A DNA stretch of 64,000 bases from the NCBI RefSeq assembly GCF_007748175.1, contig NZ_CP037422.1, positions 6,092,334 to 6,156,333 of the forward strand, read 5' to 3'. This DNA is from Gimesia aquarii. Its GTDB lineage: Bacteria; Planctomycetota; Planctomycetia; Planctomycetales; Planctomycetaceae. The translations under genes were made by a program, and so were the position numbers. The notes under the pieces are model-generated. The model was not told where the DNA came from. It searched no databases and saw nothing but the letters and a program-made list of their open reading frames with translations. Shown here piece after piece: positions 1-64,000 of this stretch (positions are counted from its first letter, which is position 1; the number at the start of each line of letters is the position of its first letter).

Positions 1-888
1 TGTTGTTGCAGTTTCTTTAGAAAGATCAGCCAATTCTGGAACGGAAGCCTGCATACGAAAAGCAAGTTCATATTGTGCAATCCGCGTTGCGATCTCGGGG
101 TCTCTCTTTTGCTCTAGGGACAAACGATTCAGCGCGTCTAAATCATCGAGCATTTCACGACGCGCCTGTTGATCAATGCCTGGTGGATTAGCAAGAAAGA
201 GCACGGGATCGCTGGAACGACGAAATTTCACTCCCTGATGTTTTGTAGGTAGAAAGCCACTTCCCCAGAGTCGATCATACAACGGTTGGCCACCCGCGCC
301 GGATGTCAAGGCAACAAAGGTAGGCAGATCTCGATTCTCGCTACCTAAACCATACGAAATCCAAGAACCCATACTGGGACGTCCCGCTTGAATACTACCT
401 GTCTGCAAAAACGTGATTGCCGGATCATGATTGATTGCTTCGGTAAACATCGATTTCACGACGCAAATCTCATCAGCGATTTTTGCTGTATGCGGCAGGA
501 GCTCACTCATCCAGATTCCACTTTTACCATGTTGCGCAAATCGAAACATAGACGCGGCAATTGGAAAACTTTTTTGACCGGAAGTCATACCCGTTAATCT
601 CTGCCCACGACGTATTGAATCAGGCAGTTCGGTTTTATGATACTTTTTTAATTCCGGCTTATAATCAAACAAGTCCATCTGAGATGGTGCCCCTGACTGA
701 CTCAAATAAATCACCCGCTTGGCACGCGCGGGGAAGTGCAAACCGCTGATGCTGGCCTTTTGCTGATCTGTCGCTTCCGCTTCCTGCAGCAGAGTCGCCA
801 AAGCAGCCATTCCTACACCGGCAGCATTTTTGCGAAGAAATGCACGCCGATTTACTACACTCTGAAATCCATATCGTGTATTTTGCAT
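1..888 (-). CDS. DUF1501 domain-containing protein (C-terminus cut by window edge)
   Basis: The frame is open from an ATG at 888 down to base 1, so the C-terminus is missing. The N-terminus begins MQNTRYGF and carries a twin-arginine-type signal (NRRAFLRKNAAGVG followed by a hydrophobic stretch), suggesting Tat export. The segment around residues 55-75 (RVIYLSQSGAPSQMDLFDYKP) is typical of the DUF1501 family, which belongs to the alkaline-phosphatase/sulfatase-like superfamily and is abundant in planctomycetes. It starts 3 bp after the stop of the DUF1549/DUF1553 gene on the same strand; this pairing is the usual planctomycete arrangement and implies co-transcription. Substrate unknown; a role in breaking down sulfated or complex polysaccharide is often assumed for such pairs but not shown here. 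Confidence 0.87.
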   Translation of the reverse strand, partial: MQNTRYGFQSVVNRRAFLRKNAAGVGMAALATLLQEAEATDQQKASISGLHFPARAKRVIYLSQSGAPSQMDLFDYKPELKKYHKTELPDSIRRGQRLTGMTSGQKSFPIAASMFRFAQHGKSGIWMSELLPHTAKIADEICVVKSMFTEAINHDPAITFLQTGSIQAGRPSMGSWISYGLGSENRDLPTFVALTSGAGGQPLYDRLWGSGFLPTKHQGVKFRRSSDPVLFLANPPGIDQQARREMLDDLDALNRLSLEQKRDPEIATRIAQYELAFRMQASVPELADLSKETATT

Positions 889-891
889 TTG

Positions 892-3800
892 TTATTCTCT
901 GTTGATTGTTTCATCCAGATTAAGAATCAGGCTCGCGATAACGGTATATGCTGCATGTTGTGCAATATCATATTGTTTTTGGGAACGTGATTCCCCTACA
1001 GACAAGAATTTCTTCGCTGCTTCTGGCTCAGCCTGAAAGCGTTTTAAATACCGCTCATAACCTTTCAGTAAAATTGTCGATTCATGTCCGTCCGGCTCAC
1101 GTGCCAGGACCAACTGCATCGCATATTGAATACGTTTTTCTGGCTGTTGAGCCTGTTTTTGCAGCATTCGTTCTGCCAACTTTCGTGCCGCTTCCACATA
1201 GGTCACATCATTCAACAATGCTAATGCCTGTAAGGGCGTGTTTGTGCGCGAACGTTTCACAATACAAGTTTCACGCGAAGGAGCATCGAATGTCGCCATC
1301 GCAGGAGGTGGTACCGTCCGCTTCCAATAGGTATACATACTGCGTCGAAACAGATCGTCGCCAGTTCCCTGTTGATATTCCTGACTGGCAATCTCTTTCC
1401 AAACCCCCGAGGGTTGATACGGTTTTACAGATGGACCGCCGATTTTTGTACGCAGCAAGCCCGCAGAGAATAATGCCTGATCACGAATCGTTTCTGCAGG
1501 TAAACGTAATCGACTGGCGCGGGCTAATAATCGGTTCTCGGGATCAGATTGTTTTAATGCAGAAGAAATATGAGAAGACTGCCGGTAGGTGGCAGAAGTC
1601 ACAATCAGTCTCTGTAACTGTTTGACATCCCACCCGGAACGAATAAATTCAGTAGCCAGCCAATCCAGTAAACCAGGATGCGTCGGCCAGTCCCCCTGCG
1701 AGCCAAAATCTTCGGCCGTCTTCACGAGTCCATTACCAAAATACATCTGCCAGTACCGATTCACGATGACACGTGCTGTTAATGGATTGGAGGGATCAAC
1801 CAACCAGCGGGCTAACCCCAAACGGTTGCGAGGCAATCCCTCTGGCATCGCCCCTAAACTATCAGGGATATCAGCTGTCACTTTTTCGCCCGGCTTATCA
1901 TACTCACCACGCATTAGCACAAACGTTGATTTTGATTGCTTGCGTTCCTGCATTACCATGCTAGTCGGCAAACTTCGATAAAACAAATGGCGTTTGTCTT
2001 TGAGCGTACTCAACTCGGAGATGGCCACACGATGCTTCTCTGGAGCAAAAAAAGTCAAAAAGTAATTTTGCACTTTCAAGCGTTGGGAATTTGTTCGATT
2101 CGCATTGGGAATCTTAAGGATCTGGTTGACCGATTCAGTCACCGATAACACCGCGACTTGATCGCTCGATAAATTAGTACGGTAAATTTTCAAATCATCA
2201 ATCAAACCACGAAAATAATCCTGTTTGTGATATGCTCCATATTGGAGTGGTGAAGGAAAAGTAAACCCTCCAGTGAGCATATTCAATTTAATTTTTAAAT
2301 CCTGCTCCACTCCATTGAGATAAAGTTTCATGTCGCGCGCTTGTGAATTACCGGAATATGTCACAGCGAGATGCGACCAGTGATTGACTTTCAAAGCCTG
2401 CGTTGAGTGCAGTCGAATCGCATCATCCAACCACCGCGCCCCCATGAATATTTTAACTTTGCCATCATCGAGAAAAAGACGAAAACCGCTTTCATCCTGT
2501 GCGGGAGTTAACGAAGCCAGAATCGTACCATCCTTCTGTTGCGGTTTAACCCAGAAAGCAATTGTAAATGGATTCTTGTCGCTCAATGTTGGTTTTTTAT
2601 CTGTGCTAAATTTCTGCTCACCCTGTAATTTCAATGCCTGATTTTCAATCCCCTCAGCAAATTGGGGTTTTGAAGAAACCTTTTCTTGCTTTACGACCGT
2701 GGTATCAGAGGCAGCGTTCGCTTTCTTCGCGTAAAAATCTTTGTTCTGCTCTCCAATCACCTGCATTCGCAAGTCACCTTCAAATTTAACGTGGTATGCT
2801 AATTGTTTTTCCGGAACTTTCTTAATCGTATCTTCTACTGACGCATTTTGCTCCCAGGCAACTTGCAATTGCCGTAGTTCGGGTTCCACGTCTCGTAAAT
2901 ACTCTTCAAGCTGCTTAATTTCGTTATCATAATGAGCCAGTTTTTGTTGCTGTCTTTGGGTCGGCGCTTTCACAAATGGCGCTGCATTCCCGTATTTAAT
3001 CACCCGACCACGCTCAGGAATATTATTGAAAAAAGCGATTAATTGATAAAAGTCTTTTTGTGAAATGGGATCGTATTTGTGCTCATGGCAGCGAGCGCAA
3101 CCAATCGTCAAACCGAGCCAGACAGTGCCCGTTGTCTCCACCCGGTCAACAGCATACTCCAGTAAATATTCATCGAAAATAATTCCCCCTTCAGAATTGG
3201 CTCGATGATTTCGATTAAAACCGGTTGCAATCCGCTGGTTGAGTGTCGGGTTGGGAAGCAGGTCACCGGCCAATTGTTCCACTGTAAATTGATCGAAGGG
3301 CAAATTACTGTTGAACGCCTCGATCACCCATTCGCGCCAGCGCCACATATGCCGTTCACCATCAGTCTGGTAGCCACTCGTGTCTGCATATCGAGCCGCA
3401 TCCAGCCATTCCATTGCCATTCGCTCACCATAATGCGGTGATTTTAACAATCGATTGACTAAAGATTCATAAGCAGTTGATGATTGATCATTCAGAAATT
3501 TTTGCTGTTGAGCCAGGGTCGGAGGTAGCCCCGTGAGATCCAGGCTAAGCCGACGAATGAGCGTCGTTTTTTCTGCTTCAGCGGACGGAGTCAGTCCCTC
3601 CTTTTCGAGTCGGTCGAGAATAAACGCATCAATTGGATTCCGCACCCAATTTGACTGTTTTACCTGAGGAACCTCTGGACGCCGCGGTGGAATAAAAGCC
3701 CAATGGTTCTGCCATGGCGCGCCGGAAGTAATCCATTGTTTGATCGTTGCGATTTGCGCAGCCGTAATTTGTTTCTCAGACTGGGGAGGGGGCATTTGTA

Positions 3801-4122
3801 AGTCGGGATCTGAAGTAATCAGCCGGGAAAACAATTCACTCTCTTCAGGCTTGCCAGAGATAATCACGCCTGATTCAGCGTCAGTGCCAAATAAACCTGA
3901 TTTTAAATCAAGTCTTAATTCCGCTTTGCGTTGCGACTTATCCGGTCCATGACACTGAAAACAGAGATCAGATAAGATTGGTCGTACATCACGGTTGAAA
4001 TCAATTTCTGCTCCTGTTGTTGGACTCATTCCCATAGAGAAAGTCATCAACAGACTCATCAAAAAAATAATACTCCGCGATCTCAGTCTCATCAAATTTG
4101 TCCTCGAATCGACATACCCCAT
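892..4122 (-). CDS. PSD1/planctomycete cytochrome C domain protein (DUF1549 + LamG-like + DUF1553)
   Basis: Protein of 1076 residues. After an N-terminal hydrophobic signal (residues 16-36) comes a PSCyt1 domain with haem motif C54-F-Q-C57-H58. A DUF1549 (PSCyt2) domain covers about 150-400 and contains a second CxxCH at C342-C345-H346. A concanavalin/LamG-like insertion lies around 510-660 and a DUF1553 (PSD1) domain around 750-1010. This domain order is characteristic of Planctomycetes and Verrucomicrobia. The protein is predicted to be extracytoplasmic and to bind c-type haem; its reaction is unknown. M11 (MRLRSRSIIF) may be the real start since it directly precedes the signal peptide. Next gene on the strand is the DUF1501 partner. 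Confidence 0.92.
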   Translation of the reverse strand: MGYVDSRTNLMRLRSRSIIFLMSLLMTFSMGMSPTTGAEIDFNRDVRPILSDLCFQCHGPDKSQRKAELRLDLKSGLFGTDAESGVIISGKPEESELFSRLITSDPDLQMPPPQSEKQITAAQIATIKQWITSGAPWQNHWAFIPPRRPEVPQVKQSNWVRNPIDAFILDRLEKEGLTPSAEAEKTTLIRRLSLDLTGLPPTLAQQQKFLNDQSSTAYESLVNRLLKSPHYGERMAMEWLDAARYADTSGYQTDGERHMWRWREWVIEAFNSNLPFDQFTVEQLAGDLLPNPTLNQRIATGFNRNHRANSEGGIIFDEYLLEYAVDRVETTGTVWLGLTIGCARCHEHKYDPISQKDFYQLIAFFNNIPERGRVIKYGNAAPFVKAPTQRQQQKLAHYDNEIKQLEEYLRDVEPELRQLQVAWEQNASVEDTIKKVPEKQLAYHVKFEGDLRMQVIGEQNKDFYAKKANAASDTTVVKQEKVSSKPQFAEGIENQALKLQGEQKFSTDKKPTLSDKNPFTIAFWVKPQQKDGTILASLTPAQDESGFRLFLDDGKVKIFMGARWLDDAIRLHSTQALKVNHWSHLAVTYSGNSQARDMKLYLNGVEQDLKIKLNMLTGGFTFPSPLQYGAYHKQDYFRGLIDDLKIYRTNLSSDQVAVLSVTESVNQILKIPNANRTNSQRLKVQNYFLTFFAPEKHRVAISELSTLKDKRHLFYRSLPTSMVMQERKQSKSTFVLMRGEYDKPGEKVTADIPDSLGAMPEGLPRNRLGLARWLVDPSNPLTARVIVNRYWQMYFGNGLVKTAEDFGSQGDWPTHPGLLDWLATEFIRSGWDVKQLQRLIVTSATYRQSSHISSALKQSDPENRLLARASRLRLPAETIRDQALFSAGLLRTKIGGPSVKPYQPSGVWKEIASQEYQQGTGDDLFRRSMYTYWKRTVPPPAMATFDAPSRETCIVKRSRTNTPLQALALLNDVTYVEAARKLAERMLQKQAQQPEKRIQYAMQLVLAREPDGHESTILLKGYERYLKRFQAEPEAAKKFLSVGESRSQKQYDIAQHAAYTVIASLILNLDETINRE

Positions 4123-4385
4123 TGGGGTTGAACTGAAAAACGATGCAGGCTCATCAGAACAATGATTGTATCACGAGTCTAACTCAGGTGCATCATACTT
4201 TTGCTGGCAAGATTATAAATCGTATCACATTTCAAGTCTCCATTTTCGATTCCAGAGAACGATGCATTTCTTATCTGCTCATGAAGTCATCAGACTTATT
4301 GACAACATCTCAGATAAGGAATAGACTCAATCTCTGTCTTAAAATCTGTTCAACTTATCTGCATATCGTCTCTTGAGTTTTAAGC

Positions 4386-5282
4386 ATGACACGCTTGTTT
4401 CGAATGATCCTCTTGTTACTGCTGATCGTTTCGATTCCAGGTCTTTTTTTCTTATGGCTGATGCCAACAGAATTTTTTCAGTCCTGGATGATCAAACGTG
4501 CCGCTCCTGACCAGTTTTCACAGTTTGCAGCCCATGAACAAGCGACTGCAATTCTAGTCTTCTTGCGAATTCTGATCTCGATTCTCTCTCTACTTACACT
4601 CATCTGTTTTTATTATTACTCAAGTCTGATTCAATTTACTTCACGTTGCTGGGGAATTGTTGCCGAACAAACTACGATCAGACAAGAAGGGCATTCTCAA
4701 ACAAAACATACGATTCTGTTTCGATTTTTACTACTTGCCTGGTTCAGTCTCGGAATAGTACATTTTGCAGGTGGTGCCTGGAGAAGAATTGAAGACTGGC
4801 CCTGGTATCATTTTAATTCCGGTGCCACTATTTTGCCGAATATGAGCGATTCCAACCGAGACGTAATCCGTTTTCTGAAAGAAACAACAGATGGCGATGC
4901 ACGAATCCTGGTATTGAGCGATCAAAAACTGTTCTTTCTTTCGTACTATCTTCTCCCACGAAAATTATTTCACCCGATCCATCCCGAGAGTGAATTTGTC
5001 ATTCCCAAAGAGCATCAACAAAGACAACTGAAAGCGTATCGACTATCAGATCTTGATGCTGAATACATTTCCAAACTCAATCCCGATTATATTCTTGAAT
5101 ACTATGAGGGAGCAGATTATCTCGAGAAAGATCGATTTCGCGAAGATCCTCGCTGGTTACAATTTCTGCAGAAGAAATACGGATATGGCCATCAACCAAC
5201 TTACAATGTAAGACTGCATCAAATCACTCCTTCGACAACATCCTCATCCCCCCCAAAACCAGAACAGGTGGTAGTGCCTTGA
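4386..5282 (+). CDS. Membrane protein with C-terminal soluble domain, partner of a GT-C-like protein
   Basis: Protein of 298 residues. Hydrophobic segments lie at about 5-28, 52-80 and 110-130, followed by a soluble domain of about 165 residues with alternating strands and helices (DARILVLSDQKLFFLS, NPDYILEYYEGADY). No family is recognised. The soluble part resembles the extracytoplasmic C-terminal domain that often follows the membrane core of family 39 glycosyltransferases. Its TGA stop overlaps the ATG of the next gene (TGATG), so the two are translationally coupled and may form a split transferase. That functional link is inferred. Confidence 0.6.
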   Translation: MTRLFRMILLLLLIVSIPGLFFLWLMPTEFFQSWMIKRAAPDQFSQFAAHEQATAILVFLRILISILSLLTLICFYYYSSLIQFTSRCWGIVAEQTTIRQEGHSQTKHTILFRFLLLAWFSLGIVHFAGGAWRRIEDWPWYHFNSGATILPNMSDSNRDVIRFLKETTDGDARILVLSDQKLFFLSYYLLPRKLFHPIHPESEFVIPKEHQQRQLKAYRLSDLDAEYISKLNPDYILEYYEGADYLEKDRFREDPRWLQFLQKKYGYGHQPTYNVRLHQITPSTTSSSPPKPEQVVVP

Positions 5283-6709
5283 TGGACATGGCCTTGACAC
5301 TGTTGGGTGTAATTGGAGTATGGGGAATTGGTATTGCCTTTTCAGTCAACCTGCTTCCCAAACCAGCCAAGTCTTCAGAACCCTTTTCTCACATCGTAGA
5401 AGTTCTTGGCCTGGGAGTCATACTTGGATTTGGTGGAACCGCGCTATTCTATCTGTTGTGGGGAATGTCTGGTCTATCATATACATCTCCGCTCTCCTAC
5501 ATTTGGATGAGCATGGGAATAATTATCGGCATCAGCACTCTATTTGTGCAGAATCGATCTCTAAAACAAAAGACTCATTGTACTGAGTCCACCGCAGAAA
5601 TTGATTTTAAACGTCTTTGTCTGGGAATCCTTTTATTTCTGTCAGTAAGTACAATATTACAATGCCTGATGACCCCTCAACGTTTCTGGGATGAACGCGC
5701 TATTTTCGGGCTCAAAGCGATTGTCATTTTTCAGGAAGCCACAATTCAAAGTGACTCCCTGTTACATCCTGATTTTGTGCAGTATCACCCCAAATACCCA
5801 TTGTTGATTCCACTAAATGAAGCTCACTTCTACTTGCTGTTCGGAGAAGTCAATGACCGTTGGTCAAAAATCATATTCCCTATGCTTTATGTCGGAATGA
5901 CTCTCACATTTCTAGGTACAATTCTACAACTCACGCGGCAAAAAGTTCGTACCTGGCTGTTCACATTAATGCTTGCAACCGTTCCTGTAATGGTGCCATT
6001 TGAATACGGCTTTCTTTCAGGTCAGGCTGATGGTCCTATTGCCTGCTTTCATACAGTGACTTTGCTCTATCTCTGGCGTTACCTCAGTGGTCTCAAAAAT
6101 CCGGAGGACAAGCGATCTTCGTCTACACGTTATTTGATCATTGCAGGACTGACGGCAGGAATGACGATTTTTACAAAAGATGAAGGTATCGCTTTTTTCC
6201 TCATCGACCTCATCGCTTTATCCATCATTACGCTGATTTATTTTCGAAACCAGTTCGTATTGGCCGTAACATCAATATTCAAATTTGGGATCACGACAGT
6301 AATTGTTGTTGCCCCATGGTTTTATCATAGAGAGCAACTTCCATCGACAACCGAGATGGGGTATTTCAGCAGGATGCAAATTTCAACTTTTGCTGAAGGA
6401 ATGGCCGCGCTTACCTGGGCAATCCAACATTTGCTCTGGCGCATGTTTCTTCAAGCTGGTAAATGGGGATTGCAATGGTGGATGCTGATTCTCTCTTTCG
6501 TCGCGTTCCCACTCAAAGCAATCAAACCTAATCAACTGTTTCTATTATTGAATATCCTGGGAGCATTGGCGGCGCTACTAATCGCTGGAATGATCGCTCC
6601 CACAGCGGTGGAAGAACATATTGGAGAATCAAGCCAACGATTTTTAATGCAAATCTCGGGTGCTGCCGTCCTGTTTATTGCGGGACAATGGATCTGCGAC
6701 CAAGAATAA
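5282..6709 (+). CDS. Polytopic membrane protein, GT-C/family 39 glycosyltransferase-like
   Basis: About 475 residues with about ten hydrophobic segments. After the early membrane segments comes a loop with an acidic pair in RFWDERAIFGLKA and then HPKYPLLIPLNEA. This layout is typical of GT-C enzymes (PMT/ArnT type), which use a lipid-linked sugar donor and a catalytic acid in an extracytoplasmic loop. The ATG at 5282 overlaps the upstream stop by one base; a TTG at 5279 is also possible. Likely role: transfer of a sugar from polyprenyl phosphate at the cytoplasmic membrane. The exact substrate cannot be told. Confidence 0.6.
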   Translation: MDMALTLLGVIGVWGIGIAFSVNLLPKPAKSSEPFSHIVEVLGLGVILGFGGTALFYLLWGMSGLSYTSPLSYIWMSMGIIIGISTLFVQNRSLKQKTHCTESTAEIDFKRLCLGILLFLSVSTILQCLMTPQRFWDERAIFGLKAIVIFQEATIQSDSLLHPDFVQYHPKYPLLIPLNEAHFYLLFGEVNDRWSKIIFPMLYVGMTLTFLGTILQLTRQKVRTWLFTLMLATVPVMVPFEYGFLSGQADGPIACFHTVTLLYLWRYLSGLKNPEDKRSSSTRYLIIAGLTAGMTIFTKDEGIAFFLIDLIALSIITLIYFRNQFVLAVTSIFKFGITTVIVVAPWFYHREQLPSTTEMGYFSRMQISTFAEGMAALTWAIQHLLWRMFLQAGKWGLQWWMLILSFVAFPLKAIKPNQLFLLLNILGALAALLIAGMIAPTAVEEHIGESSQRFLMQISGAAVLFIAGQWICDQE

Positions 6710-6731
6710 CATCTGATTGGAAAAGGTGTAG

Positions 6732-6761
6732 CGTGAATAGTCTGTTAATTTAAGATTCACG
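6732..6761. terminator. Hairpin between convergent genes, possible weak terminator
   Basis: CGTGAAT (6732-6738) pairs with ATTCACG (6755-6761) across a 16-base loop, in the 106-bp gap between two convergent genes. There is no clean T-tract, so termination here is only plausible. Confidence 0.3.
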
Positions 6762-6815
6762 ATTTTCAACTGTGTTTGTTTCAGAGCAGGAGTTGCCATC
6801 GAATAGCAGTAATGA

Positions 6816-7322
6816 TCACGAACCAAAATTCTCTCGATACCAGAAATAGAGCTGACGAAATGGGGGAGTGAACTGATCAGAAGATTCCTGCAACATTGCA
6901 TCAATCGTTTGTAATTCAAAAAAATCTGCCCGCTCAATTTCTTTGGGATCGAAAGTGAAGGGGCCATCTGAAAATGTACGGAACAAGATCGTATGCTCGT
7001 ATGCGCTCTGCGGTGTACCAGGAAATTTTTTCAACGGTTCGAGAGGCGTTGCTATACCAATCTCTTCCCACATCTCCCGTTGAGCCGATTCAGCATAATC
7101 TTCGCCTGCACTTAGATGTCCTGAAGCCGAAGAGGTATAACAATGGGGATATTCATCTTTGGTGGCAGAGCGAAACTGTAATAGCAACTCATTCTGTGAA
7201 TTGAAGACAAATACATTCGCAGCACGATGTAATAGTTTGCGCGCGTGAACAATAGAGCGGGGCAGTTGTTCTAATACTCGATCTTGCTCGTCAACCACAT
7301 CAAACAGTTCTTCTGATTCCAT
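6816..7322 (-). CDS. NUDIX hydrolase, YfcD / IPP-isomerase-like subgroup
   Basis: Protein of 168 residues with a complete Nudix box matching GX5EX7REUXEEXGU (G-HLSAG-E-DYAESAQ-REMWEEIGI). The box Glu residues bind the catalytic divalent metal. The preceding ELFDVVDEQDRVL and RAANVFVFN and the following ERADFFEL resemble E. coli YfcD and the isopentenyl-diphosphate isomerase branch. Expected role: hydrolysis of a nucleoside diphosphate-linked compound in the cytoplasm; substrate unknown. It converges with the membrane-protein pair to its left and has no obvious operon partner. Family assignment is firm, substrate is not. Confidence 0.88.
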   Translation of the reverse strand: MESEELFDVVDEQDRVLEQLPRSIVHARKLLHRAANVFVFNSQNELLLQFRSATKDEYPHCYTSSASGHLSAGEDYAESAQREMWEEIGIATPLEPLKKFPGTPQSAYEHTILFRTFSDGPFTFDPKEIERADFFELQTIDAMLQESSDQFTPPFRQLYFWYRENFGS

Positions 7323-7425
7323 TGAGAGAACTTCACTTATGGTTGGATATGTAGAACATCAGAGCGCGGAATAGAATGAACCGATATCGAGTCAGTGAAA
7401 AAGAAAAAATTAAAAAGACAGGAAA

Positions 7426-7770
7426 CTAAATAGAGTTCTCAGAGAAATAACTTTCTTCGAAATTTTCCTGGCCTTCGCCATCGTAATAACTAACAACATA
7501 ATTCGCCATACCAATGGTTATGATATCACCTGGATAAAGCAATGTCTCGTTAACGATCTCAGAGTTAACTATCGTGCCATTTGTAGATTCCAAATCACGC
7601 ACGCGAACTGCATTATTAACAAACATCAATTCACATTGCTGCCGACTCAACATAGGATCAAGAATTCGTAAATCGCAACTATTACTTCTTCCCAATACAA
7701 CGGGCAATTCATCAATACTGACATCAATATCCGGTAAATCAGGATGGTCACTGATAAGATGAATTTTCAT
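7426..7770 (-). CDS. FHA-domain protein
   Basis: The start is taken at MKIHLISDHPDL, with AAGG about 8 bases upstream. The protein is about 114 residues and is essentially one FHA domain: GRSNSCDLRI, then SRQQCEL, then DLESTNGTIVN. These match the phosphothreonine-binding loops. The usual His after Ser-Arg is Gln here (SRQQ instead of SRxH). FHA domains bind phospho-Thr peptides, so it probably serves Ser/Thr kinase signalling, which this organism has (kinase at 25.6-30.0 kb). An acidic tail follows the domain. Partners unknown. An alternative start 13 codons upstream is less likely. Confidence 0.8.
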   Translation of the reverse strand: MKIHLISDHPDLPDIDVSIDELPVVLGRSNSCDLRILDPMLSRQQCELMFVNNAVRVRDLESTNGTIVNSEIVNETLLYPGDIITIGMANYVVSYYDGEGQENFEESYFSENSI

Positions 7771-8174
7771 GGAAAGAACCTTTTCACTCTCTGGCAGAAT
7801 GAGAATCAAGTTGTTGATTCTTTAATCATCTGCGATTGGGGTGGGTCAAATAAGGGGTAGGCAATAGCGAGGATAATAACGGAATTTAAGTACATCACAT
7901 ATGCAAACTCTTATGCGTAATTCTACTAATAAATTACTGGACCTGCAATGGGAAACCACAAAAAGATCGTAAAATCTGAATTTCCCTCAAAATGAGGTGA
8001 ATCAGAGATTTCCGAATTAGTGTGGAATACCGGAATACATTGGCTTTTCTTTAGTGATGTCGGTCAATTCCTTAAAAATTCAGCCTTTTGTAACTCCTTT
8101 AGGAGTAAAATTTTAATGGGCTCACAAGTTAGAAATTCTGCAAATTCGATATTCAAAAAAGGCACACTTTTAAG
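7771..8174. other. Intergenic region with small hairpins
   Basis: This stretch holds no convincing gene. It contains a perfect hairpin ACTCCTTTAGGAGT (8093-8106) followed by AAAATTTT, and a CCTCA-AAA-TGAGG hairpin near 7990. Both lie upstream of the gene at 8175 and could be part of its leader, but no known riboswitch is recognised. Confidence 0.4.
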
Positions 8175-8630
8175 ATGAGCAACTTTGTTGGTTCGTTTAT
8201 TCTATTCCAAAATTCCTTCGATCAGAAACTCCACTGGTTGGCTCACTGGAACTATGAACGCCAGGAATTCATGCTGCCGGGGGGCAGCAAAAGACCATTT
8301 GAAACGTTCCAGCATTGCCTGATTTCTGAACTTGAAAAATCATTTGAACTCGTCCCGTTTGATGATTTTATCCTTTTTCAGGAACCGTTGGCCCACCTGG
8401 CTTTCAGTGAAAAGATGCGCTCTTCGCAAGAGTCCGAACATTTTATCATTGAGTTGTTCGAATTTCAGTCTCTGAATGAACATGCACAAAAAGTCCTTGA
8501 ATGTGACTTGCGAAATCGTTGGGTCAACGTGCAGGAAATTGAAGAAGGCTCAACTGCTGATGGTTTTCCCATTTCCAGTTTATTTCGTTCTCTGTTCCAT
8601 AAAGCTAACCTCGCCAATCGTCTCTCCTAA
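8175..8630 (+). CDS. Degenerate NUDIX-fold protein
   Basis: Protein of 151 residues. LPGGSKRPFETFQHCLISELEKSFEL aligns in spacing with a Nudix box: the first Gly and the first Glu (GX5E) are present. The REUXEE core is replaced by SELEKS, so the metal-binding glutamates are missing. Flanking segments (FILFQ, HWNYERQEFMLPGG, FIIELFEFQ, RWVNVQEIEEG) fit the Nudix beta strands. It is therefore probably a catalytically dead NUDIX protein acting as a binding or regulatory factor. No operon partner; it stands alone with a long upstream leader. Confidence 0.55.
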   Translation: MSNFVGSFILFQNSFDQKLHWLAHWNYERQEFMLPGGSKRPFETFQHCLISELEKSFELVPFDDFILFQEPLAHLAFSEKMRSSQESEHFIIELFEFQSLNEHAQKVLECDLRNRWVNVQEIEEGSTADGFPISSLFRSLFHKANLANRLS

Positions 8631-8866
8631 CCCATACCATAAATTTTGCCAAAGTCTTCAAGCATCTTGGGTATCTGGTTACTGTTTCATCAATGATTCA
8701 CTAGAATTAATCGTAATAAGACTTGATTCCAGCATGATTGATCTAGTTTAATTTACAATACCCAATGAGGGACCGCTTCGTTCTCGCAAGATGCGATCTA
8801 AGAAACCATTCGTTTTATTCGTTCTGGATTATATACATCATCTGGACACAAACTTTGGAGAGATCT

Positions 8867-9451
8867 ATGAGAAGTCTCAAAACAACAACAATTCTTGCGG
8901 GAATACTGGCAATCGCCTTTTCAAGTTCGTTCGCCGGTGAAACCAGTAAAAAATCAGTTCCACCTGTCCTGAAACACAAACTGAAATCACTTGATGGTAA
9001 GGATGTCGACCTGAGTAAGTACCAGGATAAAGTTTTATTAATTGTCAATACTGCCAGCAAATGCGGCGCAACACCACAATACAAAGACCTGCAAGCACTC
9101 CATGAAAAGTACAAAGACCAGGGGCTAGTCGTTCTTGGATTTCCCTGCAATCAGTTTGGTGCTCAGGAGCCTGGAACCGCATTACAGATTTCTGAGTTCT
9201 GTACCAAAAACTATGGGGTCACTTTTGACATGTTCAGCAAAATCGATGTCAATGGTGAAAACGCCGATGATCTCTATAAGTACCTGACATCCAAAAAAGC
9301 AAATCCTAAAACCGCTGGTCCAGTAAAATGGAACTTCGAAAAGTTTTTGATCAATCGTGATGGAGAAATTGCAGCACGGTTCCGAACACGCGTCAATCCG
9401 CAGTCTAAAGAGGTAACCAAAGCTGTTGAAGCGGAATTAAAGAAGAAATAA
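8867..9451 (+). CDS. Glutathione peroxidase-like thiol peroxidase, exported
   Basis: The start at 8867 gives MRSLKTTTILAGILAIAFSSSFAG, a clear signal peptide with GGAG just upstream; longer in-frame starts lack this. The mature part is a GPx fold: VNTASKCGATPQY holds the peroxidatic Cys, followed by VVLGFPCNQFGAQEPG with the conserved Gln and then PVKWNFEKFLI with the catalytic Trp/Asn. It reduces hydroperoxides, probably with thioredoxin-like donors, outside the cytoplasm. The Cys form (not selenocysteine) is seen directly. A strong terminator follows. Confidence 0.92.
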   Translation: MRSLKTTTILAGILAIAFSSSFAGETSKKSVPPVLKHKLKSLDGKDVDLSKYQDKVLLIVNTASKCGATPQYKDLQALHEKYKDQGLVVLGFPCNQFGAQEPGTALQISEFCTKNYGVTFDMFSKIDVNGENADDLYKYLTSKKANPKTAGPVKWNFEKFLINRDGEIAARFRTRVNPQSKEVTKAVEAELKKK

Positions 9452-9471
9452 TCATTTGCTTCTCACACATC

Positions 9472-9508
9472 AAAGGGATACATCTGGATTAGGTGTGTCC
9501 CTTTTTTT
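9472..9508 (+). terminator. Rho-independent terminator after the peroxidase gene
   Basis: AAAGGGATACA (9472-9482) pairs with TGTGTCCCTTT (9494-9504) including one G-U pair, with an 11-base loop, running into a seven-T tract (9502-9508). It lies 20 bases after the peroxidase stop. Confidence 0.88.
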
Positions 9509-9522
9509 ATGAAATATGTTCC

Positions 9523-10692
9523 ATGAATTACGATTTTTTCTCCCCTCAACAAATCCACTTTGGCTGGGAACGATTCAATGAAGTAGGACAGCTTGCTGCT
9601 TCGCTCGGTACACGTGCTTTGATCATTTCTGGCTCACGTTCGCTGGAAGCAAACGGTGTGATTCATGATTTGCAAAGATTGCTATCCCGTGCAAATGTCA
9701 CCAGCGAATTGATCCGAACGGTTTCAAATGAGCCACTGGTCTCCGACGTTGATCTGACCACAAATATCCTACATCACAGTGGAATTAGAGCAGGGGATTT
9801 TGTCATTGGAATTGGTGGAGGCTCTGGAATTGATCTGGCCAAAGCTTGTGCTGCAATGGTGACAAACCGTGAAAGCGACTCAGTTCTGGATTATCTGGAG
9901 GGCGTTGGTCGTGGCTTAAGTCTGACTCAAGCGCCACTCCCCATGCTGGCAATTCCCACCACTGCGGGTACAGGTAGTGAAGCCACGAAGAACGCCGTCA
10001 TTTCCAATCATTCACCGGCATTTAAAAAAAGCTTGAGAGCCAATCAGATGATTCCTGATCTGGTGCTCTGTGATCCAAAACTCTCGTGTTCCGTACCTCC
10101 CCACATTACTGCACAAACCGGAATGGATACCATTACCCAACTGTTGGAAAGTTACATCTCCTCTCGTGCTAAACCCATTCCACAGGCACTCTGCCTGCAA
10201 GGACTCAAGTTAGCATTACCTGCACTCGCAGAGGCAGTTGAAGATGGAGACTCTAGAAGTAGTCGAGAAAACATGTCGCATGCGGCGTTACTTTCCGGAA
10301 TCGCATTGGCCAACTCCGGATTGGGAATGGCACATGGAGTTGCTCCGGCCCTTGGAATTCACTGTAACATTCCACACGGATTAGCGTGTGCCGTCATGTT
10401 ACCTGCAACCCTCAAAACAAATTTATCAGTTCGTCAAAAAGAGTATGCTGAAATCACTCGTTTTATCTCGCCCGAACTTTCATTTGATGAAACGGACGCG
10501 GCTCAGTATCTCATTGATCAGATACAAGCATTAAACAACCGTATTAAGATTCCCTGTACTCTCTCTGAACTTGGTGTAACTCACTCACAGATTCCGGACC
10601 TCGTCGCCAGTTCGCGAGGTAATAGTATGAGTGGAAATCCTCGAGAAATCTCAGATGAAGAGCTGACACATATCCTGGAAGATCTGTTGTAA
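9523..10692 (+). CDS. Iron-containing alcohol dehydrogenase
   Basis: About 389 residues from MNYDFFSPQQIHFG. The N-terminal half is a dinucleotide-binding domain with GIGGGSGIDLAKA and PTTAGTGSEATKNAV, the NAD(P) motifs of Fe-ADHs. The metal site is made of GMDTITQLLES, MAHGVAPALG and IPHGLACAVMLP. Asp and two His ligands are in place; the second ligand position (often His in DALTHAIE) is Gln, as in several Fe-ADH subfamilies. It probably interconverts an alcohol and an aldehyde or ketone; the substrate cannot be assigned. It starts just after the peroxidase terminator, so it has its own promoter. Confidence 0.88.
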   Translation: MNYDFFSPQQIHFGWERFNEVGQLAASLGTRALIISGSRSLEANGVIHDLQRLLSRANVTSELIRTVSNEPLVSDVDLTTNILHHSGIRAGDFVIGIGGGSGIDLAKACAAMVTNRESDSVLDYLEGVGRGLSLTQAPLPMLAIPTTAGTGSEATKNAVISNHSPAFKKSLRANQMIPDLVLCDPKLSCSVPPHITAQTGMDTITQLLESYISSRAKPIPQALCLQGLKLALPALAEAVEDGDSRSSRENMSHAALLSGIALANSGLGMAHGVAPALGIHCNIPHGLACAVMLPATLKTNLSVRQKEYAEITRFISPELSFDETDAAQYLIDQIQALNNRIKIPCTLSELGVTHSQIPDLVASSRGNSMSGNPREISDEELTHILEDLL

Positions 10693-10907
10693 TGATGAAA
10701 ATTCTACGATCAAACCTGATCGACGCTACGTAGGCCGCTGGCTGTCCGTAAAGTGTGCAAAGAATGTCGTACTCATTTTAATTCGTTCTCGCTTTCGTTA
10801 GAATGCTGTCGTAACGGTTTGGCACATTCTACTAAATAAAGTAGTACCACACTTTTTCGAACAATATATTTTTCCAAATCCATTCTTTCAGACAGGGCAT
10901 TGACAGC

Positions 10908-11831
10908 ATGATTATCGCAGCCGGCCTGAGCCCGGCCTGGCAGCAAATTCTGGAAGTTGATCAGTTACGAACAGGGGAGGTCAATCGCTGCCGAACTGCT
11001 CATTGGTGTGCCTCGGGAAAAGTGATTAACGTGGGAATCGCTTTACAACATCTAGAGGTTCCTAATAAGACGATATTTCCTGCCGGAGGTCCGATTCGAA
11101 CTTTCATTGAGCAAGACCTTGATCTTTTAAAAGTTCGCTATCGTGTATTGGACCAACAAAACCCGACTCGTATTTGCACCACTGTTCTGGATCAATCTTC
11201 AGGTCAGACAACGGAGCTTGTCGAAAATGCGTCACCACTCTCTGAAAAAGAACTCAACGCATTTTCAAACGAATTTAACCGTTGGGTTTCAAAGGCAAAT
11301 ATCGTAGTCCTCTCTGGATCACTTCCAGCGGGAACACTAGCCACATTTTATCGTGACCTGATTGCTGTGGCAGATTGCCCTGTGATCCTGGATGCGCGTG
11401 GTCCTGAATTGGAGACGGCATTAAGTCAAAAACCTTTCCTGGTGAAACCGAATCTCGAAGAACTGGAACGCACACTTTCCTGTTCTCTTTCCAATACCAA
11501 AGAACTGATCGAAGGCATGCAGGAAATCAATCGGAGAGGCGCAGATTGGGTTGTGATCTCTCAAGGAAATGCATCATTATGGGCAACATCAGGAGACCAG
11601 GTTTTTCGATTCACGCCTCCTCCAGTCAAAGGTGTGAATCCCATTGGGTGTGGTGACAGTCTTGCTGCAGGAATTGCCGCCGGTCTGTATCGAGAGTGGA
11701 CTATTCCCGATGCGATCCGCTGGGGTATGGCTGCCGCTGCTGATAATTTGACTCAACTACTGCCCGCGAGACTCTCGCTACCCAAAGTACAAGCGTTTTA
11801 CGAAGAAGTCGAACTGGAACAAATAGCTTGA
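10908..11831 (+). CDS. PfkB-family sugar kinase, 1-phosphofructokinase-like
   Basis: Protein of 307 residues with the FruK/LacC layout: MIIAAGLSPAWQQ at the N-terminus, ASGKVINVGIAL for sugar binding, VVLSGSLPAG, VKPNLEELE and the C-terminal anion hole NPIGCGDSLAAGIAAG with the catalytic Asp. Expected reaction: ATP-dependent phosphorylation of a sugar phosphate such as fructose 1-phosphate or tagatose 6-phosphate. No PTS genes are nearby, so the substrate stays open. Its stop overlaps the TTG start of the ABC ATPase by 4 bases (TTGA), so the two are co-translated despite having no obvious functional link. Confidence 0.82.
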   Translation: MIIAAGLSPAWQQILEVDQLRTGEVNRCRTAHWCASGKVINVGIALQHLEVPNKTIFPAGGPIRTFIEQDLDLLKVRYRVLDQQNPTRICTTVLDQSSGQTTELVENASPLSEKELNAFSNEFNRWVSKANIVVLSGSLPAGTLATFYRDLIAVADCPVILDARGPELETALSQKPFLVKPNLEELERTLSCSLSNTKELIEGMQEINRRGADWVVISQGNASLWATSGDQVFRFTPPPVKGVNPIGCGDSLAAGIAAGLYREWTIPDAIRWGMAAAADNLTQLLPARLSLPKVQAFYEEVELEQIA

Positions 11832-12532
11832 TCAACGAACCAAATAATCAAAAACCTGCTCTGCTGGCAGCTCAGCAATTGGGACGGCAAACAGAAACCG
11901 GACAATGGCTCATCAGGAATTTGTCGCTCACAATCCACTCAGGTGACCGGATCGCCATCGTGGGGCCAACCGGTTCCGGAAAATCGCTCTTTTTACGTTC
12001 TCTAGCAATCCTGGATGAAATTCAGGAAGGCGAGATTCATTTTCATGGCAAGCTTATAAAGGATAAACAGATTCCGCATTTTCGCAGTCAGGTGGTTTAT
12101 CTGCAACAACGACCTGTCTTAATTGAAGGAATCGTGCAAGCCAACTTGGAATTCGCATTGAAATTTCAAACGAATCAACATAAACCTCAAGACACCTCAG
12201 CTGTTTTAAATTTACTGAACTCGTTTGAGAGACCAGAAGAATTCCTACATCGTCATTCCAGTCTACTTTCAGGCGGAGAGGGACAAATTGTTGCTTTACT
12301 ACGTGCCCTGGTGCTATCACCACAAGTACTGCTCCTTGATGAACCAACGTCGGCACTCGATCAGCAGACTGCAAAAATGTTCGAATCGATCATTTTAACC
12401 TGGATGGAAACTTCAGAATTGAACCCCGCATTTGTCTGGATTACACACGATCAGAGTCAAGCACAGCGAATCGCCAGCCAGATCATGACGTTTCCGTCAG
12501 GAAATATTTCTGAAAGTCAAAAAACCCCATGA
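11828..12532 (+). CDS. fetA: ABC transporter ATP-binding protein, FetA/YbbL-like
   Basis: Protein of 234 residues starting at TTG, overlapping the sugar kinase stop. Walker A is GPTGSGKS (residues 46-53), the signature is LLSGGEGQ, Walker B is VLLLDEPTSALD, and VWITHDQSQ is the switch His. Length and the segments VVYLQQRPVLIEGIVQANL and VWITHD fit E. coli FetA (YbbL), the ATPase of a putative iron exporter. The matching permease family (FetB/UPF0014) is encoded at 18,047-18,841, six kilobases away. Assignment to FetA rather than another ABC ATPase is supported by that pairing and by similarity from memory. Confidence 0.75.
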   Translation: MINEPNNQKPALLAAQQLGRQTETGQWLIRNLSLTIHSGDRIAIVGPTGSGKSLFLRSLAILDEIQEGEIHFHGKLIKDKQIPHFRSQVVYLQQRPVLIEGIVQANLEFALKFQTNQHKPQDTSAVLNLLNSFERPEEFLHRHSSLLSGGEGQIVALLRALVLSPQVLLLDEPTSALDQQTAKMFESIILTWMETSELNPAFVWITHDQSQAQRIASQIMTFPSGNISESQKTP

Positions 12533-12650
12533 GCATTTCGCAGGATGATCTCTTTTGTTAATAATGAAATGAATCCGATTGGAACGAAACCGGATTTTAA
12601 GTATGATTATGATGTTGAGCTTTCTCTCACCTCTTCTAAGGAGACAACAG

Positions 12651-13016
12651 ATGCCCGTTAATATTCAGCAACATGAGGATCAGAATTACCTCGAAATTCA
12701 GATGTCAGGAAAACTGACCAAAGAAGACTATCATGAATTCATTCCAATCATTGAAACCATGATCGAGCAAAAAGGGCTGTTACACATTCTTTTAGAGCTG
12801 CATGATTTCCATGGCTGGACAGCCGGTGCTTTGTGGGAAGATATCAAATTTGACGTGAAGCACTTTAACGACATCGCACGCCTGGCTATGGTTGGCGAAA
12901 GTAAATGGCAAGAAGGCATGGCTACCTTCTGCAAGCCCTTTACTAAAGCAAAGATCAAGTACTTTGAAGCCTCTGAGTTGGAAGCAGCAAAAACGTGGAT
13001 CACCGAATCTACATAA
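12651..13016 (+). CDS. SpoIIAA/STAS-like protein
   Basis: Start at MPVNIQQHED, with AAGGAG nine bases upstream; longer in-frame starts lack a ribosome site. The 121 residues have the SpoIIAA-like layout (LEIQMSGKLTKEDYHEFIPIIE, GLLHILLELHDFHGWTAGALWEDIKFD, RLAMVGESKWQEGMATFCKPF, KYFEASELEAAKTWI). Family members are small cytoplasmic STAS-fold proteins of unknown function; lipid or anti-sigma-like binding has been suggested for the fold. The gene stands alone and converges on the kinase-like gene to its right. Confidence 0.75.
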   Translation: MPVNIQQHEDQNYLEIQMSGKLTKEDYHEFIPIIETMIEQKGLLHILLELHDFHGWTAGALWEDIKFDVKHFNDIARLAMVGESKWQEGMATFCKPFTKAKIKYFEASELEAAKTWITEST

Positions 13017-13055
13017 GAAATGGCGAAACCCAAAACCGTATTCACGGCCATGGAT

Positions 13056-14591
13056 TCAATCACGCGTTTTGACAAGTTGAACCAGCATCTCAGTACTCCA
13101 TTCCTGATCTGCAGGAATGGAGACTGCCGTTTTATTTTCCGCTTCTGAAAGTGGCTCAGCCACTTCTAACTGCCGCGCCAACACTTCTATTGTTGCATCT
13201 GATGGATCGTCGCTGAAGACTTGCCGGTCAATGATCCGTGATTCGAGAGTTTTTCGGTCTGCAGAGAAGTTCAGAAGTAAAAAGGGCATCTGTAAACATT
13301 CTGCTAATTCTTGAAATAAGGAACGTTGCCAGGCTTTTAAAGTGGTTGCATCTACAATGACAGTCCAACCTGCTTTCAAAATCATTTGAGCAAGTTGGGA
13401 CAATTGCTGGTATGTTTTCTCTGTGACTGCCAATGAATAGAGTTCTACTTTCTCAAGCTGGTTTTCCCTTTGTATGCGTTTGCGTTCCACGTCAGAGCGG
13501 ATACGAATCGCTTTCATTCCTTCCAGTAATAAAGCACTTCCATACGATTTCCCACTACCAGAAACACCATGAGTCAAAATCAACAATGGTTTTGTTCCGA
13601 GTACGTAATTTTTTGCGAGTTCTAAATACGAGTGAAATTCTTCATAAATCTGAGTCGTTCTTTGATGGGCAGACTGCTGTTGATTAATACGCAATGCTGC
13701 AACTTTTGCACGCACCATTGCCCGATACGACATATAAAACCATAACAAGGGGATACCTGCATAATCACCAGTTATTTCCAGATATCGATTCAGAAACCGC
13801 ATCGCGTAATCAGGACGTCCACGATCTTCGAGATCCATGACGAGAAATGCGACTTCACTCATGACGTCAATCCAACGCAATTCCGCATTGAATTCGAGAC
13901 AATCAAAAATCGTCACTCCTTTTTCGCTAAGAATCATATTTCCCAGGTGCATATCGCCATGACACTCACGAATAAATCCTTGAGATTTGCGTTGTGCAAG
14001 CAAAGTTTGATGTTCTTCATGCCATTTTTCGTTTTCCCTTTGAATCAACTCGACCGATTCCATAATCGCTTTATCAGATGCAAACTGTTTCCTCAATTGC
14101 CGAAAGTTTTCCTCCACCGGAGCCATAACCATTTTCGGCGTTCCCGCTTCGGTATCCGCGCCTGCAATTGCTATCGATGCATGAAATTCAGCGACTTCCT
14201 GAGCCAGCAAATCAATGTGCTTCGCTCTTAAGTGATCTTGTGTAATGGCTTGACTGAGGAGTTTTTCCTGAGGAAACTGCACCATTCGAACCGCGTAATC
14301 GAAAATTTCCCCCTCGCCGTTAAGTTGAGGTGCTGCTTCAGTTCCCGTAATTGGAACTACATCCAGATAAAGTTCTGGTGCCAGCCTGCGATTCAGGCGT
14401 AGTTCTTCTTGACAATATTTTTCTCGAAGTGCCAATGTTGAAAAGTTAACAAACCCCAGATTGACATGCTTTTTGAGTTTGTATGCATAGTGTCCCGTCA
14501 ATAACACCCAGGAAATGTGTGTCTCTAAAACCTGAAACTCGTCAACCGGGTGATCATAGAGCGATTTATTTTGTAATGATTCGATCAACAT
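13056..14591 (-). CDS. Bifunctional aminoglycoside phosphotransferase-like / P-loop kinase protein
   Basis: Protein of 511 residues. Residues 1 to about 320 are an APH-like kinase fold (HISWVLLTGHYAYKLKKHVNLGFVNF, then the catalytic-type loop ECHGDMHLGNMIL and IFDCLEFNAELRWIDV). A second domain carries a P-loop, THGVSGSGKSYGSALL, and is an AAA_33/adenylate-kinase-like unit (RIRSDVERKRIQ, VIVDATTLKAWQR). This pair of domains is the COG2187/COG0645 fusion, widespread but without a proven substrate. It probably phosphorylates a small molecule; antibiotic resistance should not be assumed. Transcribed towards 12,651-13,016. Confidence 0.85.
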   Translation of the reverse strand: MLIESLQNKSLYDHPVDEFQVLETHISWVLLTGHYAYKLKKHVNLGFVNFSTLALREKYCQEELRLNRRLAPELYLDVVPITGTEAAPQLNGEGEIFDYAVRMVQFPQEKLLSQAITQDHLRAKHIDLLAQEVAEFHASIAIAGADTEAGTPKMVMAPVEENFRQLRKQFASDKAIMESVELIQRENEKWHEEHQTLLAQRKSQGFIRECHGDMHLGNMILSEKGVTIFDCLEFNAELRWIDVMSEVAFLVMDLEDRGRPDYAMRFLNRYLEITGDYAGIPLLWFYMSYRAMVRAKVAALRINQQQSAHQRTTQIYEEFHSYLELAKNYVLGTKPLLILTHGVSGSGKSYGSALLLEGMKAIRIRSDVERKRIQRENQLEKVELYSLAVTEKTYQQLSQLAQMILKAGWTVIVDATTLKAWQRSLFQELAECLQMPFLLLNFSADRKTLESRIIDRQVFSDDPSDATIEVLARQLEVAEPLSEAENKTAVSIPADQEWSTEMLVQLVKTRD

Positions 14592-14745
14592 GGTGCATCT
14601 TCCCTGCGCATTCTGTTATGTATATTTTTTTACTGAGTTCATATCATAACAGAAAATCAGTAAAGATTAGAGTCATACCTCTAAAGCAGGAAACACCATT
14701 GGAAAATAATTAGCTGTATCTCAGATTCCCTACTGCGTCTTAAAA

Positions 14746-15486
14746 TCAGTTTTTTTGTGCAATCAGAATATAGTAGGGAGCTTTCAGTAGAGGAAGGAAA
14801 GGAAGGCTCCCCAGATTTTCAATGAGCGAGATGACTTCAAAACGATCATGCAGGTAGGGAAGGTGATCAGGATTTAAAAACACATTATCACTGGAAAACC
14901 AAACTGGCCAGAAGTTTCGCTGAAACCACGAATGAGAAGCATGATTTGACTGTGGATATTTTCGCGAGACATAAAAATCGACAATTCCGAGTATTCCACC
15001 AGGTCGTAGCAAATCCCAAGCGTGATTCACGGCCTGAAACCAATCTGGAATCATTGTTAACGAGTAGGAAAACGTGATGAGATCGATCTGCGTTTCAGGG
15101 GACCTAAAGGTAGTAGCATCCGCACAAATGGCTTTGACGTTAGACCAGTTCTGAGTCATGATGCGTTTCGAGCAGACATCAAGTAGTGGCTGACACAAAT
15201 CAACGAGATAAGCCCGCTGAAACTGACAGAGCTTTTGCCCCCACAATTCTGCATTCTCACCTGTTCCGGCCCCCATATCTACCCATATTCCATTATCAGG
15301 AACAGGCAGACTTTCGAATAATTCACAGCGACCATGCAATAAACGTTTACGAAATTGATCGTAACCTGAGGCTTGTCCCTGATAAAAAGAATTCAGACGT
15401 TCGGAATGGGTTTTCCCGTCAATTCTGGAAACCAGCAAATGCCATAGCGTTTTTAAATCATTGAATCGGGCACTCAGATTGCTCAT
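14746..15486 (-). CDS. btaB: SAM-dependent methyltransferase, BtaB-like
   Basis: Protein of 246 residues, class I Rossmann methyltransferase: WVDMGAGTGENAELWG is motif I, followed by VKAICADATTF, IDLITFSYSLTMIPDWF and LLRPGGILGIVDF. BtaB adds three methyl groups to the diacylglyceryl-homoserine made by BtaA, giving the betaine lipid DGTS. The assignment rests mainly on its position 53 bp after btaA on the same strand; the sequence itself shows only the methyltransferase class. Acts at the membrane surface on a lipid, by inference. Confidence 0.75.
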   Translation of the reverse strand: MSNLSARFNDLKTLWHLLVSRIDGKTHSERLNSFYQGQASGYDQFRKRLLHGRCELFESLPVPDNGIWVDMGAGTGENAELWGQKLCQFQRAYLVDLCQPLLDVCSKRIMTQNWSNVKAICADATTFRSPETQIDLITFSYSLTMIPDWFQAVNHAWDLLRPGGILGIVDFYVSRKYPQSNHASHSWFQRNFWPVWFSSDNVFLNPDHLPYLHDRFEVISLIENLGSLPFLPLLKAPYYILIAQKN

Positions 15487-15539
15487 TGATTTCTGCTTTT
15501 TAGTCTAAATCATCCGACAAACGTTATTATAGAACTGTG

Positions 15540-16736
15540 TTAAACCATTAAGTCAGCAATATAGAAGCTTCCATATGTATTCACGCGATCTCGTTCATGC
15601 AATTCAGAGGCGAGTTGCGTTTGATACTTGAGTGATTCGCCGACTTCCTGCTCTTGTCCTCCACGTCGTACTTTTAAAGGATCAATAAAATCAACAGTCA
15701 TGCCGGCACTACGCCAGATAATTCGGGCTTTTTGTGCAGCGCGATCAAAGATCGCCTGCCATTCACTCTGTAACATTTTTGGCTGTGCACCGGCCATCCA
15801 GTCCATATGATCGAGCAATACGTAGCGAGAAATATTTCCTTGATACCGTCTCAAAAATCCTTCTACAGTATTCGTATTCACAGTCATGCGGTCAATTAAA
15901 CCTGACTTGAGTCTTTGAAAATTTTCCGGCTTGAGATACTCTGGGCAACAGTCATGCTCATAGCTTCCTGTCAAATAAACACGCCAAAAGTAATTGTCCT
16001 GTAATGAACGATTTGTAAACACTGTTTCAATCCGATCAATAACAAACTGCGCGATCCCGCCAGCGTAAGATTGATCAATCTGATTCCGTTGCTGGCGGGG
16101 TACTCCCAGCATCGATAGTGTTAAATCCCGGCGCATCCACCATTTGATCATACGTGTCCACAGTAATTCGTTTAAATTCCGAGACTGGTATATGGAACTT
16201 TGCTCGGTTACATCCTGGGCTGCCAGTAAGCTATTAATATCATCACGAATTTTCGCAACCCGATCGATGTAACAGTTCACGAGCCAGGCAAATAATCCCG
16301 AGGAACCGCGGAAGTAAAAACTGGAACGTCTCCCTCCACAGGAAAAAAAACTTCCATGACGGTCCCAGTATTTCTGAGCCGTCAATGACAAATCAGAACG
16401 TAATTTTTGAGAATACAAGCTCTCCCAATATTGAGATTTCCCTCGACCAAACAAGTCAAAAAATGATTCGTAATCCAGGTTACGAATAGCTGATCGTTTC
16501 AACTCAAGCAGTGCGTTTTGTTTTGGGTTTACATCGACTGCGTGAACAGACCTGGGTTCATCCAACAAGTAATCCAGCGCGTTACACCCCGCGGATGTGA
16601 TCACCAAAACTTCATCCTCGGTACTAAGATTCAAAGCTTTCCGATCAAGACGTGGATCTTCCCAACAGGTGTTGTAAACCAGATTACTTTGATGAACCAG
16701 CTGAAAACTCTTACGGCTAATCCCTTCAGAAATCAT
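15540..16736 (-). CDS. btaA: DUF3419 protein, BtaA-like (SAM:diacylglycerol 3-amino-3-carboxypropyl transferase)
   Basis: Protein of 398 residues with the DUF3419 hallmarks: LVYNTCWEDPRLDRKAL near the N-terminus, VLVITSAGCNALDYLL as the SAM motif, VHAVDVNPKQNALLELK, FFGRGK-type segment DLFGRGKSQYW, and a C-terminal LLDHMDWM plus ARIIWRSAG. BtaA transfers the aminocarboxypropyl group of SAM to diacylglycerol, the first step of betaine-lipid synthesis. SD-like AGGA lies upstream of the ATG at 16,736. It follows the phosphoesterase gene by 38 bp and precedes btaB by 53 bp, so the three form one operon. Confidence 0.88.
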   Translation of the reverse strand: MISEGISRKSFQLVHQSNLVYNTCWEDPRLDRKALNLSTEDEVLVITSAGCNALDYLLDEPRSVHAVDVNPKQNALLELKRSAIRNLDYESFFDLFGRGKSQYWESLYSQKLRSDLSLTAQKYWDRHGSFFSCGGRRSSFYFRGSSGLFAWLVNCYIDRVAKIRDDINSLLAAQDVTEQSSIYQSRNLNELLWTRMIKWWMRRDLTLSMLGVPRQQRNQIDQSYAGGIAQFVIDRIETVFTNRSLQDNYFWRVYLTGSYEHDCCPEYLKPENFQRLKSGLIDRMTVNTNTVEGFLRRYQGNISRYVLLDHMDWMAGAQPKMLQSEWQAIFDRAAQKARIIWRSAGMTVDFIDPLKVRRGGQEQEVGESLKYQTQLASELHERDRVNTYGSFYIADLMV

Positions 16737-16774
16737 TTATTCTGTTCCTGCTAAAGTATTGAAAACAGGGTTGA

Positions 16775-17683
16775 TTAACGACGAATCAACCTCAAAGGGT
16801 GTAATCTTTTCAGAAAACGGCTCAGCACACCTGGAACTTGCAGTTCATCAAACTCTCGCTGCAATCCCAGCTTCTTGACTGGTTGCTCCTGATTCATGGG
16901 CTGATGCGAAGAAGCCTTCTCCTGATCAAAAAATACAATCTCCATTTTGCCATCGCCATATTCAATCAACGCACTACAATGCTCGACCCAATCACCCGTG
17001 TTACAGTAATTGACTCCCTCAATATCTAAAATGTTAGGTGCATGGATATGACCACAGATGATTCCTTCACAACGATTCTCGCGAGCGTGCCCGGCCAGCT
17101 TTTGTTCATAATGACTGATAAACCGCATCAATTGTTTAACGCGTGACTTTACAGCCGAAGACAATGCATATTTCTTTTGGCCTTTTCGTTTCAATAGTCG
17201 ATTGAATAACGTATTCGATGTCAGCAAAACATCGTAAGCAAAAGAAGCCAGAATAGATAACCATTGCGCTCCGGTTTCGAACTTGTCAAATTGGTCACCA
17301 TGAATAATCAAAAACCGACGGCCATCCGCTGTAATATGCACGAACTCATCGGAAAGAGTGACAAATCCAAAGCGTTTCCCAAAATCACGGAGAAAATTAT
17401 CGTGATTTCCAGGGGTATAAAAGATTTCAGTTCCTTTTGAACTCAATTCTTCGACCCGGTCGAAGATCGCGTTATAGGTTTGTGGCCAACGCCACTTCTT
17501 ACGCAATTTCCAACCATCAATCAGGTCTCCTACCAGATACAAAGATTCGGGCTCATGTAAATTCAGGAATTCCAAAAACTCACTGGCTCTGGAGTGCATG
17601 CATCCTAAATGCACATCGCTGACAAAAATTGTACGAACTTCCCTACTGACTGAGTCAGCGCCTTGTTTCTCGGACGAGATCAT
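16775..17683 (-). CDS. plcP: Calcineurin-like phosphoesterase, PlcP-like phospholipase C candidate
   Basis: The start is at MISSEKQG because AAGGAG stands just upstream; a start 12 codons earlier is unsupported. About 302 residues with the metallophosphoesterase motifs SDVHLG, GDLIDGW, GNHDN, IHGDQFD and GHIHAP. Such proteins are often labelled UDP-2,3-diacylglucosamine diphosphatase (LpxH). Here the two downstream genes are btaA and btaB, the context known for PlcP, the phospholipase C that converts phospholipids to diacylglycerol under phosphate starvation. I therefore prefer PlcP, which would feed diacylglycerol to BtaA. LpxH-type activity remains the alternative. Confidence 0.72.
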   Translation of the reverse strand: MISSEKQGADSVSREVRTIFVSDVHLGCMHSRASEFLEFLNLHEPESLYLVGDLIDGWKLRKKWRWPQTYNAIFDRVEELSSKGTEIFYTPGNHDNFLRDFGKRFGFVTLSDEFVHITADGRRFLIIHGDQFDKFETGAQWLSILASFAYDVLLTSNTLFNRLLKRKGQKKYALSSAVKSRVKQLMRFISHYEQKLAGHARENRCEGIICGHIHAPNILDIEGVNYCNTGDWVEHCSALIEYGDGKMEIVFFDQEKASSHQPMNQEQPVKKLGLQREFDELQVPGVLSRFLKRLHPLRLIRR

Positions 17684-18046
17684 ATCATTCTCCTTAATGA
17701 CATAGCTCCGCGAAAACATTTACCCGCTGTTTTACATTCTCCACACAGATCAATCTTTGACTGTTTCGTTATTTGTTCTGTTTTCATTCTGGCGAGGATG
17801 ATAACACTCCATTATTCGCTGTTGATGAATGCAAAGTTAAGGTCTCAAGAATTCATAGAATCAAAAATCCGTCTTAAATAAAGATTTTGTTAAGGGTACA
17901 TTGCTTTGAAATGAAGCATATCCCATTAATGAACTGATGTAGATAAAGACTTCACATAGTCCAATGAAGACTTTATGATCCAAATCACAGAGTTACTTCG
18001 CTGTATTACTTCTCGAAATTCAGGAATCCACAAGCAGGTGATCTCC
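17684..18046. other. Divergent intergenic region between plcP and fetB
   Basis: This region of 363 bp must hold the promoters of the plcP-btaA-btaB operon and of fetB. It is AT-rich. I searched by eye for a Pho box (two CTGTCAT-like repeats 11 bases apart) and found only scattered CTGTTT elements near 17,745-17,785 at the wrong spacing. No RNA gene is recognised. Confidence 0.4.
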
Positions 18047-18841
18047 ATGTATGACTTAACTCCAATCAATATTGGTCTAGCTGTCATGTTGGTCTTGATC
18101 AATGGAATCATTTCCATCTGGATGAAACTAAAGTTGGAGAAACAACTGTTGCTTGCCTCAATTCGTGCGATTGTGCAATTGTTACTGATTGGCTTAATCC
18201 TGGAATGGATTTTCGAACTTTCGTGGTGGCCTATCATCGGTCTGTTAATGTTCACGATGACGTTGATTGCGAGTCTCACCGCAGTCCAACGTTCTCAACG
18301 TCGTTTTCCGGGAATCTGGTTAAACAGCACCGTAGCGGTTTTTGCCAGTTCCTGGCTGGTCACCGGATTCGCATTAGCGGCTATTATCCCACCACATAGC
18401 TGGTCAGAAAATCCTGCTCAATACCTCATTCCCCTGTTGGGAATGATCCTGGGTAATACGCTCAATGGTATCTCATTGGGTCTTGATCGATTGAGTGAAG
18501 AATTGGTGATGCGCAGGGCAGAAGTGGAATTGAAACTCACTTTGGGTGCCACTCGAAACGAAGCGGCTCGACAGGCGCTTCAAAATGCGGTCCGTTCCGG
18601 GATGACACCCATTATCAATTCGATGATGGTAGTAGGCCTGGTTTCACTTCCGGGTTTGATGACGGGGCAAATTCTAGCCGGTGCGAGCCCACTGGATTCT
18701 GTGAAATATCAGATTGTCATCATGTTTCTGATCGCGTCGGGAACCGCATTGGGAACCGTTATTTCTGTGCTGCTGGGCTTTCGATGTTTGTTTAATTCCA
18801 AACATCAATTCCTGTTCGATCAGATCAGACGAGTAGGGTAG
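18047..18841 (+). CDS. fetB: ABC transporter permease, FetB/YbbM (UPF0014) family
   Basis: The start at MYDLTPINIG follows AGGTGAT; an upstream ATG would add 24 polar residues that the family lacks. The 264 residues compare with about 259 in E. coli FetB. There are six or seven membrane segments, with the family motifs LLLASIRAIVQLLLIGLIL, IPLLGMILGNTLNGISLGLDRL, EVELKLTLGATRNEAAR and GLVSLPGLMTGQILAG. With FetA it would form a putative iron exporter that protects against oxidative stress in E. coli. Its ATPase partner lies at 11,828-12,532 and is separated from it by five genes. Confidence 0.86.
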   Translation: MYDLTPINIGLAVMLVLINGIISIWMKLKLEKQLLLASIRAIVQLLLIGLILEWIFELSWWPIIGLLMFTMTLIASLTAVQRSQRRFPGIWLNSTVAVFASSWLVTGFALAAIIPPHSWSENPAQYLIPLLGMILGNTLNGISLGLDRLSEELVMRRAEVELKLTLGATRNEAARQALQNAVRSGMTPIINSMMVVGLVSLPGLMTGQILAGASPLDSVKYQIVIMFLIASGTALGTVISVLLGFRCLFNSKHQFLFDQIRRVG

Positions 18842-18861
18842 GGTACAAAATCAACTGAAAA

Positions 18862-20589
18862 TTATTCATATTTGAGATTATCAAAGAGTTGCTTGAGAAC
18901 CTGTTCCGGATAGAGTGCAAATGAAATCTCACGACTTTGAATGACTTCATTTGCTTTGATTTGCTGTCGCACAGAAACCAAATCCTCGTTAATCTGATCC
19001 CGCAAATTCGAAGTCAACAGAGCGAGTTCAGCATCGATTTGTTTGAATTCTCGAAAGCGTTGTCTGTTGTGGCGTCTACGTTCTGCCTGATTCATAGCTT
19101 TAGCCCGGTCTTCTCTTACCTTTTGTTGCTCGTGTATCAGAACCTGTTTTCTTTTGACTAAAGAGGCAGCTTTCGGCAATTGATTCGCATTCAAGTGTCG
19201 ATCTGAATTATAGTCCAGATCGCGCAACACCTGCAAAAGGCAAGTTTCATCACATTGCTGAATATCAAACGGTTGGCAAAAAGGTAAATATTTTGTTGCA
19301 GACAGGGTCATGTAACGAGGGGGAGTCAGATGAAAAAAACGTGTAAAAATCCGATCGGTCATTTCATCGTATTTTGCACCACCAATTCCGTGAACAAACA
19401 GGTCCCCCAGAAACAATCGAGCAAATAATGTTGTCGTCAAAGCCCGTGTTCGCAATCGAATTCCCTGTGCGGATAATTGTTTCAAAACCTTGATGCCGGC
19501 AGATAAATCGCAATTTTCCTGCATCGGCAGTGTGGTGATCACATTCTTCCCGTCCGAAAGAAGAATACGATTCTGATCCCGCTTAATGAATAATTGATGC
19601 CGGTGGGTTTCTCCGACGCGCCAGATCCAAAAGGGAGACTCGATCCAGCCATCTTGCTCTGTTAGTTCCGGGACAGGGTGTGTTTTACTTCGCACACGAT
19701 TCACTCGACGATACTCACCCAGTACTTCATTATGCGTATTTCGAAATTGTTCAGCAAATTTAAACAAATAACAAGCAAACCACAAAAATGGACTGGTTTG
19801 ACAAAGACGACTGATTGGGATTTCAAGATTTTCGATCCCCCAGCGTTGCTCTTGTGCATGGCGTGCTGCCACCAGACAATCAGCCAATCGGTCTGACACT
19901 TTCATATGAGCGATTGCAGCAGGCCAGATTTCACTCAATAAAGGTGAGGAAAGCTCTGGCCATTGTTCGAGCGCCTGTTCTGTTCGCTCTGCAAACGAAC
20001 AGAATAAGTCCTTATTTTGAATTGTTGTTTCTTCCCAGGGCTTTTTCTCGATGGATTCATCAAAAGAAATGTCTGAGAAAAAAGGTGCTGAACGAGTGCC
20101 TTGAGGTACTCGGATGGATGTAGAACTGACGAGATCGTTATCAACAATCAGATTCAGACTCAGAGTTTGTGTTTTTTGGGCGACTTTACCAATCAGTAAG
20201 TTCTTTACCCACACACCAGGATGATATAAAGCAGGCTGATGTCCAGTAATCAACAGCAAGCGCTCGTTGAAATCTTCTGGAAGCTCGATATCCTTCCCTG
20301 TCAATTCCGATGTATAGCGTACTGCTTCCTCTAAAACAGCACGACGAGCCCATTCTCTAAGACCGGATATGATTTTGCCGCTTCGGTCCCGTGAACAGGC
20401 TTTGAACACTCTACGATTTTCTTCGGCATCACTGAGCATCTGACTCAGCTCAGGACGGGAAAAAATCGCGTCGTCATATCGCGGAACCAATAAATCCTGT
20501 TTCTCCCATAATAGTTCTGGGACCGTACCAGGACCAGAATCAAATCGGGAATCGGGATTCTTACAAGGAAAAGTAGTCACTGAAGACAT
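18862..20589 (-). CDS. Uncharacterised protein with BshC-like N-terminal motif
   Basis: Protein of 575 residues, no signal peptide. LLITGHQPALYHPGVWVKNLL near residue 112 resembles the TGQQxGLxxGPxYxxxK motif of bacillithiol synthase BshC. The GEDHD-type motif of true BshC is not seen. The C-terminal 120 residues are charged and helical (KRKQVLIHEQQKVREDRAKAMNQ), as in the coiled coil of BshC. A central HGIGGAKYDEMTDRI is notable. It could be a divergent cysteine-adding or amino-sugar-conjugating enzyme, but that is a weak guess. It converges on fetB and has no operon partner. Confidence 0.4.
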   Translation of the reverse strand: MSSVTTFPCKNPDSRFDSGPGTVPELLWEKQDLLVPRYDDAIFSRPELSQMLSDAEENRRVFKACSRDRSGKIISGLREWARRAVLEEAVRYTSELTGKDIELPEDFNERLLLITGHQPALYHPGVWVKNLLIGKVAQKTQTLSLNLIVDNDLVSSTSIRVPQGTRSAPFFSDISFDESIEKKPWEETTIQNKDLFCSFAERTEQALEQWPELSSPLLSEIWPAAIAHMKVSDRLADCLVAARHAQEQRWGIENLEIPISRLCQTSPFLWFACYLFKFAEQFRNTHNEVLGEYRRVNRVRSKTHPVPELTEQDGWIESPFWIWRVGETHRHQLFIKRDQNRILLSDGKNVITTLPMQENCDLSAGIKVLKQLSAQGIRLRTRALTTTLFARLFLGDLFVHGIGGAKYDEMTDRIFTRFFHLTPPRYMTLSATKYLPFCQPFDIQQCDETCLLQVLRDLDYNSDRHLNANQLPKAASLVKRKQVLIHEQQKVREDRAKAMNQAERRRHNRQRFREFKQIDAELALLTSNLRDQINEDLVSVRQQIKANEVIQSREISFALYPEQVLKQLFDNLKYE

Positions 20590-20781
20590 TTCAATGCTTT
20601 AAGGTGTGCTGAAATCGATTATATGAGTAGTGAAAACAGTCATTCATGAGACATGAAAACTATATCTGAGCACTCTAGTTTGACCAATTTATTACTGAAT
20701 GTCGAGCCCGTTTGAATTCAATTCAAATAGAAATGATCCTATGCGTACTATGATAAACAACTATTTTGAGTTGCTGGTAAT

Positions 20782-21558
20782 TTATTCATTGTAAGAATCG
20801 GCATGATCGTTACAACTCTCAGTCGTACAGCAGGTTAATCCAGAAGCCTGAATTTCACGATCTAGTACTTCATCGTAATACGCTTTGCGTTTGATCGCAT
20901 CATCCAATGAGCCTCCAAAACTACGTTCCTCTTCGAGATAAACGAGTGGGACAGGAAATTCAAGAAGCTTCATTCCATGTGCGGCTGCCTGGACCCAAAG
21001 CTGCAATGGCATCGCGTATCCCATGTCGGTTATCTTGAATTTTGAGAGGGACTCAATCCGATACGCTTTCAATCCACAAAAAGCATCGCTGATTTGAAAT
21101 CCCAGCTGGTCATTGATTCGCTGAGTTACTGCTACATTGATTTGTCGGCGCTCTTCAGGAGGGATACTATCGCTGGAAAAGCTTTTTAAATAACGACTCC
21201 CGGAAAGAATATCCAGTGGTTCACTTTCAAAACTTTTACGCATTTGCATGACTAAATCAGGTAATAACGCTGGTTCGTGCTGACCATCGCAGTCAATCGT
21301 TACCAGTACATCATATTTATCCAGATGATCTATTGCATAATCAAATGCACTTTTCAGGGCAGCACCGTAACCTCGATTCTGTGGATGAGAAATCACTTTG
21401 ATTCCTGTCATTGCTTTGAGCCGTTCTGGAGTTTGGTCTGAGGAGCCATCGTCAACGACCAGGATATCCTCTGCATACTTGCTCACTTCGGTCAAAACTT
21501 CGACCACATGGCTCTCTTCATTGAATACGGGTAAAGCAATCAATGCTTTCCTGCTCAT
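20782..21558 (-). CDS. Family 2 glycosyltransferase (polyprenol-phosphate transferase-like)
   Basis: Start at MSRKALIALPVFNEE with AAGGAG upstream; earlier in-frame ATGs have no ribosome site. The 258 residues form a GT-A domain: ALPVFNEESHVVEVL, ILVVDDGSSDQT, HPQNRGYGAALKSAF and VLVTIDCDGQHEP with the DxD metal site. No C-terminal membrane segments are present, so it is a soluble or peripheral enzyme like dolichol-phosphate mannosyltransferase DPM1. It may supply lipid-linked sugar to the GT-C-like protein at 5282-6709, but nothing links them directly. The C-terminal CCTTESCNDH is Cys-rich and unusual. Confidence 0.82.
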   Translation of the reverse strand: MSRKALIALPVFNEESHVVEVLTEVSKYAEDILVVDDGSSDQTPERLKAMTGIKVISHPQNRGYGAALKSAFDYAIDHLDKYDVLVTIDCDGQHEPALLPDLVMQMRKSFESEPLDILSGSRYLKSFSSDSIPPEERRQINVAVTQRINDQLGFQISDAFCGLKAYRIESLSKFKITDMGYAMPLQLWVQAAAHGMKLLEFPVPLVYLEEERSFGGSLDDAIKRKAYYDEVLDREIQASGLTCCTTESCNDHADSYNE

Positions 21559-21861
21559 ATACAGCTCCTTCAAGATTCTGGAGTTCTCTATCAGATTTGT
21601 CAGGCACAGTTTCATTGTAGGACAGATCATCACAGGGTCAACTATTCTAGTTCCGCAATGCGAACTAACGCCTGAACATTGCAAAAACTTAGAACCCGGT
21701 TGGTTGTGAGAATGGTTTAATCTTCTACAATAGAACCAGAAGATGTATTTGCAGAAGCATGAGTTTCGTTTTCAAACAAACGAGTTCGACACATCAGGCA
21801 ATATACGTAAAATCACTAACAACTAAGACAATTTACATGGAACTACGAAGGAGTTAATCGA
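21559..21861. other. Divergent intergenic region upstream of sod
   Basis: It holds the promoters for the glycosyltransferase (leftwards) and superoxide dismutase (rightwards). Only the SD AAGGAG at about 21,848 is clear; no operator or RNA was recognised. Confidence 0.4.
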
Positions 21862-22470
21862 ATGTCTTATTCGCTTCCCGATCTGCCCTATGCCTACGAT
21901 GCACTTGAGCCGCATATTGACGCGAAAACAATGGAAATTCACCATACTAAGCATCATCAGGCTTATATTTCCAAAGCAAATGCCGCTCTGGAAGGACACA
22001 GCGACCTTGCAGCCAAATCCATTGAAGATCTCGTATCTGACTTGAGTGCTGTACCAGAAGCGATTCGTGGTGCGATTCGAAATAATGGTGGTGGTCATGC
22101 TAATCACAGCTTATTCTGGACCGTGATGTCTCCGGATGGAGGGGGAACCCCCAGTGGTGATCTTGCAGAGGCTATTGACTCCACTTTTGGTAGCTTGGAT
22201 GCGTTCAAAGAACAGTTCTCCAACGCCGCTGCAACACGGTTTGGAAGCGGTTGGGCCTGGCTGTCTGTTGATGGCGGAAAATTAGTTGTTGAAAGCACCC
22301 CAAACCAAGACACTCCGCTCTCTGAAGGCCGAACTCCCATCTTGGGACTGGATGTCTGGGAACACGCATACTACCTAAACTACCAAAACAGACGCCCTGA
22401 TTACATTTCAGCATTTTTCAATGTAGTTAACTGGGATGAAGTAGCGAAGCGGTATGCTGCAGCCAGTTGA
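21862..22470 (+). CDS. sodA: Superoxide dismutase, Fe/Mn family (Mn-type signature)
   Basis: Protein of 202 residues with no signal peptide. Metal ligands are H27 in [12 protein letters not shown], a His in [11 protein letters not shown], and Asp and His in [23 protein letters not shown] and the Gly before GGHANH favour Mn over Fe. It dismutates superoxide in the cytoplasm. AAGGAG stands upstream of the ATG. A perfect hairpin terminator follows. The neighbourhood also carries fetAB and a peroxidase, a loose oxidative-stress grouping. Confidence 0.95.
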
Positions 22471-22610
22471 ACAGCCATTTGGTCGTGCTTTTGATTGATT
22501 TGAAACGTCTACCAGTTCAGACTAGAAATCTTCGACGTTTCAAGATTTTAAGTATCGATCAAAAACAGCTTTTGCATCGACAATCAACCCCTAAATTGCC
22601 GATGAAATGA

Positions 22611-22640
22611 AAGCGGCCTTCAAAAATGAAGGCCGCTTTT
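22611..22640 (+). terminator. Terminator after superoxide dismutase
   Basis: AAGCGGCCTTC (22,611-22,621) pairs perfectly with GAAGGCCGCTT (22,628-22,638) around a six-base loop, followed by a short T run. It lies 140 bp after the sod stop and 20 bp before the next gene. Confidence 0.85.
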
Positions 22641-22659
22641 GATATTAGGGGATTTGTGA

Positions 22660-23046
22660 ATGTCCAAACATAGCAACTACTTAGCCATTATACTCAGCAT
22701 GCTTTTTTTGCAAGTAGGCTGTAAAACCATTCCCGACTATCATCAGCCTGCTGGATTTAGTAGTACCTACCATCAGAAAATCTATCCAGAAACGGCCATC
22801 GCTTCTTTACCCGAAAGTTCGGCAGTGCGGGAGAAAGCTGATCAAGGAGTCTTTTTCCCCAACGACGTCAAAGTTAAACAACCCAAATATCATGCACCAC
22901 TGGCTGAAATCAGAGGCCCCATCACTGATGAAGAGTTGAAGAATACACGACGACGTTTGCAACTGGATAGCCTGCGAAGAGCCGATGAATTCATCAATCA
23001 AGAGCCAATCTACAACCAGAATTTCCCGGCTCCCGCCGCCTGGTAG
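22660..23046 (+). CDS. Small lipoprotein of unknown function
   Basis: Protein of 128 residues. The N-terminus MSKHSNYLAIILSMLFLQVGC is a lipoprotein signal with lipobox LQVGC, so Cys21 is probably acylated and the protein membrane-anchored outside the cytoplasm. The rest is hydrophilic, with RRRLQLDSLRRADEFINQEP suggesting a helix. No family recognised. It starts just after the sod terminator and appears monocistronic. Confidence 0.7.
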   Translation: MSKHSNYLAIILSMLFLQVGCKTIPDYHQPAGFSSTYHQKIYPETAIASLPESSAVREKADQGVFFPNDVKVKQPKYHAPLAEIRGPITDEELKNTRRRLQLDSLRRADEFINQEPIYNQNFPAPAAW

Positions 23047-23235
23047 TCCAAGTCTAGATTTCGTTTGAATGCCTGCCTTTGTAAAGATTACATATTTCAG
23101 AAAACTGGAATTCCGCCTGATATTCTGCTTTTGACAGAATTCTTAATAAGAGTTATCTTCCTGGCCTTGCTTGCTGAAAATTTAACTGTGAAATGATCTT
23201 CACAGTATATTGCCGAAACGGGAAGGACCCCAAAC

Positions 23236-23595
23236 GTGGTAACTGGTCAACATATTGTTGTCTTTGATGGTTTAAATGAAACAGAAGAAGTTCTGAAAGC
23301 AGTATTAGAGCCACAGGGTTGTCGGGTTAATCGAGTACGAATGCAGAACAGAGTTGAAGTTTCCGGTCATCAAGAAACTCCCAGTATTATTATCGTGCAT
23401 GATGATGATTCGACTGAATCCACAACAAATCAGCTCGGTTGGAACGAAGTCCCCAAAGTTATCATTGGTTCAGTAAAGGCACCAAAACCAGAGAATACTA
23501 CTGCTTCCACTCGCTTTCTCGTTCAACCATTTCAATACGCCGAATTGATTGATTCGATTGAAAGTCTCTTGCAACAACCTCAGTCAACGCATTGA
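23236..23595 (+). CDS. Degenerate receiver-domain (CheY-like) protein
   Basis: It starts at GTG, preceded by GGAAGGA. The 119 residues follow the beta-alpha pattern of a response-regulator receiver: HIVVFDGLNETEEVLKAVLEPQGCRV, PSIIIVHDDDS, PKVIIGSV and RFLVQPFQYAELIDSIESLL. The last element corresponds to the KPF loop with Lys replaced by Gln, and the first strand lacks the acidic pair. It is therefore probably a phosphorylation-independent pseudo-receiver. It precedes a histidine kinase gene on the same strand by 319 bp and could be a partner. Confidence 0.55.
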   Translation: MVTGQHIVVFDGLNETEEVLKAVLEPQGCRVNRVRMQNRVEVSGHQETPSIIIVHDDDSTESTTNQLGWNEVPKVIIGSVKAPKPENTTASTRFLVQPFQYAELIDSIESLLQQPQSTH

Positions 23596-23914
23596 CGACA
23601 CGTAATTTCTCCCCACACATCTCAGTTCGGGCTGAAGCTAGTATTTGAACATGGCTTCCCATTGGGATATGATGCTAATTAGGGTGAAAATTACACAAAA
23701 TGAGCAATGGCAACAATGAAGCGATACAATGTCCCCCCCATGGTGGATGCACGTTTGCAAAGCTTATATAAGAGCTGACTAGCGGGAATCCTGATACTCA
23801 ACTTATTCAAGAATAATCTAAATGAATCAATCCAGATATTTGCTCACTTTGAATAGATAGCAGACAATATCTCAACGTGCTGCAGGTCCAGTCGTTGGCT
23901 GGGAACAACAAACA
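23596..23914. other. Intergenic region before the histidine kinase
   Basis: No supported gene. A 23-codon ATG frame (23,700) with two Cys in CPPHGGC was noted but has no ribosome site. The rest shows no recognisable element. Confidence 0.35.
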
Positions 23915-25636
23915 ATGAAAAGGTTTATTGAGAAAGAGGTATCCAAAGCAACGCTACTGGTAATCCAGGGTGTTGATTTGGGAACTCGGTTTAAGCTCGG
24001 CACTGAACCAGCGGGAGTAGGGCGAGGTGTTCGAAACGAAATTCGGATCCTGGATACCGAAGCATCCAGACGACATGCCCTGATTTCATTCAAAAATGGT
24101 TCCTACATCATCACCGACCAGAATAGCTCTAACGGCACCCTGGTAAATGGAACACAAATTCAATCGATTAAATTAAACAATGGAGACCACATCTTAATCG
24201 GTCGCAGCCTGCTTCTTTTTTCGAATCAATCAATCGATGAAGATTCCCGCTATATGGCTGAGAAGGTCGATTTAATCAGCAATGAGGAATCTCACCACTC
24301 CAGTATTACACACGAAGTAAATCACCACTTCGATTCTGTGATTCTTGATACAGCCGACGTTTCTGGAATTATTCCACAACATGAAGTTCAAAATGACCTC
24401 CAAGCGCTTTATCGTGTTGCTGAGGCTTCTGTCAGCCCGACCATCTCCCAGGAAGAACTGCTCAAACGAATTCTCGACCTCACAATAAATACCGTAGGCG
24501 CGGACAGGGGCTGTATGTTGATCACTGACCCGCAATCGGGTGAAATCCTTCCGCAGATCTATAGTAGTAGAGAAAAGATAAAAGCTGGATCGCGTATGCC
24601 GGTCTCTCATAGCATCGTTGATTATGTCCTCAATAAAAAACAGGGAGTCCGTACTTCGGACGCACAGCGAGACCAGCGTTTTGATGGAGGAGGCAGTATT
24701 CTCCAGGCAGGAATCCGTGAAGCCATGTGTGTTCCCATGCAGGGAAGACACGAATTAATGGGGGTCATTTATGTCGATACGACAACATCACATCCTGAAA
24801 GCCTGCTAAAAAATGGTGCCGTTGAAAAATTCAGCGAAGAACATCTGAGATTACTGGTAGCGATCGGGCGTCAGTCGGCACTGGCAATTGAGAACTATCG
24901 ATTCCAAAACGCCATGTTAAAGGCGGAACGCTTTGCCGCCATGGGACAAACCATTGCCACATTGAGCCACCACATAAAAAATATTTTACAGGGAGTTCGT
25001 GGCGGTAGTTATCTGATCGACATGGGCCTGAATAAATCCGAAGAGGATTTAGTACGTAAAGGCTGGAACATTGTTGAAAAAAATCAGAATAAAATCTATC
25101 ACCTGGTTATGGACATGCTCACTTTCAGCACAGAGCGAAAGCCCGCACTGGAACCAGGATCGATCAACACTCCCGTCAAAGACGTTTATGAATTGATGCA
25201 AGCACGGGCTGAAGAATGTGGTGTTAAACTAAAGTGTGAACTGGCAGAAGATCTCCCAGACTCTGTTTTTGATCATGAGGGAATTCATCGAGCTGTTTTG
25301 AATATTGTGATCAACGCCATTGATGCCGTAGAAGGTTCTGAGAGCGAAGGGATTGTCCTGATCGAAACCACGTTTTTAGCCAAATCTGATCAGATTTTAG
25401 TTATGATTTCTGATAATGGTGCAGGCATTCCAGAAGAGCAAATCAGCAAAATCTTCAACCTGTTTGAATCGACAAAGGGTGCAAGAGGCACTGGAATCGG
25501 ACTTGCTGTGAGTCAGAAGATTATTCGAGAACATGGTGGCGAAATCAAAATCGAAAGTGAACCAGAGAAAGGCTCGCGTTTCACGCTCTCCATCCCCTGT
25601 CTGGATGAAGATCATCCACCAGTTGCTACCTTGTAG
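23915..25636 (+). CDS. FHA-GAF sensor histidine kinase
   Basis: Protein of 573 residues, cytoplasmic. An FHA domain covers about 15-105 (GVGRGVRNEI, SRRH at 51-54, SSNGTLVNG). A GAF domain follows at about 165-330 (GADRGCMLITDPQSG, AMCVPMQGRHELMGVIYVD). The H-box is ATLSHHIKNILQGVRGG, with the probable phospho-acceptor at H352. HATPase motifs follow: NIVINAIDAV (N box), DNGAGIP and GTGIGLAVSQKII. The FHA domain suggests activation by phospho-Thr signals from Ser/Thr kinases, linking the two signalling systems; the large Ser/Thr kinase gene converges on it 12 bp downstream. No cognate canonical response regulator is adjacent. Confidence 0.9.
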   Translation: MKRFIEKEVSKATLLVIQGVDLGTRFKLGTEPAGVGRGVRNEIRILDTEASRRHALISFKNGSYIITDQNSSNGTLVNGTQIQSIKLNNGDHILIGRSLLLFSNQSIDEDSRYMAEKVDLISNEESHHSSITHEVNHHFDSVILDTADVSGIIPQHEVQNDLQALYRVAEASVSPTISQEELLKRILDLTINTVGADRGCMLITDPQSGEILPQIYSSREKIKAGSRMPVSHSIVDYVLNKKQGVRTSDAQRDQRFDGGGSILQAGIREAMCVPMQGRHELMGVIYVDTTTSHPESLLKNGAVEKFSEEHLRLLVAIGRQSALAIENYRFQNAMLKAERFAAMGQTIATLSHHIKNILQGVRGGSYLIDMGLNKSEEDLVRKGWNIVEKNQNKIYHLVMDMLTFSTERKPALEPGSINTPVKDVYELMQARAEECGVKLKCELAEDLPDSVFDHEGIHRAVLNIVINAIDAVEGSESEGIVLIETTFLAKSDQILVMISDNGAGIPEEQISKIFNLFESTKGARGTGIGLAVSQKIIREHGGEIKIESEPEKGSRFTLSIPCLDEDHPPVATL

Positions 25637-25648
25637 AACCATCGCTTT

Positions 25649-28600
25649 TTAAAAGGCGAGCTTATTTCGTCCAGGTTTAGAACGGCTGTTACTGCTTCCT
25701 TTCAAGTTCTGTTCTAATTCAGATAGATTTGCCCCAATGGGCTGTTTTAATTCCGACCAGGTTGCAGCCTTACAAGTTGACAAAAGTTGAAAATCACTTG
25801 ACATAATTTTAACTAAAGGCGGAAGCTTCTGTTCTTGTAAGATGATCCCTCCTGGTGAAACTAACGGACGTTGAGTCACCTCCTCGCCGAATAGACTTTT
25901 CATAGCCTCCAAAAATGTGGTGCTCGTTGATTGAGAAGCATTCCCACTCTCAGCCAGTAAATTCAACCGCTCAATCATAAAGCCATTCGAACTACCCCAC
26001 CACTGGATTAACTTTTTCTTCTGGAGAGAGGGGGGAATAGCAAATAAAGATACAGTCCTTGATAAATCTGCACGAACAGCGGAAGTTGAGGGTGCTGGCA
26101 TAAATATCGAATCGTCGGCAAAAATTTGTAAAGAACCTGTGCCTGCTGAAGTTCCGAGAGACTCTTGAAATGTAAAAACAGATCCTCCTGGAGCAAACGT
26201 GCTTTGTTTCAAAGACACTTGAATTGACGGCGAACCCGATCTTGGTGCATCAAATGTAAAAAGATTTTGCAATCCTAATAAGAGGCCATTTTGAATCTCT
26301 AGACTAAGTCGTAATGCGCGTGACTCAACAATCGTTCCAGAAGCAGTCAGAAAAGAACGATCGATCATAACCTGGCTCGTTTGCTTCGCAGCAGCAGGCT
26401 CCACATACACAACAGATTGAAAGCGTTTCTCGTTGAACAACATCGCTTTCAAAACACATTGGTCCAATGCCACTCGACTATTCTGGCAAATCAGAAAATG
26501 CTTAGGAATGACACCTCTTCGTTCAGCTGCAATTTGGAAGTTACCACCGACCATCTCCAAAGTCGAGTTTCTTGATGTGAAGAATGAAGAAATCGCAGTC
26601 GACTTTTTATCTCGAGAACGTTTTGGAGTAGCAGAAGGTGACAGTTTTAATTGTACGATAAGTGGGCTACCACCTGCTTTTTGCTGAAATTGCAAACGTA
26701 CCTGTTTATTCTCTAATATGATGGGAGAGGTGTAGCAAATTCCTTCGCCATTTACGAGAACATTCGTAGGGCCTGATATTGCCGAACTTTTGAGAAACTC
26801 ACTTAGATCACCTTTTGTCATGTCGAAGGTAACCGTTTTCGCTTTTGTGAACACTTTACGAAGTTGATCATAATTTTGAGGTCTATCCTGATACGCGCTG
26901 ATTCGTTTCAGTTGGCCTTGGGAAAGAGATGTTAATTTGGCAGGGTCACAGCCTGCAATCAGTCCTCCTTCGGAAATCGCATAAACACTCTTCTGTTTGG
27001 AAAAATCCAGTAGAGACTTCACAAAAGCTGGAGTACGTAATTCACTCATTTTAGGAGGAATTTGATTATTAAATGCGTCTTCTGATACAACTTCTCCCCA
27101 GCTTTGCTGCCAGATACGGTGAGAATCAATTTGAAACATGTTATGAGTGTTATCGGAATCTATAGATTTTAAATAGAGAGGCCACCCCCACAGCAAACTG
27201 CTTTCCAATTGAAATTTGAGCCCACTGAAACGACTTTTATTTTGTGCGCGTAATTTATCCTGAGGCCAATTGATCAAAGAAACCATGGATGATTGCTTTT
27301 CCTTTGGATTGCCTATCAAAACAGAATTCACGACGATTATATCGGTCTGTAAGGGTGAGATTTTTGCTGTAGCATCCTGTCCAGGTTGATTTAATTTTTT
27401 TGTTTCTATTGGACCATTCAACTCAAATATGGAACGGTCAGAGAGCAGGGTACTGGAAAAGATTCTGAAAATACACGGAACATTACGTGCTTCCAAATCG
27501 CTATTGGATTTGGGTTTTATCTCCTGAGATGCCAGCTCCAGACAAGGACTTCCCTTCGTAGAAATAAAGCAATTCGAAACCAATACGTCAGCATAAGGCT
27601 GGTCGACATGAATTGCTTTCAGCTCGTCACCTGTAATCACAGAATTTTCCAGGAGAATACGTGTTTCTCCTTGAGGCCTTGCTGTTGTTGCACGAATCTT
27701 ACCGATTGAATTTACCAACCGAAAGGTCCTTTTTTGATTCGCTCCAATCAACCCAAAAGAACAGTTCTGAAATGTGATGTCACTCTGATTGATCTTAAAA
27801 ATATCGCATGTGCCAGAATCTGGAAATTGAGAAACATCACACAAAAAATGAATGCCTTGTAAACGAAGTACTCCACCAGAAAACGAGATCACATTTAGTT
27901 CTGTTTGCTTCTGTGTGACTTCATCCGCCTGAATCACTACAACCGGGTTCTGTTCCGAATCCGCCATAAGAATGAGTTCTGAGATATTTTGGAGACGATG
28001 TGGTTTCAGTAGAAAAGGTCCTTGGCCAAGCAGACGAATCACTGCTCCTTTTGAAGTGACAGCTTTCATCGCACTATTCAAACTTTGATAGATCCCGGCT
28101 TCTGACTTCCCTTTAGCTACTTTCAAAAGCGGTAAATTGGGATATGCTTTGCTGCCATTGCCTCCCCTGAGCGACATGAATCCAGTACCCCATCGAGGCA
28201 GATGCTTTTTTTCCTGACCTCGCACTGCCACATTTTGCCACTTCTCATTCGGTTTTTGATTCTGATCAGCCGCCTGACTCTTTTCCGCGTTGCTGTTGTC
28301 ATCAGAATCACCAACCGGTTTCTGGCTCGAATCATCATCAATCGACTTTGCTTGATCGGTGTTTTCATCAGGATTCTGAGCTTCAGAGTCGTCTAGATTT
28401 GCCTGCTGCTGTTGCTGCTGATCTGCTGATGCAAAGGGATTGTTCCCTTTTCCCTGTGGAGTAGGAGCGGATGAACTAAAAGTTTTGATGCCCCACCAGA
28501 TCAGTAGAATCAACAGGATCATTCCACCAATTAGCTTGGCAATCTGTATGTAATCTACGGCGACACCAGTTTCGGAAGTAGATGTATCGCTCGGAGTAAC

Positions 28601-30019
28601 TGGAACCTTTTTCCGAGAAGACTTCTGAGGACGGCTTGCCGCTACAGATTCTCTCCGAGACTTTTTAGGCTTCTGAGAAGTTGGCTTTGTTCGCTTTTGT
28701 TGCTTGACAGGGGCTTCTTGTTTTTTCGAACGTGCAGTCTCCCTCGCTTTCATCGCAGAATCAGAAATCACCGAACCTTCTTCAATTGGAGAAGCGGGAT
28801 CTTGTGTTCTCGAAAACTCGGTTGTTTCATCGGCAGCTGGTTCTGGCTCAACAGTTTTTTTTACACGTTTGTGCGAACGTTTCACCTCGGGCACAAGAGT
28901 TTCCGATTCAATCTCTACTTCCGCAGCCAACTTCTCTAAATCGAAGCTGGTACTGAGACGGCTTGATGTTTCTTCTTCGGTTGTCTCAGTTGGGCTACTG
29001 TAATCGGGCATAAATTGATTGATTTGAAAATCACTACTATCTGACGATTCATTTGCAATAGTTTCAAGTGTTGCCTGCTCACTATCCGATTCATCACTGG
29101 CCAGTGCTTCCAGAACGTTGTTGTCGACATTCGATCGTTTTAGGTTTGAATTTTTTAAGTCTTCCAGTAACTCTTCGGGGTTTTGGTATCGATCATTTTG
29201 CGATTTTGCCATCATCCGCTGAATAATGGCCACAATTCCCTCAGGTACTCGGTCATTTAACTGCCGTGGATCGGGTGGGGGAGTGGAAGCATGCGCAGCC
29301 AACTTATTGGTCAGACTTCCTTCGGAAAAGGGAGCACGCCCAGTTAACATGTGATACCAGGTACATCCCAAAGAGTAGATATCACTCCGAATATCTGCAG
29401 CCTTGCTGTCTCGCGCCTGTTCTGGCGCCATATAATCCACTGTCCCCACAGTGGTACCGGCCCGCGTAATACTTGTCTCTGTATTATCATCAATTGACCG
29501 CGCCAGCCCTAAATCTGTCAGTTTAACGACGCTATCCTGCCGAATGAGAATATTCGCAGGCTTGATGTCTCGATGCACAATGCCCTGCTGATAGGCATGA
29601 GCCAATGCTTTTGTGACCTGCGTGATAATTTCCAGTGAACGGCGAACTGGAACGCGATTCCGTTTACTGATCAGATTATGTAAGTCCGTACCCTCTACAT
29701 ATTCTAATGCAATATAAAGATAACCATCTTCTTCGCCCGCATCATAAACAGAAACAATATTCTCATGACGCAGATGTGCGGCTGCTTGACCTTCCGCCTT
29801 AAAGCGTTTAACAAGTACGGGATTCTCTGCTTTGTCGCGGGGTAAAACTTTCAAAGCAGCCAGCCGATTCAATGTCGTATCCCGGGCAAGAAAGACTGCT
29901 CCCATGCCTCCGGCACCGATTTCTTTTTGAATCTGATACTTACCGAGTGATTCCAGTTTGGGGACGCGCGCGGACTGGCGTTTTTTCCTTTCAGGAGTCT
30001 CCTTATTCCGCTTGGCCAT
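25649..30019 (-). CDS. Ser/Thr protein kinase with large extracytoplasmic region
   Basis: Protein of 1456 residues. The kinase domain (about 27-290) is complete: GAGGMGAVF P-loop at 35-43, K57, HRDIKPAN with D151, and DLG with D169. A low-complexity Ser/Lys/Glu linker follows, then one transmembrane segment around 488-510 (LIGGMILLILLIWWGI). About 900 extracytoplasmic residues follow, with repeated short strands (LILMADSEQ, LRLQGIHFLC, FQNCSFGLIG, VLVSNCFIS), suggesting a right-handed beta-helix. PknB-type kinases with such sensor regions are a planctomycete feature. It probably senses a wall or surface glycan; that is inferred. Downstream target unknown. Confidence 0.9.
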   Translation of the reverse strand: MAKRNKETPERKKRQSARVPKLESLGKYQIQKEIGAGGMGAVFLARDTTLNRLAALKVLPRDKAENPVLVKRFKAEGQAAAHLRHENIVSVYDAGEEDGYLYIALEYVEGTDLHNLISKRNRVPVRRSLEIITQVTKALAHAYQQGIVHRDIKPANILIRQDSVVKLTDLGLARSIDDNTETSITRAGTTVGTVDYMAPEQARDSKAADIRSDIYSLGCTWYHMLTGRAPFSEGSLTNKLAAHASTPPPDPRQLNDRVPEGIVAIIQRMMAKSQNDRYQNPEELLEDLKNSNLKRSNVDNNVLEALASDESDSEQATLETIANESSDSSDFQINQFMPDYSSPTETTEEETSSRLSTSFDLEKLAAEVEIESETLVPEVKRSHKRVKKTVEPEPAADETTEFSRTQDPASPIEEGSVISDSAMKARETARSKKQEAPVKQQKRTKPTSQKPKKSRRESVAASRPQKSSRKKVPVTPSDTSTSETGVAVDYIQIAKLIGGMILLILLIWWGIKTFSSSAPTPQGKGNNPFASADQQQQQQANLDDSEAQNPDENTDQAKSIDDDSSQKPVGDSDDNSNAEKSQAADQNQKPNEKWQNVAVRGQEKKHLPRWGTGFMSLRGGNGSKAYPNLPLLKVAKGKSEAGIYQSLNSAMKAVTSKGAVIRLLGQGPFLLKPHRLQNISELILMADSEQNPVVVIQADEVTQKQTELNVISFSGGVLRLQGIHFLCDVSQFPDSGTCDIFKINQSDITFQNCSFGLIGANQKRTFRLVNSIGKIRATTARPQGETRILLENSVITGDELKAIHVDQPYADVLVSNCFISTKGSPCLELASQEIKPKSNSDLEARNVPCIFRIFSSTLLSDRSIFELNGPIETKKLNQPGQDATAKISPLQTDIIVVNSVLIGNPKEKQSSMVSLINWPQDKLRAQNKSRFSGLKFQLESSLLWGWPLYLKSIDSDNTHNMFQIDSHRIWQQSWGEVVSEDAFNNQIPPKMSELRTPAFVKSLLDFSKQKSVYAISEGGLIAGCDPAKLTSLSQGQLKRISAYQDRPQNYDQLRKVFTKAKTVTFDMTKGDLSEFLKSSAISGPTNVLVNGEGICYTSPIILENKQVRLQFQQKAGGSPLIVQLKLSPSATPKRSRDKKSTAISSFFTSRNSTLEMVGGNFQIAAERRGVIPKHFLICQNSRVALDQCVLKAMLFNEKRFQSVVYVEPAAAKQTSQVMIDRSFLTASGTIVESRALRLSLEIQNGLLLGLQNLFTFDAPRSGSPSIQVSLKQSTFAPGGSVFTFQESLGTSAGTGSLQIFADDSIFMPAPSTSAVRADLSRTVSLFAIPPSLQKKKLIQWWGSSNGFMIERLNLLAESGNASQSTSTTFLEAMKSLFGEEVTQRPLVSPGGIILQEQKLPPLVKIMSSDFQLLSTCKAATWSELKQPIGANLSELEQNLKGSSNSRSKPGRNKLAF

Positions 30020-30160
30020 CGCCTACCTCAGAACTGTCTGAATCGACAAATTCAAAAAACGCTTCACTTGCAGCATTCGTTTTTTGAATAATCAAGAATT
30101 GATTTCATGCTATTAGTTACATGAAGCTGGAAGACTATATATCATAAGGGGTTGGAAGGG

Positions 30161-30180
30161 GAGAGTCAAAATAGACTCTC
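30161..30180. terminator. Hairpin in the gap before the kinase gene
   Basis: GAGAGTC (30,161-30,167) pairs with GACTCTC (30,174-30,180) across a six-base loop, in the gap between two minus-strand genes. The T-rich side faces the plus strand, so termination of the minus-strand propeller gene is uncertain. Confidence 0.35.
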
Positions 30181-30266
30181 TTTCTTTTCGATATTTCTGA
30201 GACAATGAATTCAGAAACTTTCTGCCCTGTAGCATCTTTTGTCGTCGGAATGTTCGTTAAGTCGGT

Positions 30267-31166
30267 TTATATTGCATCTGCCCAGTCCAGGCACTGAACA
30301 AGCCCCGATTTCATGCCACAAATGCACCATTGACCAAAGGGGTCGCAGGCAACTTCAATCGCGTCGTCTGGAATAGCGCCCCCCCAGAGAAGTTTTCCTT
30401 CCTCGTTTAACCAATACAATTCCTGCTCAACGGTCGCAGCGACAATTCGACTTGCCGTATAATCACAGGCAATCACTTTTGGTGTTCCTTCGAAAACAAG
30501 TGTACCTGCCGTCTCTCCTTCGTGATCAAAGATTAAGATCCCGTAGTTGAATCCTGCGAGATAAATCCGACGTGCATCACCGGCGAGAGCAATCCCGCCA
30601 CAATTGGACCAATGTTTTTCACTCCAGATGCAATTACCTTCCAAGTCGTAACAACAGAGCAAACCATTCTCTGCAGCACCGATTAAATGTGGCTCTGTGA
30701 CTTGAAATTGCAAATAACTGAGAGGGCGAATGGTTTCAAAGCTAGAGACCTTTTTCTTCTGTGAGTCTATGAGAATCGTTTTTCCACTGGCAATGCTCAC
30801 GGCGATGTAGTCACCATAAGAGTCCATCGTAATTGCTAAACATTCAACAGAAAAAGAAATCGCCCATAACACATTCAGATCGCGATCAAAACAACAAATA
30901 TTATTATCGGCGTAAATTGCGGCTCCCAATTTACCACGGTCACTCCAGTGAACGAGCTGTACGTCTTTAATACCGCGATTTAGATGCAGGAACTGTCCCT
31001 GTCGATCTAATAAATAAAGGCCGCCTGAAATATCGGCGGCCAGAAGTTCTCCTGTTTCCCGTGCCAAGTCCAACGCAAGTAAAGGAGCTTCTGTCGAGAA
31101 TGACCACCGTAAATCGGGAGTCGGTCCTTTTCCTTGTCTGAGCCAGGTGGCACGTTCATCCATCAT
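30267..31166 (-). CDS. Beta-propeller (PQQ/WD40-like) protein
   Basis: Protein of 299 residues built of about seven similar blades, for instance GELLAADISGGLYLLDRQGQFL, RIYLAGFNYGILIFDHEG and QELYWLNEEGKLLWGGAIP, each ending in aromatic-rich strands as in PQQ-like propellers. No signal peptide. The start codon overlaps the S41 peptidase stop (ATGA), so it is translated with that protease and may be its partner or a scaffold. No catalytic motif seen. Confidence 0.72.
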   Translation of the reverse strand: MMDERATWLRQGKGPTPDLRWSFSTEAPLLALDLARETGELLAADISGGLYLLDRQGQFLHLNRGIKDVQLVHWSDRGKLGAAIYADNNICCFDRDLNVLWAISFSVECLAITMDSYGDYIAVSIASGKTILIDSQKKKVSSFETIRPLSYLQFQVTEPHLIGAAENGLLCCYDLEGNCIWSEKHWSNCGGIALAGDARRIYLAGFNYGILIFDHEGETAGTLVFEGTPKVIACDYTASRIVAATVEQELYWLNEEGKLLWGGAIPDDAIEVACDPFGQWCICGMKSGLVQCLDWADAI

Positions 31167-32833
31167 GGTGTTACTGCATATTGCCTTTGCAGGATTTGTA
31201 ATCCACGTTTGATGTCAGAGTCTGCCGCCAGTCGTTGCTCACGTGTCGCACCATACATGGCCGTTTGCAGTTCATCTTTCTCAACCGTGATCTTGGGTTC
31301 GATCCCGATCTTACCATAAGTATTTCCTTGAGGCGAATAGAACTTAGCTGTTGTCAAACGTAAACCAGTCGAACCTCGAATAGGAAAGATACTTTGTACC
31401 GACCATTTACCATAAGTCTTACGACCAATCACAGTCGCTCGACGATGATCGGTAAGAGCCCCCGCCACGATTTCACTAGCACTGGCACTGTTCTCATCCA
31501 CTAATAATACTAATGGAATCTTCCAAGTTCCAGGACGATGAGCCGTATAACTCCAGTTCTGATCTGAAACACGTCCACGAGTCGAAACTAATGTGCCTTC
31601 TTCCAGAAATCGGTCAAGAACCTCGACCGCCGCTGAAAGCAAACCACCGGGATTTCCACGGACATCCCAAATCAAGGATCGCATTCCCTGGCCATGCAAT
31701 TTTTTTAACGCAGCATCCAGTTCAGAAGCAGACGTTTTCTGGAAACCTGACATTTTAATGTAAGCAATGCCGTTGTCTTGATCAAGCATCTTCACAATCG
31801 GAAAACTTTTCACCTGAACCGCTTTTCTCGTGACTCTGGCAACACGCGTCGCACCACCATCCGGACTTTCCAGCTCTAAAACAACCTGACTTCCAGAAGG
31901 ACCACGTAAGAGATTGGCAGCCTGATCAGTTGTCATGTTTCGACAATCTGTTTGATCAATGCTAACAATATGATCTCCCGGCAACACGCCTCCCCGTTCA
32001 GCGGGACTGTCTGGCAGAACATTGATGAGCAACATCCCTTCGCCAATTTCCGCCTTCATCTCGATGCCAACACCGACAAACTCTCCTTCAATATTATCGT
32101 AAAGATCACCCAGACGTTCAGGAGTCAGAAAACTACTGTAATCATCGAGTGCATTACAACCACCAAACATGTATTCAGAGACCACTGCCGTGTCACGTAG
32201 TTGAAGATATTGGTAAGACAAATCACAAACTTCATTAATCAGTTGGTGTGCCCCGTGATGACTTGAAACTTGTTTGTTCCAATACTTTTCTCTTAAGATA
32301 CGACGAACTGCACGAATTTTTGCAGGTGGTACATTACTCAAGTGTGTTTTGGTGAACTCGTCATTCGCAAGCGCCAGATAAAGACTCTCAGTACCATGCG
32401 CTACATACGATGTTGTGCTAAGCGGATCGACAAAATGTGACTGAATTTTTGATAAAATTTCGTCGAAAAGAATGAATGCTTCACGTCGAGACTGAGACAA
32501 GAGAACTTTAGAGAAGCTGTCATCCGTGTAACGTCGATCGATACCAAAATGAATTTTGGCACGACGCAGACCATATTTAATATTGTTGTTCTCAGGCCAC
32601 TTTTTCAAAGCCGATTCATAATGCTCAATTGCCTTAATCCATTGTCGTGTCTGCTCAAACTCTTCGCCCTTAGCAATGGCCTGGCTTTGTGTCACAGGAA
32701 TGACAATGGGTAATTCACCGGGGTCTGCATAGGCAAAAGTTGAAGCCAATGCTAACGAACATCCCAATAAATAAACACATATATTACTTGATTGCAGACT
32801 CTTCAGAAGCCGCGTCTTAGTAGTTGAAAACAT
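31163..32833 (-). CDS. C-terminal processing peptidase (S41 family) with PDZ domain
   Basis: Start at MFSTTKTRLLK, preceded by GAGGGGGA; a longer start is less likely. A signal sequence (about 12-36) leads into a TPR-like helical region. A PDZ domain follows (GVGIEMKAEIGEGMLLINVLPDSPAERGGVLPGDHIVSID). The S41 catalytic domain has the Ser in DENSASASEIVAGAL and the Lys in GRKTYGKWSVQ. It would cleave protein C-termini outside the cytoplasm. 556 residues. It is co-translated with the propeller gene. Confidence 0.92.
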   Translation of the reverse strand: MFSTTKTRLLKSLQSSNICVYLLGCSLALASTFAYADPGELPIVIPVTQSQAIAKGEEFEQTRQWIKAIEHYESALKKWPENNNIKYGLRRAKIHFGIDRRYTDDSFSKVLLSQSRREAFILFDEILSKIQSHFVDPLSTTSYVAHGTESLYLALANDEFTKTHLSNVPPAKIRAVRRILREKYWNKQVSSHHGAHQLINEVCDLSYQYLQLRDTAVVSEYMFGGCNALDDYSSFLTPERLGDLYDNIEGEFVGVGIEMKAEIGEGMLLINVLPDSPAERGGVLPGDHIVSIDQTDCRNMTTDQAANLLRGPSGSQVVLELESPDGGATRVARVTRKAVQVKSFPIVKMLDQDNGIAYIKMSGFQKTSASELDAALKKLHGQGMRSLIWDVRGNPGGLLSAAVEVLDRFLEEGTLVSTRGRVSDQNWSYTAHRPGTWKIPLVLLVDENSASASEIVAGALTDHRRATVIGRKTYGKWSVQSIFPIRGSTGLRLTTAKFYSPQGNTYGKIGIEPKITVEKDELQTAMYGATREQRLAADSDIKRGLQILQRQYAVTP

Positions 32834-33283
32834 AGTTCCCCCTCTATTCCAGCGATTCATCCTGTTACTGATGGCCGCCACAAGCAGGGCTCATCAATAG
32901 CAAGCAGGAAAGTAAGCGCCGGATCGCGCTGCACAAAAATGTACAACGTATATTAAACAATTATCTTGCCGATATGTTTAACATAAGCCACAAAAAATCG
33001 ATGGTCAAACAATCGTTTTCATGAAGATGTTGCATGATCTGCATAATCGTTTTATTTTTAAATGTCGATTCAAAAGCAGAGAATCGAACAGCTCACTTGA
33101 GAGCCGTTGTTTTGCCTTAACCCGTTACGGCTATAGACAGAGGAGGGTCAGTTACCTTTCACCAGGCTTCCTAATCCGTACGATTGGCATAACCGAACCT
33201 TAAGCGATTCCTTCAGGAATTATTAAAACAAACAGACAAAATCGACTCAACTCTACATTTAGTATGTTCCACGTTTCGAAATT
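32834..33283. other. Intergenic region upstream of the S41 peptidase
   Basis: About 450 bp with no supported gene on either strand. It must hold the peptidase promoter and the end of the pepT transcript. A small ATTCC-TTCA-GGAAT hairpin near 33,208-33,222 is the only structure seen. Confidence 0.35.
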
Positions 33284-34516
33284 TCAACATTCTTGCCCCC
33301 AGAGAATGGCAAGTTGTTTCAGTACGGCAACCGCCTGTTGCATCTCTTCAAGTGTTGTCCATTCCAAAGGAGAATGAGGATTGTGTTGACCACTGGAAAG
33401 ATTGGGAGTCGGCAATCCCTTTTCGGTTAATAAAGAACCATCTGTTCCTCCACGAATCACGTCCAACTTAGGTTCCAACCCAGCAGCGCGTGTGGCCTCA
33501 ATCGCTTTGTGCAACACACGAGGCTCCTTCTGCAAGCCATCGCGCATATTTCGATACTGTTTGTGAATGGTTATCGTAATTTCTGCTTTCGGGTGCTGGG
33601 CTCGCAAAGGAGCTGCCAACGATTCCAGGAGCTGTGCATATTCCACTAGTTTTTCCGTCTCAAAATCTCGCAAGATCAAGCGAGCAGATGCCTCAGAGAC
33701 ACTTCCTTCCAGATGATAAGGATGGATAAAGCCCTCTCGGCCCTCTGTCGTTTCAGGACTGAGCGTTTCCGTCGGTAATTTTGAAATCAAATCGCACAAG
33801 ATACGATTCGCGTTGACCATCACGCCTTTCCCGACAGAAGGATGAGTATTTACCCCACGCACGACAATCACTGCCTGATCTGCCGAAAACGTTTCAGAAT
33901 CGATGCGTCCACTCCCGTCACTATCCAGTGTGTATGCACAACAGACACCAAACGCATTCAAATCCAACTTTTCGATCCCCCGACCAATCTCTTCATCACA
34001 GGTAAAACAGAGACGGATGGGACCATGTTGAATTGAACGGTCTGACATCAATTCCGCAGCAGCAGACATCATGACCGCCACACCTGATTTATCATCAGCT
34101 CCCAACAAAGTCGTTCCGTCTGTCGTAATGACCGTCTTGCCTTGCATCGCTTTCAAGCGAGGCTCATCACTGACTCGTAACACTCGCGAAGAGTCTCCCG
34201 GGAGCACCAGATCTTCACCTCCATAGTTTTCATGCACAATTGGTTTGACATTTGTGCCTGAGAATTCAGGTGAGGTATCCACATGCGCTACCCAACCAAT
34301 CGCAGGGACATCTCTCTCAACGGTTCCTGGAACGGTTGCCATCACAATGCCAAATTCGTTGATTGTCACCTCTTCAAGCCCCAATTGTTGACACTCTTCA
34401 AACAACATGCGGCTTAATACCAATTGCTTTTCCGTACTGGGAAATGTCGGGCTTGTTTCATCAGACTGGGTATCAATTTTTACATAACGCAGAAAACGAT
34501 CGAGTAATGTATCCAT
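33284..34516 (-). CDS. pepT: Peptidase T (tripeptide aminopeptidase)
   Basis: Start at MDTLLDRFLRYVKID; a TTG three codons upstream is the alternative. 410 residues, M20 family. Zinc ligands and catalytic residues are visible in AHVDTSPE, LLGADDKSGVAV, TCDEEIGRGIE and LDSDGSG, and IRGGTDGSLLTEKGLPTPNLSSGQHNPHS near the C-terminus is diagnostic of PepT. It removes N-terminal residues from tripeptides in the cytoplasm. It is 53 bp downstream of the sialidase gene and on the same strand, so possibly co-transcribed. Confidence 0.95.
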   Translation of the reverse strand: MDTLLDRFLRYVKIDTQSDETSPTFPSTEKQLVLSRMLFEECQQLGLEEVTINEFGIVMATVPGTVERDVPAIGWVAHVDTSPEFSGTNVKPIVHENYGGEDLVLPGDSSRVLRVSDEPRLKAMQGKTVITTDGTTLLGADDKSGVAVMMSAAAELMSDRSIQHGPIRLCFTCDEEIGRGIEKLDLNAFGVCCAYTLDSDGSGRIDSETFSADQAVIVVRGVNTHPSVGKGVMVNANRILCDLISKLPTETLSPETTEGREGFIHPYHLEGSVSEASARLILRDFETEKLVEYAQLLESLAAPLRAQHPKAEITITIHKQYRNMRDGLQKEPRVLHKAIEATRAAGLEPKLDVIRGGTDGSLLTEKGLPTPNLSSGQHNPHSPLEWTTLEEMQQAVAVLKQLAILWGQEC

Positions 34517-34569
34517 ATAAGCCAACTTTTCTTTTCATGTTTAAAATAAATGAGCGAAATACACGCTGA

Positions 34570-35727
34570 TTAACGTGCGGTTTGGAATTGATCCAAGTCA
34601 AAGGCAACAAATTCAATTTTCTGATAGCCGTCGCGTTCGTAAAGCAGACCAATATTCCCATTAGCTAATACCGCCAGGCTGGAATAGGCGGCTGAACCTG
34701 GTGTTACCAGTCGCGAGGAAGCCCAGTTTTTTCCTTCGTCTTCACTTAATCGAACCGTCATTTTCGCGCGTTGTTTACTGGCAGGATTACTAAACAGAAT
34801 TTGCCCTCGCTTTCCCGGTTCAGGAAAACGCACCCGTATCAGACTGGCCTGACATACCGGTTCAATTAACGCAGAGTCGAGTGATTCTTTGGACCATGAA
34901 GCTCCACCATCTTCTGAAATCGCAATTGCCCGCCGATTCTTACCATGATAACTTCGCATATTCATCAACAGACGACCATCGTCTAATTCAACAACAGCAC
35001 ATTCATTCGTTTTTTCACCGATTGGTTGGCTAAGCTGCCAAGACTTGCCATGATCATCTGAATAAATCGCATGCGACCGACGCACAACTTTGCCATCCAA
35101 CGTCACATTATGATCGCAGGGAATCACAAGTCGGCCTTTGTGTGCTCCACGCGTTAGTTGAATTCCATTACCGGGTCCAGTGGCATACCAGGTCCATTCC
35201 CGATTTTTCGTAGACTTGGTGATTTCATAAGGAGTCTTCCAAGTCAAACCATCATCGTCTGAAAAACTCATATAAACACGTCGCGTATCCCGCGAGGTTT
35301 TGTTTTTGATTTGTTTTTCGTGGTCCTTACCATGATTCCAAGTCAAAGGCAACCAGATACGCGCCGTTGATTGATCAACGACCGGGCAGGGATTGCCACA
35401 AGTATTCTCGCCATCGTTCCAGAGAACAGACAATTCTGACCATGTTTTACCATGATCTGTACTTCGCTTGAGAACCAGATCAATGTTTCCACTGTCACGT
35501 AAGTTGTTTTTCCGTCCTTCCGCAAATGCCAGCAAGGTTCCTTTGGTCGAAACAACCAAAGCCGGAATACGGAATGAGTGATAACCACCATCACCTCGCT
35601 GAAAGACAACGTTTTTGGTGATTGTTTTCAGAGCAGGGGACTTTGTTTCCTGAGCATTGACTTCAGACCGCTCAGCACTCAGAAACAGGAAACTAAGTAC
35701 AACAAAGAAAGGAAACCATTTTCTCAT
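34570..35727 (-). CDS. Exo-alpha-sialidase (neuraminidase-like), secreted
   Basis: Start at MRKWFPFFVVLSFLFL, with GGAG upstream; this exposes a signal peptide. 385 residues of a six-bladed sialidase propeller: FRIPALVVS (the FRIP catalytic Arg motif) and five Asp-boxes of the form SxDxGxTW (STDHGKTW, SDDDGLTW, SDDHGKSW, SEDGGASW, SEDEGKNW). The family removes terminal sialic acids from glycans; planctomycete members may act on other nonulosonates or sugars. Acts outside the cytoplasm. Its gene precedes pepT. Confidence 0.9.
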   Translation of the reverse strand: MRKWFPFFVVLSFLFLSAERSEVNAQETKSPALKTITKNVVFQRGDGGYHSFRIPALVVSTKGTLLAFAEGRKNNLRDSGNIDLVLKRSTDHGKTWSELSVLWNDGENTCGNPCPVVDQSTARIWLPLTWNHGKDHEKQIKNKTSRDTRRVYMSFSDDDGLTWKTPYEITKSTKNREWTWYATGPGNGIQLTRGAHKGRLVIPCDHNVTLDGKVVRRSHAIYSDDHGKSWQLSQPIGEKTNECAVVELDDGRLLMNMRSYHGKNRRAIAISEDGGASWSKESLDSALIEPVCQASLIRVRFPEPGKRGQILFSNPASKQRAKMTVRLSEDEGKNWASSRLVTPGSAAYSSLAVLANGNIGLLYERDGYQKIEFVAFDLDQFQTAR

Positions 35728-36009
35728 ATTGAGGTGCTCCACTAGCTATTCAAATGCGGTTGATCTGTCGCAGACGAGTATAACGCCACGCGAAATGCCT
35801 CACAATCAACCAATTTCGGCTACATTTCTAGTTGAAAACGCTGATTGACTTGCGGTCCGCAAAGAATTTGTTAAGCTGTCGATTCTTCATCGGTATTTTG
35901 CCGATAAAGTGAGATAACTAAGGAAGTTAGCACTGGAGAATCGCTTTTCTCTTCGTGCAACATTCATTAGAATAGGGACTATATTCAAGAGTCTGTCCCA
36001 ACCCATTTT

Positions 36010-36083
36010 GGCGGTGTAGCTCAGTCGGTTAGAGCAGCGGAATCATAATCCGCGTGTCGGGGGTTCGAATCCCTCCACCGCTA
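36010..36083 (+). tRNA. tRNA with CAU anticodon (Met elongator, or Ile2)
   Basis: A 74-base cloverleaf: acceptor GGCGGTG/CACCGCT, D arm GCTC/GAGC, anticodon stem GCGGA/TCCGC with loop ATCATAA, variable loop GTGTC, T arm GGGGG/CCCTC with TTCGAAT. The anticodon CAT reads Met; an Ile tRNA modified with lysidine is the other possibility. CCA is not encoded. The first acceptor pair is G-U. It is followed within 60 bp by an integrase remnant, as expected for a tRNA used as an attachment site. Confidence 0.93.
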
Positions 36084-36139
36084 CTTGGCCATTTTCAAGA
36101 ATGGCCACAACTTTCGAAAAACTCGTATTTTCTAGCACT

Positions 36140-36622
36140 TTATGAACGGCTCGTCTTTTCTTTTGCGAGTCGCCGCGAGTCATAACGGGTGTTTGCGTCC
36201 CCAGTTTTGCCGGCAGCGTCATCGAAGTGATTGTCTGTTACAGTCAGGTAGTGCTTGCGGGCGACTGTTGGTGTGTTTCCAAGCCAGGCACAAACCACGT
36301 AGGTGGGAAACTGCTGTTCGAGTTCTGTTTGTCGGCTTGACCGGCAGTTTTGAAAAGGTTTTGGCCATTCCTCGACACCAGCACGCCGCACAATCTTCTG
36401 AAATGTAGTTCCCAGGTTCTTACCACCATGTCCACCAAGCATTGGAACAACCCACTGTTCGCCTTCATACGCCATTAAGAATGCCTCATTTAGAAATGGC
36501 CGCAACTCAGGGAATAAAGGTACAACTCGCGTTCCCTTGCCGTACCGCTTTGTCTTTGGGGCGATCACAGTGAATCGGTCAGCATCCCAGTGGATGTCGG
36601 TATTTTGATTTCGCGGAAGAGT
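36140..36622 (-). pseudogene. 5'-truncated tyrosine recombinase (phage-type integrase)
   Basis: Only the C-terminal part of the catalytic domain is present. [19 protein letters not shown] is the usual DxDW...RFTV...PKTK segment; [13 protein letters not shown] and the terminal [13 protein letters not shown] include the second catalytic Arg region and the nucleophile Tyr. The conserved His before VVCAWLGN is Tyr here ([11 protein letters not shown]). The frame is blocked by TAA at 36,623-36,625 just where the rest of the domain should continue, so the N-terminal half is deleted. It lies 57 bp from the tRNA, suggesting this was the integrase of an element inserted there. Confidence 0.8.
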
Positions 36623-36976
36623 TTATGGGAATCAAGTTGCGAACTGCACTGCTGAAATGGGAGAAAATTCAGTATTCCGCGAAAACGAATGTTAAAACAG
36701 ACATTCTACCCTTGCGGAAAACTCACACCTTTTCGCGTAATCAAGATCTTCCAGACGTACCAAACGTAATTGAGAAAATTTCACTCGATGAAGTTCAAGT
36801 AAATTCACACATCGGTTTTTTAGTAAAATCGTTTGAGCGGAAAGCAGCTTGATGAGGCGTGGCGATGATTTGTGCAACTTCGTTTGGTTCGCTACACTCA
36901 CTTTCACTTCGTTGCACAGATCCATTCTTAACCACTAACAGAAAGGAATGTCAGATTAAGTCTTAACTAATGCAGT
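36623..36976. other. Remnant region behind the truncated integrase
   Basis: No supported gene; frames on both strands give protein of no recognisable type. An inverted repeat GTGCAAC (about 36,871) and GTTGCAC (about 36,911) is present. This probably marks the deletion that removed the integrase N-terminus. Confidence 0.35.
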
Positions 36977-37882
36977 TTATTCAATCCAAAGGTTAGAATA
37001 ATTCACCTTTAACCCTCGATTCGAAAAATCAGTGCGGCTGTGCGGGATGGGCGTGATTCCTTTCACACACTCTCTAGGCTTACCAGAAATGACCATGTCA
37101 ACACCACCAATATCGATACTCTTTCGCCCAAGTTCTACCGCAAAATTTCCTACCGCAATCGATGTTGCTCCACATGACGAAAGCGCTATATCCCACTCAT
37201 ACTCAGCCATCAGCCGCTTCATCTGTTGCCAATGTGGAATCTTCGACTCAAACGTGCTTGGACACTGTATGCCACCAATTACTTCAAAGTCCCATGTACA
37301 ACCTTGTGCTTTCAGCCATTCTTTGTCTCTCAATCTTTCAACAACAATCGGAGCCAATCCAGAAATAATTAACACTTTTCGATCTCTTAACGCCTTCCAG
37401 AATAACCCATATTCAGCCAACCTATAACAGGCTGCCAAATCGACCTTCTTTTTTTCTCCAGTTGAATGGGTAAATCTGTTAGAGTCCCAAGAAATACCGT
37501 ATTGTTGGAATGCGACCATTGTAACAGACACATAAACTTGCCATAGCATATTAACTATCAGGATATCGGTATCGCAGATGGCTTTTCCCATATCTGCCCT
37601 GAAGTAGTTGCGGTCTTCTATTGTCCAGCCTCCTGCTGCAGTCAATTTCTGTAGAGCTTCTGGATTGACTCCAGGCGTTTTGCTTAACGACTCCTCTCCC
37701 AGAAGAGCGACTTCTGAGTCTCCCCAGGGATGTAAATTCACAGGTTGACTGCCTTGCAGTTTATCATATAGCAATTGGGCAGCCTCCTCTCCATGAATAA
37801 AACCAAGGCACCATTGTTCCATCTTCATTTCATTAATATCACACCAGCCATCTGGCCAGTTTTCAGGTCCCTGTAGTAGCAT
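36977..37882 (-). CDS. GT-D-fold (DUF1792-type) glycosyltransferase-like protein
   Basis: Start at MLLQGPENW, with GGAG six bases before the ATG. About 301 residues. NLHPWGDSEVALLGEESL corresponds to the [KR]FGDGExxL region of GT-D enzymes. KVLIISGLAPIVVERLRD and WDIALSSCGATSIAVGNFAVELGRKSIDIGG correspond to the two sugar-nucleotide-binding segments, where S/GxG and a terminal IDIG are typical. Such enzymes add hexoses to glycoproteins. It is the last gene of the glycosyltransferase run and is 22 bp from the methyltransferase. Family assignment is by motif layout and is moderately sure. Confidence 0.55.
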   Translation of the reverse strand: MLLQGPENWPDGWCDINEMKMEQWCLGFIHGEEAAQLLYDKLQGSQPVNLHPWGDSEVALLGEESLSKTPGVNPEALQKLTAAGGWTIEDRNYFRADMGKAICDTDILIVNMLWQVYVSVTMVAFQQYGISWDSNRFTHSTGEKKKVDLAACYRLAEYGLFWKALRDRKVLIISGLAPIVVERLRDKEWLKAQGCTWDFEVIGGIQCPSTFESKIPHWQQMKRLMAEYEWDIALSSCGATSIAVGNFAVELGRKSIDIGGVDMVISGKPRECVKGITPIPHSRTDFSNRGLKVNYSNLWIE

Positions 37883-37904
37883 AAATTTCTCCAATACCTA
37901 TGTA

Positions 37905-38432
37905 TTATTCTTGGACTTCGGTGTACCAGATTGATCCCGCACCGTTTTTGTAATCAGGAAGTAATGATTGCAGGGCTGTTTGCACTCCAACATAGTCTCG
38001 GTCGTGTCCGGAAAGTATACCGCCACGGCGAATCAGTTTTCTGTACTGTTCAATATCATAACTCACTGCGTCTGTCGTGTGATCCCCATCGATGAACACC
38101 ATGTCCGCTTTACGTGACCATAGCAGCTTCTCCATGAGAGGCAACGCCTGCTTCGATGTTGCTTCGATTAAAAAGCATTTGCCCTGCTTAATTGGTTGCT
38201 GCAAGTTATTTTGAGCAGCAATAATGATATCTGACCGTTGGTCCGAAACTGCTGTTATATAAGGATCAATTCCATAAACAATACCATGGCAATGTTCAGA
38301 CAGAGCAAGTGTAGAGCGCCCTTTCCAGACACCAATTTCTATGATTACATGGCATTTATCTGCCCGTTGTTGCAACCATCTCAGTTCAGTTGTAGTCATC
38401 CAGCCTTGTATGTCTTCAGGAATTATTGTCAT
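37905..38432 (-). CDS. Class I SAM methyltransferase (Methyltransf_24 type)
   Basis: Protein of 175 residues: HVIIEIGVWKGRSTLALSEHC is SAM motif I, YGIDPYITAV, KADMVFIDGDHTTDAVSYDIEQY and LIRRGGILSGHDRDY follow the Methyltransf_24 order. Members often modify sugars or act near glycosyltransferases. Its ATG overlaps the stop of the upstream two-domain glycosyltransferase by one base (TAATG), so it is translationally coupled. Likely to methylate the glycan made by this cluster; inferred. Confidence 0.8.
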   Translation of the reverse strand: MTIIPEDIQGWMTTTELRWLQQRADKCHVIIEIGVWKGRSTLALSEHCHGIVYGIDPYITAVSDQRSDIIIAAQNNLQQPIKQGKCFLIEATSKQALPLMEKLLWSRKADMVFIDGDHTTDAVSYDIEQYRKLIRRGGILSGHDRDYVGVQTALQSLLPDYKNGAGSIWYTEVQE

Positions 38433-40636
38433 TAGTTTATCTTAAATACCTTGCTCTCTTCGTAATGTTCACAGCGACACGACCAGTCGCATATCCTTCG
38501 CCACTCATCACCCATTCTGCTAAAAAAATAGGGATCAAGATCGCTCTCGCTGGAAGGTAAAGCCATGACATGTTTCTTTAATAACTCCGATCTAACAACC
38601 AGGCAGCCAAAACCGGAACCCCGTATTTCAGTCACTGGACTCTCATCACCACTCGGGGCTTCCGCTCTTAAAACCTTGACCTTGTTTTTAATACCGTCTT
38701 TCAACCAGACGATTGCCCCGGAGTGATACCTCGAAGCATAAGGTGCCGAGACACTCCCTACATCAGCATTAAAATGTTTCAATAACCTTTCTAGAACATC
38801 ATCGGGAGGAACGATATCATCCTCGAGTATCCAACAAAACTGAGTTTCTAACTGCGCTCGCAACTTATTGTAGATACGACAAACAGCCTGCCGGACTTGT
38901 GTGATGACTTCCCGATTGCGTCTATTAGCATCCGCTAGTCCCGGAACACCTACGTTCAGCTGGTAGTATCTCACGTCGGTATAATCACAATCGGCTACCC
39001 ACTGTTTTACCTCTCTTGAAAAAACTTTGTTGCTACTGGTATCACACAGGATAAGATTTATTTGATCGTGGGGCCATTGTTGTCGGTTCAGATACTTTTT
39101 CATCCTTTTCCATGCCCATGCCCTGCCAGCCAAAGGTACAAATAAGGTTATGTTTTGGTGATTGATTCCGTGCGAATGAAAATACACATGATTTGTCAGT
39201 AGTTTTCGTTGGGTTTTGCTTCGCTGCTCACTATGCATTCGATAGTAAAATATTGAAATTTGTTTTTTAAAGTCCCAGCCGTCAAGTGCCAGCCTTTGAA
39301 ACATCCAGTAGTCCTCGGCAAGAGCGGCATCATCGATCTGTCTGTCCCAGGCATCACAAAGCAGCAGTGCCTCTCTTCTTATAATCGAGCAACAACTCAC
39401 GAAATTGTTTCCGGTGAGCAACAGGTCTTTCGAGTACTCGGGAAAGTTAGTTTTTTTATTTGATATTCCAAAATGCTGGCAGTCTGCATAGACAACACCG
39501 ACATCTCTTTCTGAAAACTCTTTCAGACCGTTTTCAACGTAATCTTCTGAAAGAATGTCATCAGCATCCAGAAAGATAATGAAGTCAGAGTTTGTATTCA
39601 AAAAGCCATCGTGTCTTGATTGATGCACGTTCTTGTTTTCAACTCTCAAATACGTTACACCATACTTATTAGAAATTTTCTTTGAAATATCATCATTACT
39701 ACTGGCATCGTCAACAACAATAATTTCTATATTAGAATGTGTTTGCCCAATCACACTATCCAGGCACTCACTCAGATAATGTCCGTAATTATGGCTTGTG
39801 ATAATGATCGCTACAGATTCTTGTAAGTTATTATTACCTTTGCTTATTTGATTCGGAATTTTATTAATGCGTTGATTCAATCTGTCATCTGACGAAGCGA
39901 ACGGATTGATGCTCTCATTAACAATATTTCCTTCCCGCATATTCGTGTTTTCGTGATAGGGAATAAAGACGTCAATGTCATAATTATATGAATTTACTTC
40001 GCCACTGCGCTCAATTTTCTTTGGCAAATCCCAGAGTGACTTTTGCTGACTCAGATTAATTAATTGTCCATCATGTAGCTGAAGTTGAATTGTTTTTGTA
40101 TCTTTTTTACTGACAGGATTTCCATTCATTTTCGGAATTAATTTTATTGAAACCGTGTTTTTAAAATCTTGAAGCGACGAATCGGTTGAGAATGTTTTGA
40201 TGGTTGTATTTAAGTAATAACTTCTTTCCCAACGTTCGATTCGTTTTTTAACTTGTTGATGCTTCAGCTCGTAATCTGGTCGTGAATTCTGAAAGTAGAT
40301 TTCAAGACGACATCTTATTTGTTCAATTAATTCTGCGAAGCTCTCATGTTGTGGGAATGAATGTCCGTCTAATTTCAAAAGAAGTTCGCTTTGATTCCAC
40401 AGAATTTGGTTTTGTGAAATGATATTCATTAGATCGGACGCGATCGCTCTTTGATTATTATGAGAAATTCGATTTTTATTTAGTTCTTCTTTTAAGAATA
40501 AAATCGAATAGAGTATTTCTTCTATCGATTTAGTCAAGTCACAATTTGAACTATTACCATTAGTACTACCTTTCTCGGCTTTACTTTCTGAATTTGATAA
40601 TAAAATCTCTAATTCGAGACATTCCGCTTTCATCAA
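38432..40636 (-). CDS. Two-domain glycosyltransferase (GT2 plus second GT-A domain)
   Basis: Protein of 734 residues. The first 270 are hydrophilic, partly helical, with no recognised family. A GT2 domain follows (VAIIITSHNYGHYLSECLDSV, IIVVDDASSND, FIIFLDADDIL with DxD). From about 495 there is a second GT-A-like unit (HQNITLFVPLAGRAWAWKRM, NLILCDTSSN, FCWILEDDIVPPDDVLERLL). Both carry acidic metal motifs, so one chain may add two sugars in turn. It is coupled to the downstream methyltransferase and follows the SufU-like gene by 21 bp. The N-terminal part is AT-rich. Confidence 0.8.
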   Translation of the reverse strand: MMKAECLELEILLSNSESKAEKGSTNGNSSNCDLTKSIEEILYSILFLKEELNKNRISHNNQRAIASDLMNIISQNQILWNQSELLLKLDGHSFPQHESFAELIEQIRCRLEIYFQNSRPDYELKHQQVKKRIERWERSYYLNTTIKTFSTDSSLQDFKNTVSIKLIPKMNGNPVSKKDTKTIQLQLHDGQLINLSQQKSLWDLPKKIERSGEVNSYNYDIDVFIPYHENTNMREGNIVNESINPFASSDDRLNQRINKIPNQISKGNNNLQESVAIIITSHNYGHYLSECLDSVIGQTHSNIEIIVVDDASSNDDISKKISNKYGVTYLRVENKNVHQSRHDGFLNTNSDFIIFLDADDILSEDYVENGLKEFSERDVGVVYADCQHFGISNKKTNFPEYSKDLLLTGNNFVSCCSIIRREALLLCDAWDRQIDDAALAEDYWMFQRLALDGWDFKKQISIFYYRMHSEQRSKTQRKLLTNHVYFHSHGINHQNITLFVPLAGRAWAWKRMKKYLNRQQWPHDQINLILCDTSSNKVFSREVKQWVADCDYTDVRYYQLNVGVPGLADANRRNREVITQVRQAVCRIYNKLRAQLETQFCWILEDDIVPPDDVLERLLKHFNADVGSVSAPYASRYHSGAIVWLKDGIKNKVKVLRAEAPSGDESPVTEIRGSGFGCLVVRSELLKKHVMALPSSESDLDPYFFSRMGDEWRRICDWSCRCEHYEESKVFKIN

Positions 40637-40657
40637 TGTAAGTCCCTTTTTACCAGT

Positions 40658-41041
40658 TTATTCAATCGTACTCATGATTTGCTTCAATGCTTCAAAAGCA
40701 AGGAGCCCACATCGTGTTCTTTGTGGAGACAAGGGGATCCGGATGAATTTGAGCATCATATTGACATCAAAATTCTTTAGGTCCGAAAGTAACTCCCCTT
40801 CTATTGACTCGCACAAAATAGACGCCGCTGATTGACTAATAACACATCCTTGTGAAACAACTCTTGCCTGTTCAATTCGGTTATTCACGATATTTAAATC
40901 AAGAGTGACACTATCACCGCAAGTACGATTCAAAAGATGTTGACTGACCGTTGGTGATTCCAGCCGTCCTCGATATTTTGTTGATTCAAAATGCTCCTTG
41001 AGAAAGTCTTCGTTTTCCTCATCTGAATATTGTTTTTCCAT
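40658..41041 (-). CDS. SufU/IscU-like Fe-S cluster scaffold protein
   Basis: Protein of 127 residues with the three scaffold Cys and the Asp in their usual context: RTCGDSVTLDL (C41, D43), SQGCVISQSAASILCE (C66) and QRTRCGLLAFEALK (C111). This is the NifU-N/IscU/SufU family, which assembles Fe-S clusters from a cysteine desulfurase. No desulfurase or other suf/isc gene is nearby. It is surprising inside a glycosyltransferase operon, lying 49 bp after one glycosyltransferase and 21 bp before another. A dedicated scaffold for a cluster-binding partner in this operon is one explanation. Confidence 0.82.
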   Translation of the reverse strand: MEKQYSDEENEDFLKEHFESTKYRGRLESPTVSQHLLNRTCGDSVTLDLNIVNNRIEQARVVSQGCVISQSAASILCESIEGELLSDLKNFDVNMMLKFIRIPLSPQRTRCGLLAFEALKQIMSTIE

Positions 41042-41090
41042 GGCACTCTCTGATTAATTGAAAATTAAAACAACCATACAAATTTAAGGG

Positions 41091-41795
41091 TCATCTAATT
41101 TTCTTGAGAAACTGGTCTGCTTTCCGATGCCCTCTCACTGAGGCAGTAGGATAAATTGTTGATGTGTCACCAATATGCTGTGCCAAACTAGGTGAGTGGA
41201 CAAAGTATGGTAATTGATTTCGTTCACACCAAAGGCCCACAACGGCATCAATATGTTTCAAGCCATCCGCAGGGCCAAAATCACGATGATTCAAAACAGC
41301 AGAATCACTTAACAGTGATCGAGCCGACGGATTTGAAAAGATATAGGCTAGCGCACCCCAGCTTCTCCATCCTCGATCTTCTCGAATAAACTCTGGTGTT
41401 ATCTTTTGCTGATAATGACTGGGACAATAAATCGAAACAACACCTACTTCTGGAGCGGGCCATAGTTTAAATTCAAGATATTCACGTGTGTTTTCAGAGA
41501 AAAGGACATCATCCTGGCATAACAAATATGCTTCTGCTTTAGGATCTCGCAGTACCATTTCTGTCAATGAAAGATACCAATTGGGAAACGCACCTAGCCT
41601 CTCATAGCGTTGTACAAAAATAAGGTCATTGAAATCTTCTGGAATCTCGACACCAGGTTCTGCGAATACTTGCAGTCGTTCCCATCCCGCTTTTTTGATG
41701 CTGGCAATTGTCTGGCACAACGTAGGCTGCTTACGAGGAGCCGTTGTGATGCCGACTGACCAGTTTGAAATATTTCGAAATTTACAAGCATCCAT
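41091..41795 (-). CDS. GT-A glycosyltransferase-like protein
   Basis: Protein of 234 residues. NWSVGITTAPRKQPTLCQTIASIKKAGW is a typical first strand and helix, RLGAFPNWYLSLTEMV follows, and AEAYLLCQDDVLF carries the acidic metal site. SRGWRSWGALAYIF-like RGWRSWGALAYIFSNPSA and the HIDAVVGLW segment recall GT25/GT54-like proteins. Sugar specificity unknown. It lies between the GT8-methyltransferase fusion and the SufU-like gene, with 50-bp gaps. Confidence 0.65.
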   Translation of the reverse strand: MDACKFRNISNWSVGITTAPRKQPTLCQTIASIKKAGWERLQVFAEPGVEIPEDFNDLIFVQRYERLGAFPNWYLSLTEMVLRDPKAEAYLLCQDDVLFSENTREYLEFKLWPAPEVGVVSIYCPSHYQQKITPEFIREDRGWRSWGALAYIFSNPSARSLLSDSAVLNHRDFGPADGLKHIDAVVGLWCERNQLPYFVHSPSLAQHIGDTSTIYPTASVRGHRKADQFLKKIR

Positions 41796-41847
41796 GCCAT
41801 ATTACCTTATTGAACGATCAACATTTTAAAGGAATTGGGTTTCCGTA

Positions 41848-43392
41848 TTAAGTAATACGAGTCCACCATACTTGTCCCGTAGGAGTGCTTTGAACTTCAT
41901 TAAATTTTTCATGAACAGCAACTTTTACCGAGTCCCAGTCATAATCGTCACCGGCAATGATTCCTCCTGGTTTGATCTTTTGCATCCAGACACCAATATC
42001 GCATAAAACCGCTTGTGATTCGTGACAGGCATCTACAAACACAAAATCCAAACTTGCATTATCAAATAAATTTACCGCGTATCGTGAATCACCGGGTATT
42101 AATTTGACACGAACAGAAGGAAAACGAGACAACGTCTCCAAGTAACGAGACCGTGATGGAAGTTGGTGGCCGTCCATAGTCCCATCCAGATTGCCCATAA
42201 ACGATTCAACGGAATAAAAATCCAAATCACGATTAGCAAAGCGGACACCCAAAGTCATGATGGAGCCCCCCTCATAACTGCCGACTTCTGCATACCGTTT
42301 AATTCCAGGGTTGTTTTTCACCAATTCAATCACTTCAGACATACTACCTCCCCCCAGACTTAGTATGCGATGGACGCCGTTCACAATGCGTTCCAAGATT
42401 GGCTCTTCCAACTCTTCCCAGAGGATCCGTGATTCTGGATACAATTGAATTATTTGCGGCAGAAAGTCTATTAAGTCTTGTACTAAATGGTGGCTTGCTT
42501 CGGGAAGATATTGAAAAGGATCCATTTTCCAATGGCTGCACTTTCCAAACCAAAACATCGTCAGGAACCATACATAGGGATAGGTTTGCAAAGCATATCC
42601 ATTAAAGATCCGTTCTCGATGACTCTTTGACCAATATTTTTCTGCCCCTCCACAATGAAAAGATCTTTGAGGAGCATCTTCCTGCGAACAATTGATAAAC
42701 TGATTACCCAGGAAGCTGATAATGGAATTCCAATAAACCCAATGCTGACTCCACAAGTGATTGGGTAACAGCTCAATATCCTGAGTGCGTCCTTCAGCAA
42801 AAAGGATCGCGTTGAGGACACCTTGGTCTCCATGACCAGGATGAGATCCCTGACCATTAAATTCAGCAGCATTACAACATTCACTCCACTGTTTCAGAAT
42901 TCGTTGATTTTCATCAGTCACCGCACAGAAGAATAGAGACGTGCTCATGTACTTCGGATTGTGTACCGGTGCATCAATTCCATAGATCTGATATTTAATG
43001 CCATAATCAGTGCCGGTTCCATCTGCACCTCCCAGGAAACCGCCGCTCTGATGACAGCGCTCGATGACATCGTCGACATTACTGCACAAGAGACAGTCCG
43101 AGTCAATTCCGATAACGACGTCATACCCTTCACAAAGGTCCTCGCAAGCGTACGCCTTTAATTCCCAGGCATTAATAAATCGAGAGTTCTTTTCCAATTC
43201 CTGGGAACTAATCAGCTTAACATGATCATCAGTTTTTAAACATTCCATTTGTGGAGCCGTCAATGGATTATTTTCATTGACAATGACATGAATGCTTGAG
43301 TCTGGATGATAGTGTAATACACTGTTCACAGTAGCAAGTGTGCCAGGAAAAAAAGCGTAATCGGTTACTGTAATAAAGGAATAACTTGGCAT
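41848..43392 (-). CDS. GT8-like glycosyltransferase fused to a Methyltransf_24 domain
   Basis: Start at MPSYSFITVTDYAF (a GTG four codons upstream is possible). About 514 residues. The N-terminal 300 are GT-A: TVNSVLHYHPDSSIHVIV and YDVVIGIDSDCLLCSNV with the DSD metal motif, plus HPGHGDQGVLNAIL as in GT8. From about 350 a methyltransferase begins: IKRYAEVGSYEGGSIMTLGVRF, ASLDFVFVDACHESQAVLCDI and IKPGGIIAGDDYDWDSV. A single chain may therefore add a sugar and methylate it. Second gene of the run, 58 bp after the GT9 gene. Confidence 0.78.
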   Translation of the reverse strand: MPSYSFITVTDYAFFPGTLATVNSVLHYHPDSSIHVIVNENNPLTAPQMECLKTDDHVKLISSQELEKNSRFINAWELKAYACEDLCEGYDVVIGIDSDCLLCSNVDDVIERCHQSGGFLGGADGTGTDYGIKYQIYGIDAPVHNPKYMSTSLFFCAVTDENQRILKQWSECCNAAEFNGQGSHPGHGDQGVLNAILFAEGRTQDIELLPNHLWSQHWVYWNSIISFLGNQFINCSQEDAPQRSFHCGGAEKYWSKSHRERIFNGYALQTYPYVWFLTMFWFGKCSHWKMDPFQYLPEASHHLVQDLIDFLPQIIQLYPESRILWEELEEPILERIVNGVHRILSLGGGSMSEVIELVKNNPGIKRYAEVGSYEGGSIMTLGVRFANRDLDFYSVESFMGNLDGTMDGHQLPSRSRYLETLSRFPSVRVKLIPGDSRYAVNLFDNASLDFVFVDACHESQAVLCDIGVWMQKIKPGGIIAGDDYDWDSVKVAVHEKFNEVQSTPTGQVWWTRIT

Positions 43393-43449
43393 ACTTCTTC
43401 GCACATCTCTCTTTAAAGTACTGAATAGGGATGAGGGATGGTTTCCGCT

Positions 43450-44469
43450 TTAAGCAACGAGTGCTTCTGGAACTTCAACTGAGTTTGTATTGACATCCTT
43501 ATCATTATATTGAAGGGCACCACCTTCGTAATACATTTCTATGCGTCGAATGACATCCTCTGGTGTGATCATGTTCATGCATTTGGGGATTTGCAGATCT
43601 TTGTTGATTTGAACTGGATACAAACAAAGGTCCTGATCTTTGGGATCATTATCGCCCACTGGTTGACAGCGTGATTTCCAGCAGCCTCCCTGATCACAAC
43701 ACCTCAACGCACCATTGGTATTAATGAACTGATGATGTGGGTATGCTTCCCATTGTGCAGGTTCTCGCCCTCCGGCCAAAACGACGGCGGCTCGATTTTT
43801 TGGTTTTCCTCGTTTGGTTTCGACGGCGGCTGCCAGGTGCATGGCAAACGTTACCGGACAAACAACGCCATCGGCGTGATACATTAATCTGATGAACTGT
43901 CGGGTATCGGTTTTACCAATCAGATTGATGACGCCCTTTAAAGGGGGATGAAAATGTTTTGCTTCACCGCATTGCACAAATTGAATCCGACCACGAAAAT
44001 GGTCGACCACTTGCTGATAAAAAGCGGGGTTCCACCACTTGGCGGTAAAGTCATATTTCCCCCCGGCCATCATGATCCAGAAATTCCCTTTAAATCCGGT
44101 TTCTGCAACTTGCGACATCCAGCGTTTTTCTTGATCTGCTAAATGGATGTCGCCACAGAAATGCGTGACGGGAATTTTGAGCTGGAGTTGCTTTTCCAGA
44201 TACTGGGTAAACCCGTGGATGAAGTGAAAGGAGTTGGTATTTGCTTGATGCACAAGGGGGTAATGCATCTTAATCGTCGTAACACCTGGTTCCTGAGGAT
44301 CAAGGGGAGTAATGTAGGGGTTGTTCTCCCAGATCTGCATCGCTGTTGTCTGCACATCGGTTATAAATCGACCAGGATACGCCCGATGCAAATCTCTGAC
44401 TGCCGCGGTCAGCATGACGATATCACCGGGACTCAATGTGTTTTTAAAGATGAACTTCCGTGGTTCCAT
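43450..44469 (-). CDS. GT9-like glycosyltransferase with C-terminal Cys cluster
   Basis: Protein of 339 residues. NTLSPGDIVMLTAAVRDLHRAYPG is the start of the GT9/heptosyltransferase fold, and the second half has FWIMMAGGKYDFTAKWW, VINLIGKTDTRQFIRLMYHADGVVCPVTFAMHLAAAV and VVLAGGREP, the donor-binding part. The last quarter carries six Cys: C257, C258, C263, C268 (CCDQGGCWKSRC), C282 and C297. That spacing looks like a metal or Fe-S site. First gene of the glycosylation run. Its first 22 codons and upstream leader are duplicated at 48,268-48,438. Confidence 0.75.
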   Translation of the reverse strand: MEPRKFIFKNTLSPGDIVMLTAAVRDLHRAYPGRFITDVQTTAMQIWENNPYITPLDPQEPGVTTIKMHYPLVHQANTNSFHFIHGFTQYLEKQLQLKIPVTHFCGDIHLADQEKRWMSQVAETGFKGNFWIMMAGGKYDFTAKWWNPAFYQQVVDHFRGRIQFVQCGEAKHFHPPLKGVINLIGKTDTRQFIRLMYHADGVVCPVTFAMHLAAAVETKRGKPKNRAAVVLAGGREPAQWEAYPHHQFINTNGALRCCDQGGCWKSRCQPVGDNDPKDQDLCLYPVQINKDLQIPKCMNMITPEDVIRRIEMYYEGGALQYNDKDVNTNSVEVPEALVA

Positions 44470-44572
44470 ATTCAGGCCAATCCTTTGGCTGGATAATGTC
44501 TTTTGTAAAATTATGAGTCACTTAACAATTGCTAGATTAAATAAGGGGCAGGTCTATTGGAAATGAGTCCTG
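44403..44572 (+). repeat. 170-bp direct repeat, copy 1
   Basis: Nearly identical to 48,268-48,438. It spans the first 22 codons of the GT9 gene, its 73-bp leader, and one palindromic element. The two copies bracket the small-gene array, so the array was inserted or duplicated between them. Confidence 0.92.
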
Positions 44573-44603
44573 CGCCCTTAATCGCCTTTCTTATGCTACA
44601 TGG

Positions 44604-44822
44604 TTAGCGTCTTCGTTTTTCAAAAAAAATGACCAATGCTCCACCGATTAAAGGAATAATACTAAATAAGATTAGTGGTATTAGTAAGATTGAAGACCAT
44701 CGAATAAACTGTTCATTACCTGAAAGGCATCCCAATAGTAAAAGACTCCAACAAATCAGAGCTAGTAAGGTTACTGTCCACTTCCAAACCTTTACCGGAT
44801 TAATTTGTTTTTTGATTTTCAT
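44604..44822 (-). CDS. Small two-TM membrane protein (paralogue of 46,249-46,470)
   Basis: Protein of 72 residues. MKIKKQINPVKVWKWTV at the N-terminus is identical to the first 17 residues of the 73-residue protein at 46,249; the remainder diverges but keeps two hydrophobic segments (LLALICWSLLLLGCL and ILLIPLILFSIIPLIGGALVIFF). GAGGG stands ahead of the ATG, and a palindrome is 27 bp upstream. No known family. Small membrane proteins downstream of RHS toxins are often immunity proteins; that role is only inferred here. Confidence 0.6.
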   Translation of the reverse strand: MKIKKQINPVKVWKWTVTLLALICWSLLLLGCLSGNEQFIRWSSILLIPLILFSIIPLIGGALVIFFEKRRR

Positions 44823-44953
44823 CTAGTCATTCCCTCTTGCGGAAATGTAAGGGATCAGGTCGATTAAAAATGAGTCCTGACCCTTTTTTGATCTGTCATC
44901 ATCAATCGTATTCGGCCAGGTGACAAAGTCATCATCTTCTGATGGCTATTTAT

Positions 44954-45259
44954 TTAGTGTATCAACAGTCCAAGTCCGAGTATCGCTAAAAAAAATATTA
45001 TTACATTAATTCCAACTGAAGCTAAGAAAAAATCAGTTGAGATACGTTTCATAAATAATCTTGCTACCAATACCGTATTATCAATCATGATAACAACTAT
45101 ATTAAATATAGTTATAACAATGCTAAATATAGAACCCCCCCAACCTCCACTTCCAGGATATTCTAAACTGATCTTTACGTAGGAGACAAAAAAGACTGAG
45201 AAAAAAACAGCCATTAACCAGAGGGTGATTCGCCATTTTGACCACTTTGAATAAAGCAT
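44954..45259 (-). CDS. Small membrane protein, three TM segments
   Basis: Protein of 101 residues with hydrophobic stretches at about 10-28, 44-66 and 78-99. No recognised family. A palindrome lies 23 bp before the ATG. A degenerate 70-bp copy of part of this gene lies at 46,770-46,839. Possible immunity-type gene of the RHS array. Confidence 0.55.
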   Translation of the reverse strand: MLYSKWSKWRITLWLMAVFFSVFFVSYVKISLEYPGSGGWGGSIFSIVITIFNIVVIMIDNTVLVARLFMKRISTDFFLASVGINVIIFFLAILGLGLLIH

Positions 45260-45356
45260 GGTATTTATGAAGATATAGGCTAGGGGAGGTTCAGTAAAAA
45301 ACGAGTCCCGACCCTTCTGCCCCTTTTTTGTCCTTTATTATTTTTAATATAGTGAA

Positions 45357-45704
45357 TTATAATCGCCTATGCATTATATCGATTAGATAAAGCAACATTA
45401 TCAGCACATACATACCAAAATTGCATGCTAATTGAATAATGAAAATGAATAGGCCATAGATAATGCTCATTTTTTTGTGTCGAATATTTTTATAATGAAA
45501 TGACGAAAAAAATAAGATCATGATCGCAGAAAAAAACAAAAGATTTGTGATAATAAAATGAATCAATTTAGGTGTAGTTAAAGACCCCGACAGCAGATTA
45601 TAGTTGAACAATTTTTTTAGAGAGAAATCCAAGAGGATGTTAACGGCTACAGTTATCCAGAAGATGAAATATGCGACCTTCGTATTGTTCTGGTATAGTT
45701 TCAT
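45357..45704 (-). CDS. Small membrane protein, paralogue of 45,808-46,185
   Basis: Start at MKLYQNNTKVAYFIFW: a longer frame would begin by translating the palindrome. 115 residues, four hydrophobic segments. The first 16 residues match the neighbouring 125-residue protein closely (QNNTKVAYxIFW), and the last membrane segments also correspond (FNYGMYV-type ending), while the middle differs. Palindrome 23 bp upstream. Function unknown. Confidence 0.6.
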   Translation of the reverse strand: MKLYQNNTKVAYFIFWITVAVNILLDFSLKKLFNYNLLSGSLTTPKLIHFIITNLLFFSAIMILFFSSFHYKNIRHKKMSIIYGLFIFIIQLACNFGMYVLIMLLYLIDIMHRRL

Positions 45705-45807
45705 AAGGGTATCCAATAAGAGCCAATAATGGGTCAGGTCGATTAAAAATAAGTCCTGACCCATTAATCGTTTGATACCTTTGGCTTCATTATTCATTTG
45801 GCCTATT

Positions 45808-46185
45808 CTATTGGTAGAGAACTCCGTCTAAAGATCTTCCTAAAATGTACCGGAAGTAAATGATAATAAAAAAAATGTATATAACATAATTAGAGATTAC
45901 TTGAATTAAGAAAAACACTACAGCAAGAAATGCGTTGATAACTTTATTCTTCGTTAATTTTATGTAAAAAGAAGAGACTAGTAGTAGCAGAGTAGAAGAA
46001 AATGCTAGAGCCCAAAAAAGAGGTCCTAAAACTTTATCTGGATATAGATATACTTCTCCAGGTGCTACTTCCAAGTCCATTCCAATTACTCTAATTAATA
46101 AATAATCAAGGACAGTAAGTAGCAAGAAACTAGACCAGAAGATGGAATATGCGACCTTTGTATTGTTCTGGAACAGTTTTTTCAT
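45808..46185 (-). CDS. Small membrane protein, paralogue of 45,357-45,704
   Basis: Protein of 125 residues, MKKLFQNNTKVAYSIFW at the start, four hydrophobic segments, and the same order as its neighbour. The pair shows that gene copies in this array diverge quickly after the N-terminus. A degenerate palindrome lies 8 bp upstream. Function unknown. Confidence 0.6.
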   Translation of the reverse strand: MKKLFQNNTKVAYSIFWSSFLLLTVLDYLLIRVIGMDLEVAPGEVYLYPDKVLGPLFWALAFSSTLLLLVSSFYIKLTKNKVINAFLAVVFFLIQVISNYVIYIFFIIIYFRYILGRSLDGVLYQ

Positions 46186-46248
46186 GTTGGTTAAATAAGG
46201 GGCTATTAAAATAGAGTCCTGCCTTCTTTTATGTACGTCTCCTGATAA

Positions 46249-46470
46249 CTATTGATCGTCTCGTTTTTTAAATAAAATATCCAACATCGCTAAAATTGAT
46301 GGAGCAAAGGCAACGCAAACAAAAGGTACCAGAAAAATTAAGGACCATTGAAAGAACCATTCGTCTGCTAATAGGAAGCCTAGTAGTGTAAACCCTCCAC
46401 AAATTAAAAGTAATAAATTTACTGTCCACTTCCAAACCTTTACCGGATTAATTTGTTTTTTGATTTTCAT
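46249..46470 (-). CDS. Small two-TM membrane protein (paralogue of 44,604-44,822)
   Basis: Protein of 73 residues. Its first 17 residues, leader and palindrome are shared with 44,604-44,822 (DNA repeat 44,773-44,886 versus 46,421-46,534), after which the sequences diverge to LLLLICGGFTLLGFLL and IFLVPFVCVAFAPSILAML. GAGGG precedes the ATG. Function unknown. Confidence 0.6.
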   Translation of the reverse strand: MKIKKQINPVKVWKWTVNLLLLICGGFTLLGFLLADEWFFQWSLIFLVPFVCVAFAPSILAMLDILFKKRDDQ

Positions 46471-46552
46471 CTAGTCATTCCCTCTTACGGAAATGTAAGG
46501 GTCAGGTCGATTTAAAATGATTCCTGACCCCTTAATACCCTTCTAAGTTCAA

Positions 46553-46747
46553 TTAATCAAAAAATATAAATAAGGCAGCGATCACAGAAAACGGAAAACC
46601 GATCCACCCAGCTTGTCGTAACCAAAAAGAAGATGGTGGTGAAAACTTATGTCTCCTAGAGAGAAGCCAAGCCAAGAAAACACATATAATGTTCCAAGCT
46701 ATTCCACCAGCAACGAGAAGCAATGGAAATGAAAAAGGATTATTCAT
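46553..46747 (-). CDS. Small membrane protein
   Basis: Start at MNNPFSFPLLLV, with GAGG upstream; earlier ATGs would read into the remnant of another gene. 64 residues, two hydrophobic segments separated by a basic loop (SRRHKFSPPSSFWLRQ). No family recognised. Confidence 0.5.
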   Translation of the reverse strand: MNNPFSFPLLLVAGGIAWNIICVFLAWLLSRRHKFSPPSSFWLRQAGWIGFPFSVIAALFIFFD

Positions 46748-46769
46748 CTGATTGTGCCTCATAATAAAT

Positions 46770-46839
46770 CCAACATCCACTTCCAGTGTTTTCTAAACTG
46801 AGTCTTACTTAGGGAATAAAAAACTGAGAAAAAAACAGC
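46770..46839 (-). pseudogene. Fragment resembling part of the 101-residue membrane-protein gene
   Basis: Aligns with 45,140-45,211 over about 70 bp with few differences, including the shared CCACTTCCAG and ACTGAGAAAAAAACAGC blocks. No start or stop of its own; a remnant of an extra copy of the gene. Confidence 0.75.
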
Positions 46840-46857
46840 TTACAATAATGGGGATCT

Positions 46858-47565
46858 TTACTTGATATCTGATTGTTCTTTAAGCAGTTTTTGGATCTCA
46901 GGAAAATCCATTCGTTTTGCGATATCCAGGGGTGTTTCATTATTATTATCAAGAAGCGAATTATTTGCTCCACTATCCAATAAGAGTTCAACAAGCATCT
47001 CATTGTTATCCTCAACTGCAAAGTGTAATGGTGTTTTTCCCTGTTTATCTTGAGCATCAATTTCTATACCACGCTCAACAAGACCTTTCGTTGTTATAAA
47101 GTCCTTATAATCAACGGACATGTGAAGGGGAGACCGCCCTGTATCGGGAGATTTCAGATTTATATTGGCACCTTTTTCTACTAATAATTCGAAACACTCA
47201 ATGCTTCTTTTATTTGTAAGACCGCTTCCGGCAACAAGCCACATTATGGGGGTCTTGGATTCAGCTTCATCTAGACGGTTTGGATCTTCTCCTTTATTCA
47301 GCAAAAGTTTCAGAATGTGCTGATTTGCTTTTTCTGAAGCAGCGTGGATTGGAAATATTCCACCACATGGTTTATCAAACATACCTTGAGAAATTAATTT
47401 TTCTGCGTGTGGTGTATTTTCTAGTATGATAGATTTATACAATCCACAAGGATTCTCAGTCGCAGACCAAATAATTATCATCATGCACGCTTGTGCTGAT
47501 AAGAGTAAAATTACAAGTACTCCTGTCAGGATAAACAATATTTTAATCAACCGTGATTGTTTCAC
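46858..47565 (-). CDS. Membrane-anchored ankyrin-repeat protein
   Basis: Protein of 235 residues. A hydrophobic N-terminal anchor or signal (about 9-34) is followed by four or five ankyrin repeats, seen in IFPIHAASEKANQHILKLLLNKG, IECFELLVEKGANINLKS, GRSPLHMSVDYKD, GKTPLHFAVEDNNEMLVELLLDSGAN and NETPLDIAKRMDFPEIQKLL. Ankyrin proteins are frequent immunity genes beside polymorphic toxins, and also occur as general binding proteins. It probably faces the outside of the cytoplasmic membrane. Palindrome 72 bp upstream. Confidence 0.82.
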   Translation of the reverse strand: MKQSRLIKILFILTGVLVILLLSAQACMMIIIWSATENPCGLYKSIILENTPHAEKLISQGMFDKPCGGIFPIHAASEKANQHILKLLLNKGEDPNRLDEAESKTPIMWLVAGSGLTNKRSIECFELLVEKGANINLKSPDTGRSPLHMSVDYKDFITTKGLVERGIEIDAQDKQGKTPLHFAVEDNNEMLVELLLDSGANNSLLDNNNETPLDIAKRMDFPEIQKLLKEQSDIK

Positions 47566-47649
47566 CTGTGAGCCTCAAATACGTCTCGTTAGTCAGTCTG
47601 ATTTGAGATCATTTCTAAATCAAAGGGGATATTTATAGGGTCAGGTCTA

Positions 47650-47724
47650 TTAAAAATGAGTCCTGACCCTTTTTTCCCTTTTAAGACAACCATGTATATC
47701 ACCAATTGCGAGTAAGCGTCCCAT
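47650..47724 (-). pseudogene. 5' fragment of the PPP-type phosphatase gene ending in a palindrome
   Basis: The ATG and next 13 codons (MGRLLAIGDIHGCL) copy the start of the phosphatase at 48,456-49,136; DNA 47,682-47,726 matches 49,094-49,138 with one or two differences. The frame then runs into the palindrome at 47,637-47,671 and stops at its TAA after 24 codons. Not expected to be functional. Confidence 0.85.
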
Positions 47725-47913
47725 ATAATTGAGTTAACCCCCTCTTGGCTTGATCATATAGTTAAAAAATATTGCTCGTTTAGCGACAAGTAACTTTTTA
47801 AAAAACTAATTATTCTGGGCTAGGGGGGGATATTTAAGGTGTCAGGTTTATTAAAAATGAGCCCTGACACCTTAACTCCTTCCCCTAAAATGAGGCGTCC
47901 TGTTTTATAGATT

Positions 47914-48204
47914 TTACCCTTTCTTATCGTCTCCTGAGCGTCTCCAAAAGTACAACATCCAACACCAAGCTGTATGAACGAAGCCGAAGAAACAACCATA
48001 ATCTACAAGAAAACCAATCCACCACAAACGGGACAGAGATTCATAAGGCAGGAGCCACAGTCCGAAGGAAACCAAAGCACCGCCAACAATGGGTACCCAT
48101 GATGGTGCCTCATCCTTTACAACCCAGATTCTCCATGCCACTAACCAGTTCATTGCTACTATCCAGCATCCTGCGAAAATCATAATAACACCGATAATAT
48201 TCAT
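47914..48204 (-). CDS. Small membrane protein, three TM segments
   Basis: Protein of 96 residues rich in Trp (IVAMNWLVAWRIWVV, VPIVGGALVSFGLWLLPY, IGFLVDYGCFFGFVHTAWCWMLYFWRR). No family recognised. A degenerate palindrome lies 27 bp upstream of the ATG. Position in the array suggests the same class as its neighbours. Confidence 0.6.
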   Translation of the reverse strand: MNIIGVIMIFAGCWIVAMNWLVAWRIWVVKDEAPSWVPIVGGALVSFGLWLLPYESLSRLWWIGFLVDYGCFFGFVHTAWCWMLYFWRRSGDDKKG

Positions 48205-48229
48205 TCGTGGTCTCTCAACTTGGGGATAT

Positions 48230-48334
48230 TTAAGGGGTCAGGTCTTTTAAAATGAGCCCTTTTTTTCCCGCGGTCAGCATGACGATATCACCGGGACTCA
48301 ATGTGTTTTTAAAGATGAACTTCCGTGGTTCCAT
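48230..48334 (-). pseudogene. 5' fragment of the GT9 gene ending in a palindrome
   Basis: Part of the 170-bp repeat. The first 22 codons (MEPRKFIFKNTL...MLTA) match the GT9 gene, then the frame enters the degenerate palindrome at 48,231-48,266 and stops at a TAA at its end, giving 34 residues. Confidence 0.88.
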
Positions 48335-48438
48335 ATACAGGCCAATCCTTTGGCTGAAAAATTTTTTTTGTAAAATTATGAGTCACTTAACAATTGCTAG
48401 ATTAAATTAGGTGGCAGGTCTATTGGAAATGAGTCCTG
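48268..48438 (+). repeat. 170-bp direct repeat, copy 2
   Basis: Copy of 44,403-44,572 with a few substitutions and one indel. It carries the GT9 start fragment, leader and a palindrome. See copy 1. Confidence 0.92.
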
Positions 48439-48455
48439 ACTCTTTTGTGTGTAAG

Positions 48456-49136
48456 TTATTCCGTGGAACTTATATCAAGAATTCGATAATCACCTGCTTC
48501 ATTTGTCTGATGTGCGAGTTCAGCTTTTACGTCTAAACAGGTGAGCCATCCATTCTCGCAGGTGTTTGTGTCGATACAAATAGAATGTTTAAGATTTGAG
48601 GGAACCCCAGATTCTTGTAAAGTGTGACCACAAATCACTCGCTTTCCAGATATGTGAGGGCTTGCTTTTGAAAATGTGAGCCAACGAAATGAAGTGGAAT
48701 CCTGCCCATGAACTGGTTTGTCAGGTTCTATCATTCCATGAACGAAAATTTCCTCGTCTGTCTCAAAATAATCCTGAAAGCTTTCAATAAATTTCCAATG
48801 ATTTTCAGGTACATTTTTAATATCTACAGTTTGATGGAGAGGATCGTATGAACGAAGTACTTCTTCGCCACCAAAATAAATCCAGCTACCACATGCGATA
48901 GAGGATGTTTTTGCTTCAAGCATAAATTCTTCGTGATTCCCCATCAAAAATACCATTTTGAGTTCTTCATTTAATTCAATAAGAAAATCAAGACATCCTT
49001 TACTCTCTGGTCCTCTGGCAATGATGTCGCCTAATACGATAACGAGATCTTCATGAGTTGGTCGTACTTTTTCGATCAATAGTTTGAGTGAAATAAGACA
49101 ACCATGTATATCACCAATTGCGAGTAAACGTCCCAT
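48456..49136 (-). CDS. PPP-family metallophosphatase
   Basis: Protein of 226 residues with motifs AIGDIHGCLISL, VIVLGDIIARGPESKG, MVFLMGNHEEFML and RVICGHTLQESG: the metal ligands of the PPP/Calcineurin-like phosphatase fold, of the PrpA/PrpB or ApaH-related type. It could dephosphorylate proteins or small nucleotides. A degenerate palindrome is 20 bp upstream, and a copy of its first 14 codons lies at 47,650-47,724. It may originally have been directly upstream of the GT9 gene, before the array was inserted. Confidence 0.85.
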   Translation of the reverse strand: MGRLLAIGDIHGCLISLKLLIEKVRPTHEDLVIVLGDIIARGPESKGCLDFLIELNEELKMVFLMGNHEEFMLEAKTSSIACGSWIYFGGEEVLRSYDPLHQTVDIKNVPENHWKFIESFQDYFETDEEIFVHGMIEPDKPVHGQDSTSFRWLTFSKASPHISGKRVICGHTLQESGVPSNLKHSICIDTNTCENGWLTCLDVKAELAHQTNEAGDYRILDISSTE

Positions 49137-49201
49137 ATTTAGTTAGAGATGTAATAAAGGCGGTTCGAAAGATTTGAGCCTTGACCCTTTTTATGTCCCC
49201 T

Positions 49202-49885
49202 TTAGCTTTCTTGTTTCTCATCTTCTACCAAACTTGTTTGTAGTGTTTGGCATAAAGCAGGAGCTAAAACATCAAAACCAAGATTCACATAGCTGTAGTC
49301 GTCAATAAATTTATAGAGTTGGACAGTATCCATATATTTTGCCTCTCTCCCTTTTGTGTCAATTTCTAGTATATTTTTTGAGAATGGTGCCCTGATGATT
49401 GTCACTTGGCTTTTGGGAAAAGAATCTAATTCAAATTCGCCTAACTGTTCTGAAATTATATAAAACCATTCATTTTCTTGGGTTCTTATCAAATAGCCAT
49501 ATATGGGCTCGTCTTCTTCAATTGTCCAATACTGGATAATGTTGGTGATCGTATTTTTTTCTGCATAAGATTTTGCAAATTCCTTTTCATACAATTCTTT
49601 TTCTTTCAACCAACTCCTGTGCTTATCGCTACGATTTTTAAGTATCTTCTTAAGTCCAAATACCATTGCTACACTGATACTAACGATCGCTATTGCTCTA
49701 TTAATCATAACATTGTTATTAACTTCCAGTAGGCGAAAAAGTATTGCCACGGGCATGATCAGTACTAGACCAACAATAGGTAATCCTATGAGCCAAATAA
49801 CGAGATCCATAAAAAAGTTGTCATTGCGAAACTTTCCGTATGGCCATTCCCTAAAATGATAATTAATATTTGAAGTTTCAATCAT
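49202..49885 (-). CDS. Membrane protein next to RHS gene, candidate immunity protein
   Basis: Protein of 227 residues. Two transmembrane segments (about 26-50 and 60-78) are followed by about 145 cytoplasmic residues with no known family (WTIEEDEPIYGYLIRTQENEWFYIISEQLGEF). It starts 24 bp after the RHS stop on the same strand, the usual place for the cognate immunity gene. GAAAGG precedes the ATG. Role inferred from position only. Confidence 0.55.
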   Translation of the reverse strand: MIETSNINYHFREWPYGKFRNDNFFMDLVIWLIGLPIVGLVLIMPVAILFRLLEVNNNVMINRAIAIVSISVAMVFGLKKILKNRSDKHRSWLKEKELYEKEFAKSYAEKNTITNIIQYWTIEEDEPIYGYLIRTQENEWFYIISEQLGEFELDSFPKSQVTIIRAPFSKNILEIDTKGREAKYMDTVQLYKFIDDYSYVNLGFDVLAPALCQTLQTSLVEDEKQES

Positions 49886-49909
49886 GATACTTGTATTTGC
49901 CTTTCGAGA

Positions 49910-52900
49910 TTATCTTTTGCAATCATAACTTCCATTTTCTCTTTGACGATCATTTGATAATTCATCAAACAAATCTTGAATTTCATCTTGTTCAGAATCT
50001 GTAAATTGGTGCCGTAATTCTCTTGCTAAAATTCGAGACGGTATTGTAGCACCACTTTGTAGCCACAATTTGTTAATGATTGATTTTTCTAATGTATTAA
50101 GCCATTTATGTTTTGCTAAATGATCTTTTACACTTAATTGCTTGAAATTTTTTAGATTATTTTTTAAGTAATCAGGAAGGCCTCCTGTTGGGAATCGTGT
50201 GCTATGATCTCCTTTAGAACCCTTGCCCTTTTTATGACCAAATAAAGGATTTTGATGATGAGTTTCGCCGCCCGATACTCCTTTTTTCTCTCTAAACTTC
50301 TTCTTAAATTTTGCTGATTTTTGATGGATTATATCTTTTCCTAAAGATTCAACGGCCTGACTAGTACCTTTTGCTTGAGCTTTCTTGGCTGCCTTAGTTG
50401 TTCCTTTTTGAATTGCTTCACTGCCAATTTTTTGAGCGGATTTTTTAGCTGCTACTTTTAAGCTAGCTCCACCTAATGTAACTCCAATTTCAAAAGAAGT
50501 TTCTACCCACTCTCCTGCTAGGTATGCTGTGCTAGAAGTTTTTATTCCATCATTCCCTGAATAAGTCCATCTAATACCATATGTTAATCCAAAGGTCAGT
50601 GAATCACCTACTCCGGCTGCAAAATTTGCGGATGTATCAAGCCAGTCGCTTCCCTGTGAATCAATAAATCTGATTGGATTATTTCCAGAATATAAATAGA
50701 GGTCCATACTGTCAAAGTATCCAAGCGGATCTCTTTGAATCCAAACTCCGAGGACAGAATGGTACACACGGTTACGAACGTGAAGCAGCTCTGTTGCTGT
50801 TTCCCACCGATAGCCTGAAGAAAGAGTTTCCCAGTCGAAACTGGAGCTACTGCGAGAACCAAAGCTGGGAGTCAAAAACGTGGGACTGCCGTAACTGTCG
50901 TATGCATAGCGTTCCTGAATATCACCGTTCTCATCACAGATCGCCGTCACATTCCAGTTGCCATCTTGTAATGCGTAGAGGCGTTCATCTAAAGTACCAT
51001 TACCGGTTGTGTCTCTGTCTCGAAGTACCAGATCATCAATATAGCGCAGTCCCCAGACGAGCTGACGTTCGGGGCTGGTTTCGCTGTCGACCCGTTCTTC
51101 AACGACCTGCCAGGAATCAGTGTAATAGAGATGTCGGGTTTCACTCAAACTACCACTGGTATACGATTTTTGAATGATCCGATAATTGCGTCCGTCGTAT
51201 TCATATTCTGAAACGGTATTGCTACCCTCTGTGATTTTCACCAGGCGATTCCAGGCATCATAGGTCGCGCTGAAACTGGTTGTCGGGTCAACGGGTTGAG
51301 GGATCGTCGTCATATTGCCCGCTTTACTGTAAGCGGGAGTAAGCCAACTGGAGCCAGCCGTCTCAGTAATGTCTGTGATTTCGTTGACTTTATTACTGGT
51401 GCGGGCTTGTTGCAGATCCCAGGTTCCGTTGCCAGTATCGTCCTGTTGGAAACCTTTCCAGTTTCCGGTTTCGTCGAGTGACCAGGATTGGGCAAATTTC
51501 AACGTATCGATTCCCGTTTTTTGCGCATTCAGCGCACCGCGTTCTGTTTCTTTTAAACGCTGGAGGCCATCATAGGTATAAGCTTCATCAAAGCTATTGG
51601 TGGTGTCCAGGGGATTGTCACGATAGGTACGATTGGATGCGCGATTGTAGCCATACTGGATGTTGGCTTTATCTGCGGTTGCACCATAATCATACCAGAG
51701 CGAGTCTTTAATCCGTCCGAAGCGATCCAGACCACGATAAATATCTCCGGTATCCGGATCATTGCCTCCCGCTGTGCCAACCAGCGTAAATCTGACCTCC
51801 GGTTCAGAATCGTCGGCAATGACTGGGCTCCCCAAACCAAGGTAGGAATATTCAGCCAGATGCGTGGCGCTGAGATCATCATCCACGATAGCTGCCACAC
51901 GGCTGGCGGCATCATTCATGCTGCTGGCAGAACCGTAGTTGAACGTTAAAACGCGTCCGTCAGGATAGGTGAGGCTATTGGGACGAATTGTGTTGGCACT
52001 GCCATTTGCAAAACCGTATTGAACTTTGGGGCTGGTGCTCACATTCACCCCTCCTGTATGTGACTGATAACCGGTAATAGCCTGCTCAAAGTTATTATAG
52101 GCAAATTGAACCTCGTTGACTATCGTTCCCTGGCCGACATTTGCGTTATCATAGCTGGTGATTTCCGTGTTGAGCCCACGTGAGTCATAAGCCAGTCCAA
52201 TACGACGTACTGCGCCATCCACGCTAGTCCCTAAAGTGGTGACTCGATCCTGAGCAGTTCTCCCCAGTTTGTCATAGTCGATTTCATGAATCGTACCTAG
52301 CTGATCGGTCTGTTTGATTTGCTGCCCCTGTCTGTTGTAGGAGTAGGTGACGACATCGGTACCGTCAACTGAATCAGGATAGGTTTCTTTTTGCAACAAC
52401 GTACTACTGGCGATTTCTGAATCAATTAATGTCGTTCCATAGGTATAAGTAGTGACCTGATTCCCCGTCACCGAGTTTTCAGCAGTTAGAGTGGCGATGG
52501 AGCCATCGGGTGTATATGTCGTGAGAGTGGTACGATTGGTGTCATCTGAAGGGTTGGTTCCCGACGAACTACTAGAGCTGGAAGAAACAGTTGCCTGATA
52601 ATTTTCAATCACTTTGACAGTACGTCCGGCAGCATCATATTCATTGCGTGTTTCCATTCCATCAGGGCCAATGAGTTGATTAACGCGTCCTGCCGAATCA
52701 AAGGCCGTTGTTGTGATCAGCACTGTATCACTGCGAGTGGGGATCGTAGCGGAGCGTGACAGGGCTGTTCCCCCATTGGTGCCATAATCAGCGGTGGCTA
52801 CAAGTCGTCCGATGGCGTCCGGATAATTTGCCAAATAGCTCACGCGTGCTTTGGGTGCGATACTGGGGTTTTGTAGCGCTCCCGTCTGGCTGGCAGGGGC

Positions 52901-55900
52901 ATCGTGATATCGCATTCGCGTGGTGCTCTCGATCACATTATTTGCATCATCATAATCCGTTTCCGTTTGTTCCAGGATTGTATCACCCATGACTGTTCCT
53001 GCTTCGGCATAGCTGGTTTCATCCAGGTCGTAACCCGTATAAGTGGCAGTTTGTCGTCCAAGGCCATCATATTCAAATTTGGTAAACAGATCAGAGCCGG
53101 CAGGAAGTTGTTTCAGTACCTTGCCTGTTGCATCATACCAGGTATTGTCGACCAGACTGTTTCCCACTGTTCCCGTTGTTGGGTCGACGGCATATGTAAT
53201 GGACTGATAGATGCGTCCCAGGTCATCAAATTTATTTTCGGAGCGTGCCAGCAAATTAGACAGGGCCGATGCATTGTACCGCTCGACTTTAATTTCACGG
53301 TCTAGATTGTCATAGTACTGTCTTTGATAAAAGCCTATCTCGCCTTTGGTATCAAAGAGACGATCACGCCAGTCATAATAGAATAAGGTAACTCGCGTGT
53401 CTGACGAGGCGGCGTATAAGGTCTGTTTCGTGAGATTGTTGTCTCCTCCATCAGCACCGTCGTCATATTCATTCTGGGAAATAATGACCATATTATTGCC
53501 AACAGCGCCACCACCTGTAGGATCTTGTTGCGTGGCTCCCGTATCATCGGTGCCCACAAAAACCTGTTCGGGATTATTCCGGACATCAAATACGGTAAAG
53601 GAAATCGTGCCTCCTGGTGATGTGGACCGATTTTGACGTTGCATATTGTCATAACCGTAGTTGGACTGGTCATAGTTTGTTCCTGAGGAGCCTGTACCTG
53701 AAGTAGGAATGGAATGATAGACACGATCGGACTCAAGTAAGCAGCAACCCGTGTATTGGCGAGTGATCCAGCTTACATAAGAAGATTGTGAGAAGGAATC
53801 GGTGGGCAGTAGTTTTCCACTTGTCGAACTGCGAGTCGCTTGAATTCTCTCGAGTGGGTTGCCGTATTTATCAACCTTCGTAATCGTAACTGGATTAATC
53901 AAAGTGTATTGATAGTTGTTTGAGGGGCCTGACTGATAGCCGTTTGCCTGCCAGACCTCGTCTTCGCTCGCATTGGTCTTGTAAACATACCAGGTTGCCG
54001 TACGAATGGTGGTTGCCTGACCATTGAGGTCGATTGTGTGTTCGGGCTGCAATGTCTGAGTTACTCGTCCTTCGTCGTCGATTTCGTAATCGGTGATCAG
54101 GTTTTTTCCGCCTCCCGAGGGGGTTACCCAGCCAGCAGGCTCGTCAGACTGTTGAGTGGTATCGACATCTTCGATCAGCTGAATTAATCCACCCGTTCTA
54201 TTGTCATAAGTCAACTTGTTGATGAAGCCGAGTTCATCTTTGACCCAGGTCAGATTGCCCTCTGTATCATAGACTTCCACTCTGGTATTAGCTGTGCCGG
54301 ACCCATTTTGTGAGACTGAAATAATCGGCAGAGTGATTGTCTTCTGGGCAATTTGCAAGGTTCCCGTATGAAACGTGTAGGAATAGCTGGTCGTGATTGT
54401 CGTGGATTGATTTGAGTCATCAGGATACGTGATTTCTTTTAAGGGTAGATAGATCGTATTTCCACCTGCTGAGTGAGATACATATTCAATTTTGGTAAGG
54501 TTAATAGGAGTTCCGTTTTGACCATGTTGAATTTTGGTAAAAGACGGATAACCATTCGCTGCACCAGTTCCCGTAGTGGAGTAGTATTCGAAAAGATGAA
54601 TGAGTCCCGAGTTATCATACAGGTACTGATATTTACCACCGGAATAGTTTAGTAAATCAGGATACTGTTCGCTATATCCCACGATTGCCGAGGGTTCTGC
54701 TTCCAGAATCACCCGCCCATTAGCATCATATTTTTTAAAGCGACACCACTCATCATTACCAGATTTCATAACTTCGAGCATCGTTTGGCCCACACCATTG
54801 AAATACAGAATATTCTGGCTGGAATCGGGCAGAGTCTGCACGGTTTTATTCACCCAGTAATTGGGATTAAAAGTAGAAACTCCCCCACTGGATGATGAGC
54901 TTATCGCAGAGTTTTCGCTGTAGCTGAACGTAAAGGTTAATGCGCCCCCTTTGTTCCGCTCCAGGACGACTCTCTGGGAGCTATCAAATTCGAAATAATT
55001 GTCGGCATATTGCGCGATCGTCGTATTTGGCGTTGTAAGCGGATCGATACTATCACTTACCATTTGCGCATAAGAACCGGGTAGAACGACATACTTGAGG
55101 CCGTGCTCAAAACCATTCGTTTCATTTAGCTTGTAATATCGATAGTATGTGGTTCCCTGATCAACCCAATTGATGTTAGCAGTGTCCCATTGACTAATCG
55201 TAACCGTCTTTAGGTCATTCAGAGATCCGTCATCAGAAGTGGAGTCGTAGTAGGTGTAATCAGCTTTTGAGATTGTCGTTAGATTTTCAGCTTCATCTTT
55301 AACTTGCAAAGTACACGTTTTGATGAGCCCCTTATGTGCACTTCCATTCTCTGTATCATATAGCAGATAATTAAAATATTGGGTGTAGGTTTCACTTCCG
55401 ACTGCAATGGATCGTTCGACACTAAAGTTTGATCCCGCTCTGACGACTGTGGTCTGATTTCCTCCTGGGCTAATTGAATATTCAAGTTTTCCATAGTTGC
55501 CGGGATCACTAAGTCCGTGGAATCTACTGCGAGTGCCATCAGTGGATAGGAGGAAAAATGTTTCCGTTGCATCATTATAAGAGAGAAACTCGAGGTTTCC
55601 GTTCAAAGTTGTAAACTGTCCCGTTTCGGGGTCTTCTTCAAAATAGACCACATTATTCATATTGCCCACCAGCGCATATTTGGTGGCAGTGACTTTGATG
55701 ATTTGGGGTAGATAAGTCAGGCACCAGTTATAGCCATTTCCCAGATTGACACTACGCTCTAACTGGTTGGAGTAATTTCTTTCATGCGCCCAATACTGTC
55801 CAAAACCACGACTGGCTACATCAACGGCTTGCAGCTGAATTTGACCATCGACGTAGCGGATGGGGTCTTCGGAAACATCACCACAGCCGGCGACTTCTAT

Positions 55901-56755
55901 TCTTGGTTCCGGCACATCTGGTTCAGCACTGCTGGAACTGCTGTCACCATCTCCGCTGCCGCCACTACCACCGCTGCCGCCACTACCTCCACTGCCACCA
56001 CTTGCATCAGACTCAGATGATTCAGAACTGGATGAATCAGAACCAGCTGATTCAGAAGAGTCTCCTGAGCTCTGCGATGAGTCGGAGGTCGTGGATGCCA
56101 TGGATGTTGTAGAGGTTGATGATTCCGAGTTAGAAGACCCTGAATCGGTAGAAGCAGAGGAATCTCCCGGTCCGTCGGAGCTGGAAGAGTCAGATGAATC
56201 TGAAGTTGATGAGGCGGAAGAGTTTCCAGGTTCAGAAGAGGTAGAGGTGGAGCTTTCCGAACCAGAACCAGAACCAGAACCAACGGCTTCCATGCCAGCC
56301 ATCATGGCAAATTGGTCTGCGCTCAGCTCTGGTGCGATATAGAATCCGCTCTTCTCTAGAGTCAAAGGAGGAAACGTTACTTGGATTTCATCCGGCCAGC
56401 CTTCGATAATCGAGGGGTCTGCCGGAAAATCAGGACTTAGGTGTAATTTGATCGTATTGTATAATCCTTGTATTCCTAATGCGGTCCACTCAGGTCCTTG
56501 AATATCCCCTTCAAGACTGAACCAAACTTCAAAGGAACCATCTTTGTTTTGCGTGACAACGAAGACTGCCTTAGCCAGCCCATTCATGACAGGAAACGCG
56601 GATTCCCAAGTACAACTTTTGGATCGGCAATGAAGAAGCTCCAAATCGTAGTCGTCGTTGAACGGTAATAGGTTTCCTGTTGCGCCGTTTAGAGATACCT
56701 GAACAAAATCAGAAATATTCTTCTGCCATTCATTATTTGTAGGTTTAGAACTCAT
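49910..56755 (-). CDS. RHS-repeat protein with putative C-terminal HNH-like nuclease toxin
   Basis: Protein of 2281 residues. AAGGAA precedes the ATG. No classical signal peptide. A Ser/Gly-rich linker covers about 155-280. RHS/YD repeats run for some 1600 residues (YDNRTGGLIQL, YDAAGRTVKV, YNRQGQQIKQTD, FNYGSASSM), ending in the core signature RDPLGYFDSMDLYLYSGNNPIRFID near 2030. The variable 243-residue tip has a hydrophobic stretch, then a basic segment with GGETHHQNPLFG (H2166, H2167) and VKDHLAKHKWLN, an E/H-x-H-type pattern of His-Me finger (HNH) nucleases. RHS shells are released by proteolysis to deliver such tips. Delivery route unclear. Confidence 0.88.
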   Translation of the reverse strand: MSSKPTNNEWQKNISDFVQVSLNGATGNLLPFNDDYDLELLHCRSKSCTWESAFPVMNGLAKAVFVVTQNKDGSFEVWFSLEGDIQGPEWTALGIQGLYNTIKLHLSPDFPADPSIIEGWPDEIQVTFPPLTLEKSGFYIAPELSADQFAMMAGMEAVGSGSGSGSESSTSTSSEPGNSSASSTSDSSDSSSSDGPGDSSASTDSGSSNSESSTSTTSMASTTSDSSQSSGDSSESAGSDSSSSESSESDASGGSGGSGGSGGSGGSGDGDSSSSSAEPDVPEPRIEVAGCGDVSEDPIRYVDGQIQLQAVDVASRGFGQYWAHERNYSNQLERSVNLGNGYNWCLTYLPQIIKVTATKYALVGNMNNVVYFEEDPETGQFTTLNGNLEFLSYNDATETFFLLSTDGTRSRFHGLSDPGNYGKLEYSISPGGNQTTVVRAGSNFSVERSIAVGSETYTQYFNYLLYDTENGSAHKGLIKTCTLQVKDEAENLTTISKADYTYYDSTSDDGSLNDLKTVTISQWDTANINWVDQGTTYYRYYKLNETNGFEHGLKYVVLPGSYAQMVSDSIDPLTTPNTTIAQYADNYFEFDSSQRVVLERNKGGALTFTFSYSENSAISSSSSGGVSTFNPNYWVNKTVQTLPDSSQNILYFNGVGQTMLEVMKSGNDEWCRFKKYDANGRVILEAEPSAIVGYSEQYPDLLNYSGGKYQYLYDNSGLIHLFEYYSTTGTGAANGYPSFTKIQHGQNGTPINLTKIEYVSHSAGGNTIYLPLKEITYPDDSNQSTTITTSYSYTFHTGTLQIAQKTITLPIISVSQNGSGTANTRVEVYDTEGNLTWVKDELGFINKLTYDNRTGGLIQLIEDVDTTQQSDEPAGWVTPSGGGKNLITDYEIDDEGRVTQTLQPEHTIDLNGQATTIRTATWYVYKTNASEDEVWQANGYQSGPSNNYQYTLINPVTITKVDKYGNPLERIQATRSSTSGKLLPTDSFSQSSYVSWITRQYTGCCLLESDRVYHSIPTSGTGSSGTNYDQSNYGYDNMQRQNRSTSPGGTISFTVFDVRNNPEQVFVGTDDTGATQQDPTGGGAVGNNMVIISQNEYDDGADGGDNNLTKQTLYAASSDTRVTLFYYDWRDRLFDTKGEIGFYQRQYYDNLDREIKVERYNASALSNLLARSENKFDDLGRIYQSITYAVDPTTGTVGNSLVDNTWYDATGKVLKQLPAGSDLFTKFEYDGLGRQTATYTGYDLDETSYAEAGTVMGDTILEQTETDYDDANNVIESTTRMRYHDAPASQTGALQNPSIAPKARVSYLANYPDAIGRLVATADYGTNGGTALSRSATIPTRSDTVLITTTAFDSAGRVNQLIGPDGMETRNEYDAAGRTVKVIENYQATVSSSSSSSSGTNPSDDTNRTTLTTYTPDGSIATLTAENSVTGNQVTTYTYGTTLIDSEIASSTLLQKETYPDSVDGTDVVTYSYNRQGQQIKQTDQLGTIHEIDYDKLGRTAQDRVTTLGTSVDGAVRRIGLAYDSRGLNTEITSYDNANVGQGTIVNEVQFAYNNFEQAITGYQSHTGGVNVSTSPKVQYGFANGSANTIRPNSLTYPDGRVLTFNYGSASSMNDAASRVAAIVDDDLSATHLAEYSYLGLGSPVIADDSEPEVRFTLVGTAGGNDPDTGDIYRGLDRFGRIKDSLWYDYGATADKANIQYGYNRASNRTYRDNPLDTTNSFDEAYTYDGLQRLKETERGALNAQKTGIDTLKFAQSWSLDETGNWKGFQQDDTGNGTWDLQQARTSNKVNEITDITETAGSSWLTPAYSKAGNMTTIPQPVDPTTSFSATYDAWNRLVKITEGSNTVSEYEYDGRNYRIIQKSYTSGSLSETRHLYYTDSWQVVEERVDSETSPERQLVWGLRYIDDLVLRDRDTTGNGTLDERLYALQDGNWNVTAICDENGDIQERYAYDSYGSPTFLTPSFGSRSSSSFDWETLSSGYRWETATELLHVRNRVYHSVLGVWIQRDPLGYFDSMDLYLYSGNNPIRFIDSQGSDWLDTSANFAAGVGDSLTFGLTYGIRWTYSGNDGIKTSSTAYLAGEWVETSFEIGVTLGGASLKVAAKKSAQKIGSEAIQKGTTKAAKKAQAKGTSQAVESLGKDIIHQKSAKFKKKFREKKGVSGGETHHQNPLFGHKKGKGSKGDHSTRFPTGGLPDYLKNNLKNFKQLSVKDHLAKHKWLNTLEKSIINKLWLQSGATIPSRILARELRHQFTDSEQDEIQDLFDELSNDRQRENGSYDCKR
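55951..56003 (-). repeat. Tandem Gly-Gly-Ser coding repeat in the RHS linker
   Basis: A run of near-identical 9-bp units encodes about five GGS triplets in a row (residues near 255-270), within a longer Ser-rich linker of about 120 residues. It is a flexible spacer and a likely site of length variation. Confidence 0.85.
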
Positions 56756-57369
56756 ATTCTTCCTTGAATTTGAAATATGTTCTTATGTTTATTTTTATTT
56801 TGATTTTTGTTTAGTTTTAAATGAATATTAGAATCAATGAGCAATAAATATACTTATCTAAAGCATTTAATTAAATGGTTTTATGAATTTTATATATGTC
56901 TTTTTGAACATATTTTACATTGTATACTCTACTTTTATTAATCTATTATGATCTATATTTTTGATCAATACCATTATTTGATATTTAACCCATTGGATTT
57001 ACTCATATGATCACTGTGTACTGAGTTGATGGTAAATAACGACTTTTATCTCCAAGGTTTCGAAGACCAAATTAGATTAGACCAAACTTCGACGACGGTT
57101 CATCAAATCCTGTTTTCAAAGCCATTCACTTTCACTACGCTTTGATTTTGCTTTTGTACAATGATCATGCATTAGTGGGGGGGGAACGTCGGACCAACTA
57201 ACTAAAGGTTCGAGCTTCCAATGCCTTTTACAAATATGTTATTTGATTGCGTTACTTGGAATTGGTCTTCGTATATAGAAGTCTTGTTAATCACAACTTT
57301 TTTATTTCTCACAATCAACTAACGAACTACGACTCGACCCAGCCGGAGTTGAACTGGTAGTCTCTGGTC
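56756..57369. other. AT-rich region upstream of the RHS gene
   Basis: About 610 bp with no gene. It is AT-rich from 56,760 to 57,000 and must hold the RHS promoter. ACTAAAGGTTCGAG at 57,201-57,214 recurs at 57,574-57,587. Confidence 0.45.
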
Positions 57370-57480
57370 ATGTTATTATCTAAATGCGCCCAGGCGATTA
57401 CAGTCATCAATCTCAAAGGAGGCGTGGATAAAACGCATATTACTTGGCTGTTAGCAGGAAACTGTGAAGAGCCCTCGGTT
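57370..57480 (+). pseudogene. ParA ATPase N-terminal fragment, degenerate
   Basis: AITVINLKGGVDKTHITWLLAGNCEE is the start of a ParA/MinD-type ATPase: the deviant Walker A KGGVGKTT has become KGGVDKTH. After about 40 codons similarity is lost and the downstream frame has no ParA features. A relic of a partition gene, consistent with a former plasmid or integrative element. From 57,481 to about 57,777 nothing further is recognised. Confidence 0.7.
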
Positions 57481-57777
57481 CCGAAGACCGTAGTTACTTT
57501 CACAATGTTTTGCTTTTACTTTGATAACGCGCATCTGTGGGGAGATAAATGGGGGCAATCCTTGAGCAAACCGACTAAAGGTTCGAGAGTTCGAATGCTT
57601 CTCCAAAGTTCTAACCAGACAATCTATGGTATTTGAATAGGTCATTTGGAGGTAGTTTGAAATTTCATGTTCGCATATCGAATTTTTGTTTTTTAATCAG
57701 CCGCCCAGCGGGGTAAAACGAACGTATAACCGTTTTCACGTTGACCACGTACCGGCAATACACTCATAAGCAGAATT

Positions 57778-58118
57778 TTCCACCCACTACTGGCTTTAAT
57801 TGCTTCCGCTACCGATAATGAATTGGCTAAATATATCAAATATCTAAAACACGAGAATGCGATTTTGCGTTCAAGACGACCGAGGCAAATCCATACAACT
57901 TACGAAGAACGCCAAACCTTGTTGAAGTATGGAAAGGTTCTTGGTCGAGCGATTGAGGAGCTGAATTCGATTGTCAGCCCAGCAACATTTTCACGGTGGG
58001 TCCGCGAGATGGAAGGAAGGGCAGACCTAAACCAAAGAATCCTAAAAGCGGTAAACGGAAGCCTCAAGAGAGTCGTGAGTTAGTAATCAAGATCACCGGA
58101 TTTATGCGAAATTGTTGA
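57778..58118 (+). pseudogene. Integrase-core transposase fragment with frameshift
   Basis: The open frame reads LLALIASATDNELAKYIKYLKHENAILRSRRP, then RQTLLKYGKVLGRAIEELNSIVSPATFSRWVREMEGR, the N-terminal DNA-binding part of planctomycete integrase/transposases. Near 58,018 the sense switches to another frame: GRPKPKNPKSGKRKPQESRELVIKITGF continues the protein, and TGA follows at 58,116. The rve catalytic domain is missing. So the gene is both frameshifted and truncated. Confidence 0.8.
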
Positions 58119-58143
58119 ATCATCAAGGTCAGGATTATTTGAG

Positions 58144-59259
58144 CTATGCCTTGAGTCGCCTTCGGTGAATCAGAGCCATAATACCACAAAGTATACATGT
58201 GAATGCTAAGCCGATCAGACTGATTCTAATAAGAGATGAACGAAAGTCTCCCGTAGTTTCATTTCTGTTTGAATGTGATTCAAAGCGAGTTAACATTTCT
58301 ACCATTGAATCAAGATGTTCGACTCCCCCATTTTTGATTTGTATTGGTTCTTCTTTCTGTGGAAGATATAAAGTTCCCGGAGGTAGAGAAAGTTCCAACT
58401 GGTCATCAAAGGATTTATTAACTTCCACTTTCAAAATATCGACATTGCTTTGCCGTACAATTCGGTTTCTGCCCTCAGTTGTGCTCGCGGTAATATCGAA
58501 ATGAATCTCTTCAATTGATTTAGGGATCCAGACTCTTGGGATCACTTCAACTTGATTGCGGAGTCGTATTTCTTGCATGACTTGTCCGGTATCCGGAGAG
58601 ATGAATTTTCTGCGGATTAATCTGCAGTCATGTAAAACATCAAACCAAAGTTGATCCCGTTGGGGAAGCTCTAAAACATGACATTCCATTCCCTCGAAAT
58701 CTTCAACTCGCAGAGTGTACTTATCACTCATTGCAACTTCACGAAGAGTGAATGGAAAAGTTCCTTCAGGCCGGAACGAAGTCCAGCGTTTAATTGGCCA
58801 AATACCCGTTGCGTAATAGAAGAAACTTTCTTCCATTCGTCCCGGCAAGCGTTGCTGGTTTCTTAATGATGTCACTTCAATTGTTCGGTTGACACCATTA
58901 AATCGGTGAAATAAATCATCCTTCACAAAAGCTTGTTGCTGAAAAGGATCATCAGCCCAATGCAGTCTATCGTGACCGTGTGCGACAAACTGATACATAC
59001 GGTCAGGATATCGGGCTACACTCTCTTGGTAAACATAATAACCGGCTGGATAATTATTCGAATAATTTGAATCTTTGTAAGACACAGAAATACTTTTAAT
59101 AAGATTTTGAGATTCGAGGATCTGTTGTTTTAGTTCTGAGATTGTTAGCGCTGAATTTGGCTGTGATTCGGATTCATTGCTAGCCTCAATAGAATTCAAT
59201 AAACAACAAGTAATCAAAAACGATCTGAATAATATTGAAATGCAGTTAATTACGTTCAT
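58144..59259 (-). CDS. Exported, C-terminally anchored protein, possible LolA-like fold
   Basis: Protein of 371 residues. A signal peptide (about 1-26) is followed by LTISELKQQILESQNLIKSISVSYK, the usual opening of outer-membrane lipoprotein-sorting (LolA/LppX) folds. Mixed strands follow, with YTLRVEDFEGMECHVLEL, YPDRMYQFVAHG and RVWIPKSIEEIHFD. A C-terminal membrane anchor is at about 347-366 with RRRLK at the end. Its ATG overlaps the stop of the upstream gene by 4 bases. It shares layout with that gene but little sequence. Suggested role: binding a lipid-like or peptide ligand outside the membrane. Inferred. Confidence 0.6.
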   Translation of the reverse strand: MNVINCISILFRSFLITCCLLNSIEASNESESQPNSALTISELKQQILESQNLIKSISVSYKDSNYSNNYPAGYYVYQESVARYPDRMYQFVAHGHDRLHWADDPFQQQAFVKDDLFHRFNGVNRTIEVTSLRNQQRLPGRMEESFFYYATGIWPIKRWTSFRPEGTFPFTLREVAMSDKYTLRVEDFEGMECHVLELPQRDQLWFDVLHDCRLIRRKFISPDTGQVMQEIRLRNQVEVIPRVWIPKSIEEIHFDITASTTEGRNRIVRQSNVDILKVEVNKSFDDQLELSLPPGTLYLPQKEEPIQIKNGGVEHLDSMVEMLTRFESHSNRNETTGDFRSSLIRISLIGLAFTCILCGIMALIHRRRLKA

Positions 59260-60542
59260 AGTTTTCGTCTGTTTAGAAAAAAAACAATTGCCAAAACGAT
59301 AATCAGCAAAATATTGCCTCCGATCAAAATTTGACTGAATGGTCTCTTTTTATGGACATTGAAAAATGATTGTTGGCGCCAAGAGTCATTATCTTTTTTG
59401 GCTTTTTCAATTACACGTTTTAAGTCAGCTGGGTTTGACGGAATACGATATTGAACTTGCCCTTCTGGAAATGTACTAGATTCTGGAAGAGTACGATCAG
59501 CTATCATATCACCTGGTGTGTTATAATTCAGTGTAAAATATTCGTCGGGATAAGGGCCATAAGAAATGTCTTTAAGTTCATAAGTGATTTCTACAATGGG
59601 AGTGAATGAAACATATTCAGAATTTGTTTCCCAATTAAAATACTCGACGCGTATTTTTTCAGGTAAATAAAATGTTGTACCTTCGATATTAACACTTCCT
59701 TGATAGTGATACCTTCGAATGATCCTATCGGATGCATCGAACAATTCCCTCGACTCGACTGCATACTTGGAAGTATTGGAAAAATGTAATTTCTCCGTTA
59801 AAGATGAGTTCGAATCGTGAAAAACCAATTCTGTTTTTCCGTCCTGATTGTTCAAAAGAGTCAGCTTGTTGCTCTCTTGTGCATTTTGGGACCAACGGAC
59901 TGGCAAAGGAACTGGCTTTAAACCGACTTCCATAGGGGTTTCGGGAAAAAAATAACCGGCAAGTTTCAGGTAATCAGGCCAGATGAATTTGGCATGAGGG
60001 CTCTCGGTTTTGAGTTCATCCAATGTAGAAATCATTAGCATACAGATTGAATCTGGGACAATAGAATCTGGGACTTCTAATGTCCCTTCAAAGACCTTTT
60101 CCAGTTGGATGGCCACTTCTTGCTTAGTGACTGTTTGGATGAACTGTGTTTTATTTTGCGAGGGCGCTTTCCGAGACAGCACAGTTGGCTTTGTGGGAGT
60201 CATGGACGTTTTTGAGAGATCGTTAGTCATACCTGCGACGTTCTGCAAAGATTCAATTTGTCGAAAGCCACGCGCATAAGGGTGCTGATAACTATAGCGA
60301 GTGAATTGATAGAATCCAAATTCTTCTGAGTAAGCGGGAAATTTTACTTTCTCTTTAAATTCATCGGGAGGTATCAATAACTTTCGTTTTGTGCTCCATT
60401 CAACCGTAAGAGATGGTAATGAGGCGGAATCCGTTTCCAGACGCTGTAGAACGATATCCAATTCTGAAGAAAAAGCAACATTACCCCATACGTTAGAAAA
60501 TAAAAACAGCATTAACACGGTATAGGTACGCCTCAATTTCAT
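59256..60542 (-). CDS. Exported, C-terminally anchored protein, possible LolA-like fold
   Basis: Protein of 428 residues, with AAGGAAGG ahead of the ATG. Signal peptide about 1-25, opening DIVLQRLETDSASLPSLTVEWSTKR, then repeated strands (LVFHDSNSSLTEKLHFS, RRYHYQGSVNIEGTTFYLPEKIRVEYF), and a C-terminal anchor ILIGGNILLIIVLAIVFFLNRRKL. It lies 14 bp after the C39-like gene and overlaps the next gene by 4 bases, so it is part of one operon. No family confirmed; the architecture matches its downstream neighbour. Confidence 0.6.
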   Translation of the reverse strand: MKLRRTYTVLMLFLFSNVWGNVAFSSELDIVLQRLETDSASLPSLTVEWSTKRKLLIPPDEFKEKVKFPAYSEEFGFYQFTRYSYQHPYARGFRQIESLQNVAGMTNDLSKTSMTPTKPTVLSRKAPSQNKTQFIQTVTKQEVAIQLEKVFEGTLEVPDSIVPDSICMLMISTLDELKTESPHAKFIWPDYLKLAGYFFPETPMEVGLKPVPLPVRWSQNAQESNKLTLLNNQDGKTELVFHDSNSSLTEKLHFSNTSKYAVESRELFDASDRIIRRYHYQGSVNIEGTTFYLPEKIRVEYFNWETNSEYVSFTPIVEITYELKDISYGPYPDEYFTLNYNTPGDMIADRTLPESSTFPEGQVQYRIPSNPADLKRVIEKAKKDNDSWRQQSFFNVHKKRPFSQILIGGNILLIIVLAIVFFLNRRKL

Positions 60543-60556
60543 AGTGATACCTTCCT

Positions 60557-61744
60557 TTAATTCGCTATCTTTCGATGAACAACCGAAGAAATGGAAAAGA
60601 ACAGAACAATTCCAGCAACAAGACCTGCAAATGAATCATACAAAAGTCGCTGATTGTGATAGGCTGAACTCGATTCGACAACAGCGATTCCAGTCCATAT
60701 CTGACGAAATTCATCTTCAGTAAATTGTCTCATCGTCGCACTATTTCCATTTAGTGCCCATATGAAACCATCGCCGTGAGAAAACGTAATCACAAAGCTG
60801 CCTTCTGATTTTGCCCCTCCTTCTAGATAGCAAATCGTCGGCCCTCGATGAAATAGTTCTGATGGCGAGATGCGTTTCCCTTTTAGGGGATGCCCCAGAA
60901 GGCTGGAAATACGCATGATCGCAAGAAGTGAAGCTCCTTCCTTAGGTGAAGTAAGATCGTATATGTTTCTCCAGGTGACATCAGAGCCGGAATATTTAAG
61001 GTAAATATAAAGGCAATTGACAGCCCCCATACGAGAAGTACGAACGAGTTCATGATCTGGAATATCGTCAGAAACAGATTCAATATACGATGCGACACTT
61101 GTGTCGTCTGCATACGTGGGAATCGCAAAGATTGGATTCAAAAAAAACAGAAACGATGCGACAATCAACGGCTTTTTTCGGTATCGAGTGATGAGCGTAT
61201 AAAGAATGATAAAGTTCAATACTAAACACAATGTCAATATTCCTGTCAGTAAGCTGTTTCGCTCAGATCGAATCATGGCATAACCTGACCAGTAGTGCTT
61301 AAAATTTTCTATGGGAATCGTGATCTCTGTTCCTGTTGTTCCATCAATATATGTTACCATGTCATTGTTTACTTCAGAAACAAACACGTAATGCCCACTT
61401 GGAGAACTGACATTCCCATACGCAAAGTGAGCAATAAAGGGCGTTTCTAATTCTCCGACCAGCATTTTATCGGTCTTAATGATCCTTGATGGAATCCCAT
61501 GCCTTTCTGAGATCAGAGCTAGATCATATAGACTGATGCCGTTCTTATTGATACGGACTTCAGAAGAGATCATTTCATGCGTAATGTCGCATGAGTAATA
61601 TGTGAGGTAAAGATAGAGTACATTGGGCCCGCAGGAATTGATCTTCTTCCAGATAGGGGCTGGTTGTTCCTGCGGTGTCTCCTCTTGTAATCCACAGAAC
61701 ACAAGTATTATATAAAATAAATAAATACTCTGCGGAGTCATCAT
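60557..61744 (-). CDS. Membrane protein with two C39-peptidase-like domains, one inactive
   Basis: Protein of 395 residues. An N-terminal hydrophobic segment (about 5-20) is followed by domain I with NSCGPN (C38), SGHYVFVSEV (H118) and VTYIDGTTG (D134), the C39 Cys-His-Asp set. Two hydrophobic stretches follow: GILTLCLVLNFIILYTLI, and one resembling a second signal peptide ending AIPTYADD. Domain II repeats the fold (RMGAVNCLYIYLKYSG, EGSFVITFS, WALNGNS), but the Cys, His and Asp positions are Met, Ser and Asn. A C-terminal anchor ends the chain. No ABC ATPase or exporter is fused or nearby. It lies 94 bp after the double-glycine peptide gene, its likely substrate. Confidence 0.75.
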   Translation of the reverse strand: MMTPQSIYLFYIILVFCGLQEETPQEQPAPIWKKINSCGPNVLYLYLTYYSCDITHEMISSEVRINKNGISLYDLALISERHGIPSRIIKTDKMLVGELETPFIAHFAYGNVSSPSGHYVFVSEVNNDMVTYIDGTTGTEITIPIENFKHYWSGYAMIRSERNSLLTGILTLCLVLNFIILYTLITRYRKKPLIVASFLFFLNPIFAIPTYADDTSVASYIESVSDDIPDHELVRTSRMGAVNCLYIYLKYSGSDVTWRNIYDLTSPKEGASLLAIMRISSLLGHPLKGKRISPSELFHRGPTICYLEGGAKSEGSFVITFSHGDGFIWALNGNSATMRQFTEDEFRQIWTGIAVVESSSAYHNQRLLYDSFAGLVAGIVLFFSISSVVHRKIAN

Positions 61745-61838
61745 AAAAGAAATTCTCTAGAATACGGTAGCTTAAGTAGAAAGGCATGCCCCGAGAGTAT
61801 CGATTCGAGACATGCCGGACGTCCTGGAAAGGCTTCTA

Positions 61839-62165
61839 TCAGCTACCATTACATGTATTTCGTAAAGTACTGACAGCGTCGCAGGGAGTTGAGGAGTTTA
61901 AACAACACCATATTCCGTTAACATGATAGTCTCCATGTGGATTTTCCGTTGACCATCGCCAACACAAACGTCGATTACACGTGGTCTGGTTTGGCCTCTC
62001 GCATCTTTTAGACACCCAGTCATAGCAAGTGGCACCTCCAAGGATTGTCGCTGCTTCTGCCGCACTGACATCCTCACCGGTTATAGAACTCGATGAGACT
62101 TCGGTGAGTAAAACACCACTTCCGATCACAAATAACAACAGCAACAAAAATCTTTTGTAAAACAT
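61839..62165 (-). CDS. Cys-rich peptide precursor with export signal and double-glycine leader
   Basis: The start at 62,165 follows AAGGAG; an ATG 14 codons earlier overlaps the previous stop but has no such site. 108 residues: a hydrophobic signal (RFLLLLLFVIGSGVLL), then the leader VSAAEAATILGG. It matches the bacteriocin rule LSxxELxxIxGG in spacing (S-11, E-8, I-4, G-2, G-1). The mature part would be 64 residues with eight Cys (3, 11, 19, 24, 43, 44, 51, 61 counted after GG), including a CC pair, giving up to four disulfides. Combining a Sec-type signal with a GG leader is unusual. Confidence 0.72.
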   Translation of the reverse strand: MFYKRFLLLLLFVIGSGVLLTEVSSSSITGEDVSAAEAATILGGATCYDWVSKRCERPNQTTCNRRLCWRWSTENPHGDYHVNGIWCCLNSSTPCDAVSTLRNTCNGS

Positions 62166-62203
62166 GTCATCATACTCCTTTAGAAAAGAGGGAATGTGAA
62201 ACC

Positions 62204-63355
62204 TCATTCAGTGTTTGGTGAGGAACGAGGTCTTGAAACGCTAAGGACTACGGCAGATGCATGCGAACAAGGGCAAAAGGTAGCCTGGATTTGTTCTGAT
62301 GTCAGGTCTTTTAACTGTGGAACCAACCAATTAGCAGCACGTTCGACAGAATTACGTTTTTCGTGTTGATTTACTAGATCACTGGGGAGTCTCATTAGTA
62401 ACTCAGCCAAATGACTGGTAGCGAGTAGGCGCCCTGTATCGCTATTGGCAAATGCTGTACTCTGAGGTGGTGCAGGAGAATTGTCATTTCGCCACCAGTG
62501 AATCGTCCAGTATCCTGATGGTGACTGAGATTTTATCGCTTGTGTCATTTTGCCGACAATCATGTTTTTCACACGGGAGCGCATGTTTTTTGATAATAGA
62601 AAGTGGCGTTTGTCGGCGAAATAGATGGATATGAGCGCTTCAAGACGATGGACTCCGCCGCAACTTGCCTCGCTGAAATCTCGCGAGAGAAGCTCTTTTG
62701 CCAGATCGTCAAAACACCAACTCTCTCCGTATTTGTTTTTATATGGGCCTGACTTCTTGAGGTAACATGAAAAGCCAATAGCAGACCATTCGAGCTCTTT
62801 CTGCTTCAAATGAAATCGCGCCACAGATTGCTTTAGGACATCCTTGACTGATCCCATCGAATTCTGCAGTTGAATATTAGTTGATTCTGGGATCTCCAGT
62901 TGACCAAGAGAAGCAAGAACTTGATCATGATGATATTCCGATGGCCTGGATTTTGCGATGATTGATGAGAACCCGATTCCATCTCGCGTTTTTACCATCG
63001 CGGGGGACCCAAATAAGCGGATACCAACCCTTACATCAAGTAGTGAATCAACGAGAAGTCTGTCTTGGACGGCAGGACTACTGTAACCTGATCCATGAAC
63101 CCTCAGTACATGAAGAACTTCCGAGATACGGCTATTTGACGGGTTATGTAAACGGATATTGTTCGAGATATATGTTAAGGTGCTTTCATCAAGATTAATT
63201 AATGGTTCGTGTTTTGAGTGAGAGCTTGCATCTATATTATAAGAAGTACCCAACTCAAGATGAGTAGAATTGGACGTTTCTTTCTCACAGGAGGCCTGAA
63301 TTAAGGGCGACAATAGTATTAGCGTGAATACAGCATGTGTGAGTTTGTTCGTCAT
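62204..63355 (-). CDS. Secreted protein of alpha/alpha-toroid type (prenyltransferase/terpene-cyclase-like)
   Basis: Start at MTNKLTHAVFTLILLSPLIQASC, a signal peptide; the ATG 18 codons upstream is less likely. 383 residues, mostly helical. GGVHRLEALISIYF and SQSPSGYWTIHWWRN (a QSPxGYW repeat) recall the helix-loop repeats of squalene-hopene cyclases and protein prenyltransferase beta subunits; LLATSHLAELLMRLP resembles a further toroid helix. No DxDD or zinc site seen, so it may be a binding scaffold. It is the first gene of the operon and 38 bp before the peptide gene. Family uncertain. Confidence 0.5.
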   Translation of the reverse strand: MTNKLTHAVFTLILLSPLIQASCEKETSNSTHLELGTSYNIDASSHSKHEPLINLDESTLTYISNNIRLHNPSNSRISEVLHVLRVHGSGYSSPAVQDRLLVDSLLDVRVGIRLFGSPAMVKTRDGIGFSSIIAKSRPSEYHHDQVLASLGQLEIPESTNIQLQNSMGSVKDVLKQSVARFHLKQKELEWSAIGFSCYLKKSGPYKNKYGESWCFDDLAKELLSRDFSEASCGGVHRLEALISIYFADKRHFLLSKNMRSRVKNMIVGKMTQAIKSQSPSGYWTIHWWRNDNSPAPPQSTAFANSDTGRLLATSHLAELLMRLPSDLVNQHEKRNSVERAANWLVPQLKDLTSEQIQATFCPCSHASAVVLSVSRPRSSPNTE

Positions 63356-63574
63356 CAGTAACTCATGTGTTAAAATGTCTGCAAACAAACATATTAACAC
63401 AATGTACATTTTTTTGTTTTTAGTTCAAGAAAATTATATGAAGAATACAATTGTTCTAGGAATGTCACCAAATAAATGTACTTTAGAATCCTATCGCTCT
63501 CGAACATGACTTTTATGGGGGCACCCGGATCCTGCCCTTATAAAACTGCCTAAAAGTTGAAGAAAAGGCTTATT

Positions 63575-64000
63575 ATGGCTATCAATTCAAAGACAAATCG
63601 TTTCTGGGAGATCTTCACAATCCTGGTGATCATTGGAATTCTGTGTCTGCTCTTGATTCCAGACGTACAGCAGGCTGTAAACAGTGGCCCTAGAGAACGT
63701 TTTCGGAACCAGATGAAAGCTGTTGGACTGGCTCTGCATCAATATCAAGACGCGTATGGCTGTTTACCTCCCGCAGCACTAAAAGGTGAAGAGGGAACAC
63801 CTATGCATAGCTGGCGAGCCTTGCTACTACCACTGCTCGAGCCTTATTTCAAGACTAAGAGTCGACCGTATGGCTATCAGTTTGACGAACCCTCGGATAG
63901 TGAAACAAATCAGAAAATTGCATCACAGAATCCTCATTTTTATCGTTTCATTATTACGAGAGATGACAATACAAAACGAACATCAAAATTAGTCGCAATC
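63575..64000 (+). CDS. DUF1559-like pilin/secretin-type protein, N-terminal part
   Basis: Open from the ATG at 63,575 to the window edge (142 codons, no stop). A membrane segment at about 12-32 (FWEIFTILVIIGILCLLLIP) is followed by VNSGPRERFRNQMKAVGLALHQYQDAYGCLPPAAL, the DUF1559 helix, and MHSWRALLLPLLEPYF. DUF1559 proteins are abundant planctomycete type II/IV pseudopilin-like proteins; the classical prepilin GFTLIE site is not seen. AAAAGG precedes the ATG. Divergent from the peptide operon. Confidence 0.82.
   Translation, partial: MAINSKTNRFWEIFTILVIIGILCLLLIPDVQQAVNSGPRERFRNQMKAVGLALHQYQDAYGCLPPAALKGEEGTPMHSWRALLLPLLEPYFKTKSRPYGYQFDEPSDSETNQKIASQNPHFYRFIITRDDNTKRTSKLVAI

What the first reader, a model, noticed from the sequence alone, without database searches (positions are those of the whole stretch)
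58144..63355. Operon for a Sec-exported double-glycine Cys-rich peptide with a stand-alone C39 peptidase
Five minus-strand genes in one run: an alpha/alpha-toroid-like protein, a GG-leader peptide, a two-domain C39-like membrane protein, and two anchored LolA-like proteins. C39 peptidases usually form the N-terminal domain of an ABC exporter that cleaves the leader at Gly-Gly in the cytoplasm. Here there is no ABC ATPase, and the peptide has its own hydrophobic export signal before the GG leader. This suggests Sec export first and cleavage outside the cytoplasm. I know of no described system with this combination; the closest parallels are bacteriocin and quorum-peptide maturation.
Basis: partly seen in the sequence, partly recalled or inferred. 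Interest (0 to 1): 0.85.

Follow-up and report, generated by a model that had tools for sequence, protein, structure and literature searches.

The report
Exported protease cuts exported cysteine-rich peptides
This bacterium carries an operon that appears to send a cysteine-rich peptide out through the general export pathway and only then trim it with a protease type normally built into an export pump and working inside the cell; similar operons recur in its relatives, and what the peptides do is unknown.

Summary
Window 58144-63355 (-) holds five genes: an alpha/alpha-toroid protein, a 108-aa peptide (export segment, double-glycine leader, 64-aa core with 8 Cys), a membrane-anchored C39 protein (first domain intact, second degenerate) and two anchored LolA-like proteins. 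It recurs. Of 57 stand-alone C39 ORFs in regions fetched from genomes of the same family, 41 (39 after I set two aside) have an exported Cys-rich ORF with a G-G/A/S site nearby on the same strand: 48 rows versus 4 on the opposite strand. Anchored LolA-like neighbours lie at 40 of 56, none opposite. With sites chosen without leader residues, leaders show the code known from ABC-borne C39: hydrophobic -12, -7, -4, Glu -8. 31 of 36 cores have even Cys counts. The home genome has three C39 proteins, none ABC-fused. Best reading: export first, then cleavage after Gly-Gly outside the cytoplasm. Cleavage, product and function are not shown. New variant of a known kind.

The parts
62204..63355 (-). 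Gene A: alpha/alpha-toroid protein with N-terminal hydrophobic segment, 383 aa from this start; invariant H82, H142, E187, C232xG234xH236, H315, H365
   Evidence: (invariant columns of 26 rows); N-terminal hydrophobic segment in 25 of 26 family rows
61839..62165 (-). Gene B: precursor peptide, 108 aa
   Evidence: Shine-Dalgarno-like AAGGAG at 62180-62175 read
62106..62150 (-). hydrophobic export segment of the precursor (residues 6-20)
   Evidence: sequence; hydropathy only, no signal-peptide program was available
62034..62105 (-). remainder of the leader (residues 21-44), V-12 S-11 E-8 A-7 I-4 G-2 G-1
61842..62033 (-). predicted mature core, 64 aa, 8 Cys, about 7.4 kDa
60557..61744 (-). Gene C: two-domain membrane-anchored C39 protein, 395 aa
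61250..61666 (-). C39 domain I, catalytic Cys38 (61633), His118 (61393), Asp134 (61345), Trp32 at -6
60653..61042 (-). C39 domain II, degenerate (G, S, N in the catalytic columns)
   Evidence: (E=3.0e-12 with profile A3)
59256..60542 (-). Gene D: anchored LolA-like protein 1, 428 aa, C-terminal membrane segment then NRRKL
   Evidence: linked to E through a shared relative, L050:7622-8962; not modelled
58144..59259 (-). Gene E: anchored LolA-like protein 2, 371 aa, C-terminal membrane segment then HRRRLKA

Best explanation
The operon makes and matures an exported disulfide-rich peptide. The precursor is exported through Sec by its N-terminal hydrophobic segment (inferred). On the far side of the inner membrane, domain I of the anchored C39 protein recognises the short leader by the same code that ABC-borne C39 domains read in the cytoplasm (-12, -8, -7, -4, then Gly-Gly) and cuts after Gly-Gly (inferred from leader code, catalytic residues and topology; cleavage not shown). 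Domain II is a dead copy that probably only binds leader or partner (inferred). The freed 64-residue core, with eight cysteines, would fold with disulfides outside the cytoplasm, which may be why Sec is used rather than an ABC exporter (inferred). The two membrane-anchored LolA-like proteins probably hold or hand over the peptide or a lipid partner (inferred). The toroid protein is an accessory of this sub-group, perhaps a metal-dependent modifying enzyme (weakly inferred). The final role of the product is open.
For: Leader code with the site picked blind to leader residues: 44 peptides, hydrophobic fraction 0.88 at -12, 0.80 at -4 (each 0 of 2000 shuffles), 0.64 at -7 (P=0.0005). One per locus, n=36 (33 at -12): 0.91 (0/5000), 0.81 (0/5000), 0.61 (20/5000); Glu at -8 in 13 of 36 versus 2.1 expected, S/T at -11 in 19 of 33 versus 6.7. 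This matches the published C39 code: -4, -7, -12 (PMC10885120, passages) and L-12 xxx E-8 L-7 xxxx GG (PMC6959990, passages). Co-occurrence: 41 of 57 C39 ORFs with peptide candidates (39 after two were set aside), 48 rows versus 4 on the opposite strand; with an added filter for hydrophobic -4 and -7, 22 rows versus 0, and 2 in other sequence. Anchored LolA-like neighbour at 40 of 56 versus 0. Topology: N-terminal hydrophobic segment in 39 of 39 peptide-linked C39s, membrane segment after the domain in 29 of 39. Home genome: 3 C39 proteins at E<=0.01, none ABC-fused. Even Cys number in 31 of 36 cores. MauE-type neighbours at 5 loci (2 of 3 proteins scanned pass Pfam's cut-off). The C39 profile matches ComA (E=9e-16), the LahT domain 6mpz (8.3e-13) and 4ry2 (1.3e-11).
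Against: No cleavage data. 16 of 57 C39 ORFs have no automatically found peptide, 18 after two candidates were set aside (some are at contig ends, some have GQ/GL/GR in place of GG). The glutamine at -6, present in 18 of 18 ABC-fused domains, is rare here: 5 of 54 domains with the Cys, Trp in 8 including this one. In CvaB this Gln can become Ala or Asn with little loss, but Lys, Glu or His abolish secretion at 37 C (PMC3335142, passages), and K, R and E occur among these homologues. The positive-inside signal is only moderate: of 40 proteins with a membrane segment after the domain, more K/R after it in 26, equal in 5, fewer in 9. Position -3, not part of the known code, is also mildly enriched (47/5000).
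Confidence: 0.8

Rival explanations
1. FapD-like reading: the exported C39 serves a secretion or surface-assembly machine and cuts another partner; the Gly-Gly peptide is bystander or structural subunit.
For: FapD is an exported C39 whose target was unknown and which is needed for amyloid secretion (PMC5557850; PMC6173800). A family of membrane proteins, one member of which matches PMT_2 glycosyltransferases, lies near at 16 of 55 loci, and DUF1559 pseudopilin-like genes occur near this operon and near L050, which suits surface structures.
Against: The leaders carry the C39 code, unlike Fap proteins, which are said to lack canonical sites. No beta-barrel or amyloid-repeat match among the five window proteins, though no Fap-specific profile was run.
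Confidence: 0.1
2. The peptide is an ordinary Sec protein trimmed by signal peptidase alone; the Gly-Gly is coincidental and the C39 has another role.
For: Some relatives show plausible signal-peptidase sites before the leader (read by eye; no predictor was run).
Against: Position-specific leader pattern and same-strand linkage.
Confidence: 0.05
3. Cytoplasmic route: the leader is read by an ABC exporter encoded elsewhere and the hydrophobic segment is part of a long leader.
For: Gly-Gly leaders classically serve ABC exporters.
Against: No ABC-fused C39 in the home genome at E<=0.01; the C39s of this set have N-terminal export segments.
Confidence: 0.03
4. Role of the product, options within the best explanation: secreted antibacterial or signal peptide; disulfide-bonded surface or envelope component; partner-binding protein handed on by the LolA-like proteins. 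I lean to a secreted effector or surface component.
For: At the L122/L125 loci leaders are kept better than cores (for example 0.92 versus 0.42 identity), which suits secreted effectors; glycosyltransferase-like and pseudopilin-like neighbours suit surface structures.
Against: No immunity gene recognised; in the other pairs compared (L119, L124, L049) the core is no less conserved than the leader.
Confidence: 0.5

Closest known systems
Peptidase-containing ABC transporters (PCAT/AMS; LahT, ComA, PCAT1, CvaB)
   Same: C39 domain with Cys-His-Asp; double-glycine leader with hydrophobic -4/-7/-12 and Glu -8
   Different: no ABC transporter, protease exported and membrane-anchored, precursor has its own export segment, Gln at -6 usually missing
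FapD of the Pseudomonas Fap amyloid system
   Same: Sec-exported stand-alone C39 protease
   Different: FapD's substrate was unknown in the papers read and Fap proteins lack canonical leaders; it pairs with the FapF outer-membrane pore and amyloid subunits; here Cys-rich leader peptides and anchored LolA-like proteins
Class II bacteriocins / class II microcins (double-glycine leader peptides)
   Same: leader code, small variable cores
   Different: those leave by ABC exporters (recalled and PMC6959990 passages); here an export segment precedes the leader and cores are Cys-rich with mostly even Cys counts
LolA/LolB lipoprotein carriers, RseB/MucB
   Same: predicted fold of gene E
   Different: anchored by a C-terminal membrane segment and tied to a peptide-protease pair; cargo unknown

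Membership tests
PCAT/AMS ABC exporters | C39 peptidase domain | tested here: met
   PF03412 E=1.9e-24; ComA profile match
PCAT/AMS ABC exporters | C39 fused to ABC membrane and ATPase domains | tested here: not met
   ABC models match gene C only over their peptidase part, none in Pfam; no ABC-fused C39 found in the home genome
Double-glycine leader peptides | GG/GA/GS with hydrophobic -4, -7, -12 | tested here: met
   window leader V-12 A-7 I-4 GG; family statistics
Double-glycine leader peptides | leader removed by a C39 peptidase | not testable with these tools
   needs an experiment
Double-glycine leader peptides | leader at the N-terminus, no separate export signal | tested here: not met
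   hydrophobic segment precedes the leader
Fap system (FapD) | exported stand-alone C39 | tested here: met
   N-terminal hydrophobic segment, no ABC part
Fap system (FapD) | FapF pore and FapB/FapC amyloid subunits in the operon | tested here: not met
   the five products are accounted for by other folds or types; no Fap-specific profile was run
LolA/LolB fold | LolA-type half-barrel fold | tested here: met
   gene E; gene D only by sequence link
LolA/LolB lipoprotein carriers | carries lipoproteins | not testable with these tools
   no assay
alpha/alpha-toroid proteins | toroid fold | tested here: met
   Foldseek alone was not significant
alpha/alpha-toroid enzymes (LanC, GH105, terpene cyclases) | family-specific active site | not tested
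   no coordinates were available to me; none of nine relatives scanned passed a Pfam cut-off
RiPPs | post-translational modification of the core | not testable with these tools
   needs mass spectrometry

The most novel reading that the evidence does not exclude
An undescribed general export-and-maturation route in these bacteria: exported C39 proteases act as a second, dedicated signal peptidase for a large variable set of disulfide-rich proteins, and anchored LolA-fold proteins act as protein carriers that move the freed product onward. A bolder sub-case, which I would put at about 0.05, is that the changed active site (Gln at -6 lost, Trp in this sub-group) lets the enzyme pass the cleaved chain to an amine instead of water, making it a sortase-like attaching enzyme.
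Probability: 0.3. Interest if true: 0.88.

Novelty: new variant of a known kind. Interest (0 to 1): 0.73.

Why it matters
The FapD papers read (2017, 2018) say that the target of this exported C39 protease remains to be found, and the first adds that the class is uncharacterised. Here about forty exported C39 genes sit beside peptides whose leaders, taken together, match the C39 code, so substrate, cut site and partner proteins can be tested directly. If right, leader cleavage by C39 is not tied to ABC export, and this group of bacteria holds a large unread set of secreted disulfide-rich peptides with a dedicated maturation kit.

Tried and rejected
Peptide homology: a search of 170 genomes with the peptide alone gave one significant non-self match, E=7e-6 with three stop codons inside, and otherwise rows above 6e-4. 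One weak row (G024, E=0.0048) proved to be a real precursor beside another C39 gene (L121). Cores are too variable, so I went through the C39 gene. Pfam and NCBIfam: no match over a curated cut-off for genes A, B, D, E; nine toroid relatives have none in Pfam and no significant PDB sequence match.

Considered and rejected: the toroid as a specific marker of the system. Its family is near-universal (167 of 170 genomes); only a sub-group sits with C39. LanC-like zinc cyclase: invariant Cys and His columns suggest a metal site, but I could not measure distances in the model; no LanC appears among the 50 rows shown, which does not exclude it. A transpeptidase reading was kept only as a low-probability sub-case, because CvaB tolerates Ala or Asn at the same Gln.

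Weak points of the counts. Export and membrane segments were called by hydropathy windows, not by a signal-peptide or topology program. The 57 C39 ORFs are not a random sample: 17 regions came hits, the home locus included, and 40 regions were chosen by me from the list by open-frame length below about 650 aa, not by neighbours; other short-frame rows of that list were not fetched. Two of the 57 regions (L056, L063) held only ABC-fused C39. One ORF (L147) runs off its contig and is probably ABC-fused; one search leaves it out. A first, stricter rule found candidates at 35 of 57; it lost real ones that overlap longer ORFs, so I relaxed it. One search's 48 rows hold one peptide twice, and its control of other sequence left out nine loci that are themselves C39 loci. 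In one search I set aside three rows as spurious (L150, L158, one of two at L155), which takes 41 of 57 to 39. In one search the rule mis-sited at least L049:4108, L051, L054 (two rows), L131 and L155; they were left in the statistics. The LolA-like profile was built from 14 of the 45 proteins it was tried on (and two others); 20 of the 31 others match. PMT_2, DUF1573 and DUF1559 were each confirmed by Pfam on single relatives (DUF1559 also beside the window operon), not on every locus. The tree of C39 domains keeps the 30 ABC-fused rows nearly together (2 changes) but deep forks are unresolved, so I claim no single origin. Of 20 phylum-level C39 regions, by my reading four (L189, L190, L194, L199) resemble this system, with a peptide found by rule that I accept in two (L190, L194); peptide rows at L193, L198 and L199 look spurious; most others are different C39 types.

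Literature: nine searches of the held open-access library showed no description of this combination in their listings; subscription papers are mostly not held. For PMC5557850, PMC10885120, PMC3482391, PMC3335142, PMC6959990, PMC6173800 and PMC3792158 I read found passages only; others I saw as listings.

Full report
What is there. On the minus strand, 63355 to 58144, five genes run in one direction. Gene A (383 aa) is an alpha/alpha-toroid protein with an N-terminal hydrophobic segment. Gene B is a small precursor; the best start is ATG 62165, nine bases after AAGGAG (read), giving 108 aa. It begins with MFYKRF and a run of hydrophobic residues, continues to ...EDVSAAEAATILGG and ends with a 64-residue core holding eight cysteines. 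Gene C (395 aa) has two C39 domains, the first with Cys38, His118 and Asp134, the second with G, S and N in those columns. It starts with a hydrophobic segment, has two membrane segments between the domains and one at its end, which puts both domains on the same, outer side if the first is exported. Genes D and E have an N-terminal hydrophobic segment and a C-terminal membrane segment followed by NRRKL and HRRRLKA. No ABC transporter is in the run: ABC models match gene C only over their peptidase part.

Folds. Gene E, modelled with 16 rows (pLDDT 78.6), is a LolA/LolB-type protein: Foldseek 3buu E=4.4e-9, 48 matches at E<=0.001; VIA Z 14.9 to a DUF1329 protein and 14.3 to LolB. Gene D was not modelled; it shares a relative with E (L050:7622-8962 is hit by both). 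Gene A, modelled with 26 rows (pLDDT 83.2), resembles toroid proteins such as GH105 hydrolases, terpene cyclases and transcobalamin (Z up to 16.9); Foldseek alone found nothing at E<=0.001. Ten columns are invariant in the 26 rows, among them five His and one Cys.

It recurs. A search with gene C hit 16 of 170 genomes of the same family, the home genome included; a profile of twelve related C39 domains hit 57 of 170 and 102 of 392 drawn from the phylum, many of the latter with frames long enough to be ABC-fused. I fetched 57 regions; 55 of them hold 57 stand-alone C39 ORFs. Within 3.5 kb on the same strand, 41 of 57 have a short ORF with an export segment, a Gly-Gly/Ala/Ser site and at least four cysteines after it (39 after I set two aside); there are 48 such rows, 47 distinct, against 4 on the opposite strand of the same stretches and 6 in 503,474 strand-bases elsewhere. 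Some others have GQ, GL or GR at the same place (L054, L049, L152, L128, L145; read by eye). Several loci have two or three peptides in tandem, including one of two further loci in the home genome (L119). A protein of 320-540 aa with export segment and C-terminal membrane segment lies within 2.5 kb on the same strand at 40 of 56 C39 genes and at none on the opposite strand; 34 of the 45 distinct proteins match the LolA-like profile, 20 of 31 if those used to build it are left out. So the common unit is peptide, C39 and anchored LolA-like protein. The toroid gene is limited to a sub-group of about ten loci. A family of membrane proteins, one of which matches PMT_2 glycosyltransferases, lies near at 16 of 55 loci; a C39-DUF1573 fusion was confirmed at L119, and MauE-type genes occur at five loci, two of three scanned proteins passing Pfam's cut-off.

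The leader speaks C39. For 44 peptides the site was set from the Gly-x dipeptide and the next Cys, without looking at leader residues. Hydrophobic residues then stand out at -12 (0.88), -4 (0.80) and -7 (0.64) against 0.38 in shuffled leaders. With one peptide per locus (36) the values are 0.91, 0.81 and 0.61; -3 is also mildly high (0.58). Glu at -8 occurs in 13 of 36 (2.1 expected) and Ser/Thr at -11 in 19 of 33 (6.7 expected). The -1 residue is G in 27, A in 12, S in 5 of 44, as the site rule allows only these. This is the code reported for C39 domains of ABC exporters: hydrophobic -4, -7, -12 (PMC10885120) and L-12 xxx E-8 L-7 xxxx GG (PMC6959990).

Which side. An N-terminal hydrophobic segment precedes the C39 domain in 56 of 57 stand-alone proteins and in 39 of 39 with a peptide; the one exception (L147) runs off a contig. 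A membrane segment follows the domain in 40 of 57, with more Lys/Arg after it than before in 26, equal in 5, fewer in 9. The home genome, one contig at 99.8% completeness, has three C39 proteins at E<=0.01, all in frames too short for an ABC fusion (399, 541 and 538 aa), so none was found there that could cut the leader in the cytoplasm. 31 of 36 cores have an even number of cysteines, as expected if they form disulfides outside the cytoplasm.

Active site. All 18 ABC-fused domains compared have Gln at -6 of the catalytic Cys (the papain Gln19 position); of 54 stand-alone domains with the Cys in the fetched regions 5 do, and 8, this operon's among them, have Trp. In CvaB the same Gln can be Ala or Asn with little loss while Lys, Glu or His abolish secretion at 37 C (PMC3335142). 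So activity is not excluded, but it may differ.

Known or new. FapD of Pseudomonas is an exported C39 protease needed for amyloid secretion; its target was still unknown in the papers read, one of which notes that this class had yet to be characterised (PMC5557850; PMC6173800). Its partners (FapF pore, amyloid subunits) were not recognised in this operon. Two C39 genes of another type in this family of genomes (L062, L150) look FapD-like to me; beside the second is a protein with a sub-threshold match to PF13557. In nine literature searches I found no description of a Sec-plus-double-glycine precursor with an exported C39. I therefore call it a new variant of a known kind, with the leader code on the other side of the membrane as the new element.

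What is shown and what is inferred. Shown by computation: the genes, the folds of A and E by model and of C by sequence, recurrence, leader code and predicted topology. Inferred: Sec export, cleavage after Gly44, disulfides, roles of domain II, the LolA-like proteins and the toroid. Unknown: what the peptides do.

Noticed in passing
L119 (G000:C1:2586000-2603000) and L120 (G000:C1:5663000-5680000): Two further exported C39 loci in the home genome; L119 has two tandem precursors with textbook leaders (PLSLDQLQAVTGG, PLSFEQLHAITGG) and a C39-DUF1573 fusion.
   Followed up: partly
L062:8506-9294 and L150:7521-8246: A different, FapD-like C39 type (Gln at -6); the neighbour in L150 has a sub-threshold match to PF13557, a possible FapD-FapF-like pair.
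   Followed up: partly
window 62204-63355 and L065:14028-15224: The toroid family is near-universal in this family of genomes (167 of 170) with invariant Cys/His/Glu columns and no Pfam family found; a paralogue lies just beyond the window end.
   Followed up: partly
window 49910-56755 (-): A 2281-aa RHS-repeat protein (PF05593) lies just downstream of the operon; L199, a more distant C39 locus, also has a stretch resembling an RHS end (not scanned) upstream.
   Followed up: no
window 63575-64000 (+): A DUF1559 pseudopilin-like gene is divergent from the operon; such a gene was also confirmed near the C39 of L050.
   Followed up: no
L151:6518-7078, L158:7594-8238: Exported C39 homologues without the catalytic Cys at the aligned place (Ser in L151), possibly binding-only versions.
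   Followed up: no
L064:3583-4803: Exported C39 (weak match) fused to a rhodanese domain (PF00581) beside a MauE-like membrane protein, hinting at thiol or disulfide chemistry.
   Followed up: no
window 57000-58100: Decayed-looking stretch with no confident genes between the RHS gene and the operon; one small ORF (57823-58083 +) has no Pfam match.
   Followed up: partly
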